Source: Geobacteraceae bacterium (lineage in GTDB: Bacteria; Desulfobacterota; Desulfuromonadia; Desulfuromonadales; BM103). From it: 42,641 bases of DNA. The notes beneath the pieces are model-generated. The model saw nothing but the letters and a program-made list of their open reading frames with translations, searched no databases and was not told the origin of the DNA. The stretch covers positions 1 to 42,641 of the forward strand of contig JAHEDT010000025.1 in assembly GCA_024641085.1 (NCBI GenBank), given 5' to 3'. Positions 1 to 42,641 of the stretch are shown here, one piece after another. The position numbers and the translations under genes are program-made. How positions within the stretch are numbered: the first letter of the stretch is position 1; every line of letters starts with the position of its first letter.

Positions 1-160
1 TGATGCGACCGGTGTTGTAGAGCAGGTGAAAGAACCAGCCCCCTTTCCGGCCGACCTCCGAGAGCGAGAGGGCGCTGACCAGGCCGCCGCACATGCCGAT
101 GCAGTGGCCGGTGCCGAGCAGACCGGTGACAAAAGCCATGGTGATCAGCGAATCATTCAT
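1..160 (-). CDS. Sulfite exporter TauE/SafE-like membrane protein, N-terminal fragment
   Basis: Only the first 53 codons are in the window; the gene continues beyond base 1. The protein starts MNDSLITMAF and carries GTGHCIGMCGG, a His/Cys motif typical of the SafE/TauE-like membrane proteins found at the end of cco (fix) clusters. These are thought to act in copper delivery or cbb3 oxidase maturation (family knowledge). The ATG at 160-158 overlaps the TGA of the upstream FixH-like gene (ATGA), so the two are translationally coupled and this is the last visible gene of the operon. What lies further downstream cannot be seen. Confidence 0.8.
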   Translation of the reverse strand, partial: MNDSLITMAFVTGLLGTGHCIGMCGGLVSALSLSEVGRKGGWFFHLLYNTGRI

Positions 161-576
161 TGCATGACGACCATTTCGATATCGAAGACGAGTTTTTCCG
201 GGGCAGCACCTGGCTGTTCGATCAAGACATGCACCTGCCAGGCGCCGGCCATGGTGAAAACGGCGATGCCTCGGTAAGCGCCTTCAACCCAGGCGGCCGC
301 CGGGTGGTTGGGCGGCATCGGCATGAACGGCATATCCAGGCTGAGCGACAGCTTTGCCTCTTTGACGGGGTTCCCCCGGGCATCGCAGAGCTCGATGGCA
401 AAAGGGGTCTCGGTCATCGTCTTGAGCGGGTGGTCGGTAAAGGCGAGCACAGCATGACCACCTCCGTGCGTCGGTTTTTCAGTGCGGGTTTCGGCAGCGC
501 TGGCAATGCCGCAGAACAGCCACAGCAGGCCGATGGCGGCGAGAGTCTGCCGAAAGATGGCGGGTCTAAGGCTCAC
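157..576 (-). CDS. Secreted FixH/YtkA-like protein, second FixH-type gene of the operon
   Basis: The protein has 139 residues from a GTG start at 576-574. That start was chosen because AGGAG lies six bases upstream (587-583), and a Sec signal (hydrophobic LAAIGLLWLFCGIASA, cleavage before AETR) then begins near the N-terminus. An in-frame ATG at 657 would add about 27 residues with no membrane character. The mature part is a single beta-rich domain like YtkA/FixH, with a Met/His-rich stretch DMPFMPMPPNHP near its middle that could bind copper (inference). It overlaps the end of ccoS by 11 bases and the next gene by ATGA. It is distinct from the canonical ccoH at 3199-3651, so the operon has two FixH-type proteins. 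Likely role: periplasmic help in CuB insertion; not proven. Confidence 0.7.
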   Translation of the reverse strand: MSLRPAIFRQTLAAIGLLWLFCGIASAAETRTEKPTHGGGHAVLAFTDHPLKTMTETPFAIELCDARGNPVKEAKLSLSLDMPFMPMPPNHPAAAWVEGAYRGIAVFTMAGAWQVHVLIEQPGAAPEKLVFDIEMVVMQ

Positions 577-745
577 GGTGGTCTCCTGGTGCGTTCTGGT
601 CATCCTCCTCATCATCAAGCATGCGGTATTTGGGCCCCTCGATGTCATCGAAGTCACCTCGTTTGACCGTCCAGATAAAGAAGAGCCAGGCCCCGGTGCC
701 GATGCAGAGAGAGAGCAGAATCAGGATGATGATCGATTTTTGCAT
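566..745 (-). CDS. ccoS: CcoS, cbb3 oxidase assembly protein
   Basis: A 59-residue protein, MQKSIIILIL at the start, with one N-terminal membrane helix (residues 4-25). It carries the family signature, here WTVKRGDFDDIEGPKYRML, close to the usual W-x(3-4)-GQFDDLE-x-P-x-x-R-(I/M)-L. CcoS is needed for cofactor insertion (haem and CuB) into cbb3 oxidase in other bacteria. It starts 9 bases after ccoI ends and its 3' end overlaps the FixH-like gene, as expected in a ccoGHIS cluster. Its ribosome-binding site is weak, which suggests coupling to ccoI translation. The acidic tail DDEEDD is normal for the family. Confidence 0.9.
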   Translation of the reverse strand: MQKSIIILILLSLCIGTGAWLFFIWTVKRGDFDDIEGPKYRMLDDEEDDQNAPGDHREP

Positions 746-754
746 TGGTGAACT

Positions 755-3199
755 CTAATTGTTTTCCGGGCGGCTGGCAACCGAAAAAGCGTGACGCACC
801 CTCCGGCCAAGGTGCAGTGAGTTGCTGACAACCAGCACCGAACTGCAGGCCATGGCGACGGCCGCCCAGACAGGGGCCAACTGTCCGCTTGCGGCCAGGG
901 GAATAGTGACCAGGTTGTAACTGAACGCCCAGAACAGGTTCTGTCTGATCGTCTGCAAGGTCAAGCGGGCGATAAAGACCGCTTCATAAAGGCGCCCGAG
1001 GGCCGGTCGGGTCAGGACCAGGTCCGAAGTTTCGAGAGCGATATCGGTGCCGCCGGCCATGGCACAGCCGACATCGGCGATGGACAGCGCAGGGGCGTCA
1101 TTGATGCCGTCGCCAACCATCATGATCGTTCCTCCGGCCCTCTGCCGTGCCCTGATCCATGCCGCCTTGTCCGCAGGGCTGAGGTCGGCGAGGTAGTCTG
1201 ATATGGCCAGGCTTGTGCCGACTTGTCCAGCCGTCTCGGCACGGTCCCCGGTCAGCAGCACTGTTCCCAGACCCATCTGCTGGAGTTTGGTGACGGCCTC
1301 GAGGGCCTCGTCTCGCAGCGGGTCCTGAACCAACAAAGCACCCTGCCACGAACCGTTCCTGCTCACATGAACCTCCGTCATGGCCCCTGAATCCAGTGTT
1401 GGAAGTTCAACCCCGTTTTCTTCCAGAAAGGTCCGACTGCCGATCAGAACGTCTGCGTCCGCACTGGTCATTTGCAGGCCGCGCCCGGGAATGGTGACCA
1501 CCGATCCTGTCGTTCGGGGCGGAACTCCCTCGGCTTTGGCCCTGGCCATGATGCCGCGCGCGAGAGGATGACTCGAACCACTCTCCAATTGGCCGGCGAG
1601 AGCCAGAATCCCAGCCACGCTCTGTCCAGGCGCCGGCAGGACCTCTGCCACAGTCGGTCTGCCAAGGGTCAGGGTGCCGGTTTTATCGAATGCGACCAGG
1701 TTGACGCGCCCTGCCATCTCGAGAATGTCCCCGCCGCGAAAGAGGATGCCCCGGGCTGCTGCGCTGCCGGATGCGACCAGAACCGCCGTGGGCGTCGCCA
1801 GGCCGAGTGCGCAGGGACAGGCGACGATCAGCACGGACACCGCATTGAGCAGAGCTTCCGCGTGCGGCACCTCCCTGGACAACCAGAAAACCCAGGTCCC
1901 TGCGGCAACCAGCGTGACCAAAGGGACAAACAGGGTGGCGACCCTGTCTGCCAGCGACTGGATCGGAGCCTTGCGATTCTGCGCGTCCTCCACCATTCGG
2001 GCTATGCGGGCGATGAAGGACTCCGCAGCGACCCGTTCGACAATAAGCTTGATCGAAGCAGTCAGGTTCAATGTCCCGGCCGCCGCGCTGTCGCCCTGTC
2101 GGCGCATCACCGGCATCGCTTCACCGCTGATCGTCGATTCGTCCAACTCGGTGATACCGTCGCTGATCCGACCGTCCACCGGGATGCGCTCTCCCGGGCG
2201 AACCAGGATCGTGTCCCCCGGAACCAGGCTGGCGCTGGCCACGATTTCGAGTTCCTCGCCGTTCAGTCGGGTCGCCGAGTCGGGGGCGAGCTGCAGCAGT
2301 TTATCGATGCCGGAAATGGCGCGGGTGCGGGCAGATCCTTCGAACAGGCGTCCAAGCAGGATCAGGGTGACGATCATTGCCGCAGTGTCAAAATATACCT
2401 CGCCACCGGTCAAGAGGGCGGAGATGCTGTAGCCGTAGGCCGTCAGTACGCCAAGACTGATCAGCAGATCCATGCTGGGAGCCCGGTTTTTCAGGCTGCG
2501 CCAGGCCCCGGCGAGAAATGGCCAGCCTGAATAGAAGATGACCGGTGTCGTCACCGCAGCGGCAAAGTACTGGATCATTTGACGGATACCGGGGTCTATG
2601 CCATGAAAGTATCCCCCGTAAAGTGCCAGAGAGAAGCCCATCAACTGCATGGAGAGGAACGCCGCAGTACCGAAACGAATCAGCAGCGAACGCTGCTCCC
2701 TGGCGGCGGCCTGTTGCGCCGCCCCCGAGGTGAAGGGGTGGGGGAGGTAACCGAGACGGCTGATATACGCGAAGATACTTGCCGGCGAGGTCTCCTGGGG
2801 ATTGAAGCGCAGCTGCGCCCGGTGGGTGCCGTAGTTGACGCGTACGGAGTCAATCCCCGGTTCCCTGGCCAGGAGTTTTTCCAACAGCCAGACACAGGAG
2901 GCGCAGCGGATTCCTTCGATGACCAGGGAGATCTCCGCGCTGGTCGGATCGAGCGTCATGACGTGGCCTGAGAGCTGGGCTTCGTCGAAACGGCTTTCAA
3001 AAGCCCCCGGCGGGATCCCTGCCTCCGGCCAGTCACGTCGCTGGTAGAAGCTGTTCAGGCCGGCACCGGAGATAATGCGATAGACTCCCTGGCAGCCACG
3101 GCAGCAGAAGTGCAGTTCCTTGCCGTCAATCTGGTCGATAACCAGGTCAGCGGGTGGAATCTGTAGCTTGCAGTGGATGCAGGTATCGGGAACAGACAT
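755..3199 (-). CDS. ccoI: CcoI/FixI copper P1B-type ATPase for oxidase assembly
   Basis: An 814-residue copper-transporting P-type ATPase. N-terminal zinc-finger-like metal site: Cys7, Cys10 and the CCRGC cluster at 32-36, typical of the FixI/CcoI subgroup. An HMA domain follows with GIRCASC (Cys99, Cys102). The membrane part carries the CPC copper site (461-463), the phosphorylated Asp505 in DKTGT, an SHP motif, and [10 protein letters not shown] in the hinge. In other bacteria CcoI exports Cu+ slowly to the periplasm for CuB of cbb3 oxidase rather than for detoxification. ATG overlaps the ccoH stop (TGATG), so they are coupled. The second copper ATPase in the window (36061-38514) lacks the CCxxC finger and is of the CopA type. 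Confidence 0.95.
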   Translation of the reverse strand: MSVPDTCIHCKLQIPPADLVIDQIDGKELHFCCRGCQGVYRIISGAGLNSFYQRRDWPEAGIPPGAFESRFDEAQLSGHVMTLDPTSAEISLVIEGIRCASCVWLLEKLLAREPGIDSVRVNYGTHRAQLRFNPQETSPASIFAYISRLGYLPHPFTSGAAQQAAAREQRSLLIRFGTAAFLSMQLMGFSLALYGGYFHGIDPGIRQMIQYFAAAVTTPVIFYSGWPFLAGAWRSLKNRAPSMDLLISLGVLTAYGYSISALLTGGEVYFDTAAMIVTLILLGRLFEGSARTRAISGIDKLLQLAPDSATRLNGEELEIVASASLVPGDTILVRPGERIPVDGRISDGITELDESTISGEAMPVMRRQGDSAAAGTLNLTASIKLIVERVAAESFIARIARMVEDAQNRKAPIQSLADRVATLFVPLVTLVAAGTWVFWLSREVPHAEALLNAVSVLIVACPCALGLATPTAVLVASGSAAARGILFRGGDILEMAGRVNLVAFDKTGTLTLGRPTVAEVLPAPGQSVAGILALAGQLESGSSHPLARGIMARAKAEGVPPRTTGSVVTIPGRGLQMTSADADVLIGSRTFLEENGVELPTLDSGAMTEVHVSRNGSWQGALLVQDPLRDEALEAVTKLQQMGLGTVLLTGDRAETAGQVGTSLAISDYLADLSPADKAAWIRARQRAGGTIMMVGDGINDAPALSIADVGCAMAGGTDIALETSDLVLTRPALGRLYEAVFIARLTLQTIRQNLFWAFSYNLVTIPLAASGQLAPVWAAVAMACSSVLVVSNSLHLGRRVRHAFSVASRPENN

Positions 3200-3651
3200 C
3201 AGAGATTCAGCAGCAGCTGACGGTTCATGCGGGCGCCGTCGCGTTCGAATTCCAGGCGGGCGTTCATCTCGCCGGTCATGCCGGCGCTCAGGTGCAATTG
3301 ATAAATCCCCGGGGCGACTTCCTGCAGCGGCAAGCTCACGCTCGATGCCTCGGCTGGCAGGTAGAGGAACAGGGCCCCCCGTGCCGCACTGACCGGATGC
3401 CCCTGTTTATCGCTCAGGCGAAACAGCAGGGTCCGCCCTTGCAACTCAGTCACAACGCTCCAGCCGAGGGCCACTGCCGCCTGTCTCTCAAGCAGGGTCG
3501 AGGTGTATTTCAGACCCTTGCTGTAATAATCGGCATCGGTAACCTGCGGTTTGGCGGCGACGGCCCGCATCGCTGCCCAAACGGAAAAGCAGAGAAAGCC
3601 GGCGAGCAGCAGAACGATAAGACCGGTGTAAATACTGTGCTTGGCAACCAT
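3199..3651 (-). CDS. ccoH: CcoH/FixH, cbb3 oxidase assembly protein
   Basis: A 150-residue single-span membrane protein (helix about residues 8-30) with a periplasmic beta domain. The post-helix motif TDADYYSKGLKY is the FixH hallmark. CcoH is a stable partner of the CcoNO(P) complex needed for its assembly in other bacteria. It sits between ccoG and ccoI, 18 bases after ccoG and overlapping ccoI by one base, the classical ccoGHIS order. The ribosome-binding site is modest (GGGA about 10 bases upstream). Confidence 0.9.
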   Translation of the reverse strand: MVAKHSIYTGLIVLLLAGFLCFSVWAAMRAVAAKPQVTDADYYSKGLKYTSTLLERQAAVALGWSVVTELQGRTLLFRLSDKQGHPVSAARGALFLYLPAEASSVSLPLQEVAPGIYQLHLSAGMTGEMNARLEFERDGARMNRQLLLNL

Positions 3652-3669
3652 GGATCGGGTTTCCCTAAA

Positions 3670-4920
3670 CTACTTGATATGGGCCGATGCGACCGCCAGT
3701 TCGGCGCCGCTCAGATCTGACAGTATGAATTCTACATCCAATCGCGATTCAGGAACAGGTGTCAGCAGCACAAAGTCGATGCGCAGATTTTCGCCGGCCG
3801 CGAGTTCGTACTGATCACTTTGCCCCCTCAGTGGCAGCGGCTTGTGATTGTCTGTCTGACGTGCGGTCATGCGATAACTGGCCTTTACATCGCTGCGATT
3901 GTGCACCCAGGCATTGAAAAATGTTGCCAGGCTGCCGTCTTTAAGGGTTCGGCTGGCTGCGGTGTGCGAGACCGCAACCTTTAAAGATACTGACGGACGC
4001 TGATATACGGCAAGCACCAGGATGATTGTCAGGGCGAGAGTCGCCAGGCTCAAGAGGAATGTGCGCGGGTTCAGAAGTGCGCGCATGCCGCCGTCTGAGG
4101 TGCCGAAATTGTAGCGGATCAATCCCGGCTGGTTGCGTTTGGCCATCACCTGTCGGCAGGCATCCAGGCAGCGTCCGCAGTTGATGCATTCGACCTGGTA
4201 GCCGGTGCGGATATCGATCTCCATCGGACAGACCTGCACGCATGAACCGCATGCAATGCAGCGCGGCAGCTCACTTGGCGGCAGGTGCAGGATCAAGGTG
4301 GACTGGTCGGCCAGGGTGGTCTGGAGACGCCCGTAGGGGCAGAAGTCGCTGCACATCAGGCGGCGGACCATGGCGAGGTCGAGGTAGACCGTCAGAGCAA
4401 CCAGCAGCAGGCAGATCAGGGCGGCATAATGCAGCTGACCCGAAATCAGCTGAGCGAAAAAGCGTCTCGGTTCGATGAAATACCAAAGCAGGTTGGCGGA
4501 AACCAGCGATGCCAGGAACAGGTAGAAAAGTTGCAACACAAACGTCCGAACGAGGCTCCCGGACTGGTGCCGTTGCTTGCCTTTTATCCCCAGGCGTGTC
4601 GCGAACCATTCCGCCAGGTCGGTCAAGGTTGTTTGCGGACATAACCAGCCGCACCAGACACGCCCCAGCAGCATGGTCATCAGTAGAAATCCGAGGGTCA
4701 GGGCCAGGCTGAAAAGCAGGATCAGGTAAAGCTCTTCGATGCGGAGCGTTTGTCCGAAAAAGTAAAGTGTGAGGTCGGGGATGTCGACCCGGAGCAGGCT
4801 GTTGCCATTGGCCCGAAGCCATGGGACCAGCAACAGCAGCAGGGTTGTCGCCCATTGACAGCGGCGACGCCAGGGCGAAAGCAGGGCCGGAGCTTTTTGC
4901 GGGGAGGACGTTTCAGACAT
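3670..4920 (-). CDS. ccoG: CcoG/FixG/RdxA ferredoxin-like cytochrome oxidase accessory protein
   Basis: A 416-residue membrane protein with several helices and two 4Fe-4S cluster motifs, CIACGSCVQVCP and CINCGRCLDAC, in the middle. A C-terminal Ig-like periplasmic domain (FixG_C) follows the last helix (TLALTIILVLAVY). Earlier Cys motifs (WCGWLCP, CSDFCPYGRLQ) are those of the NapH/FixG ferredoxin membrane family. CcoG is reported to reduce Cu2+ for cbb3 assembly in Rhodobacter. The start at 4920 has no good ribosome-binding site at normal distance; a strong hairpin (4931-4958) lies directly upstream, so translation may be controlled by it. Confidence 0.93.
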   Translation of the reverse strand: MSETSSPQKAPALLSPWRRRCQWATTLLLLLVPWLRANGNSLLRVDIPDLTLYFFGQTLRIEELYLILLFSLALTLGFLLMTMLLGRVWCGWLCPQTTLTDLAEWFATRLGIKGKQRHQSGSLVRTFVLQLFYLFLASLVSANLLWYFIEPRRFFAQLISGQLHYAALICLLLVALTVYLDLAMVRRLMCSDFCPYGRLQTTLADQSTLILHLPPSELPRCIACGSCVQVCPMEIDIRTGYQVECINCGRCLDACRQVMAKRNQPGLIRYNFGTSDGGMRALLNPRTFLLSLATLALTIILVLAVYQRPSVSLKVAVSHTAASRTLKDGSLATFFNAWVHNRSDVKASYRMTARQTDNHKPLPLRGQSDQYELAAGENLRIDFVLLTPVPESRLDVEFILSDLSGAELAVASAHIK

Positions 4921-4930
4921 GCATAATGCA

Positions 4931-4958
4931 GGCGGCAGAAGGGTCTCCCTCTGCCGCC
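4931..4958 (-). promoter_or_regulatory. Strong intercistronic hairpin between ccoP and ccoG
   Basis: GGCGGCAGA at 4931-4939 pairs perfectly with TCTGCCGCC at 4950-4958, and GGG/CCC pairs extend the stem inward to a three-base loop with one bulged A. It fills most of the 45-base gap between the ccoP stop and the ccoG start. No T-run follows on the minus strand, so it is not a standard terminator. It could stabilise the ccoNOQP part of the message, act as a partial attenuator, or hide the ccoG start. Seen directly; role inferred. Confidence 0.6.
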
Positions 4959-4965
4959 TGACAAC

Positions 4966-5496
4966 TCACAGTTTGAGGATGAAGTCAGCCAGTGCTTCGA
5001 TCTCCGGCGGGGAGAGTTTCTTCTCGAACGCCGGCATGTTTTTCGGCCGGCCGTGCGCAATGCTCTCCTGCACGGCAACAGTGGTCTTGCCGTAGTGGTA
5101 ATCGCCTGAGAGGTCCGGGCCGAAAGCCCCCTTGCCCTCCGGGCCATGACAGCCGGAACAGTGCTTGGCGAAAAGTTCCTTGCCATTGGCACCGGTTTCG
5201 GTCGCTGTCGCGGAGGCGACCGCCGGTGGTGCTGGTGCCGGTGTGGCAGGAGTCGTGGCCGCAGGAGTCGCTGCTTCTGCATGCCGCTCGACCTGCGGCT
5301 CCCCTTTGTGGGCGGCCATCTTCGCCTGGAACTCAGTCTCTGAACTCCACCCGGAGAGCAGGTAGAAAGCCATGAAGGCCGCGCCCCAGATAATCAACCC
5401 GTAAAAGAGAATGGTGAAGTAGACCGGTGGTGCTTGATCGCGGTCTTCAACAATGCCGTCTGCGTGTTCTTCGTGATGAGGATCCGTCGTGCTCAT
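4966..5496 (-). CDS. ccoP: CcoP-type mono-haem cytochrome c subunit of cbb3 oxidase
   Basis: 176 residues. The N-terminal cytoplasmic part and single helix (about 26-48, YFTILFYGLIIWGAA) resemble the CcoP/FixP N-terminal domain. After an Ala/Pro/Thr-rich linker (75-102) comes one cytochrome c domain with CSGCH at 113-117 and a likely axial Met154 in PKNMPAF. Canonical CcoP is about 300 residues with two haems; this one has a single haem domain. The missing haem seems to be made up by a second CxxCH on CcoO. An AAAGGA ribosome-binding site precedes the start. It sits after ccoQ as usual. Confidence 0.88.
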   Translation of the reverse strand: MSTTDPHHEEHADGIVEDRDQAPPVYFTILFYGLIIWGAAFMAFYLLSGWSSETEFQAKMAAHKGEPQVERHAEAATPAATTPATPAPAPPAVASATATETGANGKELFAKHCSGCHGPEGKGAFGPDLSGDYHYGKTTVAVQESIAHGRPKNMPAFEKKLSPPEIEALADFILKL

Positions 5497-5547
5497 ATGC
5501 TTGTCCTTTAGGCAAAAGTCCGTCCGTTAAACCGGCCCGACACAAGA

Positions 5548-5688
5548 TTAATCGTCATCCAGCATCCGGTACTTGGCTATTTCCCCTTCATCCTTGCGTT
5601 TCCTGCTGTAGGTGCGCATCACGATCAGAACAAAGATCACGAACAATCCAAAGGTGACACCAAGGTAGAGGAGCGAGCCCAGGTCCAT
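5548..5688 (-). CDS. ccoQ: CcoQ-like small subunit of cbb3 oxidase
   Basis: A 46-residue protein beginning MDLGSLLYLG with one membrane helix (about 5-25) followed by a charged tail (RTYSRKRKDEGE). Position, size and topology match CcoQ/FixQ, which stabilises the core complex in other bacteria. The start is 2 bases after the ccoO stop, so the genes are coupled. The tail KYRMLDDD resembles the end of CcoS (KYRMLDDEE), probably coincidence of acidic tails. Sequence similarity in this family is low, so the call rests mostly on context. Confidence 0.82.
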   Translation of the reverse strand: MDLGSLLYLGVTFGLFVIFVLIVMRTYSRKRKDEGEIAKYRMLDDD

Positions 5689-5690
5689 GA

Positions 5691-6566
5691 TCAGTGGCCC
5701 TCGCCCAGGTGGTAGTACTTGACGAAGTTGACCAGCTTCCAGACCTTGTCGGTCCCCAGGTTCGAGAAACTCGGCATGCCGCCATCGGCTATGCCGGTGT
5801 AGATAATTTCGAAGAGGACCTCATCGTCATAATCGCCGCCGATCAGCTCCGGACCGATAACCCCTTCCATGTGTTCACCATGGCAGGCCGCGCAGTTTTG
5901 CTGATACAGTTCCTCCCAGGGCTCCATGGTGGCGTGACCAACCCCGGCATAGGGGTTGGTCAAATCGCCGACGATCTCAGTCTTGGCATTTTGCCGCCAG
6001 GGGATGTCGCTGCCCAGTTTCTGCATGTAGGCGACCATGGCGTCCATTTCAGTCTTGCCCTTGAGAGCGTTGATTTCCTCAGCCGTGAAGGGAAAGCCGA
6101 GCGTCTCCATCTTGTGCTGGATCACCTGTGGGTCGAGCTGGTTGGCGGACAACCAGCCGTAGTCAGGCATGTTGCTCTTCGGCACCATGGCACGCGGCGA
6201 CTCCATGTGCTGGTAATGCCACGCGTCGGGATATTTGCCGCCGAGGCGCGCCAGGTCCGGCCCGGTGCGCTTGGACCCCCACAGGAAGGGCCGATCGTAG
6301 ACGAATTCTCCAGACTTGGAATAATCGCCGTAGCGCAGCACATCCGAGACCAGCGGCCGAACCGTCTGGGTGTGGCAGTTGTTGCAGCCTTCGCGAATGT
6401 AAATGTCGCGCCCTTCCTGCTGCAGTGCGCTGTAGGGTTTGACCCCTTCAATGCGGTCAGCCTCGGTATTCACCCAGGCAAAGGGGAGCACCATGGTGAT
6501 GATCGTGCCGATCAGAATAACGCCTGTGGCCAAAACGATGAGGAGGACAGGTTTCTTTTCCCACAT
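5691..6566 (-). CDS. ccoO: CcoO, cbb3 oxidase subunit II with a fused second cytochrome c domain
   Basis: 291 residues from the ATG at 6566-6564 (MWEKKPVLLI). The open frame extends further upstream, but that part lies inside ccoN and is not protein-like. One N-terminal helix (6-28) anchors the protein. The FixO domain holds CNNCH at 61-65, followed by TQTVRPL, and a probable axial Met133 in SNMPDYGW. After about residue 205 there is an additional cytochrome c domain with CAACH at 225-229 and a probable ligand Met264 in GGMPSF. Usual CcoO is roughly 200-240 residues with one haem. The electron path into CcoN may therefore run CcoP haem to CcoO haem 2 to CcoO haem 1. It starts 2 bases after ccoN ends. 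Confidence 0.93.
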   Translation of the reverse strand: MWEKKPVLLIVLATGVILIGTIITMVLPFAWVNTEADRIEGVKPYSALQQEGRDIYIREGCNNCHTQTVRPLVSDVLRYGDYSKSGEFVYDRPFLWGSKRTGPDLARLGGKYPDAWHYQHMESPRAMVPKSNMPDYGWLSANQLDPQVIQHKMETLGFPFTAEEINALKGKTEMDAMVAYMQKLGSDIPWRQNAKTEIVGDLTNPYAGVGHATMEPWEELYQQNCAACHGEHMEGVIGPELIGGDYDDEVLFEIIYTGIADGGMPSFSNLGTDKVWKLVNFVKYYHLGEGH

Positions 6567-6568
6567 GA

Positions 6569-7984
6569 TCAGGCCCTCCCTTCCACGGATGCGGTCTGCG
6601 TGGCCAATGGCTTGCCCTTGCTGACCGTCATGTAAAGGTTGTAGATGAAGACGACGAGCCCCGCCATGTAGATGAGGCCGCCAAAGACCCGCGCCCACCA
6701 GTAGGGGTACATCTCGACCATGGTTTCCATGAACGTGTAGGTGAGGCTGCCGTCAGGATTCATCGCATTCCACATGCCCGCCTGCAGCACGCCGGCGATC
6801 CAAAGAGAGATCGACCAGATCAGCTGGCCGACCAGGATCAGCCAGAACTGCAGGTTGGCCAGAGGAATGCTGTAGACTTCCCTGCCGTAAATCCGCGGGA
6901 TAAGGAAGTAGATGCTGGCGAAGGAGATCATCGACACCCAGCCCATGGTCCCCATGTGAATATGGGCAGGCACCCAGTCGGTATAGTGGATGAAAGCCGA
7001 GAAGGTGCGGATCGCCTGCATCGGACCCTGCAGGGTCTGCAGGCCGTAGAAGGTGATGCCGAGGATCAGATACTTGACCAGGTAGTTTTCGCGCATCTGG
7101 TGCCACTGCCCGTTCATCGACAGGTAGCCATTGAAAACGCTTCCCCAGGATGGTGCGATCAGCATGACCGAAAAACCCATGGCCAGGGTCTGGATCCAGT
7201 CAGGAACCGGAGTCCAGAGCAGGTGGTGGGCTCCGGTCCAGAGATACATGAAGATCAGGCTCCAGAAGGCGGTAATCGACAGCCGGTGGCTGTAGATCGG
7301 TACGCCGGTCGTTTTGGGCAGAAAGTAGTAGAACATTGCCAGGGGCGGCGCCGTCAGGGCCATGGCGACGGCGTTGTGGCCGAACCACCATTCGACGTTG
7401 GCGTCGTTGGTGCCGGCGTAGGCCGAGTAGGACTTGAAGAGTGAGGCCGGAACAGCGGCCGCGTTGACCGTGAAGAGGATCGCCACGCCGATGATTGCCG
7501 CCAACATGTACCAGAGCGAGATGTACATCTGCTCGTCTTTGCGCTTGAGGATGGTCATGACGATGTTGATGGCGAAGGCGACCCAGAGGATGACGATCAT
7601 GACGTCGATCGGCCATTCCATCTCATGGTATTCCTTGGAGGTGGTATAGCCGAGCAGCAGGGTGACTGCCGACGCGATGATCGTCGCGTTGAAGAACCAG
7701 AGCTGGAATTTCGCCAGTTTATCGCTCCAGAGCGGGGTTTTGCAGAGGCGCTGGACGATATACAGGAAGGTGGCAAAGATCACGCCGACCCCCCAGCCGT
7801 AGATTCCCGCATTGGTGTGGATCGGGCGGAGGCGGCCGAAGGTCAGGTAGGGTGGAAAATTAAGATCAGGTTCGACCATCTGGAGGGAGACGATAACTCC
7901 CACCAGGACGGCGACCAGCCCCCAGATGACGCTCCATGTAACGAAGCTCCGCACGATGGCGTAGTTGTAGGCCCGGTTCTCCAT
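6569..7984 (-). CDS. ccoN: CcoN, catalytic haem-copper subunit I of cbb3 cytochrome oxidase
   Basis: 471 residues from the ATG at 7984-7982, chosen because AGGAGG (7994-7989) sits at the right distance; an in-frame start at 8017 would add 11 residues. About 12 membrane helices. Metal ligands are all visible: His56 (RPIHTNAG) and the AHIHMG pair His341/His343 for the haems, and His203 (WWFGHNAV) with His253/His254 (GAHHLLW) for CuB. Tyr231 in VPIYSHRLS is the likely cross-linked active-site tyrosine. The enzyme reduces O2 to water with high affinity in the inner membrane. It is the first gene of the operon, with a promoter at 8018-8045. Confidence 0.96.
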   Translation of the reverse strand: MENRAYNYAIVRSFVTWSVIWGLVAVLVGVIVSLQMVEPDLNFPPYLTFGRLRPIHTNAGIYGWGVGVIFATFLYIVQRLCKTPLWSDKLAKFQLWFFNATIIASAVTLLLGYTTSKEYHEMEWPIDVMIVILWVAFAINIVMTILKRKDEQMYISLWYMLAAIIGVAILFTVNAAAVPASLFKSYSAYAGTNDANVEWWFGHNAVAMALTAPPLAMFYYFLPKTTGVPIYSHRLSITAFWSLIFMYLWTGAHHLLWTPVPDWIQTLAMGFSVMLIAPSWGSVFNGYLSMNGQWHQMRENYLVKYLILGITFYGLQTLQGPMQAIRTFSAFIHYTDWVPAHIHMGTMGWVSMISFASIYFLIPRIYGREVYSIPLANLQFWLILVGQLIWSISLWIAGVLQAGMWNAMNPDGSLTYTFMETMVEMYPYWWARVFGGLIYMAGLVVFIYNLYMTVSKGKPLATQTASVEGRA

Positions 7985-8017
7985 AGCACCTCCTGAGAAA
8001 ATATTAATTTGTCCCAA

Positions 8018-8045
8018 ATTCTAAGGTTTGACGTATGATTGTCAA
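8018..8045 (-). promoter_or_regulatory. Sigma70-like promoter of the cco operon
   Basis: On the minus strand TTGACA (8045-8040), a 16-base spacer and TAGAAT (8023-8018) form a near-consensus promoter. The expected start of transcription is near 8011, giving a leader of about 27 bases before the ccoN ATG. The promoter overlaps an inverted repeat (8023-8050). Confidence 0.65.
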
Positions 8046-8050
8046 GGCTT
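8023..8050. promoter_or_regulatory. Inverted repeat overlapping the cco promoter, candidate operator
   Basis: TTGAC (8028-8032), eight bases, then GTCAA (8041-8045) form a perfect palindrome; with the flanks the arms are AAGgtTTGAC and GTCAAggCTT (8 of 10 pairs). It covers the -35 box and most of the spacer of the ccoN promoter, so a protein bound there would block RNA polymerase. The half site resembles FNR/CRP-family half sites (TTGAT), but the 8-base gap is wider than the 4 bases of an FNR box. Regulator unknown. Confidence 0.45.
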
Positions 8051-8270
8051 AATTAAACATAACAAAAATAGTCTCTTTTTTACGGAAATATTAAGTTTTT
8101 GTCAACAGGTGTTTGAAATTTTTCTTTGCCCATGCCTATGCTCGACTCTGCCCAGGAGCCATAACGGCTGTGGCATCGTGGCAAGTCTGTGACCGCGGCG
8201 CCCGCCAGCCGTTGCCTGGTCCGGTGTTCCCGAGGATTTCGCCGTCCCGGCAAGGTTGTGGAAAAAAGCT

Positions 8271-8300
8271 TTGACATGTTTCGAGAGGATTCATTAGGAT
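8271..8300 (+). promoter_or_regulatory. Sigma70-like promoter of the polyprenyl synthase gene
   Basis: TTGACA at 8271-8276, an 18-base spacer and TAGGAT at 8295-8300. Predicted transcription start near 8307, about 30 bases before the ATG at 8337. The remaining intergenic sequence (8051-8270) is AT-rich next to the cco promoter and GC-rich beyond; no gene was seen in it. Confidence 0.55.
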
Positions 8301-8336
8301 AGGCGTTAATTTACCCCCCCTGGATTCCCAATAATT

Positions 8337-9305
8337 ATGGATTTTGTACTCAACCTTCTGAAAGACGAGATCCGTCGCGTCGAGGAACAGTTCCGCGAAG
8401 ACCTGACGTCGCGCGTGCCGTTGATCCGCAAGGTCGGCGAATACGTGCTGGCCAGCGGCGGCAAGCGGGTGCGTCCGATGATGCTGTTGCTCAGCGCCAG
8501 ACTTGCCGGTTACCAGGGGGACGCCCACATCGGCCTGGCCAGCGTTGTCGAGTTTATCCATACCGCGACCCTGCTTCACGATGATGTGGTCGACAGTGCC
8601 GTTCTGCGCCGCGGTCAGGATTCCGCCAATGCGGTCTGGGGGAACGAAGCCAGCGTTCTGGTCGGTGACTTCCTGTTCGCCAAATCCTTTTCCATCATGG
8701 TTCGCGAAGGCAACCTGGATATCCTGCGGACACTCTCCGACGCCACCACCCAGATGGCAGAAGGGGAAGTGCTGCAATTAATCAGCACCAGTGACATCGA
8801 GCTCGATGAAGAGCGTTATATCGAGGTGGTTCAGAACAAGACGGCGGTTCTGCTTTCTGCTGCAAGCCGCTGCGGGGCGATCCTGGGTGGCTGTTCCGCG
8901 GCTGAAGAGCAATCTCTGGCTGATTTTGGCATGGACCTCGGCATCGCCTTCCAGTTCATGGATGACGCGCTGGATTATGTCGCCGACCAGAGTGAATTCG
9001 GCAAGGAGTGCGGTCACGACCTCCTGGAAGGCAAGGTCACCCTGCCCCTGATTCACACCCTGATCCATTGTACCTCCGAAGAACGCGCTCAGGTTGCCGC
9101 TATTGTCGAGCAGGACGTGTTACCCGACGCGGACCTGCAATATGTCGTTCAGCTGATTCATTCCTATGACGGAATCGGCTACACCCGGGAGCGGGCCAGG
9201 ATCCTCGTGGAGTCGGCCAAGCAGCACCTGGCTGCTTTTGCCGAATGCCCGGCCAAGCAGGCTCTTATCCGCCTGGCGGATTACGTCGTCAGTCGCAATC
9301 ATTAG
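8337..9305 (+). CDS. ispB: Polyprenyl (probably octaprenyl-type) diphosphate synthase
   Basis: 322 residues, a trans-isoprenyl diphosphate synthase. Motifs in order: GGKRVRP (substrate diphosphate binding), first Asp-rich motif LLHDDVVD, and second Asp-rich motif FQFMDDALD, the Mg2+ sites. It condenses isopentenyl diphosphate units onto farnesyl diphosphate to give the side chain of menaquinone or ubiquinone. Divergent from the cco operon, so respiratory quinone synthesis and the terminal oxidase share an intergenic control region. The ribosome-binding site is poor (no AGGAG within 12 bases of the ATG). Product chain length cannot be read from the sequence, so IspB versus another long-chain synthase is open. 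Confidence 0.88.
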   Translation: MDFVLNLLKDEIRRVEEQFREDLTSRVPLIRKVGEYVLASGGKRVRPMMLLLSARLAGYQGDAHIGLASVVEFIHTATLLHDDVVDSAVLRRGQDSANAVWGNEASVLVGDFLFAKSFSIMVREGNLDILRTLSDATTQMAEGEVLQLISTSDIELDEERYIEVVQNKTAVLLSAASRCGAILGGCSAAEEQSLADFGMDLGIAFQFMDDALDYVADQSEFGKECGHDLLEGKVTLPLIHTLIHCTSEERAQVAAIVEQDVLPDADLQYVVQLIHSYDGIGYTRERARILVESAKQHLAAFAECPAKQALIRLADYVVSRNH

Positions 9306-9550
9306 CCCTCTACCAATCGGGCTAGAGGTGAAACCCGGCCCTCAGTGAACTCATCTCAATATGGCATACAGGGGAAAATCGAACCCCACTACGTCATATT
9401 CCTGTCTGCATACCGTCTTTTAGCTTTTTAAACTGAATTTTTTCCCAGGGATGTTGCAGATAACGGGGACTTGATGTCTTGGCGCGAAGTTTGCTCTTTT
9501 ATCAAGTCGAGTCTTTCAGTCTCCTGCATTAATCCACCGTTGGGGTTTCC

Positions 9551-9787
9551 ATGGAAAACATTCGGTTGGTTCATCAGCTGGTGTGGGACTTCGAGGGTGA
9601 GCAATACCTGATCGAAGTTTTCAGTCGAGCCGATGGTCATCATTTCGCGCGCACGGTATTCAACCCTCAGGACGTTATCATCTGCGACGGCTCCAGTCTT
9701 GAGGAAGCTTTGCTCAGGCACCGGGAACTGCTCCCCCTCGCCGTGCAATCCCGGCAGATTCATTTGTCTTCGCACCTGATCAACTGA
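9551..9787 (+). CDS. Small protein of unknown function
   Basis: 78 residues starting MENIRLVHQL; not recognised. No signal peptide or membrane helix. Predominantly alternating hydrophobic/polar segments (LVWDFEGEQYLIEVFSR) suggest a small alpha/beta or beta-sheet fold, followed by an acidic helix (SLEEALLRHRELL). A weak purine stretch (GGGG) lies about 7 bases before the ATG. It lies 64 bases before the sensor kinase on the same strand, but the kinase may have its own promoter. The 245 bases between ispB and this gene hold two overlapping short inverted repeats just after the ispB stop and no other gene. Confidence 0.5.
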   Translation: MENIRLVHQLVWDFEGEQYLIEVFSRADGHHFARTVFNPQDVIICDGSSLEEALLRHRELLPLAVQSRQIHLSSHLIN

Positions 9788-9836
9788 TCACAACGTCTAC
9801 ACTCAACAATCCAGATACCCGATCGAAGATTCTTCC

Positions 9837-9845
9837 TGCTATACT
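9837..9845 (+). promoter_or_regulatory. Extended -10 element placed for a leaderless kinase transcript
   Basis: TGC-TATACT at 9837-9845 is a good extended -10 element. The kinase ATG begins at 9852, seven bases after the element, where transcription would be expected to start. There is no ribosome-binding site before that ATG and no -35 box was found. Inference: the kinase may be translated from a leaderless message. Confidence 0.35.
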
Positions 9846-9851
9846 GCACGC

Positions 9852-12350
9852 ATGCTCAGGTTGTCCTTCCACAAGAAAGTCCTCTACGCCTTCTGCGGCC
9901 TGACCCTGCTGCCGCTGATCGCCCTGGCGATTTTTGCCAGCCAGAGCCTGGATACCGTTGAACGTCTGCTGCGTGCCAGCGCCATCACGGCCCTGGACCG
10001 CCAGGCCGCCGAAACCCTCGAAGTGCGTGCTATCATGGTTGCCGATGAGGTCAGGACGTTTCTTCACAGTGTTGAAGATGATCTCGCGGCGCTGGCGCAT
10101 TTGCCTGCTACACCGGAGGTCTACCTCTGGTTCAGCCAGAGCCATCTGCGACTGGTCTGGGAGCGGGTCGGGACCAACCGGGCGCCCAGCGAGAAGAGAT
10201 CGCCGATCCGGCTTTACAGGGACATCGCCTTTATCGACCCGGACGGCATGGAGCGCTTGCGGGTTGTCGATGGCGTTCTCTCCAAAGAGCTGCGAGATGT
10301 CTCCAAGCCTGCCAATACCACCTTCCTGACCGAAAACTATTTTCACGCTGCAAGAAAGCTCCCGGCAGGCGAGGTTTACGTCTCGCATCTGACCGGCTGG
10401 CATGTCAGCAAGCAGGCCCAGCTCGGCAGCGCCGCAACTCCTGAAGAAGCAGTCGAAGGTGCAACTTACCAAGGTGTGGTCCGATTTGCCCAGCCGGTTT
10501 ATGACGTTGACGGCCAGTTGCAGGGGATCATTGTCCTCTCGGTTGACCATCGCCATCTGATGGAGTTCACCCAGCATATAACCCCCACAGATGAGCGCTT
10601 CGTGGTCTTCCCGTCCTATCAGAGCGGCAACTATGCATTCATGTTCGACAATGAGGGTTGGATCATTACCCATCCAAAATTCTGGGATATCAGGGGCCTG
10701 GATAAAGAAGGGCACCTTGTGCCGCCTTACCGGGAGGACTCCGCCCCGGAAGCGATCGCCAGCGGGACAATCCCGTACAATCTGCGTGAAGCGGGCTTTA
10801 TTCACCCCAATTACCCGGCGGTCTATTGGGACGTCCTCGCCGGGCGTGCCGGTGTGGTTGACGTGACCAATGTCGGCGGCTCACGCAAGTTCATGGCCTT
10901 TGCGCCGATCTTCTACAACTCCGGGCCTTACGCCGAAACCGGCGTGTTTGGCGGTATTACGATCGGTGCCGAGGTCAAGCAGTTCCACAGCATGGCGGAG
11001 TCGGCTTCGGCGAATATCAGGCTGCTCTACGAAGCCTTCCTGACCGGGGCCTGGGTGCTGATCGGCCTGACGGCGCTCTTGGTTGCCTTCGTTGCTTACC
11101 GTCTGTCCCACAATATTACCGGCCCGCTGTCCACACTGATTGCCGGCACCCAGGCGATGGCACGCGGCAGACTGGGGACGCAGGTGGCCGTTGCCAACCC
11201 GGTCGAAGTGGCGGAGCTGGCAACGGCGTTCAATACCATGGCCAGGCAACTCAATGAGCGGCGCGAGCGACTGCTTAAAACTTTGGCGGTCCTGCGTCGT
11301 TCACGTAAGGAGATTCAGCAGGAAAGAGATTTCAATCAGACGATCGTGGAAAATGTCGACGTCGGTATCCTGACTCTCGACAGCAGCCAATGTGTCACTT
11401 CTTTGAACGGAGTCGCCGGCACCATCCTGAACATTGCCGAGGAGCCGGTCAGGGGGATGCCCCTCAGGGCCGTCCTGCAGACTTTCCCTGAAATGTATCA
11501 GGCGCTGGCCAAGTCAATGGAGGTCGAGCGCTGGAGTGAATATGTCTCGCTGGAAAGAGAGGGCCGCTCTCTGACCTATCGACTGGCTCTGCATCCAATT
11601 TCGTCGGGTCGGGACGGGGGCCATATCCTGACGATCGAGGATTTGACCGAACGCGTCAATCTCCGTCAGCAGATGGCCCGTTTCGAGCGCCTCGCTTCGC
11701 TGGGGCGCCTTTCGGCCGGTATCGCCCACGAGGTGCGCAACCCGCTGACCGGCATCAGCCTGCTGCTCGACGAACTGCACGACCGGATGCTGGCCAATCC
11801 GGGCGACCAGAAGCTGATCCAGCGCGCACTGCAGGAGATCGAACGCCTGGAGGGCCTGGTCAACGAGCTGCTGAATTTCGCCTCCTTGCCGGATGCTCGC
11901 CTCGCACCCGGCGATCTTGCCGTGGTCCTGCGCGATACGCTCTTCCTGACGAGCAAGCAGTTTCAGAAACAGCACGTTCGGATCCACGAGGAGATTCCTT
12001 CGGAACTGTTGCATCCGCGCATGGACAGCGATCGTCTGAAACAGGCCATCCTGAACCTGCTGACCAATGCGCTGGACGCGATGCCCAAGGGCGGCGAATT
12101 ATGGATATCTGCCCAGGATATCGTCGATGGCTGTCTGTTGACGATCCGCGATTCGGGCCAGGGGATTCCCGCTGACCGGCTCGCGCTGATCTTTGAGCCC
12201 TTTTACACCACCAAGGGCGGGGGAACAGGATTGGGACTCTCCATCACCCACACCATCATCACCAGCCACGGTGGACGCATCGAAGTGCAGAGCAGGGAGG
12301 GAGAGGGCACCGAGTTCAAGATCCATCTCCCTGGCGGTGGCCGAAATTAG
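9852..12350 (+). CDS. Membrane sensor histidine kinase (dCache-HAMP-PAS-HisKA-HATPase)
   Basis: 832 residues. Helix 1 (about 10-30) and helix 2 (about 395-418) enclose a periplasmic part of roughly 360 residues that looks like a double Cache ligand-binding domain (DVDGQLQGIIVLSVD, FDNEGWIITHP). Then come HAMP (about 419-472), a coiled segment, PAS (about 490-600), HisKA with the phosphorylated His626 in GIAHEVRNP, and the ATPase domain with N-box LLTNALDAMP, DSGQGIP and GGGTGLGLSI. This is an NtrB/ZraS-like kinase; the obvious partner is the sigma54 response regulator that follows. The Cache ligand cannot be predicted. A terminator-like hairpin lies between kinase and regulator. Confidence 0.92.
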   Translation: MLRLSFHKKVLYAFCGLTLLPLIALAIFASQSLDTVERLLRASAITALDRQAAETLEVRAIMVADEVRTFLHSVEDDLAALAHLPATPEVYLWFSQSHLRLVWERVGTNRAPSEKRSPIRLYRDIAFIDPDGMERLRVVDGVLSKELRDVSKPANTTFLTENYFHAARKLPAGEVYVSHLTGWHVSKQAQLGSAATPEEAVEGATYQGVVRFAQPVYDVDGQLQGIIVLSVDHRHLMEFTQHITPTDERFVVFPSYQSGNYAFMFDNEGWIITHPKFWDIRGLDKEGHLVPPYREDSAPEAIASGTIPYNLREAGFIHPNYPAVYWDVLAGRAGVVDVTNVGGSRKFMAFAPIFYNSGPYAETGVFGGITIGAEVKQFHSMAESASANIRLLYEAFLTGAWVLIGLTALLVAFVAYRLSHNITGPLSTLIAGTQAMARGRLGTQVAVANPVEVAELATAFNTMARQLNERRERLLKTLAVLRRSRKEIQQERDFNQTIVENVDVGILTLDSSQCVTSLNGVAGTILNIAEEPVRGMPLRAVLQTFPEMYQALAKSMEVERWSEYVSLEREGRSLTYRLALHPISSGRDGGHILTIEDLTERVNLRQQMARFERLASLGRLSAGIAHEVRNPLTGISLLLDELHDRMLANPGDQKLIQRALQEIERLEGLVNELLNFASLPDARLAPGDLAVVLRDTLFLTSKQFQKQHVRIHEEIPSELLHPRMDSDRLKQAILNLLTNALDAMPKGGELWISAQDIVDGCLLTIRDSGQGIPADRLALIFEPFYTTKGGGTGLGLSITHTIITSHGGRIEVQSREGEGTEFKIHLPGGGRN

Positions 12351-12396
12351 CCTGACTGTATCGATCGGCATAGATAAGACTTGAGGAATACAATAC

Positions 12397-12421
12397 AAAC
12401 GGCCAATAACAGCCGTTTTTG
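12397..12421 (+). terminator. Intrinsic terminator after the kinase gene
   Basis: AAACGGC (12397-12403), eight-base loop, GCCGTTT (12412-12418) followed by further T bases. It lies 46 bases after the kinase stop and 74 before the regulator start, so the regulator is either reached by read-through or has its own promoter (none convincing was found). Confidence 0.6.
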
Positions 12422-12494
12422 TTGTGCCCTGCGCCATTTGCCTTTAAACTGAACAGCAAGGTAATTACAGGCTGCCTTGATCAAGGAGTGGCTC

Positions 12495-13883
12495 ATGGAG
12501 CGTATTCTGATCGTGGATGACGAAGCATTCATCCGCGAGAATCTGGAACGGATTCTCGAGGAGGATGGCTATCATCCTTATTCGACGGACAATGGCGATG
12601 ATGCCGTCAAGGAGGTCAGCGAAGCGGATGTCGACCTGGTGCTGCTCGATCTGAATCTCGGTGCCCAGAGTGGTCTCGATGTCCTGCGCGCCATGCGTGA
12701 AATCGATCCCGGTCTGCTGGTGATTATTATCACCGGATACGGAACCGTGGAAAGTGCCGTCGAAGCTTTGAAACTGGGCGCTTATGACTACATCAAAAAG
12801 CCCTTCAAGGCGGATGCGATCCGCCTGATCGTTCGCCTGGCGCTGGAAACCCAGAACCTGCGCCGTGAAGTCCGCCAGTTGCGGCGCGGCAGCCAGACTC
12901 GCGAATTGACCGGAGCCAACCTCATGGTCGGATCCAGCGAACAGCTCACCCAGGTCTACCGGCAGATTCGTGAAGTGGCCAAACATGAGACCTCCACGGT
13001 GCTGATCACCGGCGAATCGGGAACCGGCAAGGAACTGGTCGCGCGCGCAATTCATCAGTTGTCACCCCGCAAGGATCGCCCTTTCGTCGAGATCAACTGT
13101 GGCTCCCTGCCTTTCAACCTGCTCGAAACCGAGCTGTTCGGCCATGAGCGGGGCGCTTTCACCGATGCGAAGAGTCGTAAAATCGGTCTTTTCGAGGAAG
13201 CCAACGGCGGTACGTTCTTTCTTGACGAGATTGGTGAAATGGACATGAATCTCCAGGTCAAGCTGCTCAGGGTTCTCGAGGATCGTAAAATCCGCCGACT
13301 GGGAGGTACCCGGAATATCGACATCGATGTGCGGGTGATGGCCGCCACCAACCTGCAGCTCAAGGAAGCGATTGAACGCAAGGCCTTCCGCGAGGACCTT
13401 TTCTACCGGCTCAACGTTTTCCCCATTCATGTCCCGCCGCTGCGTGAACGGCGCGGGGACATCCCGGCGCTGCTCGAATTCTTTCTCAAACATTACCGGG
13501 AGGAATTTAACAAAAATGTCCGCGAAATCTCCCGGGCCGCGCTGGATCTGCTGATGCGCTACCACTGGCCCGGCAACGTGCGTGAACTGCGCAACGTCGT
13601 GGAACGTATCTGCATCATGCACAACCAGGAGATCATCACTCCTGAATGCCTGCCTCGAGAAATCTGGGGAACGGAGCCCCAGGGAGAGACCAGTTTCGAG
13701 TACCAGATCCCGCCGGAGGGGATTTTGTTCGAGGAGATCGTCGGGCGTCTGGAAAAGGACCTGGTCACCCAGGCCGTCGGCATTACCGGTGGCAATGTCG
13801 CCAAGACGGCCCGCCTCCTCAATCTGCCGCGTGGCACATTGCGTTACAAAATGGAAAAATATGGCTTGACCGAGACCCCCTGA
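12495..13883 (+). CDS. Sigma54-dependent NtrC-family response regulator
   Basis: 462 residues. The ATG at 12495 is preceded by AAGGAG at 6 bases; an earlier in-frame start at 12477 has none. Receiver domain (1-120) with phospho-acceptor Asp52 (LLDLNLG) and acidic Asp8/Asp9. The AAA+ domain has Walker A GESGTGKE (about 173-180), a sigma54-contact loop GAFTDA (220-225) instead of the usual GAFTGA, Walker B FLDEIGEM, and an arginine-finger region. The C-terminal Fis-type helix-turn-helix (GGNVAKTARLLNLPRGTLRYK) binds enhancers. It pairs with the kinase just upstream. The targets are unknown; a sigma54-like promoter exists in this window at 38769. Confidence 0.94.
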   Translation: MERILIVDDEAFIRENLERILEEDGYHPYSTDNGDDAVKEVSEADVDLVLLDLNLGAQSGLDVLRAMREIDPGLLVIIITGYGTVESAVEALKLGAYDYIKKPFKADAIRLIVRLALETQNLRREVRQLRRGSQTRELTGANLMVGSSEQLTQVYRQIREVAKHETSTVLITGESGTGKELVARAIHQLSPRKDRPFVEINCGSLPFNLLETELFGHERGAFTDAKSRKIGLFEEANGGTFFLDEIGEMDMNLQVKLLRVLEDRKIRRLGGTRNIDIDVRVMAATNLQLKEAIERKAFREDLFYRLNVFPIHVPPLRERRGDIPALLEFFLKHYREEFNKNVREISRAALDLLMRYHWPGNVRELRNVVERICIMHNQEIITPECLPREIWGTEPQGETSFEYQIPPEGILFEEIVGRLEKDLVTQAVGITGGNVAKTARLLNLPRGTLRYKMEKYGLTETP

Positions 13884-13996
13884 CACCCATGCAGACAAGT
13901 AAGCTGCATGCTTGCCGGCGAACGCGGCTCTTGTGATGGATGGTGTTCACCACCTTTGATTAAAAAAACGGTCTTAAGAGATTTTTGAGTCTGATG

Positions 13997-14005
13997 TGCT
14001 ATAGT
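13997..14005 (+). promoter_or_regulatory. Extended -10 promoter for riboswitch A and the REC-PilZ gene
   Basis: TGC-TATAGT at 13997-14005. A start of transcription near 14012 would place the GEMM aptamer at the 5' end of the leader. No clear -35 box at normal spacing (TTAAGA lies 20 bases upstream). The stretch 13884-13996 holds a short inverted repeat (CATGCAG 13888-13894 / CTGCATG 13904-13910) and an A-run, and no gene. Confidence 0.45.
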
Positions 14006-14014
14006 TCATATCAA

Positions 14015-14115
14015 GCATCGTATCTCACCGATAATAGCAAACCCGGGGAAACCCGGGGACGCAAAGCCACGGGTCCGCTGCAGCAGAGCAGAGCGGATCG
14101 CCGGGCTGCCGAAGC
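14015..14115 (+). ncRNA. GEMM-I cyclic-dinucleotide riboswitch A
   Basis: Core elements of the GEMM-I (cyclic-di-GMP-I) aptamer are present in order: GCAAACC (14037-14043); a perfect CCCGGG stem closed by a GAAA tetraloop (42-57); GGACGCAAAGCC (57-68); a second stem TCCGCT/AGCGGA (74-79 with 92-97); and GCCGGGCTGCCGAAGC (14100-14115). By alignment to the Vc2 aptamer, recalled from memory, the base at Vc2 position 20 is A (14036). Known c-di-GMP aptamers have G there, while the GEMM-Ib type that senses 3',3'-cGAMP in Geobacter has A. The ligand is therefore uncertain, with cGAMP favoured. It controls the REC-PilZ gene through the terminator at 14137. Confidence 0.88.
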
Positions 14116-14136
14116 GGGGTAGGCCAAGCAGGACAG

Positions 14137-14169
14137 ACCCGTCTCCGCAATCGCGAGCCGGGTTTTTTT
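14137..14169 (+). terminator. Riboswitch A expression-platform terminator
   Basis: ACCCG (14137-14141) pairs with CGGGT (14159-14163), with further pairs CTC/GAG and CGC/GCG inside, followed by seven T. The 5' arm GACCCGT (14136-14142) is also the exact complement of ACGGGTC (14069-14075) in the aptamer. A folded, ligand-bound aptamer would thus release the arm and allow termination: an OFF switch by this reading. Confidence 0.75.
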
Positions 14170-14192
14170 GGTTCTGGACTTCAGGAGTTTTT

Positions 14193-14945
14193 ATGGATGA
14201 ACGGCCGATTGCAGTGGTGGTTGACGAGAGTAAACCTTTTCTCATGTACCTCTCGAAATTACTCAACCGCATGGGCCTCCAGGTCCTGCCGGTCAGTCAT
14301 GCCGGTGAAGCGCTCGAGATTTGTCGGGTGACCCGTCCGCATCTCGTGACCATGGATATGAGGATGCCCGATATGGACGGACTGGAGGCCCTGCGGATCA
14401 TACGTGAAGATCAGGACCTTGCCGATCTGCCGGTGATCATGATCTCCAGTTACCAGGAGAAGAGCCGGCAGTGGGAGGCCTTGAGCCTCGACTGCATCGA
14501 TGTGCTCGAAAAACCGGTTGATCTACGGCGACTGCACAAGGCGATTCAGCGCTGCAACCTTTATCCCGGCGGGCGGCGCCGTTACCTGCGGGCACCCTTC
14601 TACAAGACGGTTGGCCTGCATCACCAGGAGACCCGCTATGAAGTGACGAGCAGCAACCTTTCCGAGCGGGGGATCTTCCTGCAACTGGGCGAGCAACTGC
14701 CGAAAGGCGCTCACGTCGATGTCGACCTTCCGCTCTCCACGGATGCAAACTTGCGAGTTGGTGGCTCGGTGATTTATTCCAGGGTCGATGATCAAGATGG
14801 CACGGGAATCTCGTCCGGTACCGCAATCAAGTTCGATCGCCTGACTCTTCAGCACCTGGAAATTATCTCTGCTTTGGTTGCCGAACTGCTGATCGGTGAC
14901 ATCGTCGCCGAGCAGACCGAGCCGGTTGTCAGTCCGAACCGCTGA
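14193..14945 (+). CDS. Response regulator with receiver and PilZ domains
   Basis: 250 residues with AGGAG five bases before the ATG. The receiver domain (about 5-120) has Asp55 as phospho-acceptor in TMDMRMPDMDG, an acidic pair at 11-12, and the conserved Lys107 in EKPVD. A PilZ domain follows (about 126-235) with the c-di-GMP site RRRYLR (RxxxR, 129-133) and NLSERG (155-160, the D/NxSxxG motif). Such proteins couple phosphorylation to c-di-GMP binding, often in motility or surface behaviour. Its message carries GEMM riboswitch A, so both its expression and its activity depend on cyclic dinucleotides. No cognate kinase is adjacent. Confidence 0.92.
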   Translation: MDERPIAVVVDESKPFLMYLSKLLNRMGLQVLPVSHAGEALEICRVTRPHLVTMDMRMPDMDGLEALRIIREDQDLADLPVIMISSYQEKSRQWEALSLDCIDVLEKPVDLRRLHKAIQRCNLYPGGRRRYLRAPFYKTVGLHHQETRYEVTSSNLSERGIFLQLGEQLPKGAHVDVDLPLSTDANLRVGGSVIYSRVDDQDGTGISSGTAIKFDRLTLQHLEIISALVAELLIGDIVAEQTEPVVSPNR

Positions 14946-15082
14946 GCGCCCCGTTCCTGTTCTCTGGTCAGGTTTGGGCTGTATTTCGAGATGTTTTCAG
15001 ATATCCTTTGATTGATTCACATGCGTGCTGGGCAGTGCGTTGAAAAACCTCTTCCTGGCTGACCATCTTTCGAGAGGCTTGC

Positions 15083-16087
15083 ATGCAGAATTCAACCTGG
15101 ACCCCGCCTGAACTGTTGAAAATGTCCGGCAGCTACTGGGAAGCCTGTGCCCTGCATGCCGGTGTCAAACTTGACCTGTTTACGCCCCTGGCGAAAACTC
15201 CGGCGACGGCGGCTGAGCTGGCCGGACGGCTTGGTCTCGACTCGCGGGGCCTGGCCATGCTGCTCGACGCACTGGCCGCCCTGGAACTGCTGACCAAGGA
15301 GGGTGCGCGTTACCAGGCCACGCCTTTTGCGGCCCAGTTCCTTGCTGTCGATTCGGCCGCCTACCTCGGCCACATCATTCAGCATCATCATCACCTGGTC
15401 GACAGCTGGGCCCGCCTGGATCAGGCTGTTCGCACCGGCGAGCCGAGCCGGCGGCGGGTTTCGCACGATTCCGAGGAGATCGAAAGGGAGAGTTTCCTGC
15501 TCGGCATGTTCAACCTGGCGATGCTCCTGGCGCCGCGGGTTGTCAGGCAGATCGATCTGTCCGATCGCAAGCGCCTGCTCGATCTCGGCGGTGGGCCGGG
15601 TACTTACGCCATCCATTTCTGCCAGCAGAACCCGGATCTGCGCGCCACTGTTTTCGATCTGCCGACCACCCGGCCGATTGCCGAAAAAACGATCGGCAGG
15701 TTCAGCCTGCAGGAGCGCATCAAATTCGTCGCCGGTGACTTCCAGGCGGACACCTTGTGCGGCAGCTACGATGTCGCGTGGCTCTCCCACGTACTGCACG
15801 GCGAGGGTGAGGCGGAATGCGCCAGGATGCTGAAGAAAGCGACCGGTGTCCTCGAACCGGGCGGGGTGCTGCTGGTCCAGGAATTCATCCTCGAAGACAG
15901 CCGCGACCGGCCGCTCTTTCCGGCGTTGTTCTCCCTGAACATGCTGCTCGGGACTCCGCAGGGCAAAGCCTACAGTACGGGCGAACTCAAGGCTCTGTTG
16001 ACAACCGCCGGCCTGGAACAGATCGAACGGCTGCCGATGGACCTGCCCAACGGCGCCGGAGTGATCGGCGGCCGCAAACCCGGTTAG
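15083..16087 (+). CDS. SAM-dependent O-methyltransferase (acetylserotonin/hydroxyneurosporene type)
   Basis: 334 residues, starting MQNSTWTPPE with GAGAGG five bases upstream. The N-terminal half (about 10-100) is a winged-helix dimerisation domain of plant-type O-methyltransferases (LAGRLGLDSRGLAMLLDAL). The C-terminal half is a Rossmann methyltransferase with the SAM motif LLDLGGGPGTYA (about residue 170) and VLEPGGVLLVQEF. A His-rich stretch (HIIQHHHHLV, about 93-102) lies between. Family members methylate hydroxyl groups of small aromatic or isoprenoid compounds; the substrate is unknown. It appears to be a single-gene unit between the two riboswitch-controlled genes. Confidence 0.82.
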   Translation: MQNSTWTPPELLKMSGSYWEACALHAGVKLDLFTPLAKTPATAAELAGRLGLDSRGLAMLLDALAALELLTKEGARYQATPFAAQFLAVDSAAYLGHIIQHHHHLVDSWARLDQAVRTGEPSRRRVSHDSEEIERESFLLGMFNLAMLLAPRVVRQIDLSDRKRLLDLGGGPGTYAIHFCQQNPDLRATVFDLPTTRPIAEKTIGRFSLQERIKFVAGDFQADTLCGSYDVAWLSHVLHGEGEAECARMLKKATGVLEPGGVLLVQEFILEDSRDRPLFPALFSLNMLLGTPQGKAYSTGELKALLTTAGLEQIERLPMDLPNGAGVIGGRKPG

Positions 16088-16315
16088 CAGCTCTACCCCA
16101 AGCCCTCCCATCCGCTTGCAGCGACGCTAATCATTATCGAGGGGATTCCGGTGCTCCAGACCGTTTTGTTGCCGCCCTCTGCAGTGAAACACCTTCCCCG
16201 ACGACCACGCCCTCATCTTGGCCAACACCTGATCTACCAACTTAGATCATCTTCTGGGCCGGAGATGGGGGTTTTTGTCGAAGCGTTGAAGTTTCTGTAA
16301 TTCCTTGGAAATATC
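16088..16315 (+). other. Intergenic stretch before the giant-gene promoter
   Basis: No gene seen. CATCTTC (16248-16254) and GGAGATG (16261-16267) can form a seven-pair hairpin (one wobble) followed by GGGG and five T, a possible weak terminator for the methyltransferase gene. The rest is unremarkable. Confidence 0.35.
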
Positions 16316-16343
16316 TTGACATGCCTATATCGAGACATATATT
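16316..16343 (+). promoter_or_regulatory. Sigma70 promoter of the giant autotransporter gene
   Basis: TTGACA (16316-16321), 16-base spacer, TATATT (16338-16343). The predicted start near 16350 lies about 16 bases before riboswitch B, so the aptamer would be the first structure of the message. The leader before the start codon is then about 350 bases. Confidence 0.7.
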
Positions 16344-16365
16344 TTGAATTATTAATTAAACTCTC

Positions 16366-16507
16366 TAATTAATGGCCAAACCTCGGGCGACCGGGGGGCG
16401 GAAAGCCAGCGGGACTGGGTGTTATGTAAGTATTGATGGGCCTTTTTTATCGGTCTGCAGCAATCTAATCTAATCAGTAATCATCAGTCAGCCGGGTTGC
16501 CGATTGT
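16366..16507 (+). ncRNA. GEMM-I cyclic-di-GMP-type riboswitch B with an enlarged stem loop
   Basis: Core elements: GGCCAAACC (16374-16382); a CGG/CCG stem capped by the GNRA tetraloop GCGA (84-93); GGGGCGGAAAGCC (to 16407); CGGGACTG (16410-16417) with its partner CAGTC (16485-16489); and GCCGGGTTGCCGATTG (16491-16506). TAAT before the core pairs with ATTG after it (stem P1). Relative to aptamer A the base pair next to the ligand site is flipped (G14037-C14062 in A, C16376-G16401 in B), a compensatory change. The position equivalent to Vc2 G20 is G (16375), so c-di-GMP is the likely ligand. The 67 bases 16418-16484 are an unusual insertion in the second stem. Confidence 0.8.
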
Positions 16508-16542
16508 CTCCAACGTATGGAGGCGCGTGCAACCCGGTTTTT
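16492..16542 (+). terminator. Riboswitch B expression-platform terminator
   Basis: CCGGGTTGC (16492-16500) pairs perfectly with GCAACCCGG (16529-16537), followed by TTTTT; CTCC/GGAG forms an inner stem. The 5' arm is the 3' strand of the aptamer itself. Ligand binding would therefore sequester it and prevent termination: an ON switch by this reading, opposite to riboswitch A. Confidence 0.8.
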
Positions 16543-16698
16543 AATTTTCAGGGTGCTGATGGTCCTGCGATAAACTATGACCCTAAAAATAAATCTTTAC
16601 GGAGATCCAGACCGGTAAAGAGTTCGGAAGTGTCGGTTGCGGTGACCAGGTGATTAGGTTTCCGATATGATAAATATGTTCATTGGGAGGCAATGGCC

Positions 16699-19600
16699 AT
16701 GAAATCAAAACGAGCATCAGGTTTTGTTCTTGCGACGATGTTATGTCTGGTGATTCTGGAGAACTCTGCACATGCTGCGCCACCAAGCATAAATTCGCAG
16801 ATTGGCGATACGGTCATAAACCCTCTCATAGAACCGTCAGATCCACCTACTGATCCCCCTAATAATGAAGCTTTTGTAACCGGCTTGAATTTGGAAGATA
16901 ATTTTCCCGACACTAGTGTTCTGCCTTACCCCCAGTTTGTTTTTACAAATCAATCTATACCTGAAACAGAGGGAGAAACATTTGAGTATTCGTTTATGGT
17001 TAGGGATGTCGGGGATGTCCTCTATCAATATTTTGACGGTAAATTATATACTAGCGAAATATTATCCATTACCTCGGATCCAGCCAAACCATATGAAAGT
17101 CCTATATTTACAGTAACTGATAGCGGCTTAACCGGTTTCAGCCTTGTAAATCAAGAGATCAAGGCTTGGGATACATATAGTGAATGGTTAAAGGTTTTTG
17201 CTCCCTGGGCTGGAGGTGATGGTGCTGAGCTAGATCCAGTGATTTCAGGTGGGGTAGATGGTGTTAGCTATGTGAAGTATGGCGCTCCGGGGGCTGGCGG
17301 AAGCACTGGTTTTTTACTGATTCCTGCAGGTTCAGGCAAGCCAGGTAAGCCAGGTCCAGATATCGTATTTGATACAAATATTCTTCCTCTGGACGCGAAT
17401 CCGCAACCATTTCCAAAGTCTATCACTGCAACGAATAAAGTTGGATTAAAGGTCGGTAGTGTTGGCGGAAACGGCGGAAACGGAGGTTCTGTTTATCTGT
17501 CTCCGTTCAGTGGAGCGAAGGGTGGAAACGCCGGCAAAGGAGGAGATGTGACTGTCATTGTTCAGGCAGATGTTGAGCAAATTGCGACAACGTCTGAATC
17601 TGAAAAGGGTCTGCACGGAATCTTTGCCTTTAGTCGAAGCGGTGCGGGAGGCAAGGGAGGTTCCGGATATGCTGCGGTTGGAGGTGGATCTGGTGGAGGC
17701 TCCCCAAATGGAGGAGACGTAACTATTAAGAACAGTGCGTTACTTGTTAGTACTGATAGTGAATATGGCTATGGCATTTACGCCCTCAGTGTCAGCGGTC
17801 AGGGAGGTAGTGGCGGAGATCAATATGGCATTGCAGGTTATTCAGGCAGCGGAGCTGCTCCAGCAAATGGCGGTGATGTAAAAATCGAAAACTACGGCCA
17901 AGTTGTTACAAGAAAAGAATATAGCTATGGAATTCTTGCGCAGAGCATTGGTGGCGGGGGAGGCTCATCCGGTAGTACAGGAAACCTCATTTACTCAGAC
18001 ACTGCTAATGGTCAGGCTGGTGGTGATGGAGGGAAAGCTTCGGTAATCAATGCTGGCAGAGTTTCAACTCAAGCGGACTATTCACAGGGAATTGCAGCAC
18101 AAAGCATTGGTGGGGGCGGAGGTAATTCGGGCAGTTCGTGGGGCCTGGTTGCCATTGGAGGAACTGCAGACAACGGGGGCCGGGGTGATACCGTTTCGGT
18201 GGAAAATACTTTAACAGGATCAGTGCAAACTCGCGGGAAAGGTTCGATCGGGATATTTGCCCAGTCCGTGGGCGGCAGCGGCGGCAGGGGCGGTGATGCC
18301 ACCGGACTTGCAGCCATTGGTGGCAACGGAGCCGTAGGTGGTGGAGGTGGGAGAGTTGATGTAACAAATGCCGGCGAGATCAAAACATTTGGTGATACAT
18401 CACGGGGCATTTTTGCCGAAAGCGTCGGCGGTGGCGGCGGCAGCGGTGGCAGTTCGGTCGGGATGGTGGCCGTTGGCGGGACTGGTGCAGGTGGCGGTGA
18501 CGGGAATAATGTTTCTGTAGTGAATAGTGGAACAATCACAACTGCCGGAGATTACTCAGAAGGCATCTATGCTCAATCCGTAGGCGGCGGCGGCGGTGAC
18601 GGAGGAACGTCCACGGCGGTCGGTGCATTTTTAGCTGTTGCTGTTGGCGGTGATGGAGCCACCGGTGGAAAAGGTGGCGAAGTTGACATTATCCTGGGGG
18701 GAGAATCTCCATCAATTATAAAAACAGGTGCTGACGAAGATGGGGGCTATAAATCGGTTGGTGTTTTCGCCCAGTCCGTTGGCGGCGGTGGTGGCAGCGG
18801 TGGTGGTGCGTTATCCGTGTCAGCCGGTCTCTTCGGATCGGTCTCCGTTTCTCTTGGCGGCAAAGGGGCTAAGGGTGGAGATGGGGGCCTCGTCAACTTG
18901 ACCACTCCTGAGAATTCCCAAAATACCATAGTAAGCACCAAAGGCAACGATTCGACAGGGGTTTACCTCCAGAGCGTCGGAGGTGGCGGCGGTGATGGTG
19001 GTTACGCCTACTCTTTTGCTGCTGCCGCAGGGCCGGTTTCCGGAACGGTGAACGTTGGTATCGGCGGCAGGGGCGGCAAAGGCGGCGAAGGTGGAGTCGT
19101 CACTGTTGGGAGCGGTTTTGCTGCGGATCCAACGATTGATGATGTCCCAATTTCCCCGACCAGCGGTTTTAGAGGAGCGATTTATACCGATGGGGAACGA
19201 TCCACGGGGCTGTTTGCCCAGAGCGTCGGGGGCGGTGGCGGCAATGGGGGCCTTGCCATCTCGGCAGGCATCTCGGCGTCCGCCGGCGGCTCGCTAGGTG
19301 TTAGCGTGGGCCTGGGCGGCGACGGCGGCGCCGCTGGGAATGGTGGTGTGGTCAAGGTTGCTACGGAAGGTGATATAACGACGAACCAAGCCCAGTCCAC
19401 GGCTCTGCTGGTCCAATCGGTCGGTGGTGGTGGAGGCAATGGCGGTGGAACCGTTACGGCTGGTGTGTCGGCATCGGGAGGAGCTGCCGCGACCATCAAT
19501 GTCGGTGGTGGGGGTGAGGGCGCTGCGGGCGGCGATGGTGGAGAAGTCACTTTGGTTACGGGGGATGGCAATATTCTCACTAAGGGTATCCGTGCGCCCG

Positions 19601-22600
19601 ATCCGGAATTAGATCCTGACCTCGATGCAGAACTGCTGTCCCGAATTACTGGTGGCCAGTCTCCGGGGATCATCGTGCAGTCGATTGGTGGCGGAGGTGG
19701 TAATGGCGGTTATGCGGTCGCTGCAGGTATTGCTGGTGCAGGGGGGGCTGCCGGAGCGGTAACCGTGAGCCTCGGCGGTGGCGGGGGGTCGGGTGGTGAC
19801 GGCGGGAAAGTCTTTGCACAGTTGGCATCGAATGTCACAACGGAAGGCGATAGTTCCGCTGCCATCCTTGTTCAGTCGGTTGGCGGCGGTGGCGGCAACG
19901 GCGGTTTTAGTGTCAGTGCCGCGGGTGCCGGGGCCGGAGGTGGAGCAGGGGCTATTGCCGTTGGCCTTGGTGGTTCCGGCGCCGAAGGTGGTGTCGGCGG
20001 TGAGGTTATTGCTACATCTTCAGGCGAAATTATCACCAAAGGCACCCAATCTACAGGTTTCACTGCCCAGTCCATTGGTGGTGGTGGTGGTAATGGCGGT
20101 TTCAATGTGTCGGGTGGGCTGTCTGGCGCGGGCACCGGCAGTGGCGCGATCAGTGTCGGACTCGGCGGCGATGGCGGAGCGGGCAACGATGCGGGCAACG
20201 TGATCGCTGAAACCACAGGGAAAATTATGACCTTTGGTGCGCAGTCAACCGGTGTGCTTGCACAGTCTGTCGGTGGCGGTGGTGGTAACGGCGGATACAA
20301 TATCTCAGCCGCCGGTTCAGCTGCCGGAACGGGTAGCGGTGCAGTTTCGGTGGGGCTCGGCGGCAGCGGTAAGGGAGGCGGCAATGGCGGTGACGTTGAT
20401 CTAACCGTCAGTGAAACAGTATACACCGAAAGAGAGCAATCTGTTGCGGTCATCGCGCAATCCATCGGCGGTGGCGGCGGCAATGGCGGCTACAACATTT
20501 CCGCGGTGGCTTCAGGCGCCGGTACCGGAAGTGGCACGGTCGGTGTCGGGCTCGGTGGCTCCGGTGCGGGCGGCGGCGATGGGGGAGAGGTTGTCGTCTC
20601 GACCAGCAGCAACATTTGGACCAAGGGGGTCGGCTCGGGTGGTATTCTGGCGCAATCTGTGGGGGGCGGCGGCGGCAACGGCGGCTTTAATGTCACGGTA
20701 TCGGGCTCGGGGGCAGGAACGGGCAGCGGTGCGGTGGGTGTCGGCCTCGGTGGCAGCGGCGAAGGTGGCGGCAATGCTTCGACGGTTGATCTGACGGTTG
20801 AGAACAATGTCACGACCACGCTCAGGGACTCTTCCGGGATCGTTGCACAATCGATCGGTGGTGGCGGCGGCAGCGGTGGGTTCAATGTCACCGTCGCGGG
20901 TTCCGGTGCGGGCACGGGCAGCGGCGCGGTGAGTGTTGGCCTTGGAGGAAGCGCGGGTACGGGTGGTTTTGCCCGTGCAGTCACTTCAAAAGTTACGGGC
21001 AATATTGTAACCGGCGGTGATGACTCAACCGGTCTGCTGGTGCAGTCGGTCGGAGGTGGTGGTGGAAATGGCGGTTTCTCCGTGAGCGCGGCAATCTCTG
21101 GTGCCGGCACGGGAAGCGCCAGTGCCGCGGTCGGCCTGGGTGGCTCGGGTGGCTCTGGCGGGATTTCCGGTACGGTGGAATCAACGCTGACTGGAGATGT
21201 GAGAACTGCTGGTAAAAATGCCACCGCGGTGATTGCACAATCGATCGGCGGGGGTGGCGGCAAAGGTGGCATGTCGGTTGCCGGTGCGATTTCCGGTGCC
21301 AAAACAGGCAGTGCTGCGGCCTCTGTGAGCGTCGGCGGCTCCGGCGGCGGTGGCGGTGACTCGAATACGGTGGAGAATACGGTGACGGGGCATATCGTCA
21401 CGGCAGAGTCCGGGTCCGGAGGGATTCTGGCGCAAAGCGTCGGCGGTGGCGGTGGCGAAGGCGGCATTTCTGTCAGCGGCACAATCTCAGTGGCCAGTAC
21501 CGGAACCGGTGCCGTGAGTGTCGGGATCGGCGGCTCCGGAGGTGACGGTGGCGATTCGATGAAGGTTACGAATGCGGTAACCGGGACCGTGTTCACGTCG
21601 GGCCCCGATGCTTCCGGTATCGTCGCGCAATCCCTTGGTGGTGGCGGTGGCAACGGCGGCATCAATGTCACGGGCACGATTAGCGCCGCCAAAACCGGAG
21701 CGGGTGCCATAGGCGTCGGCATCGGTGGTTCAGGCGGTGGCGGCGGCGACTCAGGCGAGGTGGACAATACTGTCGAAGGCTACGTGCAGACGACAGGCGA
21801 CAATTCAGCAGGAATCTTCGCCCAATCCCTTGGCGGCGGCGGTGGCAATGGCGGCCTGAATGTGACCGGCATGATTACCGCGGCGAAAACGGGTAGCGGT
21901 GGCCTCGCGGTAGGCATAGGTGGTTTCGGTGGCGATGGTGGTGATGCCGGAAAAGTGACGAACAAGGTGACCGGCGGCACGGTGACGACCGGCAACAATG
22001 CCGATGGCATCGTGGCGCAAAGTCTTGGTGGCGGTGGCGGCAATGGAGCGATCAACGTAACGGCTTCGGTGAACCTTTCAAAGGATAACGGAGGTACCCT
22101 TGGTGTTGGAATCGGCGGTTTCGGAGGTGATGGCGGCAATGCGGGTGATGTCATCAGCACAGTGATCACCACCGAGGAATATCAACAGATCGGTACGACC
22201 GGAGACGATTCTTCCGCAGTGATTGCCCAGTCCATCGGTGGCGGAGGTGGCAACGGCGGCTTGAATATAACCGGGACTGTGAATGCTTCCGGTAAAAACG
22301 GCGCCGCCATCGGCGTGGGGGTCGGTGGTTTTGGCGGCGGTGCAGGGGATGCCGGTGATGTGACGCTCGGTGTGACCGGCACGGTCGTTACCGAGGGCAA
22401 CAATTCCCATGGCCTGATTGCTCAGTCGATAGGTGGCGGCGGCGGGAATGGCGGGACCAATGTCACGGGCTCCCTGGCCATAGTAAAACCGGCTTCGGGT
22501 TCTTCTGGGACGACCGTCGCGGCATCGATCGGGGTCGGTGGCTTCGGTGGCGGTGGCGGTCAGGCCGGCGATGTGGACCTGACTTATGCCGGAACGATCG

Positions 22601-25600
22601 TTGCCCAGCCTCGGATTCTGGTCCCGGAAACAGTTGACCCGGTTTCCGGCGCGACTGTGCCCGTGCATTATGAGTTCAAGGAGGGCAGCGGCTCCTACGG
22701 GATTCTTGCGCAGTCCCTCGGCGGTGGTGGCGGTAACGGCGGCGTCAATGTCAGCGCAGGCATTTCGTATGCGGCGGGCGAGAGTGACGGTCATGCTCTG
22801 CTCGTCGGCGTGGGTGGCTTCGGCGGGAGCGGTGGCGATGCGGGTGATGTCAGTGTCACCGTAACCGGTGGTGAGAGTATTTCTGCCTACGGCAACGGTC
22901 ATTCCGCCATCATGGCGCAAAGCACTGGCGGCGGGGGCGGTAATGGCGCCCTGAACGTCAGCGGCGGCATCGTGTCCGATTCGCCCCTTATCGTTGGTGT
23001 CGGGGGAATGGGCGGCAACGGCGGCACCGCCGGCGATGTCAGCGTTGCTGCGGCGACCGATGTCTATGCCATTGCGGAAACCGATGACGACGAACACTCG
23101 GCCGGGATCATGGCCCAGAGCCTCGGTGGCGGCGGCGGCAACGGCGGTGTGAATATCAGCGGCGGCCTGTCGATTGATAAAGGCAAGTCACCTTCGATTA
23201 CGGTCGGGGTCGGCGGATTCGGCGGTTCGGGCGCGGTCAGTGGGGATGTGGAACTGGTCCACGACGGTAACGCCATCACGACCGGTGGCTGGACCCACGG
23301 TCTTTTTGCCCAAAGCATCGCCGGCGGCGGTGGCAACGGCGGGCTCAACGTGAGTGGCCAGTTTAACTGGGCCGACTCGGAGGATTCCGGCGGGGCCAAA
23401 GACCTGAGTATCGTCGCCGGGATTGGCGGTCACGGTGGTCAAGGAGCCGATGCAGGTGATGTCGGCGTCATTTCTACCGGCACCATCAGCACCAGCGGCG
23501 CTTACTCCCGTGGCATCTACGCTCAGAGCGTCGGCGGTGGCGGCGGCACTGGCGGCATGAACGTGACCGGGGTCTTTGCCAAGAACAGTTCTCCCATCAG
23601 CATGGGGATCGGTGGCTTCGGCTCAGGCGGCGGCAACGCCGGTACGGTTCAAGTCAACCGCGGCAGTGTCGACCTTGCTGCCGGAAAGATCACGACTGAC
23701 GGAGTCGGCGCAATCGGCATCGAAGCCTCCAGCATCGGCGGCGGCGGTGGTGACGCCGGGATGAACTTTGTCGTCGGCATCAGCCTGGCCAAGGACAGCA
23801 ATAATGATGGTGGCGATACCGGCGGCGACACTGGTACGACCAGGGAACATCCCAAGCATACCGGGGTGGATGAGAGTGTCTTTACCAATTTCGACAAGGT
23901 TCTCGACGAGCTCGAAGGGCGGTCCCCTAAAGATCCGCAGGACGAAAAAGATGCCAGCAAGGACTCTCCTTTCGCGGCACAAATAGCCATCGGTGGTTCC
24001 GCGGGTGATGCCGGGCACGGTAACACGGCGAGCGTTGACAATCATGGCGATGTTGAAACCCGTGGCAACGACAGCCACGGCATTCTCGCCCAGTCCATCG
24101 GCGGCGGCGGTGGCAATGCCAGCGTGAACCTGGCGGTCACCTATCAAGGCAAAAGCGATGACAGCAAGGGCTTCAATTTCACCCTTGGTGGCGCGACCGG
24201 TGACGGCGGCAATGGTGCCAAGGTCGAGCTCGATAGCGACGGCATCGTCGTGACCGGAGGTGACGATGCCTACGGCCTCTTTGCGCAAAGCGTCGGCGGT
24301 GGCGGCGGTAATGTCGGCTATGATTTCAGCACCATGCAAACCAAAGGCGGCAAGATCGGCATCAACCTTGGCCGCCAGGGTGGCACCGGCGGATTCGGTG
24401 ACGATGTCACATTAACCAGCAAAGGCGCCGTCAGTACCCTCGGCGCCCGCTCGTATGGCATCCTGGCACAGAGCGTCGGCAATGGCGGTGGCAACAGTTC
24501 CTCCACCACGATCAGCGGCGAGCTCGCTGCTAACGAAGAAGATGGCACTCCCAACCGGGCGGCCAGTATCACGATCGGCCTCGAAGGCGGCGAGGGCGGC
24601 AGTGCCGGTGATGTCGATGTCGATGTCGCAGGGACGGTGACCACCATAGGTGAGGGTGCACATGCAGTCTTCGCCCAAAGCGTCGGCGGCGGCGGCGGTA
24701 ATGCCGGCGATGCCAAAAGCAAGGCGTCTACCCTGGCGGTTTCAATCGGCGCCAGTGGCGGCATTGGCGGTACCGGTGGCAAGGTGGAGGTGACCAGCAG
24801 CGCAGGAATATTCACCCGGGGTCAGGATGCCCTTGGTATTTTGGCTCAGTCGATCGGTGGCGGTGGCGGCACCGGCAGCACGACCGAATCGAAGGCAGAA
24901 GATTTTGCCATCGCTATCGGCGGTTCCGGTGGCGAGGGTGCCGTCAGCGACACGGTGGCGGTGATAAATCGCGGCACCATAATCACTGAAGGGGCTGGCT
25001 CGTATGGTGTCCTGGCGCAGAGCATCGCAGGTGGTGGCGGCAATGCCAAAGCGACCAAAAGCACCCTCGAGAAAAAGAAACCCAAGGAGAATACAACCGG
25101 CGATAGCAGCACGGCCCCGACTGACTCGGCCGATGGCGACAAAGAAGAGTCCAACTCCGCCGTTCAGGTTTCGATTGCCATCGGTGGCACAGGAGGGACC
25201 GGTGCGGCAAGTGGCGATGTCACGGTGGAAAACTTCGGTGGCATCGGCACCAGTGGCGACCAGGCTATCGGGATCTTCGCTCAGAGTATCGGCGGCGGCG
25301 GCGGGAATGCGGCACAAACCGCCAGCTCTGTGACCTCGGAACTTGGCTCAGGGCTCCTCTTCGGGCTTGGCATCGGAGGCAACGGCGGCACTGGTGGCGC
25401 CGCGGGCGATGTGACCGTGTCCAATCTGGTTGATTCCGGCACCGATCAAGCGGGCCAGATCATAACTCTCGGCAACGAATCCCATGGAATCTTCGCCATG
25501 AGTATTGGCGGCGGCGGCGGAAACGGCAGTAGCGTGACCGCGAAAACCAACGCGAAAAACCAAAATGAGAAGAGTGCGGCAAGTGCTTTCTCCGTCGGCA

Positions 25601-28600
25601 TCGGCGGCTCCGGTGGTACCGGGGGTACCGGTGGTGAGGTGACGGTGACCAACGCCGGCATGATTGCAACCTATGGCACCAAGGCTCACGGCATCGTGGC
25701 GCAAAGCATCGGCGGCGGCGGGGGCAACGGCGGGATGACTATTGCCGGAAACCAGGCCATGGGCAGCCGCGAGGCCGGCAGCAAGGCCGGCAGCTTTGCC
25801 CTTGGCGGAAGCGGCGGCGACGGCAATGCCTCCGGTGATGTCTCCGTGATCAACACGGGCTCCATCGAGGTCTTCGGCGACCAGTCCTACGGTATTTACG
25901 CGCAGTCCGTTGGCGGCGGCGGGGGGGATGGTGCTTTGGCCATCGGCCTTTCTGCCGACATCGCGAGCAATCCGTTGACCAATCTTGCTCCCACCCTGAT
26001 GAACATCGGCATCGGTGGCAGCGGCGGTGACGGTGGCGACAGTGGCAACGTTTTCATCGATCAACAAGGCTCGATCATTGCCCACGGCGACAACGCCTAT
26101 GGCATCTATGCTCAGTCCGTCGGTGGCGGGGGCGGCCGGGTTGGCGCTTCGATTTCCTCCCCGGTCTGGATGGCTGCCGATTTGACGATTTCCGCCCTGG
26201 TGGGCGGTCGTGATGGCAGCGATGGCAATGCTGGCACGGTGACGATTAACACGGTCGGCGATATCACGACGACGGGCTCCAACAGCCAGGCGTACTTCGC
26301 CCAGGCCGTGAATGGCGGCGGTGGTGATCTCCAGCTGTTCCTCGACGTGAGTGACAAGGGCGGCGCCTATGGCGAAGACAGTGTCGACCTTGAGGAAGAA
26401 CTCGGTTTTATCGAACAAATCAAAGCCAAGGTAACCGTGGAGTTAGGGCTGGGCTCAAGTGAAGCCTCTGGTGCGTCCGGCAGCGAGATTCAATCCAGTC
26501 ATCAAGGAGATGTGTTTACCGCAGGCGATCAGTCAGTCGCCTCCAGTACACAATCCGTTGGCGGTGGCGGCGGTAACGCCACTGTTGCCCTGGTGGTCAA
26601 CGACGAGGCGCAGGTTGATCTCGGATTCCTTCTCGGTGCGTCCGAATCGAGCGACAGCAGCGGCGGTGATGTCGACCTGACCAGAGACGGGGATGTCGTC
26701 ACGACCGGCGATCAGTCCCAGGGCGCCGGTGTTCAATCGATCGGTGGTGGTGGGGGCAACCTGAGCGTAAACGTCCGTAAAGTACCTGTACAAGAGGATC
26801 CGGCAGAGGTGATGGCCGCGGTCACTCCTGCCTCTCTCGCACCAATGGTGAGCCCCAGGCCTCAGGATTTGGTGCCTGCTGGCGAAGTCACTGCATCGGT
26901 GATGCTGGGCTCCGATTTAAGCGACAACAACGATGGTGGCGATGTGACCCTTGCCACGACCGGCGACCTGCTTACCTCGGGGACGCTTTCCCCGGGGGTC
27001 GTCATTCAAAGCATCGGCGGGGGGGGCGGCCAGTTGAACCTGACCGGCCTCGACAGCCTGGCCATCAGTATGGGGGCCAGCGGCGGCTCTTCCGGTGATG
27101 GCGGCAATATTGTTGTGGCCAACGATGGGACCGTCTTGACCGAAGGCGAATTGTCTCACGGGATCATGATCCAATCCATCGGCGGCGGTGGTGGTGCGGT
27201 ATTCACCGACTTGGAGGAAAGCGCCATCAACCTTACCCTCAACACGGACAACAGCGGCTCCGGCGGCAGTATTGACCTCTCTCAAACCGGCGATGTGGTC
27301 GTGACTGGAGATCGTTCCATCGCAGTTTTTGCCCAGAGCCTGGGTGGTGGCGGCGGGGCCGTGGATCGCCTGTTTGCCGATACCTCCGGCGGCGCCGGCA
27401 TGGCCGGGTCCGTCAACCTCACACTGGATGGCAACGTCCTGGCCGAAGGGCAGGATGGTGTTGCCGTATTTGCCCAATCCCGCGGGACTGACGGCCAGGG
27501 TGATATCAACATCAGCCTGGCAGAGGATAAGCTGGCCTACGCCGGTGCCAATGGTGTGGGCGTCTGGATGTCAGGTGGTGCCAATAACAGTTTCACCAAT
27601 CGAGGGGTCGTCATGACTGCAGACGGGATTCTGGGTCGGGCTACCATTGGCGAGGAAGGCAATGACCAGATCGATAATCATGGGACCTTCTACGGCCAGT
27701 TCGATCTCGGTTACGGAATGAACAGAGTTGTGAACCATGTGGACAGTCTATTGGTCCCCGGGGCCGTGCTGCGGCTTGGCGCCGCGAACAACCAACTGGT
27801 CAACGACGGCATCATGATCCCCGGTGACATGTTCTATGCACAGCATACGGATCTGACTGGCAGTTTCAGTCAGTCAGCGACCGGCATGACCTATTCTGAA
27901 CTCGATTTCGGCAGCGATATCCTGGATCAGATTTATATGACCGGGACTGCCGATCTGGCTGGCGAGATGGACGTTGCGCTGCTCAACCCGCAGCTCGTTC
28001 CCTCCGGACACTATCAAAAGGATCTCTTCCATGCGGAGCTGGGGCTCACGGATAGCGGGATGTTTTTGACGACTGCGCCCTCCGTGGTCATCAATTACGA
28101 GCTTCTCTACCCCACGGGTCATGCTGCCGTGTTGGATTACAACGTCGACTTCTCTCCAAAGGGTATGAGCAAAAACCTCACGGAGGTCGGAGATTATTTC
28201 AACCGGATTCAATCTGCAGGGAGTTCGCCCGCACTGGCCGATACCGTGATCAAGCTGCTCTACGACCCGACGATGAATGACTACCGCGCATCTCTGTCGC
28301 AACTGTCTCCGGAGTTTTATGGAGAGGATCAGGCCGACTTGATCCACAGCAGCCAGCAGTTCGGGCGAACCATGGCCAATGGCGGCGGATACCGCTTTGG
28401 TGATAAAGACCAGGTGATCTGGCTGCAGTTTGACAGGGAGAACAATACCCACAGTGACTCCGGTGATTACAAATCGGTCGATCATGACGCCGACAGGTAT
28501 ACCCTGGGTTTCGACAAGCGCCTGGATAGCCGGTGGGCGCTCGGGCTGAGCGTTGCCTATGAGGATACCGAGTCCGATGGCTATGGTGGTCGCTGGAGTT

Positions 28601-29241
28601 CGTCCGGCCAGACCGGGCATGTTGGTGCTTCGCTCAAACACCAGTCAGGGAATACGCAAATTGCCTTGTTCCAGTCCTACAGCTGGAGTGACACGGACAT
28701 CGAGCGTATCGTCCAGGTCACCGAACCCCTTAGAGCAAAGGCCCGCCGGCACCAGGATGCCTATGGCGGCATGCTGCGCCTGTCGCATGACCTGCACCAG
28801 GAGAGCATCTATCTGCGACCGCTGCTCGATCTTGGGGTCACTTATCTGATGGTGGAATCAACGGATGAAAAAGGGGCCGGTGGGGCGAGCCTGGAGCTCG
28901 AGTCCTACAACGAAACTCATACGTGGGTTCGGCCTGCCCTCGGCATGGGATATAAGCACAGCTTAAATGCGGGAATTGACATGCACCTGCATGCCAACCT
29001 GGGTTTCCAGTATTACTTAAGCGATTCTGAAACCGAGGTCCACGCCGGTTTTGCTGGTGCTCCCGCGGGTGTTGACACCATGAACGTCCCGGTGGAACTC
29101 GGCCAGTCCTATGCCGATGGTGCGGTTGGGGTCGACCTGAAGATCAACAAGCAGGTCAATGTGGGATTCCAATACAGCACGATCTTTGACAAAGACCATG
29201 ACCTTGATCGCTATAGCGTCAATTTGACTATCCCCTTCTGA
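16699..29241 (+). CDS. Giant glycine-repeat autotransporter (type Va secretion), about 4,180 residues
   Basis: The ATG at 16699 is chosen because GGGAGG (16685-16690) lies 8 bases upstream; the ATG at 16693 is too close. A Sec signal (MKSKRASGFVLATM, cleavage near AHA/APPS) leads. Residues about 30-250 are non-repetitive and AT-rich in DNA. From about 250 to 3600 there are roughly 50 units of 50-90 residues built on the pattern GI-hydrophobic-AQS(I/V/L)GGGGGNGG, then a small-residue stretch with VGxGGxGGxGG, then TxGxxS. This suggests a long beta-helix passenger. A linker follows, then a C-terminal beta-barrel (about 3890-4180) ending in Phe (RYSVNLTIPF), as outer-membrane proteins do. Probable adhesin or biofilm surface fibre; the function is inferred. 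Expression is gated by riboswitch B. Confidence 0.9.
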   Translation: MKSKRASGFVLATMLCLVILENSAHAAPPSINSQIGDTVINPLIEPSDPPTDPPNNEAFVTGLNLEDNFPDTSVLPYPQFVFTNQSIPETEGETFEYSFMVRDVGDVLYQYFDGKLYTSEILSITSDPAKPYESPIFTVTDSGLTGFSLVNQEIKAWDTYSEWLKVFAPWAGGDGAELDPVISGGVDGVSYVKYGAPGAGGSTGFLLIPAGSGKPGKPGPDIVFDTNILPLDANPQPFPKSITATNKVGLKVGSVGGNGGNGGSVYLSPFSGAKGGNAGKGGDVTVIVQADVEQIATTSESEKGLHGIFAFSRSGAGGKGGSGYAAVGGGSGGGSPNGGDVTIKNSALLVSTDSEYGYGIYALSVSGQGGSGGDQYGIAGYSGSGAAPANGGDVKIENYGQVVTRKEYSYGILAQSIGGGGGSSGSTGNLIYSDTANGQAGGDGGKASVINAGRVSTQADYSQGIAAQSIGGGGGNSGSSWGLVAIGGTADNGGRGDTVSVENTLTGSVQTRGKGSIGIFAQSVGGSGGRGGDATGLAAIGGNGAVGGGGGRVDVTNAGEIKTFGDTSRGIFAESVGGGGGSGGSSVGMVAVGGTGAGGGDGNNVSVVNSGTITTAGDYSEGIYAQSVGGGGGDGGTSTAVGAFLAVAVGGDGATGGKGGEVDIILGGESPSIIKTGADEDGGYKSVGVFAQSVGGGGGSGGGALSVSAGLFGSVSVSLGGKGAKGGDGGLVNLTTPENSQNTIVSTKGNDSTGVYLQSVGGGGGDGGYAYSFAAAAGPVSGTVNVGIGGRGGKGGEGGVVTVGSGFAADPTIDDVPISPTSGFRGAIYTDGERSTGLFAQSVGGGGGNGGLAISAGISASAGGSLGVSVGLGGDGGAAGNGGVVKVATEGDITTNQAQSTALLVQSVGGGGGNGGGTVTAGVSASGGAAATINVGGGGEGAAGGDGGEVTLVTGDGNILTKGIRAPDPELDPDLDAELLSRITGGQSPGIIVQSIGGGGGNGGYAVAAGIAGAGGAAGAVTVSLGGGGGSGGDGGKVFAQLASNVTTEGDSSAAILVQSVGGGGGNGGFSVSAAGAGAGGGAGAIAVGLGGSGAEGGVGGEVIATSSGEIITKGTQSTGFTAQSIGGGGGNGGFNVSGGLSGAGTGSGAISVGLGGDGGAGNDAGNVIAETTGKIMTFGAQSTGVLAQSVGGGGGNGGYNISAAGSAAGTGSGAVSVGLGGSGKGGGNGGDVDLTVSETVYTEREQSVAVIAQSIGGGGGNGGYNISAVASGAGTGSGTVGVGLGGSGAGGGDGGEVVVSTSSNIWTKGVGSGGILAQSVGGGGGNGGFNVTVSGSGAGTGSGAVGVGLGGSGEGGGNASTVDLTVENNVTTTLRDSSGIVAQSIGGGGGSGGFNVTVAGSGAGTGSGAVSVGLGGSAGTGGFARAVTSKVTGNIVTGGDDSTGLLVQSVGGGGGNGGFSVSAAISGAGTGSASAAVGLGGSGGSGGISGTVESTLTGDVRTAGKNATAVIAQSIGGGGGKGGMSVAGAISGAKTGSAAASVSVGGSGGGGGDSNTVENTVTGHIVTAESGSGGILAQSVGGGGGEGGISVSGTISVASTGTGAVSVGIGGSGGDGGDSMKVTNAVTGTVFTSGPDASGIVAQSLGGGGGNGGINVTGTISAAKTGAGAIGVGIGGSGGGGGDSGEVDNTVEGYVQTTGDNSAGIFAQSLGGGGGNGGLNVTGMITAAKTGSGGLAVGIGGFGGDGGDAGKVTNKVTGGTVTTGNNADGIVAQSLGGGGGNGAINVTASVNLSKDNGGTLGVGIGGFGGDGGNAGDVISTVITTEEYQQIGTTGDDSSAVIAQSIGGGGGNGGLNITGTVNASGKNGAAIGVGVGGFGGGAGDAGDVTLGVTGTVVTEGNNSHGLIAQSIGGGGGNGGTNVTGSLAIVKPASGSSGTTVAASIGVGGFGGGGGQAGDVDLTYAGTIVAQPRILVPETVDPVSGATVPVHYEFKEGSGSYGILAQSLGGGGGNGGVNVSAGISYAAGESDGHALLVGVGGFGGSGGDAGDVSVTVTGGESISAYGNGHSAIMAQSTGGGGGNGALNVSGGIVSDSPLIVGVGGMGGNGGTAGDVSVAAATDVYAIAETDDDEHSAGIMAQSLGGGGGNGGVNISGGLSIDKGKSPSITVGVGGFGGSGAVSGDVELVHDGNAITTGGWTHGLFAQSIAGGGGNGGLNVSGQFNWADSEDSGGAKDLSIVAGIGGHGGQGADAGDVGVISTGTISTSGAYSRGIYAQSVGGGGGTGGMNVTGVFAKNSSPISMGIGGFGSGGGNAGTVQVNRGSVDLAAGKITTDGVGAIGIEASSIGGGGGDAGMNFVVGISLAKDSNNDGGDTGGDTGTTREHPKHTGVDESVFTNFDKVLDELEGRSPKDPQDEKDASKDSPFAAQIAIGGSAGDAGHGNTASVDNHGDVETRGNDSHGILAQSIGGGGGNASVNLAVTYQGKSDDSKGFNFTLGGATGDGGNGAKVELDSDGIVVTGGDDAYGLFAQSVGGGGGNVGYDFSTMQTKGGKIGINLGRQGGTGGFGDDVTLTSKGAVSTLGARSYGILAQSVGNGGGNSSSTTISGELAANEEDGTPNRAASITIGLEGGEGGSAGDVDVDVAGTVTTIGEGAHAVFAQSVGGGGGNAGDAKSKASTLAVSIGASGGIGGTGGKVEVTSSAGIFTRGQDALGILAQSIGGGGGTGSTTESKAEDFAIAIGGSGGEGAVSDTVAVINRGTIITEGAGSYGVLAQSIAGGGGNAKATKSTLEKKKPKENTTGDSSTAPTDSADGDKEESNSAVQVSIAIGGTGGTGAASGDVTVENFGGIGTSGDQAIGIFAQSIGGGGGNAAQTASSVTSELGSGLLFGLGIGGNGGTGGAAGDVTVSNLVDSGTDQAGQIITLGNESHGIFAMSIGGGGGNGSSVTAKTNAKNQNEKSAASAFSVGIGGSGGTGGTGGEVTVTNAGMIATYGTKAHGIVAQSIGGGGGNGGMTIAGNQAMGSREAGSKAGSFALGGSGGDGNASGDVSVINTGSIEVFGDQSYGIYAQSVGGGGGDGALAIGLSADIASNPLTNLAPTLMNIGIGGSGGDGGDSGNVFIDQQGSIIAHGDNAYGIYAQSVGGGGGRVGASISSPVWMAADLTISALVGGRDGSDGNAGTVTINTVGDITTTGSNSQAYFAQAVNGGGGDLQLFLDVSDKGGAYGEDSVDLEEELGFIEQIKAKVTVELGLGSSEASGASGSEIQSSHQGDVFTAGDQSVASSTQSVGGGGGNATVALVVNDEAQVDLGFLLGASESSDSSGGDVDLTRDGDVVTTGDQSQGAGVQSIGGGGGNLSVNVRKVPVQEDPAEVMAAVTPASLAPMVSPRPQDLVPAGEVTASVMLGSDLSDNNDGGDVTLATTGDLLTSGTLSPGVVIQSIGGGGGQLNLTGLDSLAISMGASGGSSGDGGNIVVANDGTVLTEGELSHGIMIQSIGGGGGAVFTDLEESAINLTLNTDNSGSGGSIDLSQTGDVVVTGDRSIAVFAQSLGGGGGAVDRLFADTSGGAGMAGSVNLTLDGNVLAEGQDGVAVFAQSRGTDGQGDINISLAEDKLAYAGANGVGVWMSGGANNSFTNRGVVMTADGILGRATIGEEGNDQIDNHGTFYGQFDLGYGMNRVVNHVDSLLVPGAVLRLGAANNQLVNDGIMIPGDMFYAQHTDLTGSFSQSATGMTYSELDFGSDILDQIYMTGTADLAGEMDVALLNPQLVPSGHYQKDLFHAELGLTDSGMFLTTAPSVVINYELLYPTGHAAVLDYNVDFSPKGMSKNLTEVGDYFNRIQSAGSSPALADTVIKLLYDPTMNDYRASLSQLSPEFYGEDQADLIHSSQQFGRTMANGGGYRFGDKDQVIWLQFDRENNTHSDSGDYKSVDHDADRYTLGFDKRLDSRWALGLSVAYEDTESDGYGGRWSSSGQTGHVGASLKHQSGNTQIALFQSYSWSDTDIERIVQVTEPLRAKARRHQDAYGGMLRLSHDLHQESIYLRPLLDLGVTYLMVESTDEKGAGGASLELESYNETHTWVRPALGMGYKHSLNAGIDMHLHANLGFQYYLSDSETEVHAGFAGAPAGVDTMNVPVELGQSYADGAVGVDLKINKQVNVGFQYSTIFDKDHDLDRYSVNLTIPF
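17611..27490 (+). repeat. About 50 coding repeats with the AQS-GGGGG signature
   Basis: I counted about 50 units with the core (A/V)QS(I/V/L)GGGGG, or degenerate forms at the two ends (for example AFSRSGAGG at the start and AQSRGTDGQ at the end). Mean spacing is about 200 bases. The central units (about 19.9-23.3 kb) are the most uniform. Several units carry non-repeat inserts. The DNA of each core is a run of GGN codons. Confidence 0.9.
28386..29238 (+). other. Autotransporter beta-barrel domain coding region
   Basis: Alternating hydrophobic/polar strands with aromatic girdle residues (QVIWLQFDRENN, YTLGFDKRLDSRWALG, IALFQSYSWSDTD, VNVGFQYSTIFDKD) over about 285 residues, ending in an aromatic Phe. 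This matches the PF03797-type translocator in length and position. Confidence 0.85.
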
Positions 29242-29308
29242 CACGTTGTTCCACCGGGGAATCACTGGCCGTGGCAGGGTCAAGTGAGCAATGAATCCTG
29301 GCACTGAA

Positions 29309-29340
29309 CTAAAACGGCAAGCTCATCCTTGCCGTTTTAG
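29309..29340. terminator. Bidirectional terminator between the autotransporter and pfk genes
   Basis: CTAAAACGGCAAG (29309-29321) and CTTGCCGTTTTAG (29328-29340) are perfect 13-base arms around a six-base loop. T-rich on both strands, it can stop the giant message and the convergent pfk message. The remaining bases to 29502 hold no gene that I can see. Confidence 0.85.
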
Positions 29341-29502
29341 TTTGTCCGGGCCATGCCGTGAAGGGCATTACCAAGGGGGTCGACGCGATGAAGACCGGTA
29401 GCCGGCCGGTCCGGAAGAGAGTTGAGCCTTTATTAAAAGCCTGTTGCCGGACTCCGGTGCAGGCTCGTTTCCAGGACATTGCACCAGGTTCCTGAGGTGC
29501 TC

Positions 29503-30465
29503 TCAAATCCCCAGCGTCGCTGCCAGCCTGAGCAGGTTTTCGTCGATCGGCCTGCGGCCCGCCCCGATGGCCTCTTCGAGGTTGGTCAGCACAATCGCGC
29601 CGCAGGAGAGGCCGAGCATCTTGCCCGAGTTCCCCTGCAGCAGGGTCGCGACGGCGTTGACGCCGAACCGGGCCGCCAGCAGGCGGTCGAAGCTGGAGGG
29701 GGAGCCGCCACGCTGGTAGTGGCCCAGCACCATGATGCGGGTTTCAAAGCCGATGCGGTCCTTGATCTGGTCGGCGATGTTCTGGGCCTTGCCGGCCCCT
29801 TCGGCGACCATGATGATCGAGTTGTCGCGCCCTTCCTTGAACCGCCGCTGTAAATTCTCGCAGATCGCGTCGAGATCATAGCTCGATTCGGGGATCAACG
29901 CGTACTCGGCGCCGCAGGCGATCGCGGAGACCAGGGCCAGGTACCCGCAGTTGCGGCCCATGGTTTCGACGACGAACGTGCGGTCGTGGGACGAGGCCGT
30001 GTCTTTCAGGTTGTCGACGGCATGGATGATATTGTTCAGGGCCGTGTCGACGCCGAGGGACATGTCGGTAAACGGGATATCGTTGTCGATCGAGGCCGGG
30101 ATGGCGACCACCGGGATGCCCAGCCTCTGCATTGCCAGAGCGCCGCGATGGGAGCCGTCGCCGCCGATCACCACCAGCCCGTCGATGGCCATGGCCTGGA
30201 GGTTCTCGGCCGCCAGCTGCTGGCCGGGCTCCTGGAGCATCTTGAGACAGCGGGCGCTCTGCAGGAAAGTCCCGCCGACCTGCAGCTTGCTGCTGACCGA
30301 CTTGGTCGTCAGCACTTCCCCGTGGCGGTCGATCAACCCCTGGAAACCCTTTTGAATACCGACGACTTCAAGGTTGTTGCTCAGCCCGGCTCTCACCACG
30401 GCGCGGATGGCCGCGTTCATGCCGGAACAATCCCCGCCGCTGGTCAGTACCGCAATGCGTTTCAT
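29503..30465 (-). CDS. pfkA: ATP-dependent 6-phosphofructokinase
   Basis: 320 residues, the usual length of bacterial PfkA. It phosphorylates fructose 6-phosphate to the 1,6-bisphosphate in glycolysis. Motifs: TSGGDCSGMN near the N-terminus; GGDGS (Gly at the nucleotide site favours ATP over pyrophosphate); PASIDNDI with the catalytic Asp; METMGRNCGYLA-type substrate loop; and GGSPSSFDR. The usual PGTIDND is PASIDND here, with Ser replacing Thr. GGGAG lies five bases before the ATG. It is convergent with the autotransporter gene and divergent from the M16 operon. Confidence 0.95.
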   Translation of the reverse strand: MKRIAVLTSGGDCSGMNAAIRAVVRAGLSNNLEVVGIQKGFQGLIDRHGEVLTTKSVSSKLQVGGTFLQSARCLKMLQEPGQQLAAENLQAMAIDGLVVIGGDGSHRGALAMQRLGIPVVAIPASIDNDIPFTDMSLGVDTALNNIIHAVDNLKDTASSHDRTFVVETMGRNCGYLALVSAIACGAEYALIPESSYDLDAICENLQRRFKEGRDNSIIMVAEGAGKAQNIADQIKDRIGFETRIMVLGHYQRGGSPSSFDRLLAARFGVNAVATLLQGNSGKMLGLSCGAIVLTNLEEAIGAGRRPIDENLLRLAATLGI

Positions 30466-30494
30466 AGATTCTCCCGCTTTCGTCTGCCTGCAAG

Positions 30495-30524
30495 AAGTTA
30501 AACAGCGGCCGATTGCTTTGTCAA
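30495..30524 (-). promoter_or_regulatory. Possible pfkA promoter
   Basis: On the minus strand TTGACA (30524-30519), an 18-base spacer and TAACTT (30500-30495). The -35 box is perfect but the -10 box is weak. On the plus strand the same 200-base gap is AT-rich with a TATAAT at 30607-30612 that could serve the M16 operon, but no matching -35 box was found. Confidence 0.4.
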
Positions 30525-30665
30525 AGGAGAGGAGCGTCTGCAGATGACCAGCAATCTGTTAATATTTTCTTCGAAATATGATACATCTAAAAAGTAGTAT
30601 AAAGGTTATAATTAATGTCGACTTCAACTCACACACTTTGCAACGATTAGATAGGAATAGCTGCA

Positions 30666-32159
30666 ATGAGACTTACGCACGGTTTGATCATTCTGCTGCT
30701 GGGCCTGCTCCCCGGTTTCGCCGGCACGGCGCTCGGCAGCCCCACCCTCGAAGAGAAAGTGATCGAGCACCAGTTTGCCAACGGACTGAAACTGCTGGTG
30801 GTCGAGCGGCACGACACGCCGATCGTCTCGGCCTACATCACCATGGGCGTCGGCTCGGTCCATGAAACCAGCGAGACCCGCGGCGTGGCTCACCTGCTGG
30901 AGCACATGCTCTTCAAGGGGACGGAAACCTTCGGTACCACAAACTATCAGAAAGAGCGGCCGATCCTGGAAGCGATCGAAAAAGCCGGCAGCAGCCTGGA
31001 TGCGCTGCGCCTGCAGAAAGATGCCGATCCGGCCCGGGTTGCCGCCCTCAAAAAGGAGCTGGCCGACCTCCAGGAGGAGCACAAGCAATACGTGGTCAAG
31101 GACGTATTTTCCACCATTTATTCGGAAAACGGCGGCGTCGGCTTCAATGCCTTCACCAGCAAGGACCAAACCACCTACCTGATCTCCCTGCCGTCGAACA
31201 AGCTGGAACTCTGGGCACTGCTCGAGTCGGACCGCATGAAGCATCCGGTGCTGCGCGAGTTCTACACCGAGCGCGACGTGATCCGCGAGGAGCGGCGGCG
31301 TTCCTATGATACCAACCCGGGGCGGCAGCTCTACGAGAGCCTGGTGCTCAATGCCTACAATGTGCACCCCTATCGCAACCCGATCATCGGCTGGCATTCG
31401 GACATCGCCAATCTCAGCCCGCAGAAAACCCGCGGGTTCCTGCACAAATACTACGCGCCGGTCAACACCGTGATCGCCCTGGTCGGAGACGTCAAGGCCG
31501 CCGATGCGATTGCCCTGGTGGAGCGATATTTCGGGGACATCCCGCCGGGGACCCCGGCTCCGAATGTTGCTGCCATCGAGCCGGAGCAGACCGGCGAAAA
31601 ACGGGTGATCGACATCTTCGACGCCGAACCCCGACTGGCGATCGCCTGGCACAAGCCGACCATGCCGAACAAGGACGATTACGTGTTCGACCTGATCGAC
31701 CAGATTCTCGGCAGCGGCCGGACCTCGCGGCTCTATCGGGCGCTGGTGGAAGAACAGCAGCTGGCCACTTCGGTTTCGGTCTATGGGGCACCGGGTTCGC
31801 GTTATCCCAACCTGTTCGTGATTGATGCCATTCCGCGCTACCCGCATACGACCGCGGAGCTTGAAAGTGCCATTTACGCCGAACTTGACAAGCTCAGCAA
31901 CGAACTGGTCGGCGATGCTGAACTCACCAAAGTCAGAAATCGCCTGCTCACCGATCAGCTGCGACAGTTGGACAGCAACGCGGGGTTGGCCGGGCTGCTG
32001 ACCAGCTACCAGTCGCTGGCGGGAGACTGGCGCTACCTGGTGACCTATAAACAGGAGATCGAAAAATTGACTGCCGAGGATATCAAGCAGGTGGCCGGTG
32101 AATACTTCAAGGCCGCCAATCGCACTGTGGTCGTGCTGAAGAGGGAGGATGCGTCATGA
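30666..32159 (+). CDS. Secreted zinc metallopeptidase of family M16 (active subunit)
   Basis: 497 residues with an N-terminal Sec signal (MRLTHGLIILLLGLLPGFAG). The inverted zinc motif HLLEH is at 76-80 (HxxEH, Glu79 catalytic), followed by MLFKGTE as is usual in pitrilysin-type peptidases. An unusual insert of about 45 residues (KAGSSLDALRLQKDADPARV to VKDVFST) lies between this motif and GGVGFNAFTSKD. The C-terminal half has the second M16 domain. It likely degrades peptides in the periplasm together with the downstream homologue. The stop overlaps the next start (ATGA). Confidence 0.9.
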   Translation: MRLTHGLIILLLGLLPGFAGTALGSPTLEEKVIEHQFANGLKLLVVERHDTPIVSAYITMGVGSVHETSETRGVAHLLEHMLFKGTETFGTTNYQKERPILEAIEKAGSSLDALRLQKDADPARVAALKKELADLQEEHKQYVVKDVFSTIYSENGGVGFNAFTSKDQTTYLISLPSNKLELWALLESDRMKHPVLREFYTERDVIREERRRSYDTNPGRQLYESLVLNAYNVHPYRNPIIGWHSDIANLSPQKTRGFLHKYYAPVNTVIALVGDVKAADAIALVERYFGDIPPGTPAPNVAAIEPEQTGEKRVIDIFDAEPRLAIAWHKPTMPNKDDYVFDLIDQILGSGRTSRLYRALVEEQQLATSVSVYGAPGSRYPNLFVIDAIPRYPHTTAELESAIYAELDKLSNELVGDAELTKVRNRLLTDQLRQLDSNAGLAGLLTSYQSLAGDWRYLVTYKQEIEKLTAEDIKQVAGEYFKAANRTVVVLKREDAS

Positions 32160-33595
32160 TGAGACTCTCCCGACAGACGCACATCGCACTGCTGGCTGGT
32201 ATGGCGGCACTGCTGATCCTCGCCGGTTGCGCAGCCCCATTGCCAAAGTCTCCTGATGAGCTGCACTACCCGGTGCTGGATTTTCATGTTCCGGACGTTG
32301 AGACCCTGGTCCTGGCCAACGGCATTCGCCTCTATCTGAAGGAAAACAAAGAGCTGCCCCTGGTGCAGATGACAGCGATGATCGGCTCCGGGGCCATGAC
32401 CACCCCGAAGGAGAAGACCGGCTTCGACGGCCTGTTCGGCAGCACCTGGCGGAGCGGCGGTGCGGGCGAGAGGAGCCCCGATGAGCTGAACGCCTATCTC
32501 GACCAGTTGGCCGCCGACCTGAGCACAAGCCTGGGGCCCTACACGGCTGAAGTCGACCTGTCACTGCGCTCGGAAGACCTGGCGAAGGGGATTGCCGTGC
32601 TCGGCGACCTGCTGCGCCGGCCGACATTTGCCGCTGAGCGGCTCGACCTGGCCCGAAGTCAGGCCCAGGAGTACCTGCGCCGCCAGAACGACAATCCCGG
32701 GGCTATCTCCAGCCGCCTGCTGATGGCCGCACTGTACCCGAACCACTATCTCGGCTATTCGCCGAGCGAGGAGAGCCTGGCGGCCGTCACGCGCCAGGAC
32801 CTGGTCGACTTTCACCGGACTTATTTTGCGCCCAACAACCTCTGGATAGCAGTCTCCGGAGATTTCGAACGCGCGGCCCTGCTGCGCATCCTGGAGGAGA
32901 ACTTCGGTGACTGGGCCCGGCGGGCAGTCCCCGAGCAGACGCTTCCTACTCTCCTGCACCCGCAGTCGGGTTCGGTGCAGGTCGCAGCCAAGAATCTGCC
33001 GCAGACCTCGATCCTGATCGGCGACCAGGGGCTGACCAAGGACAACCCCGACCAGTATGCGGTGCGCGTGATGAATTACATTCTTGGGGGAGGCGGCTTC
33101 AACTCCCGCATGATGCGTGAAATCCGCTCCGACCGGGGCCTCGCCTATTCGGCCTATTCCTATTTCCAGATTGGCCGGCGACTGCCCGGACCGTTCGTCG
33201 CCGGAACGGAAACCAAGAATGCTTCGGTGGGGCCGGCAATCAACCTGACCCGGCAGATCATGCAGGAACTGCGCGACCGGCCGGTGACCGAAGAGGAACT
33301 GCAACTGGCGAAAGAGAGCCTGGTCAACTCGTTCGTGTTCGGTTTCGAGAACACCCACTCGGTGGTCAGCCAGCAGATGTCACAGGCTTTTTACGGTTAT
33401 CCTGCCGATTACCTGGCCAAGTATCGCCAACGCATCGCTGCCGTGACGGCCGCCGATGTCCAGCGGGTGGCGCGTGAGTTCATCGACCTGGGCCGGCAGC
33501 AGATTGTCCTGGTCGGCAACCCACAGGAATTCCGCGGCGAACTTGACGGGCTGGGCCTGCCTGTGGTTGACGTCGACCTGGATAAGCCTCGTTAA
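32156..33595 (+). CDS. M16-family lipoprotein lacking the zinc site (partner subunit)
   Basis: 479 residues. A lipoprotein signal with lipobox LAGC (Cys25) anchors it to a membrane. It aligns with M16 peptidases, but the HxxEH motif is replaced by GFDGLFGSTWRSGG, so zinc binding and catalysis are lost. The C-terminal substrate-contact motif SDRGLAYSAYSYF is kept. Active plus inactive M16 pairs form heterodimers in other bacteria, and the ATGA overlap with the active gene supports this. Starts at 32156 and 32159 are both possible (MMRLS). Confidence 0.88.
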   Translation: MMRLSRQTHIALLAGMAALLILAGCAAPLPKSPDELHYPVLDFHVPDVETLVLANGIRLYLKENKELPLVQMTAMIGSGAMTTPKEKTGFDGLFGSTWRSGGAGERSPDELNAYLDQLAADLSTSLGPYTAEVDLSLRSEDLAKGIAVLGDLLRRPTFAAERLDLARSQAQEYLRRQNDNPGAISSRLLMAALYPNHYLGYSPSEESLAAVTRQDLVDFHRTYFAPNNLWIAVSGDFERAALLRILEENFGDWARRAVPEQTLPTLLHPQSGSVQVAAKNLPQTSILIGDQGLTKDNPDQYAVRVMNYILGGGGFNSRMMREIRSDRGLAYSAYSYFQIGRRLPGPFVAGTETKNASVGPAINLTRQIMQELRDRPVTEEELQLAKESLVNSFVFGFENTHSVVSQQMSQAFYGYPADYLAKYRQRIAAVTAADVQRVAREFIDLGRQQIVLVGNPQEFRGELDGLGLPVVDVDLDKPR

Positions 33596-33606
33596 GGGAG
33601 GGCCCT

Positions 33607-34989
33607 TTGAGCACCTTGCGCACAATCTTCAATCGCAGCCGGAATTTCCTGCAGCACGGACTCTGGGAGCTGGACGCCGCCGAAATGCGCTGGTGGCGGC
33701 GTTTCCTGCTCAACCTGGGCCAGATCCTGACTCTGGTGGTGCGGGGGTTTGTCAACGACGGCTGCATGCTGCGCGCATCGGCTCTCACCTATACCACCCT
33801 GCTGTCCCTGGTGCCGCTGCTGGCGCTGGTGTTCGCGATTCTCAAGGGGTTCGGGGTGCAGAAAGTGCTGGAGCCGCTGCTCCTCGAGCAGTTGGCAGTG
33901 GGCGGCGGCCAGGCGGTGACCAAGATCGTCGAATACATCAACAACACCAACGTCGCGCGACTCGGCTCCTTCGGTCTGGTCTTTCTGATCATTGCCGTGT
34001 TGACCCTGCTCTCCAATATCGAACAGTCGTTCAACAGTGTCTGGGGGGTTGAAGAGACACGTCCCTTGCTGCGGCGTTTCACTGATTATTTCTCGGTGGT
34101 GACAATTGGCCCAATCTTCGTGGTGGTGGCCATCTCAATGACCAGCACCCTGAAAAGCCAGCAGCTTGTCCAGACCCTGATCGACCACGCCTATGTCGGC
34201 GAAGCCCTGCTGGCGCTTTTCGAGGTGCTGCCCTTCATGGTGATGTGGCTGGTCTTTGCCGGGCTTTACCTGTTCATGCCGAATATCAAGGTCAGCCCCC
34301 GGGCCGCCCTGATCGGCGGCGTCTTCGGCGGCACGCTCTGGCAGGTCAGCCAGTGGGGCTATCTCAACTTCCAGGTCGGTGTGGCCCGCTACAACGCCAT
34401 TTACGGGACCATGGCCGCCCTGCCAATCCTCATGATCTGGATCTACCTCTCCTGGGTGATCGTGTTGATCGGCCTGGAAATGACCTACGCCACCCAGAAT
34501 TTGCGCACTATCCGCCAGGACATCCGCGGCAAGCGGGTCAATTTTGCCAGTCTAGAATTCATTGCCCTGACGGTGCTGCTCTGTATCGGTCGTCGCTTTT
34601 ACCTCGGCAAGCCGGCCCTGGGGCATGAGGCGTTGTCGTCACGCCTGGAAGTCCCGTCACGCCTGCTGCATTCCATTCTCGACGAACTGACCCGTCTCGG
34701 CCTGATCGTGGCGACAGCGCGGCATGGCAATGAGGTCGGTTATCAGCCGGCCCAGGCGCTGGAAAAGATCAAGCTCCATGAGGTTATCCGCGGGCTTGCC
34801 GCCGACGGCGCCGATTACAGCCACCTGCGCAAGACCGTCGAGCGTCGTATCGTGGCCGGGGTCGCTGATATCCTCAAAGATGCCGAGCGGCGTGCTCTGG
34901 CCGAAATGACGCTGCGGGATCTGGTCCTGCAGACCGAGACGGTCAGACGTCAGCAGGAAGAGCCTGTTGCGATGGAATCTGCAGAATAG
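33607..34989 (+). CDS. YihY/BrkB-family inner-membrane protein
   Basis: 460 residues from a TTG start with GGGAGG 5-6 bases upstream; the first in-frame ATG is about 27 codons later and would cut into the conserved N-terminus. Six probable helices between about 45 and 300, with the family motif ASALTYTTLLSLVPLLAL. The family was once called RNase BN; that function was reassigned and the present role is unclear. A C-terminal cytoplasmic extension (about 315-460) looks like a winged-helix domain (LEVPSRLLHSILDELTRLGL). It lies 11 bases after the M16 pair in the same direction. The last 40 bases overlap the 3' end of lpxH on the other strand. Confidence 0.88.
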   Translation: MSTLRTIFNRSRNFLQHGLWELDAAEMRWWRRFLLNLGQILTLVVRGFVNDGCMLRASALTYTTLLSLVPLLALVFAILKGFGVQKVLEPLLLEQLAVGGGQAVTKIVEYINNTNVARLGSFGLVFLIIAVLTLLSNIEQSFNSVWGVEETRPLLRRFTDYFSVVTIGPIFVVVAISMTSTLKSQQLVQTLIDHAYVGEALLALFEVLPFMVMWLVFAGLYLFMPNIKVSPRAALIGGVFGGTLWQVSQWGYLNFQVGVARYNAIYGTMAALPILMIWIYLSWVIVLIGLEMTYATQNLRTIRQDIRGKRVNFASLEFIALTVLLCIGRRFYLGKPALGHEALSSRLEVPSRLLHSILDELTRLGLIVATARHGNEVGYQPAQALEKIKLHEVIRGLAADGADYSHLRKTVERRIVAGVADILKDAERRALAEMTLRDLVLQTETVRRQQEEPVAMESAE

Positions 34990-35690
34990 CTGTGGAGTGA
35001 GAAGGCCCGGTCTTCGTAGACGGCGTAGGAATATTGCGTGATCCAATCACCCAGGGCGATGTGTTCTCCATCGCCCATTTTTTCGTGATAGGGCTGGTGG
35101 TAGTGGCCGGTCACGACCGCCTGGTAGCCCTCGTCGAGGATTGCCTGCACGTAGGGCTGGAGGATCTTGCGGGCCGGCCAGCGGCGATGCCGGTCCGCCG
35201 AACTTTTACGGCTTTCGAAGCTGCCCCGGTTGGCGATGGCCATGGTCAGGCCGTTCGGTGCCAAGCGGATCAGGCTCTGCAGCAGGCGGCTGCGCAGCAG
35301 CCTGCGCAGATAGCGATAGCCGGTGTCGTCCGGGTTGGCCAGGTCGCCGTGGGCGAGAAAGACCTGCCGGCCGTCGAGCTCGATGCCGCCGCCGTCCGGG
35401 AGCACCTGGCAACCCAGCTGCCGGGTAAACACCGGGCCGAGGTGGAAGTCGTGGTTGCCCTCGACATAGACCAGCCTGGTCCCCTGGCGGTGCAGCCGTT
35501 CCAGGCAGTCGATCAACGGCACGTAGTCGTCAATCACGGTTGCTTTGCCGATCCAGAACTCGAAGATATCACCGAGCAGGACCAGGAGATCGGTTTTGCC
35601 GCACTGCTCCTCGAGAAAGGCCAGCAGGGCGCGGTAATTCGGGTCAGCGGGCTTGCTGAGGTGCGCATCGGCGATAAACAGAGCTCTCAT
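34950..35690 (-). CDS. lpxH: UDP-2,3-diacylglucosamine diphosphatase (LpxH-type)
   Basis: 246 residues from the ATG at 35690 (MRALFIADAHLSK); a GTG three codons earlier is the alternative. It is a calcineurin-like metallophosphoesterase with DAH, GDIFEFW, GNHD, a lone active-site His in AHGD, and GHYH, in the spacing of LpxH. It hydrolyses UDP-2,3-diacylglucosamine to lipid X in lipid A synthesis, at the inner-membrane surface. There is no ribosome-binding site. A strong promoter places the transcription start at or next to the ATG, so the message may be leaderless. Its end overlaps yihY tail to tail. Confidence 0.88.
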   Translation of the reverse strand: MRALFIADAHLSKPADPNYRALLAFLEEQCGKTDLLVLLGDIFEFWIGKATVIDDYVPLIDCLERLHRQGTRLVYVEGNHDFHLGPVFTRQLGCQVLPDGGGIELDGRQVFLAHGDLANPDDTGYRYLRRLLRSRLLQSLIRLAPNGLTMAIANRGSFESRKSSADRHRRWPARKILQPYVQAILDEGYQAVVTGHYHQPYHEKMGDGEHIALGDWITQYSYAVYEDRAFSLHSYSADSIATGSSC

Positions 35691-35697
35691 GGGCGTC

Positions 35698-35726
35698 ACT
35701 ATAGGGTCGGGCTATGGTTGTGTCAA
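35698..35726 (-). promoter_or_regulatory. Consensus promoter of lpxH, placed for a leaderless message
   Basis: On the minus strand TTGACA (35726-35721), a 17-base spacer and TATAGT (35703-35698). Seven bases separate the -10 box from the ATG at 35690, so the predicted start of transcription is the start codon itself. The frame cannot start later without losing the DAH metal motif. Confidence 0.7.
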
Positions 35727-35747
35727 CCGAACTGAAATCGGTTGACA
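35721..35747. promoter_or_regulatory. Perfect inverted repeat over the lpxH -35 box, candidate operator
   Basis: TGTCAACCGA (35721-35730) and TCGGTTGACA (35738-35747) are perfect 10-base arms with a seven-base gap. One arm is the -35 box of the lpxH promoter. No T-run follows, and the position suits a repressor or activator site. The regulator is unknown. Confidence 0.55.
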
Positions 35748-36060
35748 GGTCAAGATCCTGGCGCACGTGCTGGTCTCGCCATCCCTGAACGCCCCCGCTG
35801 CAGAGTGGTTGACGCCTGTCGGACGGTTCCGGGGGTAGCACGCCGGGATTCCCTGGTGGTTCAGGAGTCGCGGCTCGGGTGGTAAAACCGCAAGGTGGTT
35901 TTCTGAAAGGCGGCATCGCAAGCGGCTTTGCAAGCCGCGGGCGACATGCTAGGCTTGAGTTGTCGATCGTCCGTTTGGCCGAAACCCGCTTGGCAAGAAA
36001 TTGGCGCGTTATTCCTGATGGTTGGGCATGACCACAACCTCATTGAAGACAGGTGAACGT
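35748..36060 (+). other. Intergenic region before the copper ATPase gene
   Basis: No convincing gene. A perfect hairpin GCGGCTT/AAGCCGC (35922-35928 with 35932-35938, three-base loop) lies about 120 bases before the ATPase start. No CueR-type or CsoR-type operator was recognised. The short minus-strand frames here are Pro/Arg-rich and not protein-like. Confidence 0.4.
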
Positions 36061-38514
36061 GTGGCAAAAGGATCCGAAATCATCATTCCGATTCATGGCA
36101 TGAGCTGCCAGAAATGTGTCGCCAAGGCGACGGCCGCGTTGCAGGCCGTCGACGGCGTCGTCGAGGTTGCCGTCTCACTGGAGGACCGGCAGGGGCGGGT
36201 GACGGTCACAGAGCCCGGACCGGGCCGAGACCGCCTGCTCGAGGCCGTGGTCATGGCCGGGTTTCAAGCGGTCGCACCCCCTGCCCATGAAGAGGCCGAG
36301 GCAGCCCCAGATACAGCGGAGGCGGGCTCACCGGCAGCGGCCGCCAGCAGGATGGACATCTTCGCCCTGCAAGGGATGACCTGTGCCAACTGTGCACGGA
36401 CCATCGAAAAGGGGGTTGCCAAAATGGCCGGCGTCGCTTCGGCCAATGTCAACTTCGCAGCGGAGAAACTGGCGGTCGTCTACGATCCGACCCTGTTGCA
36501 CAGTGACGACCTGATCTCCAGAGTTGACGACCTCGGCTACCGGGCCATGCCCGAAGAGTCCGCCGACCTGGCGGAAGGCCGTACACAACTGGCCTGGCTG
36601 CTGTTCGCTGCGGCCCTGACACTGCCGATCATGCCCTTGATGTGGCTTGCCCCTTTTGGTGCGGCCACCGTCTATGTCATCTGTGGCCTTTCGACTGTCG
36701 TCCAGTTCAGCGCCGGGCTGACCTTCTATCGCAGCGCCTGGAAGTCGCTCAGGAACCGCTCGGCCAACATGGACGTGCTGGTCGCCATGGGGATCACGGC
36801 CGCCTACGGCTATTCGCTGCTGGCCCTGTTCGGGGTGTTCGGTTTGAGCGGCGAGGTCTTCTTCGAAACCAGCGCCATGCTGATCACCTTCATCCGCTTC
36901 GGCAAGTGGCTCGAGGCCCGGGCCAAGGGGAAAGCCAGCCAGGCCCTCAAGTCCCTGCTGCAGCTGCAGGCCGATCGCGCATTGCTGCTGGTCGATGGCC
37001 GCGAGGAGGACGTTGCCGTTGGCCAGGTCAAGGTCGGCGACCGGCTGGTGGTGCGCCCCGGCGAGCGCATCCCGGTGGACGGCCTGGTGATCATGGGGGC
37101 TTCGGCGGTCGATGAATCGATGGTCACCGGTGAGTCGCTGCCGGTCGAGAAAGGCCCCGGCGCGGAAGTCACCGGGGCGACGATCAACACCAGCGGCCGG
37201 CTGGTCATCGAGGCAACCCGGATCGGCAACGAAACGGTCCTGGCGCAGATCGTGCGCATGGTCGAAGCCGCCCAGGGTGACAAGGCGCCGATCCAGCGCC
37301 TCGCCGATGCCGTGTCCAACTGGTTCGTCCCGGCCGTCGTCGTCATCGCCCTGATCACTCTCGTGGCCTGGTACGGGTTGAGCTCCGCCGGGTTCCTGTT
37401 CGCCTTCAAGATGGCGATCGCCGTGCTGGTGATTGCCTGCCCCTGCGCCCTCGGCCTGGCCACGCCCACGGCGATCATGGTCGGCAGTTCCGTCGGGCTC
37501 TCCGCCGGGATTCTTTTTAAAACAGCTTCGGCGCTGGAAAACATCGCGCACCTGCAGGTGCTGCTGCTCGACAAGACCGGCACCCTGACCCGGGGCGCGT
37601 TTAGCGTGACCGACCTGAAGGCGGTTGATGGTGTCGACGAGGAAGAACTGTTGCAGACTGCCGCTGCCGTGGAGGCGGCGAGCAGCCATCCGCTGGCCCG
37701 GGCCGTTGTGCGCTACGCCGGGACAAGGTCGCTCGCCTATCCCCCGGTCGCGGATCTCCGGGAGCTTGGCGGCCATGGCCTGGCCGGAACGGTCGACGGG
37801 GCCAGGGTCCTGGCCGGTAACCAGCGCCTGATGGAACAGGAACAAGTCGATGTCCACCCCTTGGAGGCCACGACCGGATCATGGTCTGACGCAGGCAAGT
37901 CGGTGATTTACCTCGCCCGGGCAGGCCGGCTGCTGGGGGCGCTGGCACTGGCCGATACCCTCAAGGAGGGGGCTGCCGACACCGTGGCCAAGCTGCGCGG
38001 GCTCGGCCTGAAGACGGTCATGATCACCGGCGACCGCCGGGCCGCCGCCCACGCGGTTGCCGGGCAGCTCGGCCTGGACCAGATCGAGGCCGAGGTGCTC
38101 CCCGGCGACAAGCAGGCCGTGGTGCGGCGCTACCAGGAGCAGGGGCTGTTCACCGGCATGGTCGGCGACGGCATCAACGACGCCCCGGCCCTGGCCCAGG
38201 CCGATATCGGCATCGCCATCGGCAGCGGCACCGATGTCGCCAAGGAGACCGGAGACCTGGTGCTGGTCAAGGGCGACATTCGCGACGTCGAACGCGGTAT
38301 CCGTCTCGGCCGCAAGACCCTGGCCAAGATCAGGCAGAACCTGTTCTGGGCGTTCTTCTACAACATCGTCGGCATCCCGATCGCCGCCGGGGTGCTTTAC
38401 CCGGCCTTCGGCATCGTCCTCAAACCGGAATTCGCCGGGTTGGCCATGGCCCTGTCGAGCGTTTCGGTGGTGACTAACAGCCTGCTGCTGAAGCGCTACG
38501 CACAGCAGCTGTAG
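36061..38514 (+). CDS. copA: Cu+-exporting P1B-type ATPase CopA
   Basis: 817 residues from a GTG at 36061 with AGGTGA just upstream; in-frame ATG 36028 (11 codons earlier) and TTG 36022 are alternatives without a ribosome-binding site. Two HMA domains carry GMSCQKC (Cys16, Cys19) and GMTCANC (Cys108, Cys111), joined by an Ala/Glu-rich linker. Then come the membrane helices, TGES, the CPC site (460-462), phosphorylated Asp504 in [21 protein letters not shown], and the TM7/TM8 copper motifs ([20 protein letters not shown]). It exports excess cytoplasmic Cu+. Distinct from CcoI by its two HMA domains and by lacking the CCxxC finger. Confidence 0.94.
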
Positions 38515-38541
38515 CGTCATCGTTTCACTTCCCCATTGTTC

Positions 38542-38557
38542 CGGGTCATCAAACCCG
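38542..38557 (+). terminator. Possible weak terminator hairpin after copA
   Basis: CGGGT (38542-38546), six-base loop, ACCCG (38553-38557), 28 bases after the copA stop. No T-run follows, so termination here is doubtful. Confidence 0.3.
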
Positions 38558-38578
38558 TCAAATCGCCATCTGAGACTT

Positions 38579-38592
38579 TGGTATTAATACCA
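38579..38592. repeat. Perfect 14-base palindrome TGGTATTAATACCA
   Basis: An uninterrupted self-complementary site in the AT-rich gap between copA and the secreted-protein gene, about 180 bases before the sigma54-like promoter. That is a normal place for an enhancer-type activator site or for another regulator. A second imperfect hairpin (GTAGAGATA ... TATC-TG-TCTAC, 38659-38683) follows. Confidence 0.45.
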
Positions 38593-38768
38593 TTGCCCAT
38601 CATTTCTAGCCGTTTGTGTCATTGCACCTCTTTAAAAATTTGAGAAAATTAATCAACCGTAGAGATAAAATCTATCTGTCTACATTTTGGTGGAATTAAC
38701 TTTTATCGGGAGGCTGGGAGTTGAAAGCGGATTGCCCCATGATGAGGACCCACTGCAAGGCGCATCGC

Positions 38769-38784
38769 TGGCACGTGCTTGGCT
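38769..38784 (+). promoter_or_regulatory. Sigma54-like (-24/-12) promoter before the first secreted protein
   Basis: TGGCACG-TGCT-TGGCT matches the consensus TGGCACG-N4-TTGCW with one mismatch; the GG and GC doublets have the correct spacing. The predicted start is near 38795, about 95 bases before the ATG. The window encodes an NtrC-type activator, but a link is only a possibility. Confidence 0.5.
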
Positions 38785-38890
38785 CCACAATTGCCGCGGC
38801 AGATCCATCTTTTGAATGGAGACCGCCCTAACCCCAAAAGGCAGCCTGCTGCGGTGCAATCAAACAAAATGGGCGGAGGAGGTTAGAGCG

Positions 38891-40381
38891 ATGAAAACGC
38901 GCATATTTGCTGTGACAGCAGCGTTGGCTCTGGCATGCCTGCTCGCACTCGGCAGCTCGGCCATGGCCGCAAAGGGAGGTGAAAAAGGACCACCGGACAA
39001 TGTTGGTGAAAGTATCAACAGGATGTCGACTCCGGCCATCTACAACGCATTGATAGAGGCCAAATGGGACGTGAATCAAGAAGGCCAACTTGGTGTCGAC
39101 TACTCCTACGGCTGCGAAGGGGAGGAGTTTTCGGGTGTGTACAGCTACCCTAACACCTCGTGTGTCGACGATCTGATGAACCCTACGGTTCACCTGGATG
39201 CTGACGCCTGCACTGACCCGGGAGCTCCTTGCGACGGTCTTCCAGTCAGTCGCATCTACTGGCAGAAAGTCCCTGCTAACGACTGGTCGGCAGACCAGGA
39301 CGATATTGATGACGCGTTTTTCGGTGGACAGGCTTCTGTGGCTTATTTGGACTGGGGTGACGCCCTTGAGGCGGTTTCCTGGAACACACGTTCCAAAATC
39401 CGGGTGGAGACCCAGCCCTGGAGCAGCACGATCCTGGATTTTGACCCTAACTTAACCACCTGTATTGGTGCGGCGTCTGTTACTGACCCGCTTGGACTTG
39501 ACTGCAAGGTGGGCTTCCAGATGTGGCATGTCTCCGGCCAGGGGATTACCGAGCACTGGGGGGTGCGGTCCGACGAAGCAACAGGAAATTCCTTCAACTA
39601 CGATTCGCCGTTCCAGATCATCAAGACCGACAGCGCAATGCTGAACATTGCCAAGCTGGGAGAAGGGAGCGCCGATTGCCCCAGCCCTGGTGGCGGTGAC
39701 GAAGAAGATGTAGTGGTTTTGGCTGCTGATTACGAGATTCCCGATGCGGGTACTTGGACCGGTAACGCATGGTCCTTAGCAACCTACACTTATAGAGACG
39801 CGCAATACAGCGTTGAAACCAGCGTCGGTGGCAAATATGTCTACGGCTATAACCTGGACATGAATGTCAATGTCGTGCCTGAGGACGTGGAGAAGGCCGG
39901 TTGGTGGCGCCTGACCTTCTACACCACCGATAATTCGGTTGTGTTCGACGACCCACTAGTCTCCGAGCCGGGAGACCCTCTCCCTTATTACCATCTGACA
40001 GCCCCGCCGCCCGTGCCCTCTGCGGTGCGCGTCGTACCTAGGGGAACTGACGACTTCATATTGACTACAATGCCAGATCCATACGTGGGTGCAGCGGAGC
40101 TGTACCAGCCGGTGGTTGATACGGTCAACAACCTGACCTACCTCGACATCTGCGTCGTCGCCAAGACGCAAGGCGGTGGCGGTGGTGGCGGCGGTGGTGG
40201 CGGTGGTGGTGGCCCCGCTGACGGCGGCGGTGGTCCGCCTGCTAGCATCTCATCTGGTATTGGTGGCGGTGGCGGTGCCGGCGGTGGTGCTGGTGTCGGC
40301 GGCGGTAAGCCGGCAAGTACTCCTAATTACGATAAAGTCCGTGGTCAAGGTGGTTCTAAAGGTAAAGGTCATAACAAGTAA
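38891..40381 (+). CDS. Secreted protein with glycine-rich tail, unknown function
   Basis: 496 residues from the ATG at 38891, preceded by GGAGGAGG; an open frame extends upstream without a signal. Sec signal MKTRIFAVTAALALACLL with cleavage near AMA/AKGG. The mature part has about nine Cys, often paired, which suggests disulfides outside the cytoplasm. Residues about 120-425 are homologous to the C-terminal half of the next gene (shared DWGDxLEA, VRVETxx-type, GYN/GFN and NNLxYxD motifs). The last 70 residues are a Gly-rich tail with a run of 14 Gly and a basic end (GQGGSKGKGHNK). Not recognised as an enzyme. Confidence 0.8.
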   Translation: MKTRIFAVTAALALACLLALGSSAMAAKGGEKGPPDNVGESINRMSTPAIYNALIEAKWDVNQEGQLGVDYSYGCEGEEFSGVYSYPNTSCVDDLMNPTVHLDADACTDPGAPCDGLPVSRIYWQKVPANDWSADQDDIDDAFFGGQASVAYLDWGDALEAVSWNTRSKIRVETQPWSSTILDFDPNLTTCIGAASVTDPLGLDCKVGFQMWHVSGQGITEHWGVRSDEATGNSFNYDSPFQIIKTDSAMLNIAKLGEGSADCPSPGGGDEEDVVVLAADYEIPDAGTWTGNAWSLATYTYRDAQYSVETSVGGKYVYGYNLDMNVNVVPEDVEKAGWWRLTFYTTDNSVVFDDPLVSEPGDPLPYYHLTAPPPVPSAVRVVPRGTDDFILTTMPDPYVGAAELYQPVVDTVNNLTYLDICVVAKTQGGGGGGGGGGGGGGPADGGGGPPASISSGIGGGGGAGGGAGVGGGKPASTPNYDKVRGQGGSKGKGHNK

Positions 40382-40425
40382 CATGACGCTGTCAAACGAA
40401 CCCACCTGAATGTGTATCCATGACA

Positions 40426-40458
40426 GGCCGGGGAAGAGCAGGCAGATCTTCCCCGGCC
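40426..40458 (+). terminator. Terminator-like hairpin after the first secreted-protein gene
   Basis: GGCCGGGGAAGA (40426-40437) pairs perfectly with TCTTCCCCGGCC (40447-40458), nine-base loop. Only ATTTC follows, so it may be a weak terminator or an mRNA-stabilising structure between the two paralogues. Confidence 0.5.
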
Positions 40459-40585
40459 ATTTCAGGATGCATGGGGTCTTTTCAAGGTTTCGGGGAGAGG
40501 GTTGCGACTTTAATCCCCGGCACAGCAGTCTCAACCTGTTGTTCGGCGTTAGGCATGTTCCAATAATCTTCAGGGAGGTTGAACC

Positions 40586-42641
40586 ATGTCTGCAACTTCC
40601 AGCGCAAAGATCGTGGCAAAGGCAGGCCGCCTCGCAGTTGTGGGGCTGGTCATGGTCCTCGGGGCCCTGTTCCTGACCGGCGCGGCAACCAAGAAGGATG
40701 ACAACAAGGGTGCATCTGCGCCCCTTCGTCTCGCCTCGGCGGTGACGATGTCGGAGCAGTCCCCGGATGTGAACATGGCTGCCAAGGCCCGCATCACCCA
40801 GCTCGGCAACGGCACGCTGGTGATGGTCTACGGCGATGCGGTGGAGAATAACCCGGCCAGGTACGTGTACGAGCTGAAGGGCGACGTGCAGCGTCCGGCG
40901 CGCGACATCTTCGTGCGCACCTGCGACAACCTGTTTGCCGACTGTGATGATCCGGGCAACTGGACCGCGCCACTGAATATCTCCAACACCGCGCAGCTCA
41001 CGAGCATCGCCAGCGACTGGAACGGCGATACCGACGGCCGCACGGTGCGCATGCCCTTCTACGGCGACTCCGGCAAGCCCAGCATGTTCAGCTCCGAAGA
41101 TCGCGTGGTGATCACCTGGGTCGACAACTACTGCCCGGGTGAGGGTGGCCAGCCCGCGCCGCAGCGTACGGTGACCTACCCGGCACGCAGCTACCGCGAG
41201 GTGCCCTTCGGCTGTGTCTACGCGGCCCATGCCAACGGCGCGGTGAACACCGCGGCCGACTGGACCGTGACCCGGCTCAGTGACGGCTCCCGTGACGCCA
41301 ACCAGGATGTCAGCCGCGGCATGAAGAACGGTGGCTGGGCGATCATCTGGCAGGAAGATCCGCGCGGTCTGCAGCCCGGTGAGGCCGAGGGCCCCGGTGA
41401 CGGTGCTTCGGGCGCCAAGGTCAGCCCCGGTACCGACATCTGGTACACCTACTGCGCTGGATCGAAATTCGGGACCTGGCAGACCCCGGTGCGCCTGACC
41501 GACAACTGGACCGCGAGCGCCGGCAAGCCGGGCGGTGGCAGTGGCTCCGGTGGTGGTGGCGGTGCGGGTGGCGGTGGCAGTGGCAGTGGCTCAGGTGGCG
41601 GTCATGGTAGTGGCGGAGAAGATTCCGCCGGCAACAACCTGTCCACTCCCGTCATCTGGTCAGACGGTGTCGCCAAGGAACTGCGCGGGACACCCGGGGC
41701 CTGGCTGTTCGAAGGGGAGTCCCTTGATGTGGGCGACTGGGCCTGGTACCTGCAACAGGACCTCGACAACGAGTGGCAGGCCGAGACGCTGAACGCGGTG
41801 AATGAAGGTATCACGCCATTTTACGTGGATGCCCTCGATTGGGGCGACAACCTCGAAGCCCGCGACTGGAACGCTGGTTCCCAGGTCCGGGTCGAGACCG
41901 TGCTCTATCAGGACCTGTCTGCACCGGAAAGCGCGATGACCGGGTACGAGATGCGCCAGTTGTACGGCGAAGGGTCGACAGAGATGTGGGGCTCCAGCGG
42001 GACCACCTACAGCACCGCGGACTCCGATGCGGCGACCAATCCCCTGAAATCAACTGATGCCACCGTTTACTCGCGCTGTGCGCGCCTGACCATCCAGAAA
42101 CTGGTCGGCACCCGGGAGAACCCGGGCTCTCTGACGTGGAGCCCTGACCTCGGCCAGTGGATCGGCGCTGTCGAGCCGCCAGACTTCAACCGCGGGGTCT
42201 GGGAGGCCGCTGAAGGTCCGGGCGGCTACTCAGCCGAGATCAACGTGCGCGGGCGCCTCATCTACGGCTTCAACTGGCGGGTCGCCGATCTGCACCCGGT
42301 CGACACGGCGGGCGACTACCGGCTGACCTTCAGCGTCGACGGACTGGGCCCTGATGACACAGGTGGGCACTGCGACGTGGCACTCAACACCGACCTCAGC
42401 CTGGCCACCATCCTTGCCGGCAGCGACGAGGGTGAGGGCGGCGCCGGGGGCGGTGTCCCGCTGGTGGATGCGGTGAATAACCTGAGCTACATCGACGTGC
42501 GCATCCTGCCCGGTGGCAGTGGCGGCAGTGGTTCCGGCGGCAGCGGCGGCAGCCAGGGAGGAACACCGGGCAGCGACCATGGCGGTGGTGGTAAGAGCGG
42601 CCAGGATGTGGCTGCAAGTGCAGGGGCCTCTGCTGGAGGGA
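40586..42641 (+). CDS. Large secreted glycine-rich protein, 3' end outside the window
   Basis: 685 codons are visible with no stop. GGGAGG lies 8 bases before the ATG. The N-terminus has a basic region and a hydrophobic helix (LAVVGLVMVLGALFLTG), a long Sec-type signal or anchor. The first half (about 60-310) has repeated patterns such as ITQLGNGTLVMVYGD, RVVITWVDNY and GWAIIWQEDPRG, which suggest a sialidase/BNR-like beta-propeller. It may belong to a family annotated as choice-of-anchor O, an uncertain recollection. A Gly/Ser linker (about 315-345) follows, then a domain homologous to the upstream protein, then another Gly/Ser-rich tail. The DNA looks more GC-rich than its neighbours. Confidence 0.78.
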   Translation, partial: MSATSSAKIVAKAGRLAVVGLVMVLGALFLTGAATKKDDNKGASAPLRLASAVTMSEQSPDVNMAAKARITQLGNGTLVMVYGDAVENNPARYVYELKGDVQRPARDIFVRTCDNLFADCDDPGNWTAPLNISNTAQLTSIASDWNGDTDGRTVRMPFYGDSGKPSMFSSEDRVVITWVDNYCPGEGGQPAPQRTVTYPARSYREVPFGCVYAAHANGAVNTAADWTVTRLSDGSRDANQDVSRGMKNGGWAIIWQEDPRGLQPGEAEGPGDGASGAKVSPGTDIWYTYCAGSKFGTWQTPVRLTDNWTASAGKPGGGSGSGGGGGAGGGGSGSGSGGGHGSGGEDSAGNNLSTPVIWSDGVAKELRGTPGAWLFEGESLDVGDWAWYLQQDLDNEWQAETLNAVNEGITPFYVDALDWGDNLEARDWNAGSQVRVETVLYQDLSAPESAMTGYEMRQLYGEGSTEMWGSSGTTYSTADSDAATNPLKSTDATVYSRCARLTIQKLVGTRENPGSLTWSPDLGQWIGAVEPPDFNRGVWEAAEGPGGYSAEINVRGRLIYGFNWRVADLHPVDTAGDYRLTFSVDGLGPDDTGGHCDVALNTDLSLATILAGSDEGEGGAGGGVPLVDAVNNLSYIDVRILPGGSGGSGSGGSGGSQGGTPGSDHGGGGKSGQDVAASAGASAGG

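Follow-up and report, generated by a model that had tools for sequence, protein, structure and literature searches.

We propose a model in which two GEMM-I riboswitches, A and B, lying 2.3 kb apart on the same strand of the 42,641-nucleotide Geobacteraceae contig analysed here (the window), act as independent transcriptional switches whose responses appear to run opposite ways. A would turn its gene OFF, probably in response to 3',3'-cGAMP and perhaps to c-di-GMP too, and B would turn its gene ON in response to c-di-GMP, a combined reading that we hold to be likely. The direction of response, the ligands, the enzyme activity and the transcription starts of this model are what we infer from the aptamers, the terminators, the alternative pairings favoured in silico, the pocket bases and the GGDEF proteins with a Hypr serine, all of which the analysis itself shows. 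The two elements and the neighbouring genes are:

14021-14169, plus strand: riboswitch A, whole element, preceding the response regulator-PilZ gene
14193-14945, plus strand: response regulator-PilZ (RR-PilZ) protein, 250 aa (PF00072, PF07238)
15083-16087, plus strand: O-methyltransferase-like gene (PF00891)
16365-16545, plus strand: riboswitch B, whole element, preceding the autotransporter gene
16693-29241, plus strand: Gly-rich autotransporter by composition, 4182 aa, with a C-terminal beta-domain (PF03797, 111.1 bits over the last 1513 aa)

That the window holds two GEMM-I riboswitches, as the original prediction had it, is confirmed by the Rfam scan proposed there as a check, in which both aptamers scored above their cut-offs (A 67.2 bits with RF03167, cut-off 59, and 71.4 bits with RF01051; B 50.4 bits with RF01051, cut-off 35). 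The parts of leader A are as follows:

13997-14005, plus strand: putative extended -10, TGCTATAGT, read by eye, with the transcript start expected at about 14012
14021-14026, plus strand: 5' strand of the outer P1 helix, TATCTC, with its partner GGGGTA at 14116-14121
14027-14114, plus strand: GEMM-I aptamer
14109-14121, plus strand: 3' side strand of P1, CCGAAGCGGGGTA, with a second, antiterminator pairing to the terminator 5' arm in the partition function
14136-14169, plus strand: intrinsic terminator, 5' arm 14136-14148, 3' arm 14155-14164, T run 14163-14169, fold of -14.0 kcal/mol

The same leader precedes the same RR-PilZ gene in eight genomes. At the -10, TGTGCTAT is found in five of the eight orthologous leaders and one-base variants of it in the remaining three; the promoter scan did not return this extended -10 in the window. 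Across the orthologs 7 of 41 pairs of the aptamer and terminator are changed on both sides, a count equalled in none of 500 shuffles; in the terminator stem 3 of the 10 pairs are so changed. When one more outer pair is added to the outer P1 helix, 94.6% of its cells are paired, with no pair changed on both sides.

For A the best reading is a transcriptional OFF switch of the Cd1 design. Its terminator is separate from the aptamer, starting at 14136 where the aptamer ends at 14114. When ligand is absent, the P1 3' strand CCGAAGCGGGGTA would base-pair with the 5' arm of the terminator about to form, allowing the RR-PilZ gene to be read; when ligand is bound, P1 would keep this strand, the terminator would form and the gene would be OFF. 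In partition functions of pre-terminator transcripts the pairing of P1 3' with the terminator 5' arm is dominant in seven of the eight orthologous leaders, G001 preferring another, between the P3 3' strand and the same arm. At full length the terminator outweighs this antiterminator in seven of eight, with G017 mixed (6.2 vs 3.3 expected pairs), and in G005 the antiterminator is still dominant. Covariation in the antiterminator pairs is slight, 79.2% of cells being paired, a value reached in 123 of 500 shuffles. The complementarity extends beyond the orthologs: over 68 leaders with a G21-C46 aptamer and a separate terminator (eight of them A orthologs) its mean is -15.6 kcal/mol, against -13.6 with swapped partners (0 of 10,000 permutations as low) and -8.6 in shuffles, the row for window A in this set having used a hairpin before a 5-T run near the start codon and not the terminator at 14136. 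With the first terminator of each of 63 leaders the values are -15.3, -13.2 (0 of 10,000) and -8.4 kcal/mol, window A itself standing at -14.8. This shared complementarity, in relatives of A and in the 63-68 leaders, argues against a terminator that is constitutive or ligand-independent and an A that does not switch, which we regard as unlikely, even though aptamer and terminator can coexist and A's own terminator is imperfect, with a U/C mismatch where six of the eight leaders pair.

The antiterminator first proposed for A was a different one, formed by ACGGGTC (14069-14075) of the P3 5' strand and GACCCGT (14136-14142). These arms, like the B arm CCGGGTTGC, are present where the original prediction placed them and are an exact 7-base complement, and 83.9% of cells in the eight orthologs could pair in this way, slightly above the P1 3' pairing. 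The pairing would nevertheless need the stable P3 to open, its expected pairs never exceed 0.13 in the eight leaders at any length tested, none of its pairs is changed on both sides in orthologs, and shuffled terminator 5' arms match the aptamer over 7 bases in 366 of 5000 trials (7%). The partition function, the shuffles and the ortholog pairing lead us to reject ACGGGTC as the main antiterminator of A, a role that is now highly improbable for it, and the P1 3' strand is the favoured candidate.

Riboswitch B would work by the opposite principle, and its parts are:

16316-16343, plus strand: promoter-like TTGACA-16-TATATT, returned by the promoter scan with 11 of 12 matches
16365-16504, plus strand: GEMM-I aptamer with a long P3 insertion
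16492-16545, plus strand: terminator, 5' arm 16492-16500 within the aptamer, 3' arm 16529-16537, -31.5 kcal/mol (16491-16545)

The 3' strand of the aptamer is also the 5' arm of this very stable terminator, CCGGGTTGC forming nine perfect pairs with GCAACCCGG, and this supports a predicted ON design. Ligand held in the nascent aptamer would prevent the terminator and so switch the autotransporter gene ON, as in the pilM design. The terminator-constrained ensemble lies at -69.6 kcal/mol, compared with -55.9 for one aptamer-like fold; B has a weak P1, the 5' strand of which can form a local hairpin.

Both designs are described in PMC9262584. With the Cd1 c-di-GMP riboswitch of C. difficile A shares a separate terminator able to coexist with the aptamer and, by prediction, an antiterminator from the 3' end of the aptamer, which in Cd1 includes the ligand-pairing C. 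Cd1, however, senses c-di-GMP and controls flagellar genes, whereas A has A20 and precedes an RR-PilZ gene. B shares with the pilM cGAMP riboswitch of G. metallireducens, an ON switch, the mutually exclusive folds in which the aptamer 3' strand is a terminator arm, but differs in its c-di-GMP-type G20, its long P3 and its autotransporter gene. 

The base pair 21-46 of the pockets is G14037-C14062 in A and C16376-G16401 in B. Among 163 aptamers of the order, in counts left uncorrected for rereading by eye, C21-G46 goes with an ON platform in 59 of 62 callable cases and G21-C46 with a separate terminator in 63 or 68 of 74, depending on the terminator caller. The first caller, which permitted hairpins of up to 75 nt, labelled window A ON. 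The second kept, from hairpins chosen by density, the one of lowest energy; it labelled A separate, but by the hairpin that precedes the 5-T run close to the start codon. The third went by the earliest T run that has a hairpin and found A's terminator at 14136, its chosen run differing in 15 of 163 rows. By the third caller C21-G46 divides into 59 ON, 3 separate and 9 with none, and G21-C46 into 11, 63 and 17; by the second G21-C46 gives 6, 68 and 17. When those six ON calls were read by eye, L168, L244 and L216 also had a later separate hairpin, L073 was a probable loop miscall, L122 looked real and L233 was left unclassified. In other genomes of the class the ratio of ON to separate is 14/0 for C21-G46 and 0/10 for G21-C46. 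Outside the class the rule is weak (9/5 vs 2/8), and it was not seen among 52 aptamers of a gammaproteobacterial order, where 48 have G21-C46 (9 ON, 8 separate, 31 without terminator) and four C21-G46, all without. As the C21-G46 exceptions have P2 loops closed by A-U in all five of the phylum set and by C-G in the three of the order, and C-G-closed loops occur in G21-C46 aptamers (7 in the order, 16 in the phylum), neither pair 21-46 nor P2 loop closure is a perfect mark. No functional split between OFF and ON targets is claimed from the first ORFs behind 23 OFF and 18 ON leaders, six of the OFF set being the RR-PilZ gene, while by eye most of the remaining ORFs, OFF and ON alike, looked exported. 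The opposite logic of the original prediction, A OFF and B ON, is supported by the folding, the eight orthologous leaders and the architecture of the 63-68 similar leaders; its antiterminator for A is probably wrong.

Its further suggestion that one signal serves both switches is doubtful, because position 20, which directs the preference towards cGAMP or c-di-GMP, is A20 in A (A14036) and G20 in B (G16375), and because the genome has two GGDEF proteins, L026 and L027, that read GHLVGS where seven others have GD, with Ser for the usual Asp. From their sequence both are predicted to be of the Hypr (cGAMP synthase) type, and the best PDB match of each is 6D9M. The difference at position 20 makes A probably responsive to cGAMP and B probably to c-di-GMP. 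A is the sole A20 among nine GEMM-I aptamers of the genome, and its orthologs have A in five and G in three, the latter not one clade, so that by parsimony on the gene tree position 20 has changed at least twice. A departs from GEMM-Ib in having G21-C22 with C46 in place of C21-U22 with G46; its lower P2 pair, G21-C46, is unlike the 15 A20-C21-U22 aptamers seen across G082, G120 and G155, which we take to be the described GEMM-Ib type, and this makes its selectivity for cGAMP uncertain. At positions 20-22, in Vc2 letters and numbering, A resembles Vc2 G20A.

Among the eight genomes with leader A, Hypr-serine proteins of the GacA-like type are found in seven, and those of the second type in all eight, each with the serine, although the second-type match in G016 (71% complete) contains an internal stop codon. 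The three genomes with a G20 leader also have both proteins, and within the eight no link was found between A20 and the presence of Hypr-type proteins. Both aptamers might instead sense c-di-GMP in the cell, with A20 just loosening the selectivity of A, since, as PMC9262584 reports, the base at position 20 steers selectivity without abolishing binding. The G21-C46 type of the remaining pocket and G20 in three orthologs favour such a single signal of opposite effect, and an aptamer with A20 may still bind c-di-GMP, so the signal may be partly shared. Set against the distribution of A20, the scattered G20 orthologs and the two Hypr-serine proteins, we give it real weight but somewhat short of an even chance.

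Known cGAMP-binding aptamers offer parallels to A. The Geobacter GEMM-Ib cGAMP riboswitches (PMC6456294, PMC8835794) have A20 as A does, and like A they occur in genomes that encode GacA-like GGDEF proteins, but the OFF platform and the G21-C22 of A set it apart from them. In G. sulfurreducens every gene behind a GEMM-Ib switch was transcribed less after gacA had been deleted, as for ON switches, and the cGAMP riboswitches described in the texts consulted behave as ON switches. The G20A aptamer of Vc2, whose structure with cGAMP (4YB1) was used in PMC6274999, binds cGAMP, and A would be its natural counterpart.

The RR-PilZ protein contains RRYLR and NLSERG, which fit the c-di-GMP-binding PilZ motifs, whose consensus is RxxxR and [DN]xSxxG. 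As a reading somewhat less likely than not, we can picture A as a natural cGAMP OFF switch that silences a c-di-GMP receptor gene beside a c-di-GMP ON switch driving a giant autotransporter, within two class-wide GEMM-I lineages whose pocket-side bases (pair 21-46 and the P2 tetraloop-closing pair) foretell the direction of control. If so, cGAMP would lower the capacity for c-di-GMP signalling, one cyclic dinucleotide directly damping the output of the other. Should ON or OFF follow from the aptamer subtype in this lineage, regulons could be read from sequence, and one may ask if an aptamer and its expression platform are passed on together. The variation of position 20 among orthologs of leader A is a natural series for how a riboswitch changes ligand.

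The proximity of A and B looks like a coincidence of position, since the start of B's protein, signal-peptide-like by eye, is matched over its first 436 residues in only 1 of 39 other genomes searched, whereas relatives have kept the genes that surround A. A module co-evolved for one pathway, to which the shared strand and short distance would point, is very remote in our judgement, given that the autotransporter start lacks a match in the other 38 genomes and that the single match, in G018, spans residues 169-433 behind a leader that looks by eye to be of the opposite type. A and the O-methyltransferase-like gene after its target are kept together in G001 and G016 too, by translated similarity.

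Both GEMM-I riboswitches of the original prediction were borne out by the Rfam covariance scan proposed with it, among nine GEMM-I aptamers found in a search of the genome. The opposite logic of the two leaders was also read correctly, A having a separate terminator with a probable antiterminator built on P1 and B a terminator arm within its aptamer.

Features (window positions on the forward strand; the last two entries lie elsewhere in the genome)
14027-14114: aptamer of riboswitch A, RF03167, 67.2 bits against a cut-off of 59
14136-14169: terminator of A, separate from the aptamer
14193-14945: response regulator-PilZ gene behind leader A, PF00072 and PF07238
just upstream of leader B: promoter-like TTGACA-16-TATATT
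16365-16504: aptamer of riboswitch B, RF01051, 50.4 bits against a cut-off of 35
16693-29241: autotransporter gene behind leader B, 4182 residues, Gly-rich
L026:892-1986 (contig C107): Hypr-serine GGDEF protein (GHLVGS)
L027:601-2001 (contig C26): Hypr-serine GGDEF protein (GHLVGS)

Leader A, as judged from predicted folds, is an OFF design. It was found with the same downstream gene in eight genomes, and in their alignment 96.9% of aptamer and terminator cells are paired, with both sides changed in 7 of 41 pairs (0 of 500 shuffles as high). When the transcript stops short of the terminator 3′ arm, the P1 3′ strand (consensus CCGAAG[AC]GGGGTA, with an extra A in one leader) is the predicted partner of the 5′ arm in seven of eight leaders, with roughly 6 to 11 pairs expected; in the exception, G001, the P3 3′ strand takes that place. 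In complete transcripts, expected pairs favour the terminator over the antiterminator in seven of eight leaders, G017 being mixed (6.2 vs 3.3), and in G005 the antiterminator persists. This P1-based antiterminator, with 79.2% of cells paired and little covariation (123 of 500 shuffles as high), rests on energetic and comparative support. The antiterminator originally proposed, ACGGGTC (14069-14075) with GACCCGT (14136-14142), is probably wrong: although 83.9% of its cells could pair across the eight leaders, its expected pairs never exceed 0.13 in any one leader. Shuffled arms gave equally long matches in 366 of 5000 trials. Separately, CTCC of the terminator arm could pair with GGAG before the PilZ start codon (14143-14187, hairpin of -14.3 kcal/mol), and a second, translational layer through this putative pairing is conceivable.

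Leader B is, on the same kind of modelling, an ON design. Its terminator 5′ arm (16492-16500) is an aptamer strand, as had been predicted, and its pairing with 16529-16537 is free of mismatches. Folds containing the terminator stem have an ensemble energy of -69.6 kcal/mol versus -55.9 for one aptamer-like fold, so the ligand would need to act during RNA synthesis. In this aptamer P3 carries a long insertion and P1 is weak; the P1 5′ strand can instead be taken up by a local AT-rich hairpin opening the leader (16350-16374), which could delay aptamer folding. A weak terminator-like hairpin also lies 3′ of the methyltransferase gene (16247-16275).

Each leader follows a known design. PMC9262584 describes Cd1, whose aptamer fold is compatible with the terminator fold and whose antiterminator includes the C that pairs with the ligand, and pilM, where aptamer and terminator are mutually exclusive; A and B, as modelled, correspond to this pair of designs, and mixed polarity within GEMM-I is therefore already known. 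What may be new is an OFF switch with A at position 20 on a PilZ gene, together with the link between aptamer subtype and polarity described below.

A single signal for both leaders, as first suggested, is doubtful: by their sequences A and B probably answer to different ligands, since the ligand-steering position 20 is A14036 in A and G16375 in B, and G in the remaining seven aptamers of the genome. We take this position to be A14 of the cGAMP riboswitch. PMC6274999 lists A14 among the cGAMP contacts and uses a G20A GEMM-I structure bound to cGAMP (4YB1). The lower P2 pair of A is G21-C46, unlike that of 15 A20-C21-U22 aptamers in G082, G120 and G155, and cGAMP selectivity of A thus cannot be assumed. 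G120 and G155 each carry A20-C21-U22 aptamers of ON type alongside A20-G21-C22 ones with separate terminators (L290, L294, L278, L304). Among A orthologs, position 20 is A in our genome, G001, G015, G016 and G017, and G in G005, G018 and G021; the protein tree joins G018 with G015 (97/94) and G005 with G021 (100/100) and leaves three forks open, which by parsimony implies at least two changes at position 20.

The genome has 11 GGDEF matches. The full matches L026 and L027 carry Ser in GHxxGS where seven others have Asp; the match of L029, shorter and divergent, contains GS, and no motif was obtained from L028. L027 also has a receiver domain, judging from PDB matches, and both have 6D9M, an endolysin fused to a receiver-type cyclase, as best PDB match. 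This is presumably the lysozyme-fused Hypr GGDEF of Geobacter metallireducens GacA, a protein described in an eLife paper. A GacA-like protein occurs in seven of the eight leader-A genomes, always with serine, and was not found in G016, which is 71% complete; a second Hypr-type protein, again always with serine, occurs in all eight. The PilZ part of A's gene product contains RRYLR and NLSERG, which we take to fit c-di-GMP-binding PilZ motifs.

In the aptamers sampled from the order, terminator type, and with it the predicted polarity, largely follows pair 21-46, the lower P2 pair. The sample comprised stretches around most of the best listed RF03167 matches (40 genomes; 433 matches in total), our own loci and orthologs; covariance model R1 gave 175 matches, and removing 3 truncated at their 5′ ends as well as 9 duplicates left 163 aptamers in 34 genomes, the pair being unreadable in one.

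Terminators by pair 21-46 (overlapping, i.e. ON-type / separate / none)
Order, second terminator caller: C21-G46 59/3/9; G21-C46 6/68/17
Order, first-terminator rule: C21-G46 59/3/9; G21-C46 11/63/17
Phylum set, 77 aptamers, 34 other genomes: C21-G46 23/5/8; G21-C46 2/18/21
Phylum set, first-terminator rule: C21-G46 23/5/8; G21-C46 4/16/21
Same class, three genomes (overlapping/separate): C21-G46 14/0; G21-C46 0/10
Outside class (overlapping/separate): C21-G46 9/5; G21-C46 2/8

Both kinds occur together in 24 of the 34 genomes (second caller). The Fisher value for the order is 1.4e-27, which shared kinship keeps from being a probability. The 68 separate leaders bear the mark expected of an OFF switch, complementarity between the P1 3′ strand and the terminator arm, at a mean of -15.6 kcal/mol (-13.6 swapped, 0 of 10000 permutations as low; -8.6 shuffled), window A having entered with a hairpin other than its 14136-14169 terminator. 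Under the first-terminator rule, with the correct hairpin for A (-14.8 kcal/mol), the 63 leaders give -15.3 (-13.2 swapped, 0 of 10000 as low; -8.4 shuffled). The simplest reading is a pair of old aptamer lineages, each having a platform of its own; no statement of the link was found in the literature, covered mostly at the level of titles and abstracts. In G001, a member of the same genus, a stretch of 455 bases contains three consecutive GEMM-I aptamers (L061:1320-1774), and G030 has three inside 1.3 kb (L086, 1501-1593, 2345-2446, 2620-2721).

In the phylum set, an A-U pair closes the P2 tetraloop of all five C21-G46 exceptions. Among G21-C46 aptamers of the order, loops of this kind accompany separate terminators (40, against 5 overlapping and 10 with none); the order's own three exceptions have C-G-closed P2 loops. 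The rule was not seen, and terminators were rare, among 52 matches (31 loci and 20 stretches) of an order placed in Gammaproteobacteria on the basis of the uncultured Shewanella at its centre.

The NtrC-type regulator, leader A, response regulator-PilZ gene and methyltransferase are also grouped in G001 and G016, and residues 1-436 of B's protein find a match in only one of 39 other genomes (G018); on this sequence comparison it is therefore likely that an insertion made A and B neighbours and that they do not form a conserved pair. At its C-terminus B's protein carries an autotransporter beta-domain (PF03797, 111.1 bits); its N-terminus resembles a signal peptide by eye, and its 4182 residues include 1026 Gly and one Cys. 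In G018 the autotransporter relative is preceded by a GEMM-I aptamer (L109:1852-1932, minus strand) that carries A20 and G21-C46; the terminator there looks separate by eye, so this switch is probably of opposite sign to B.
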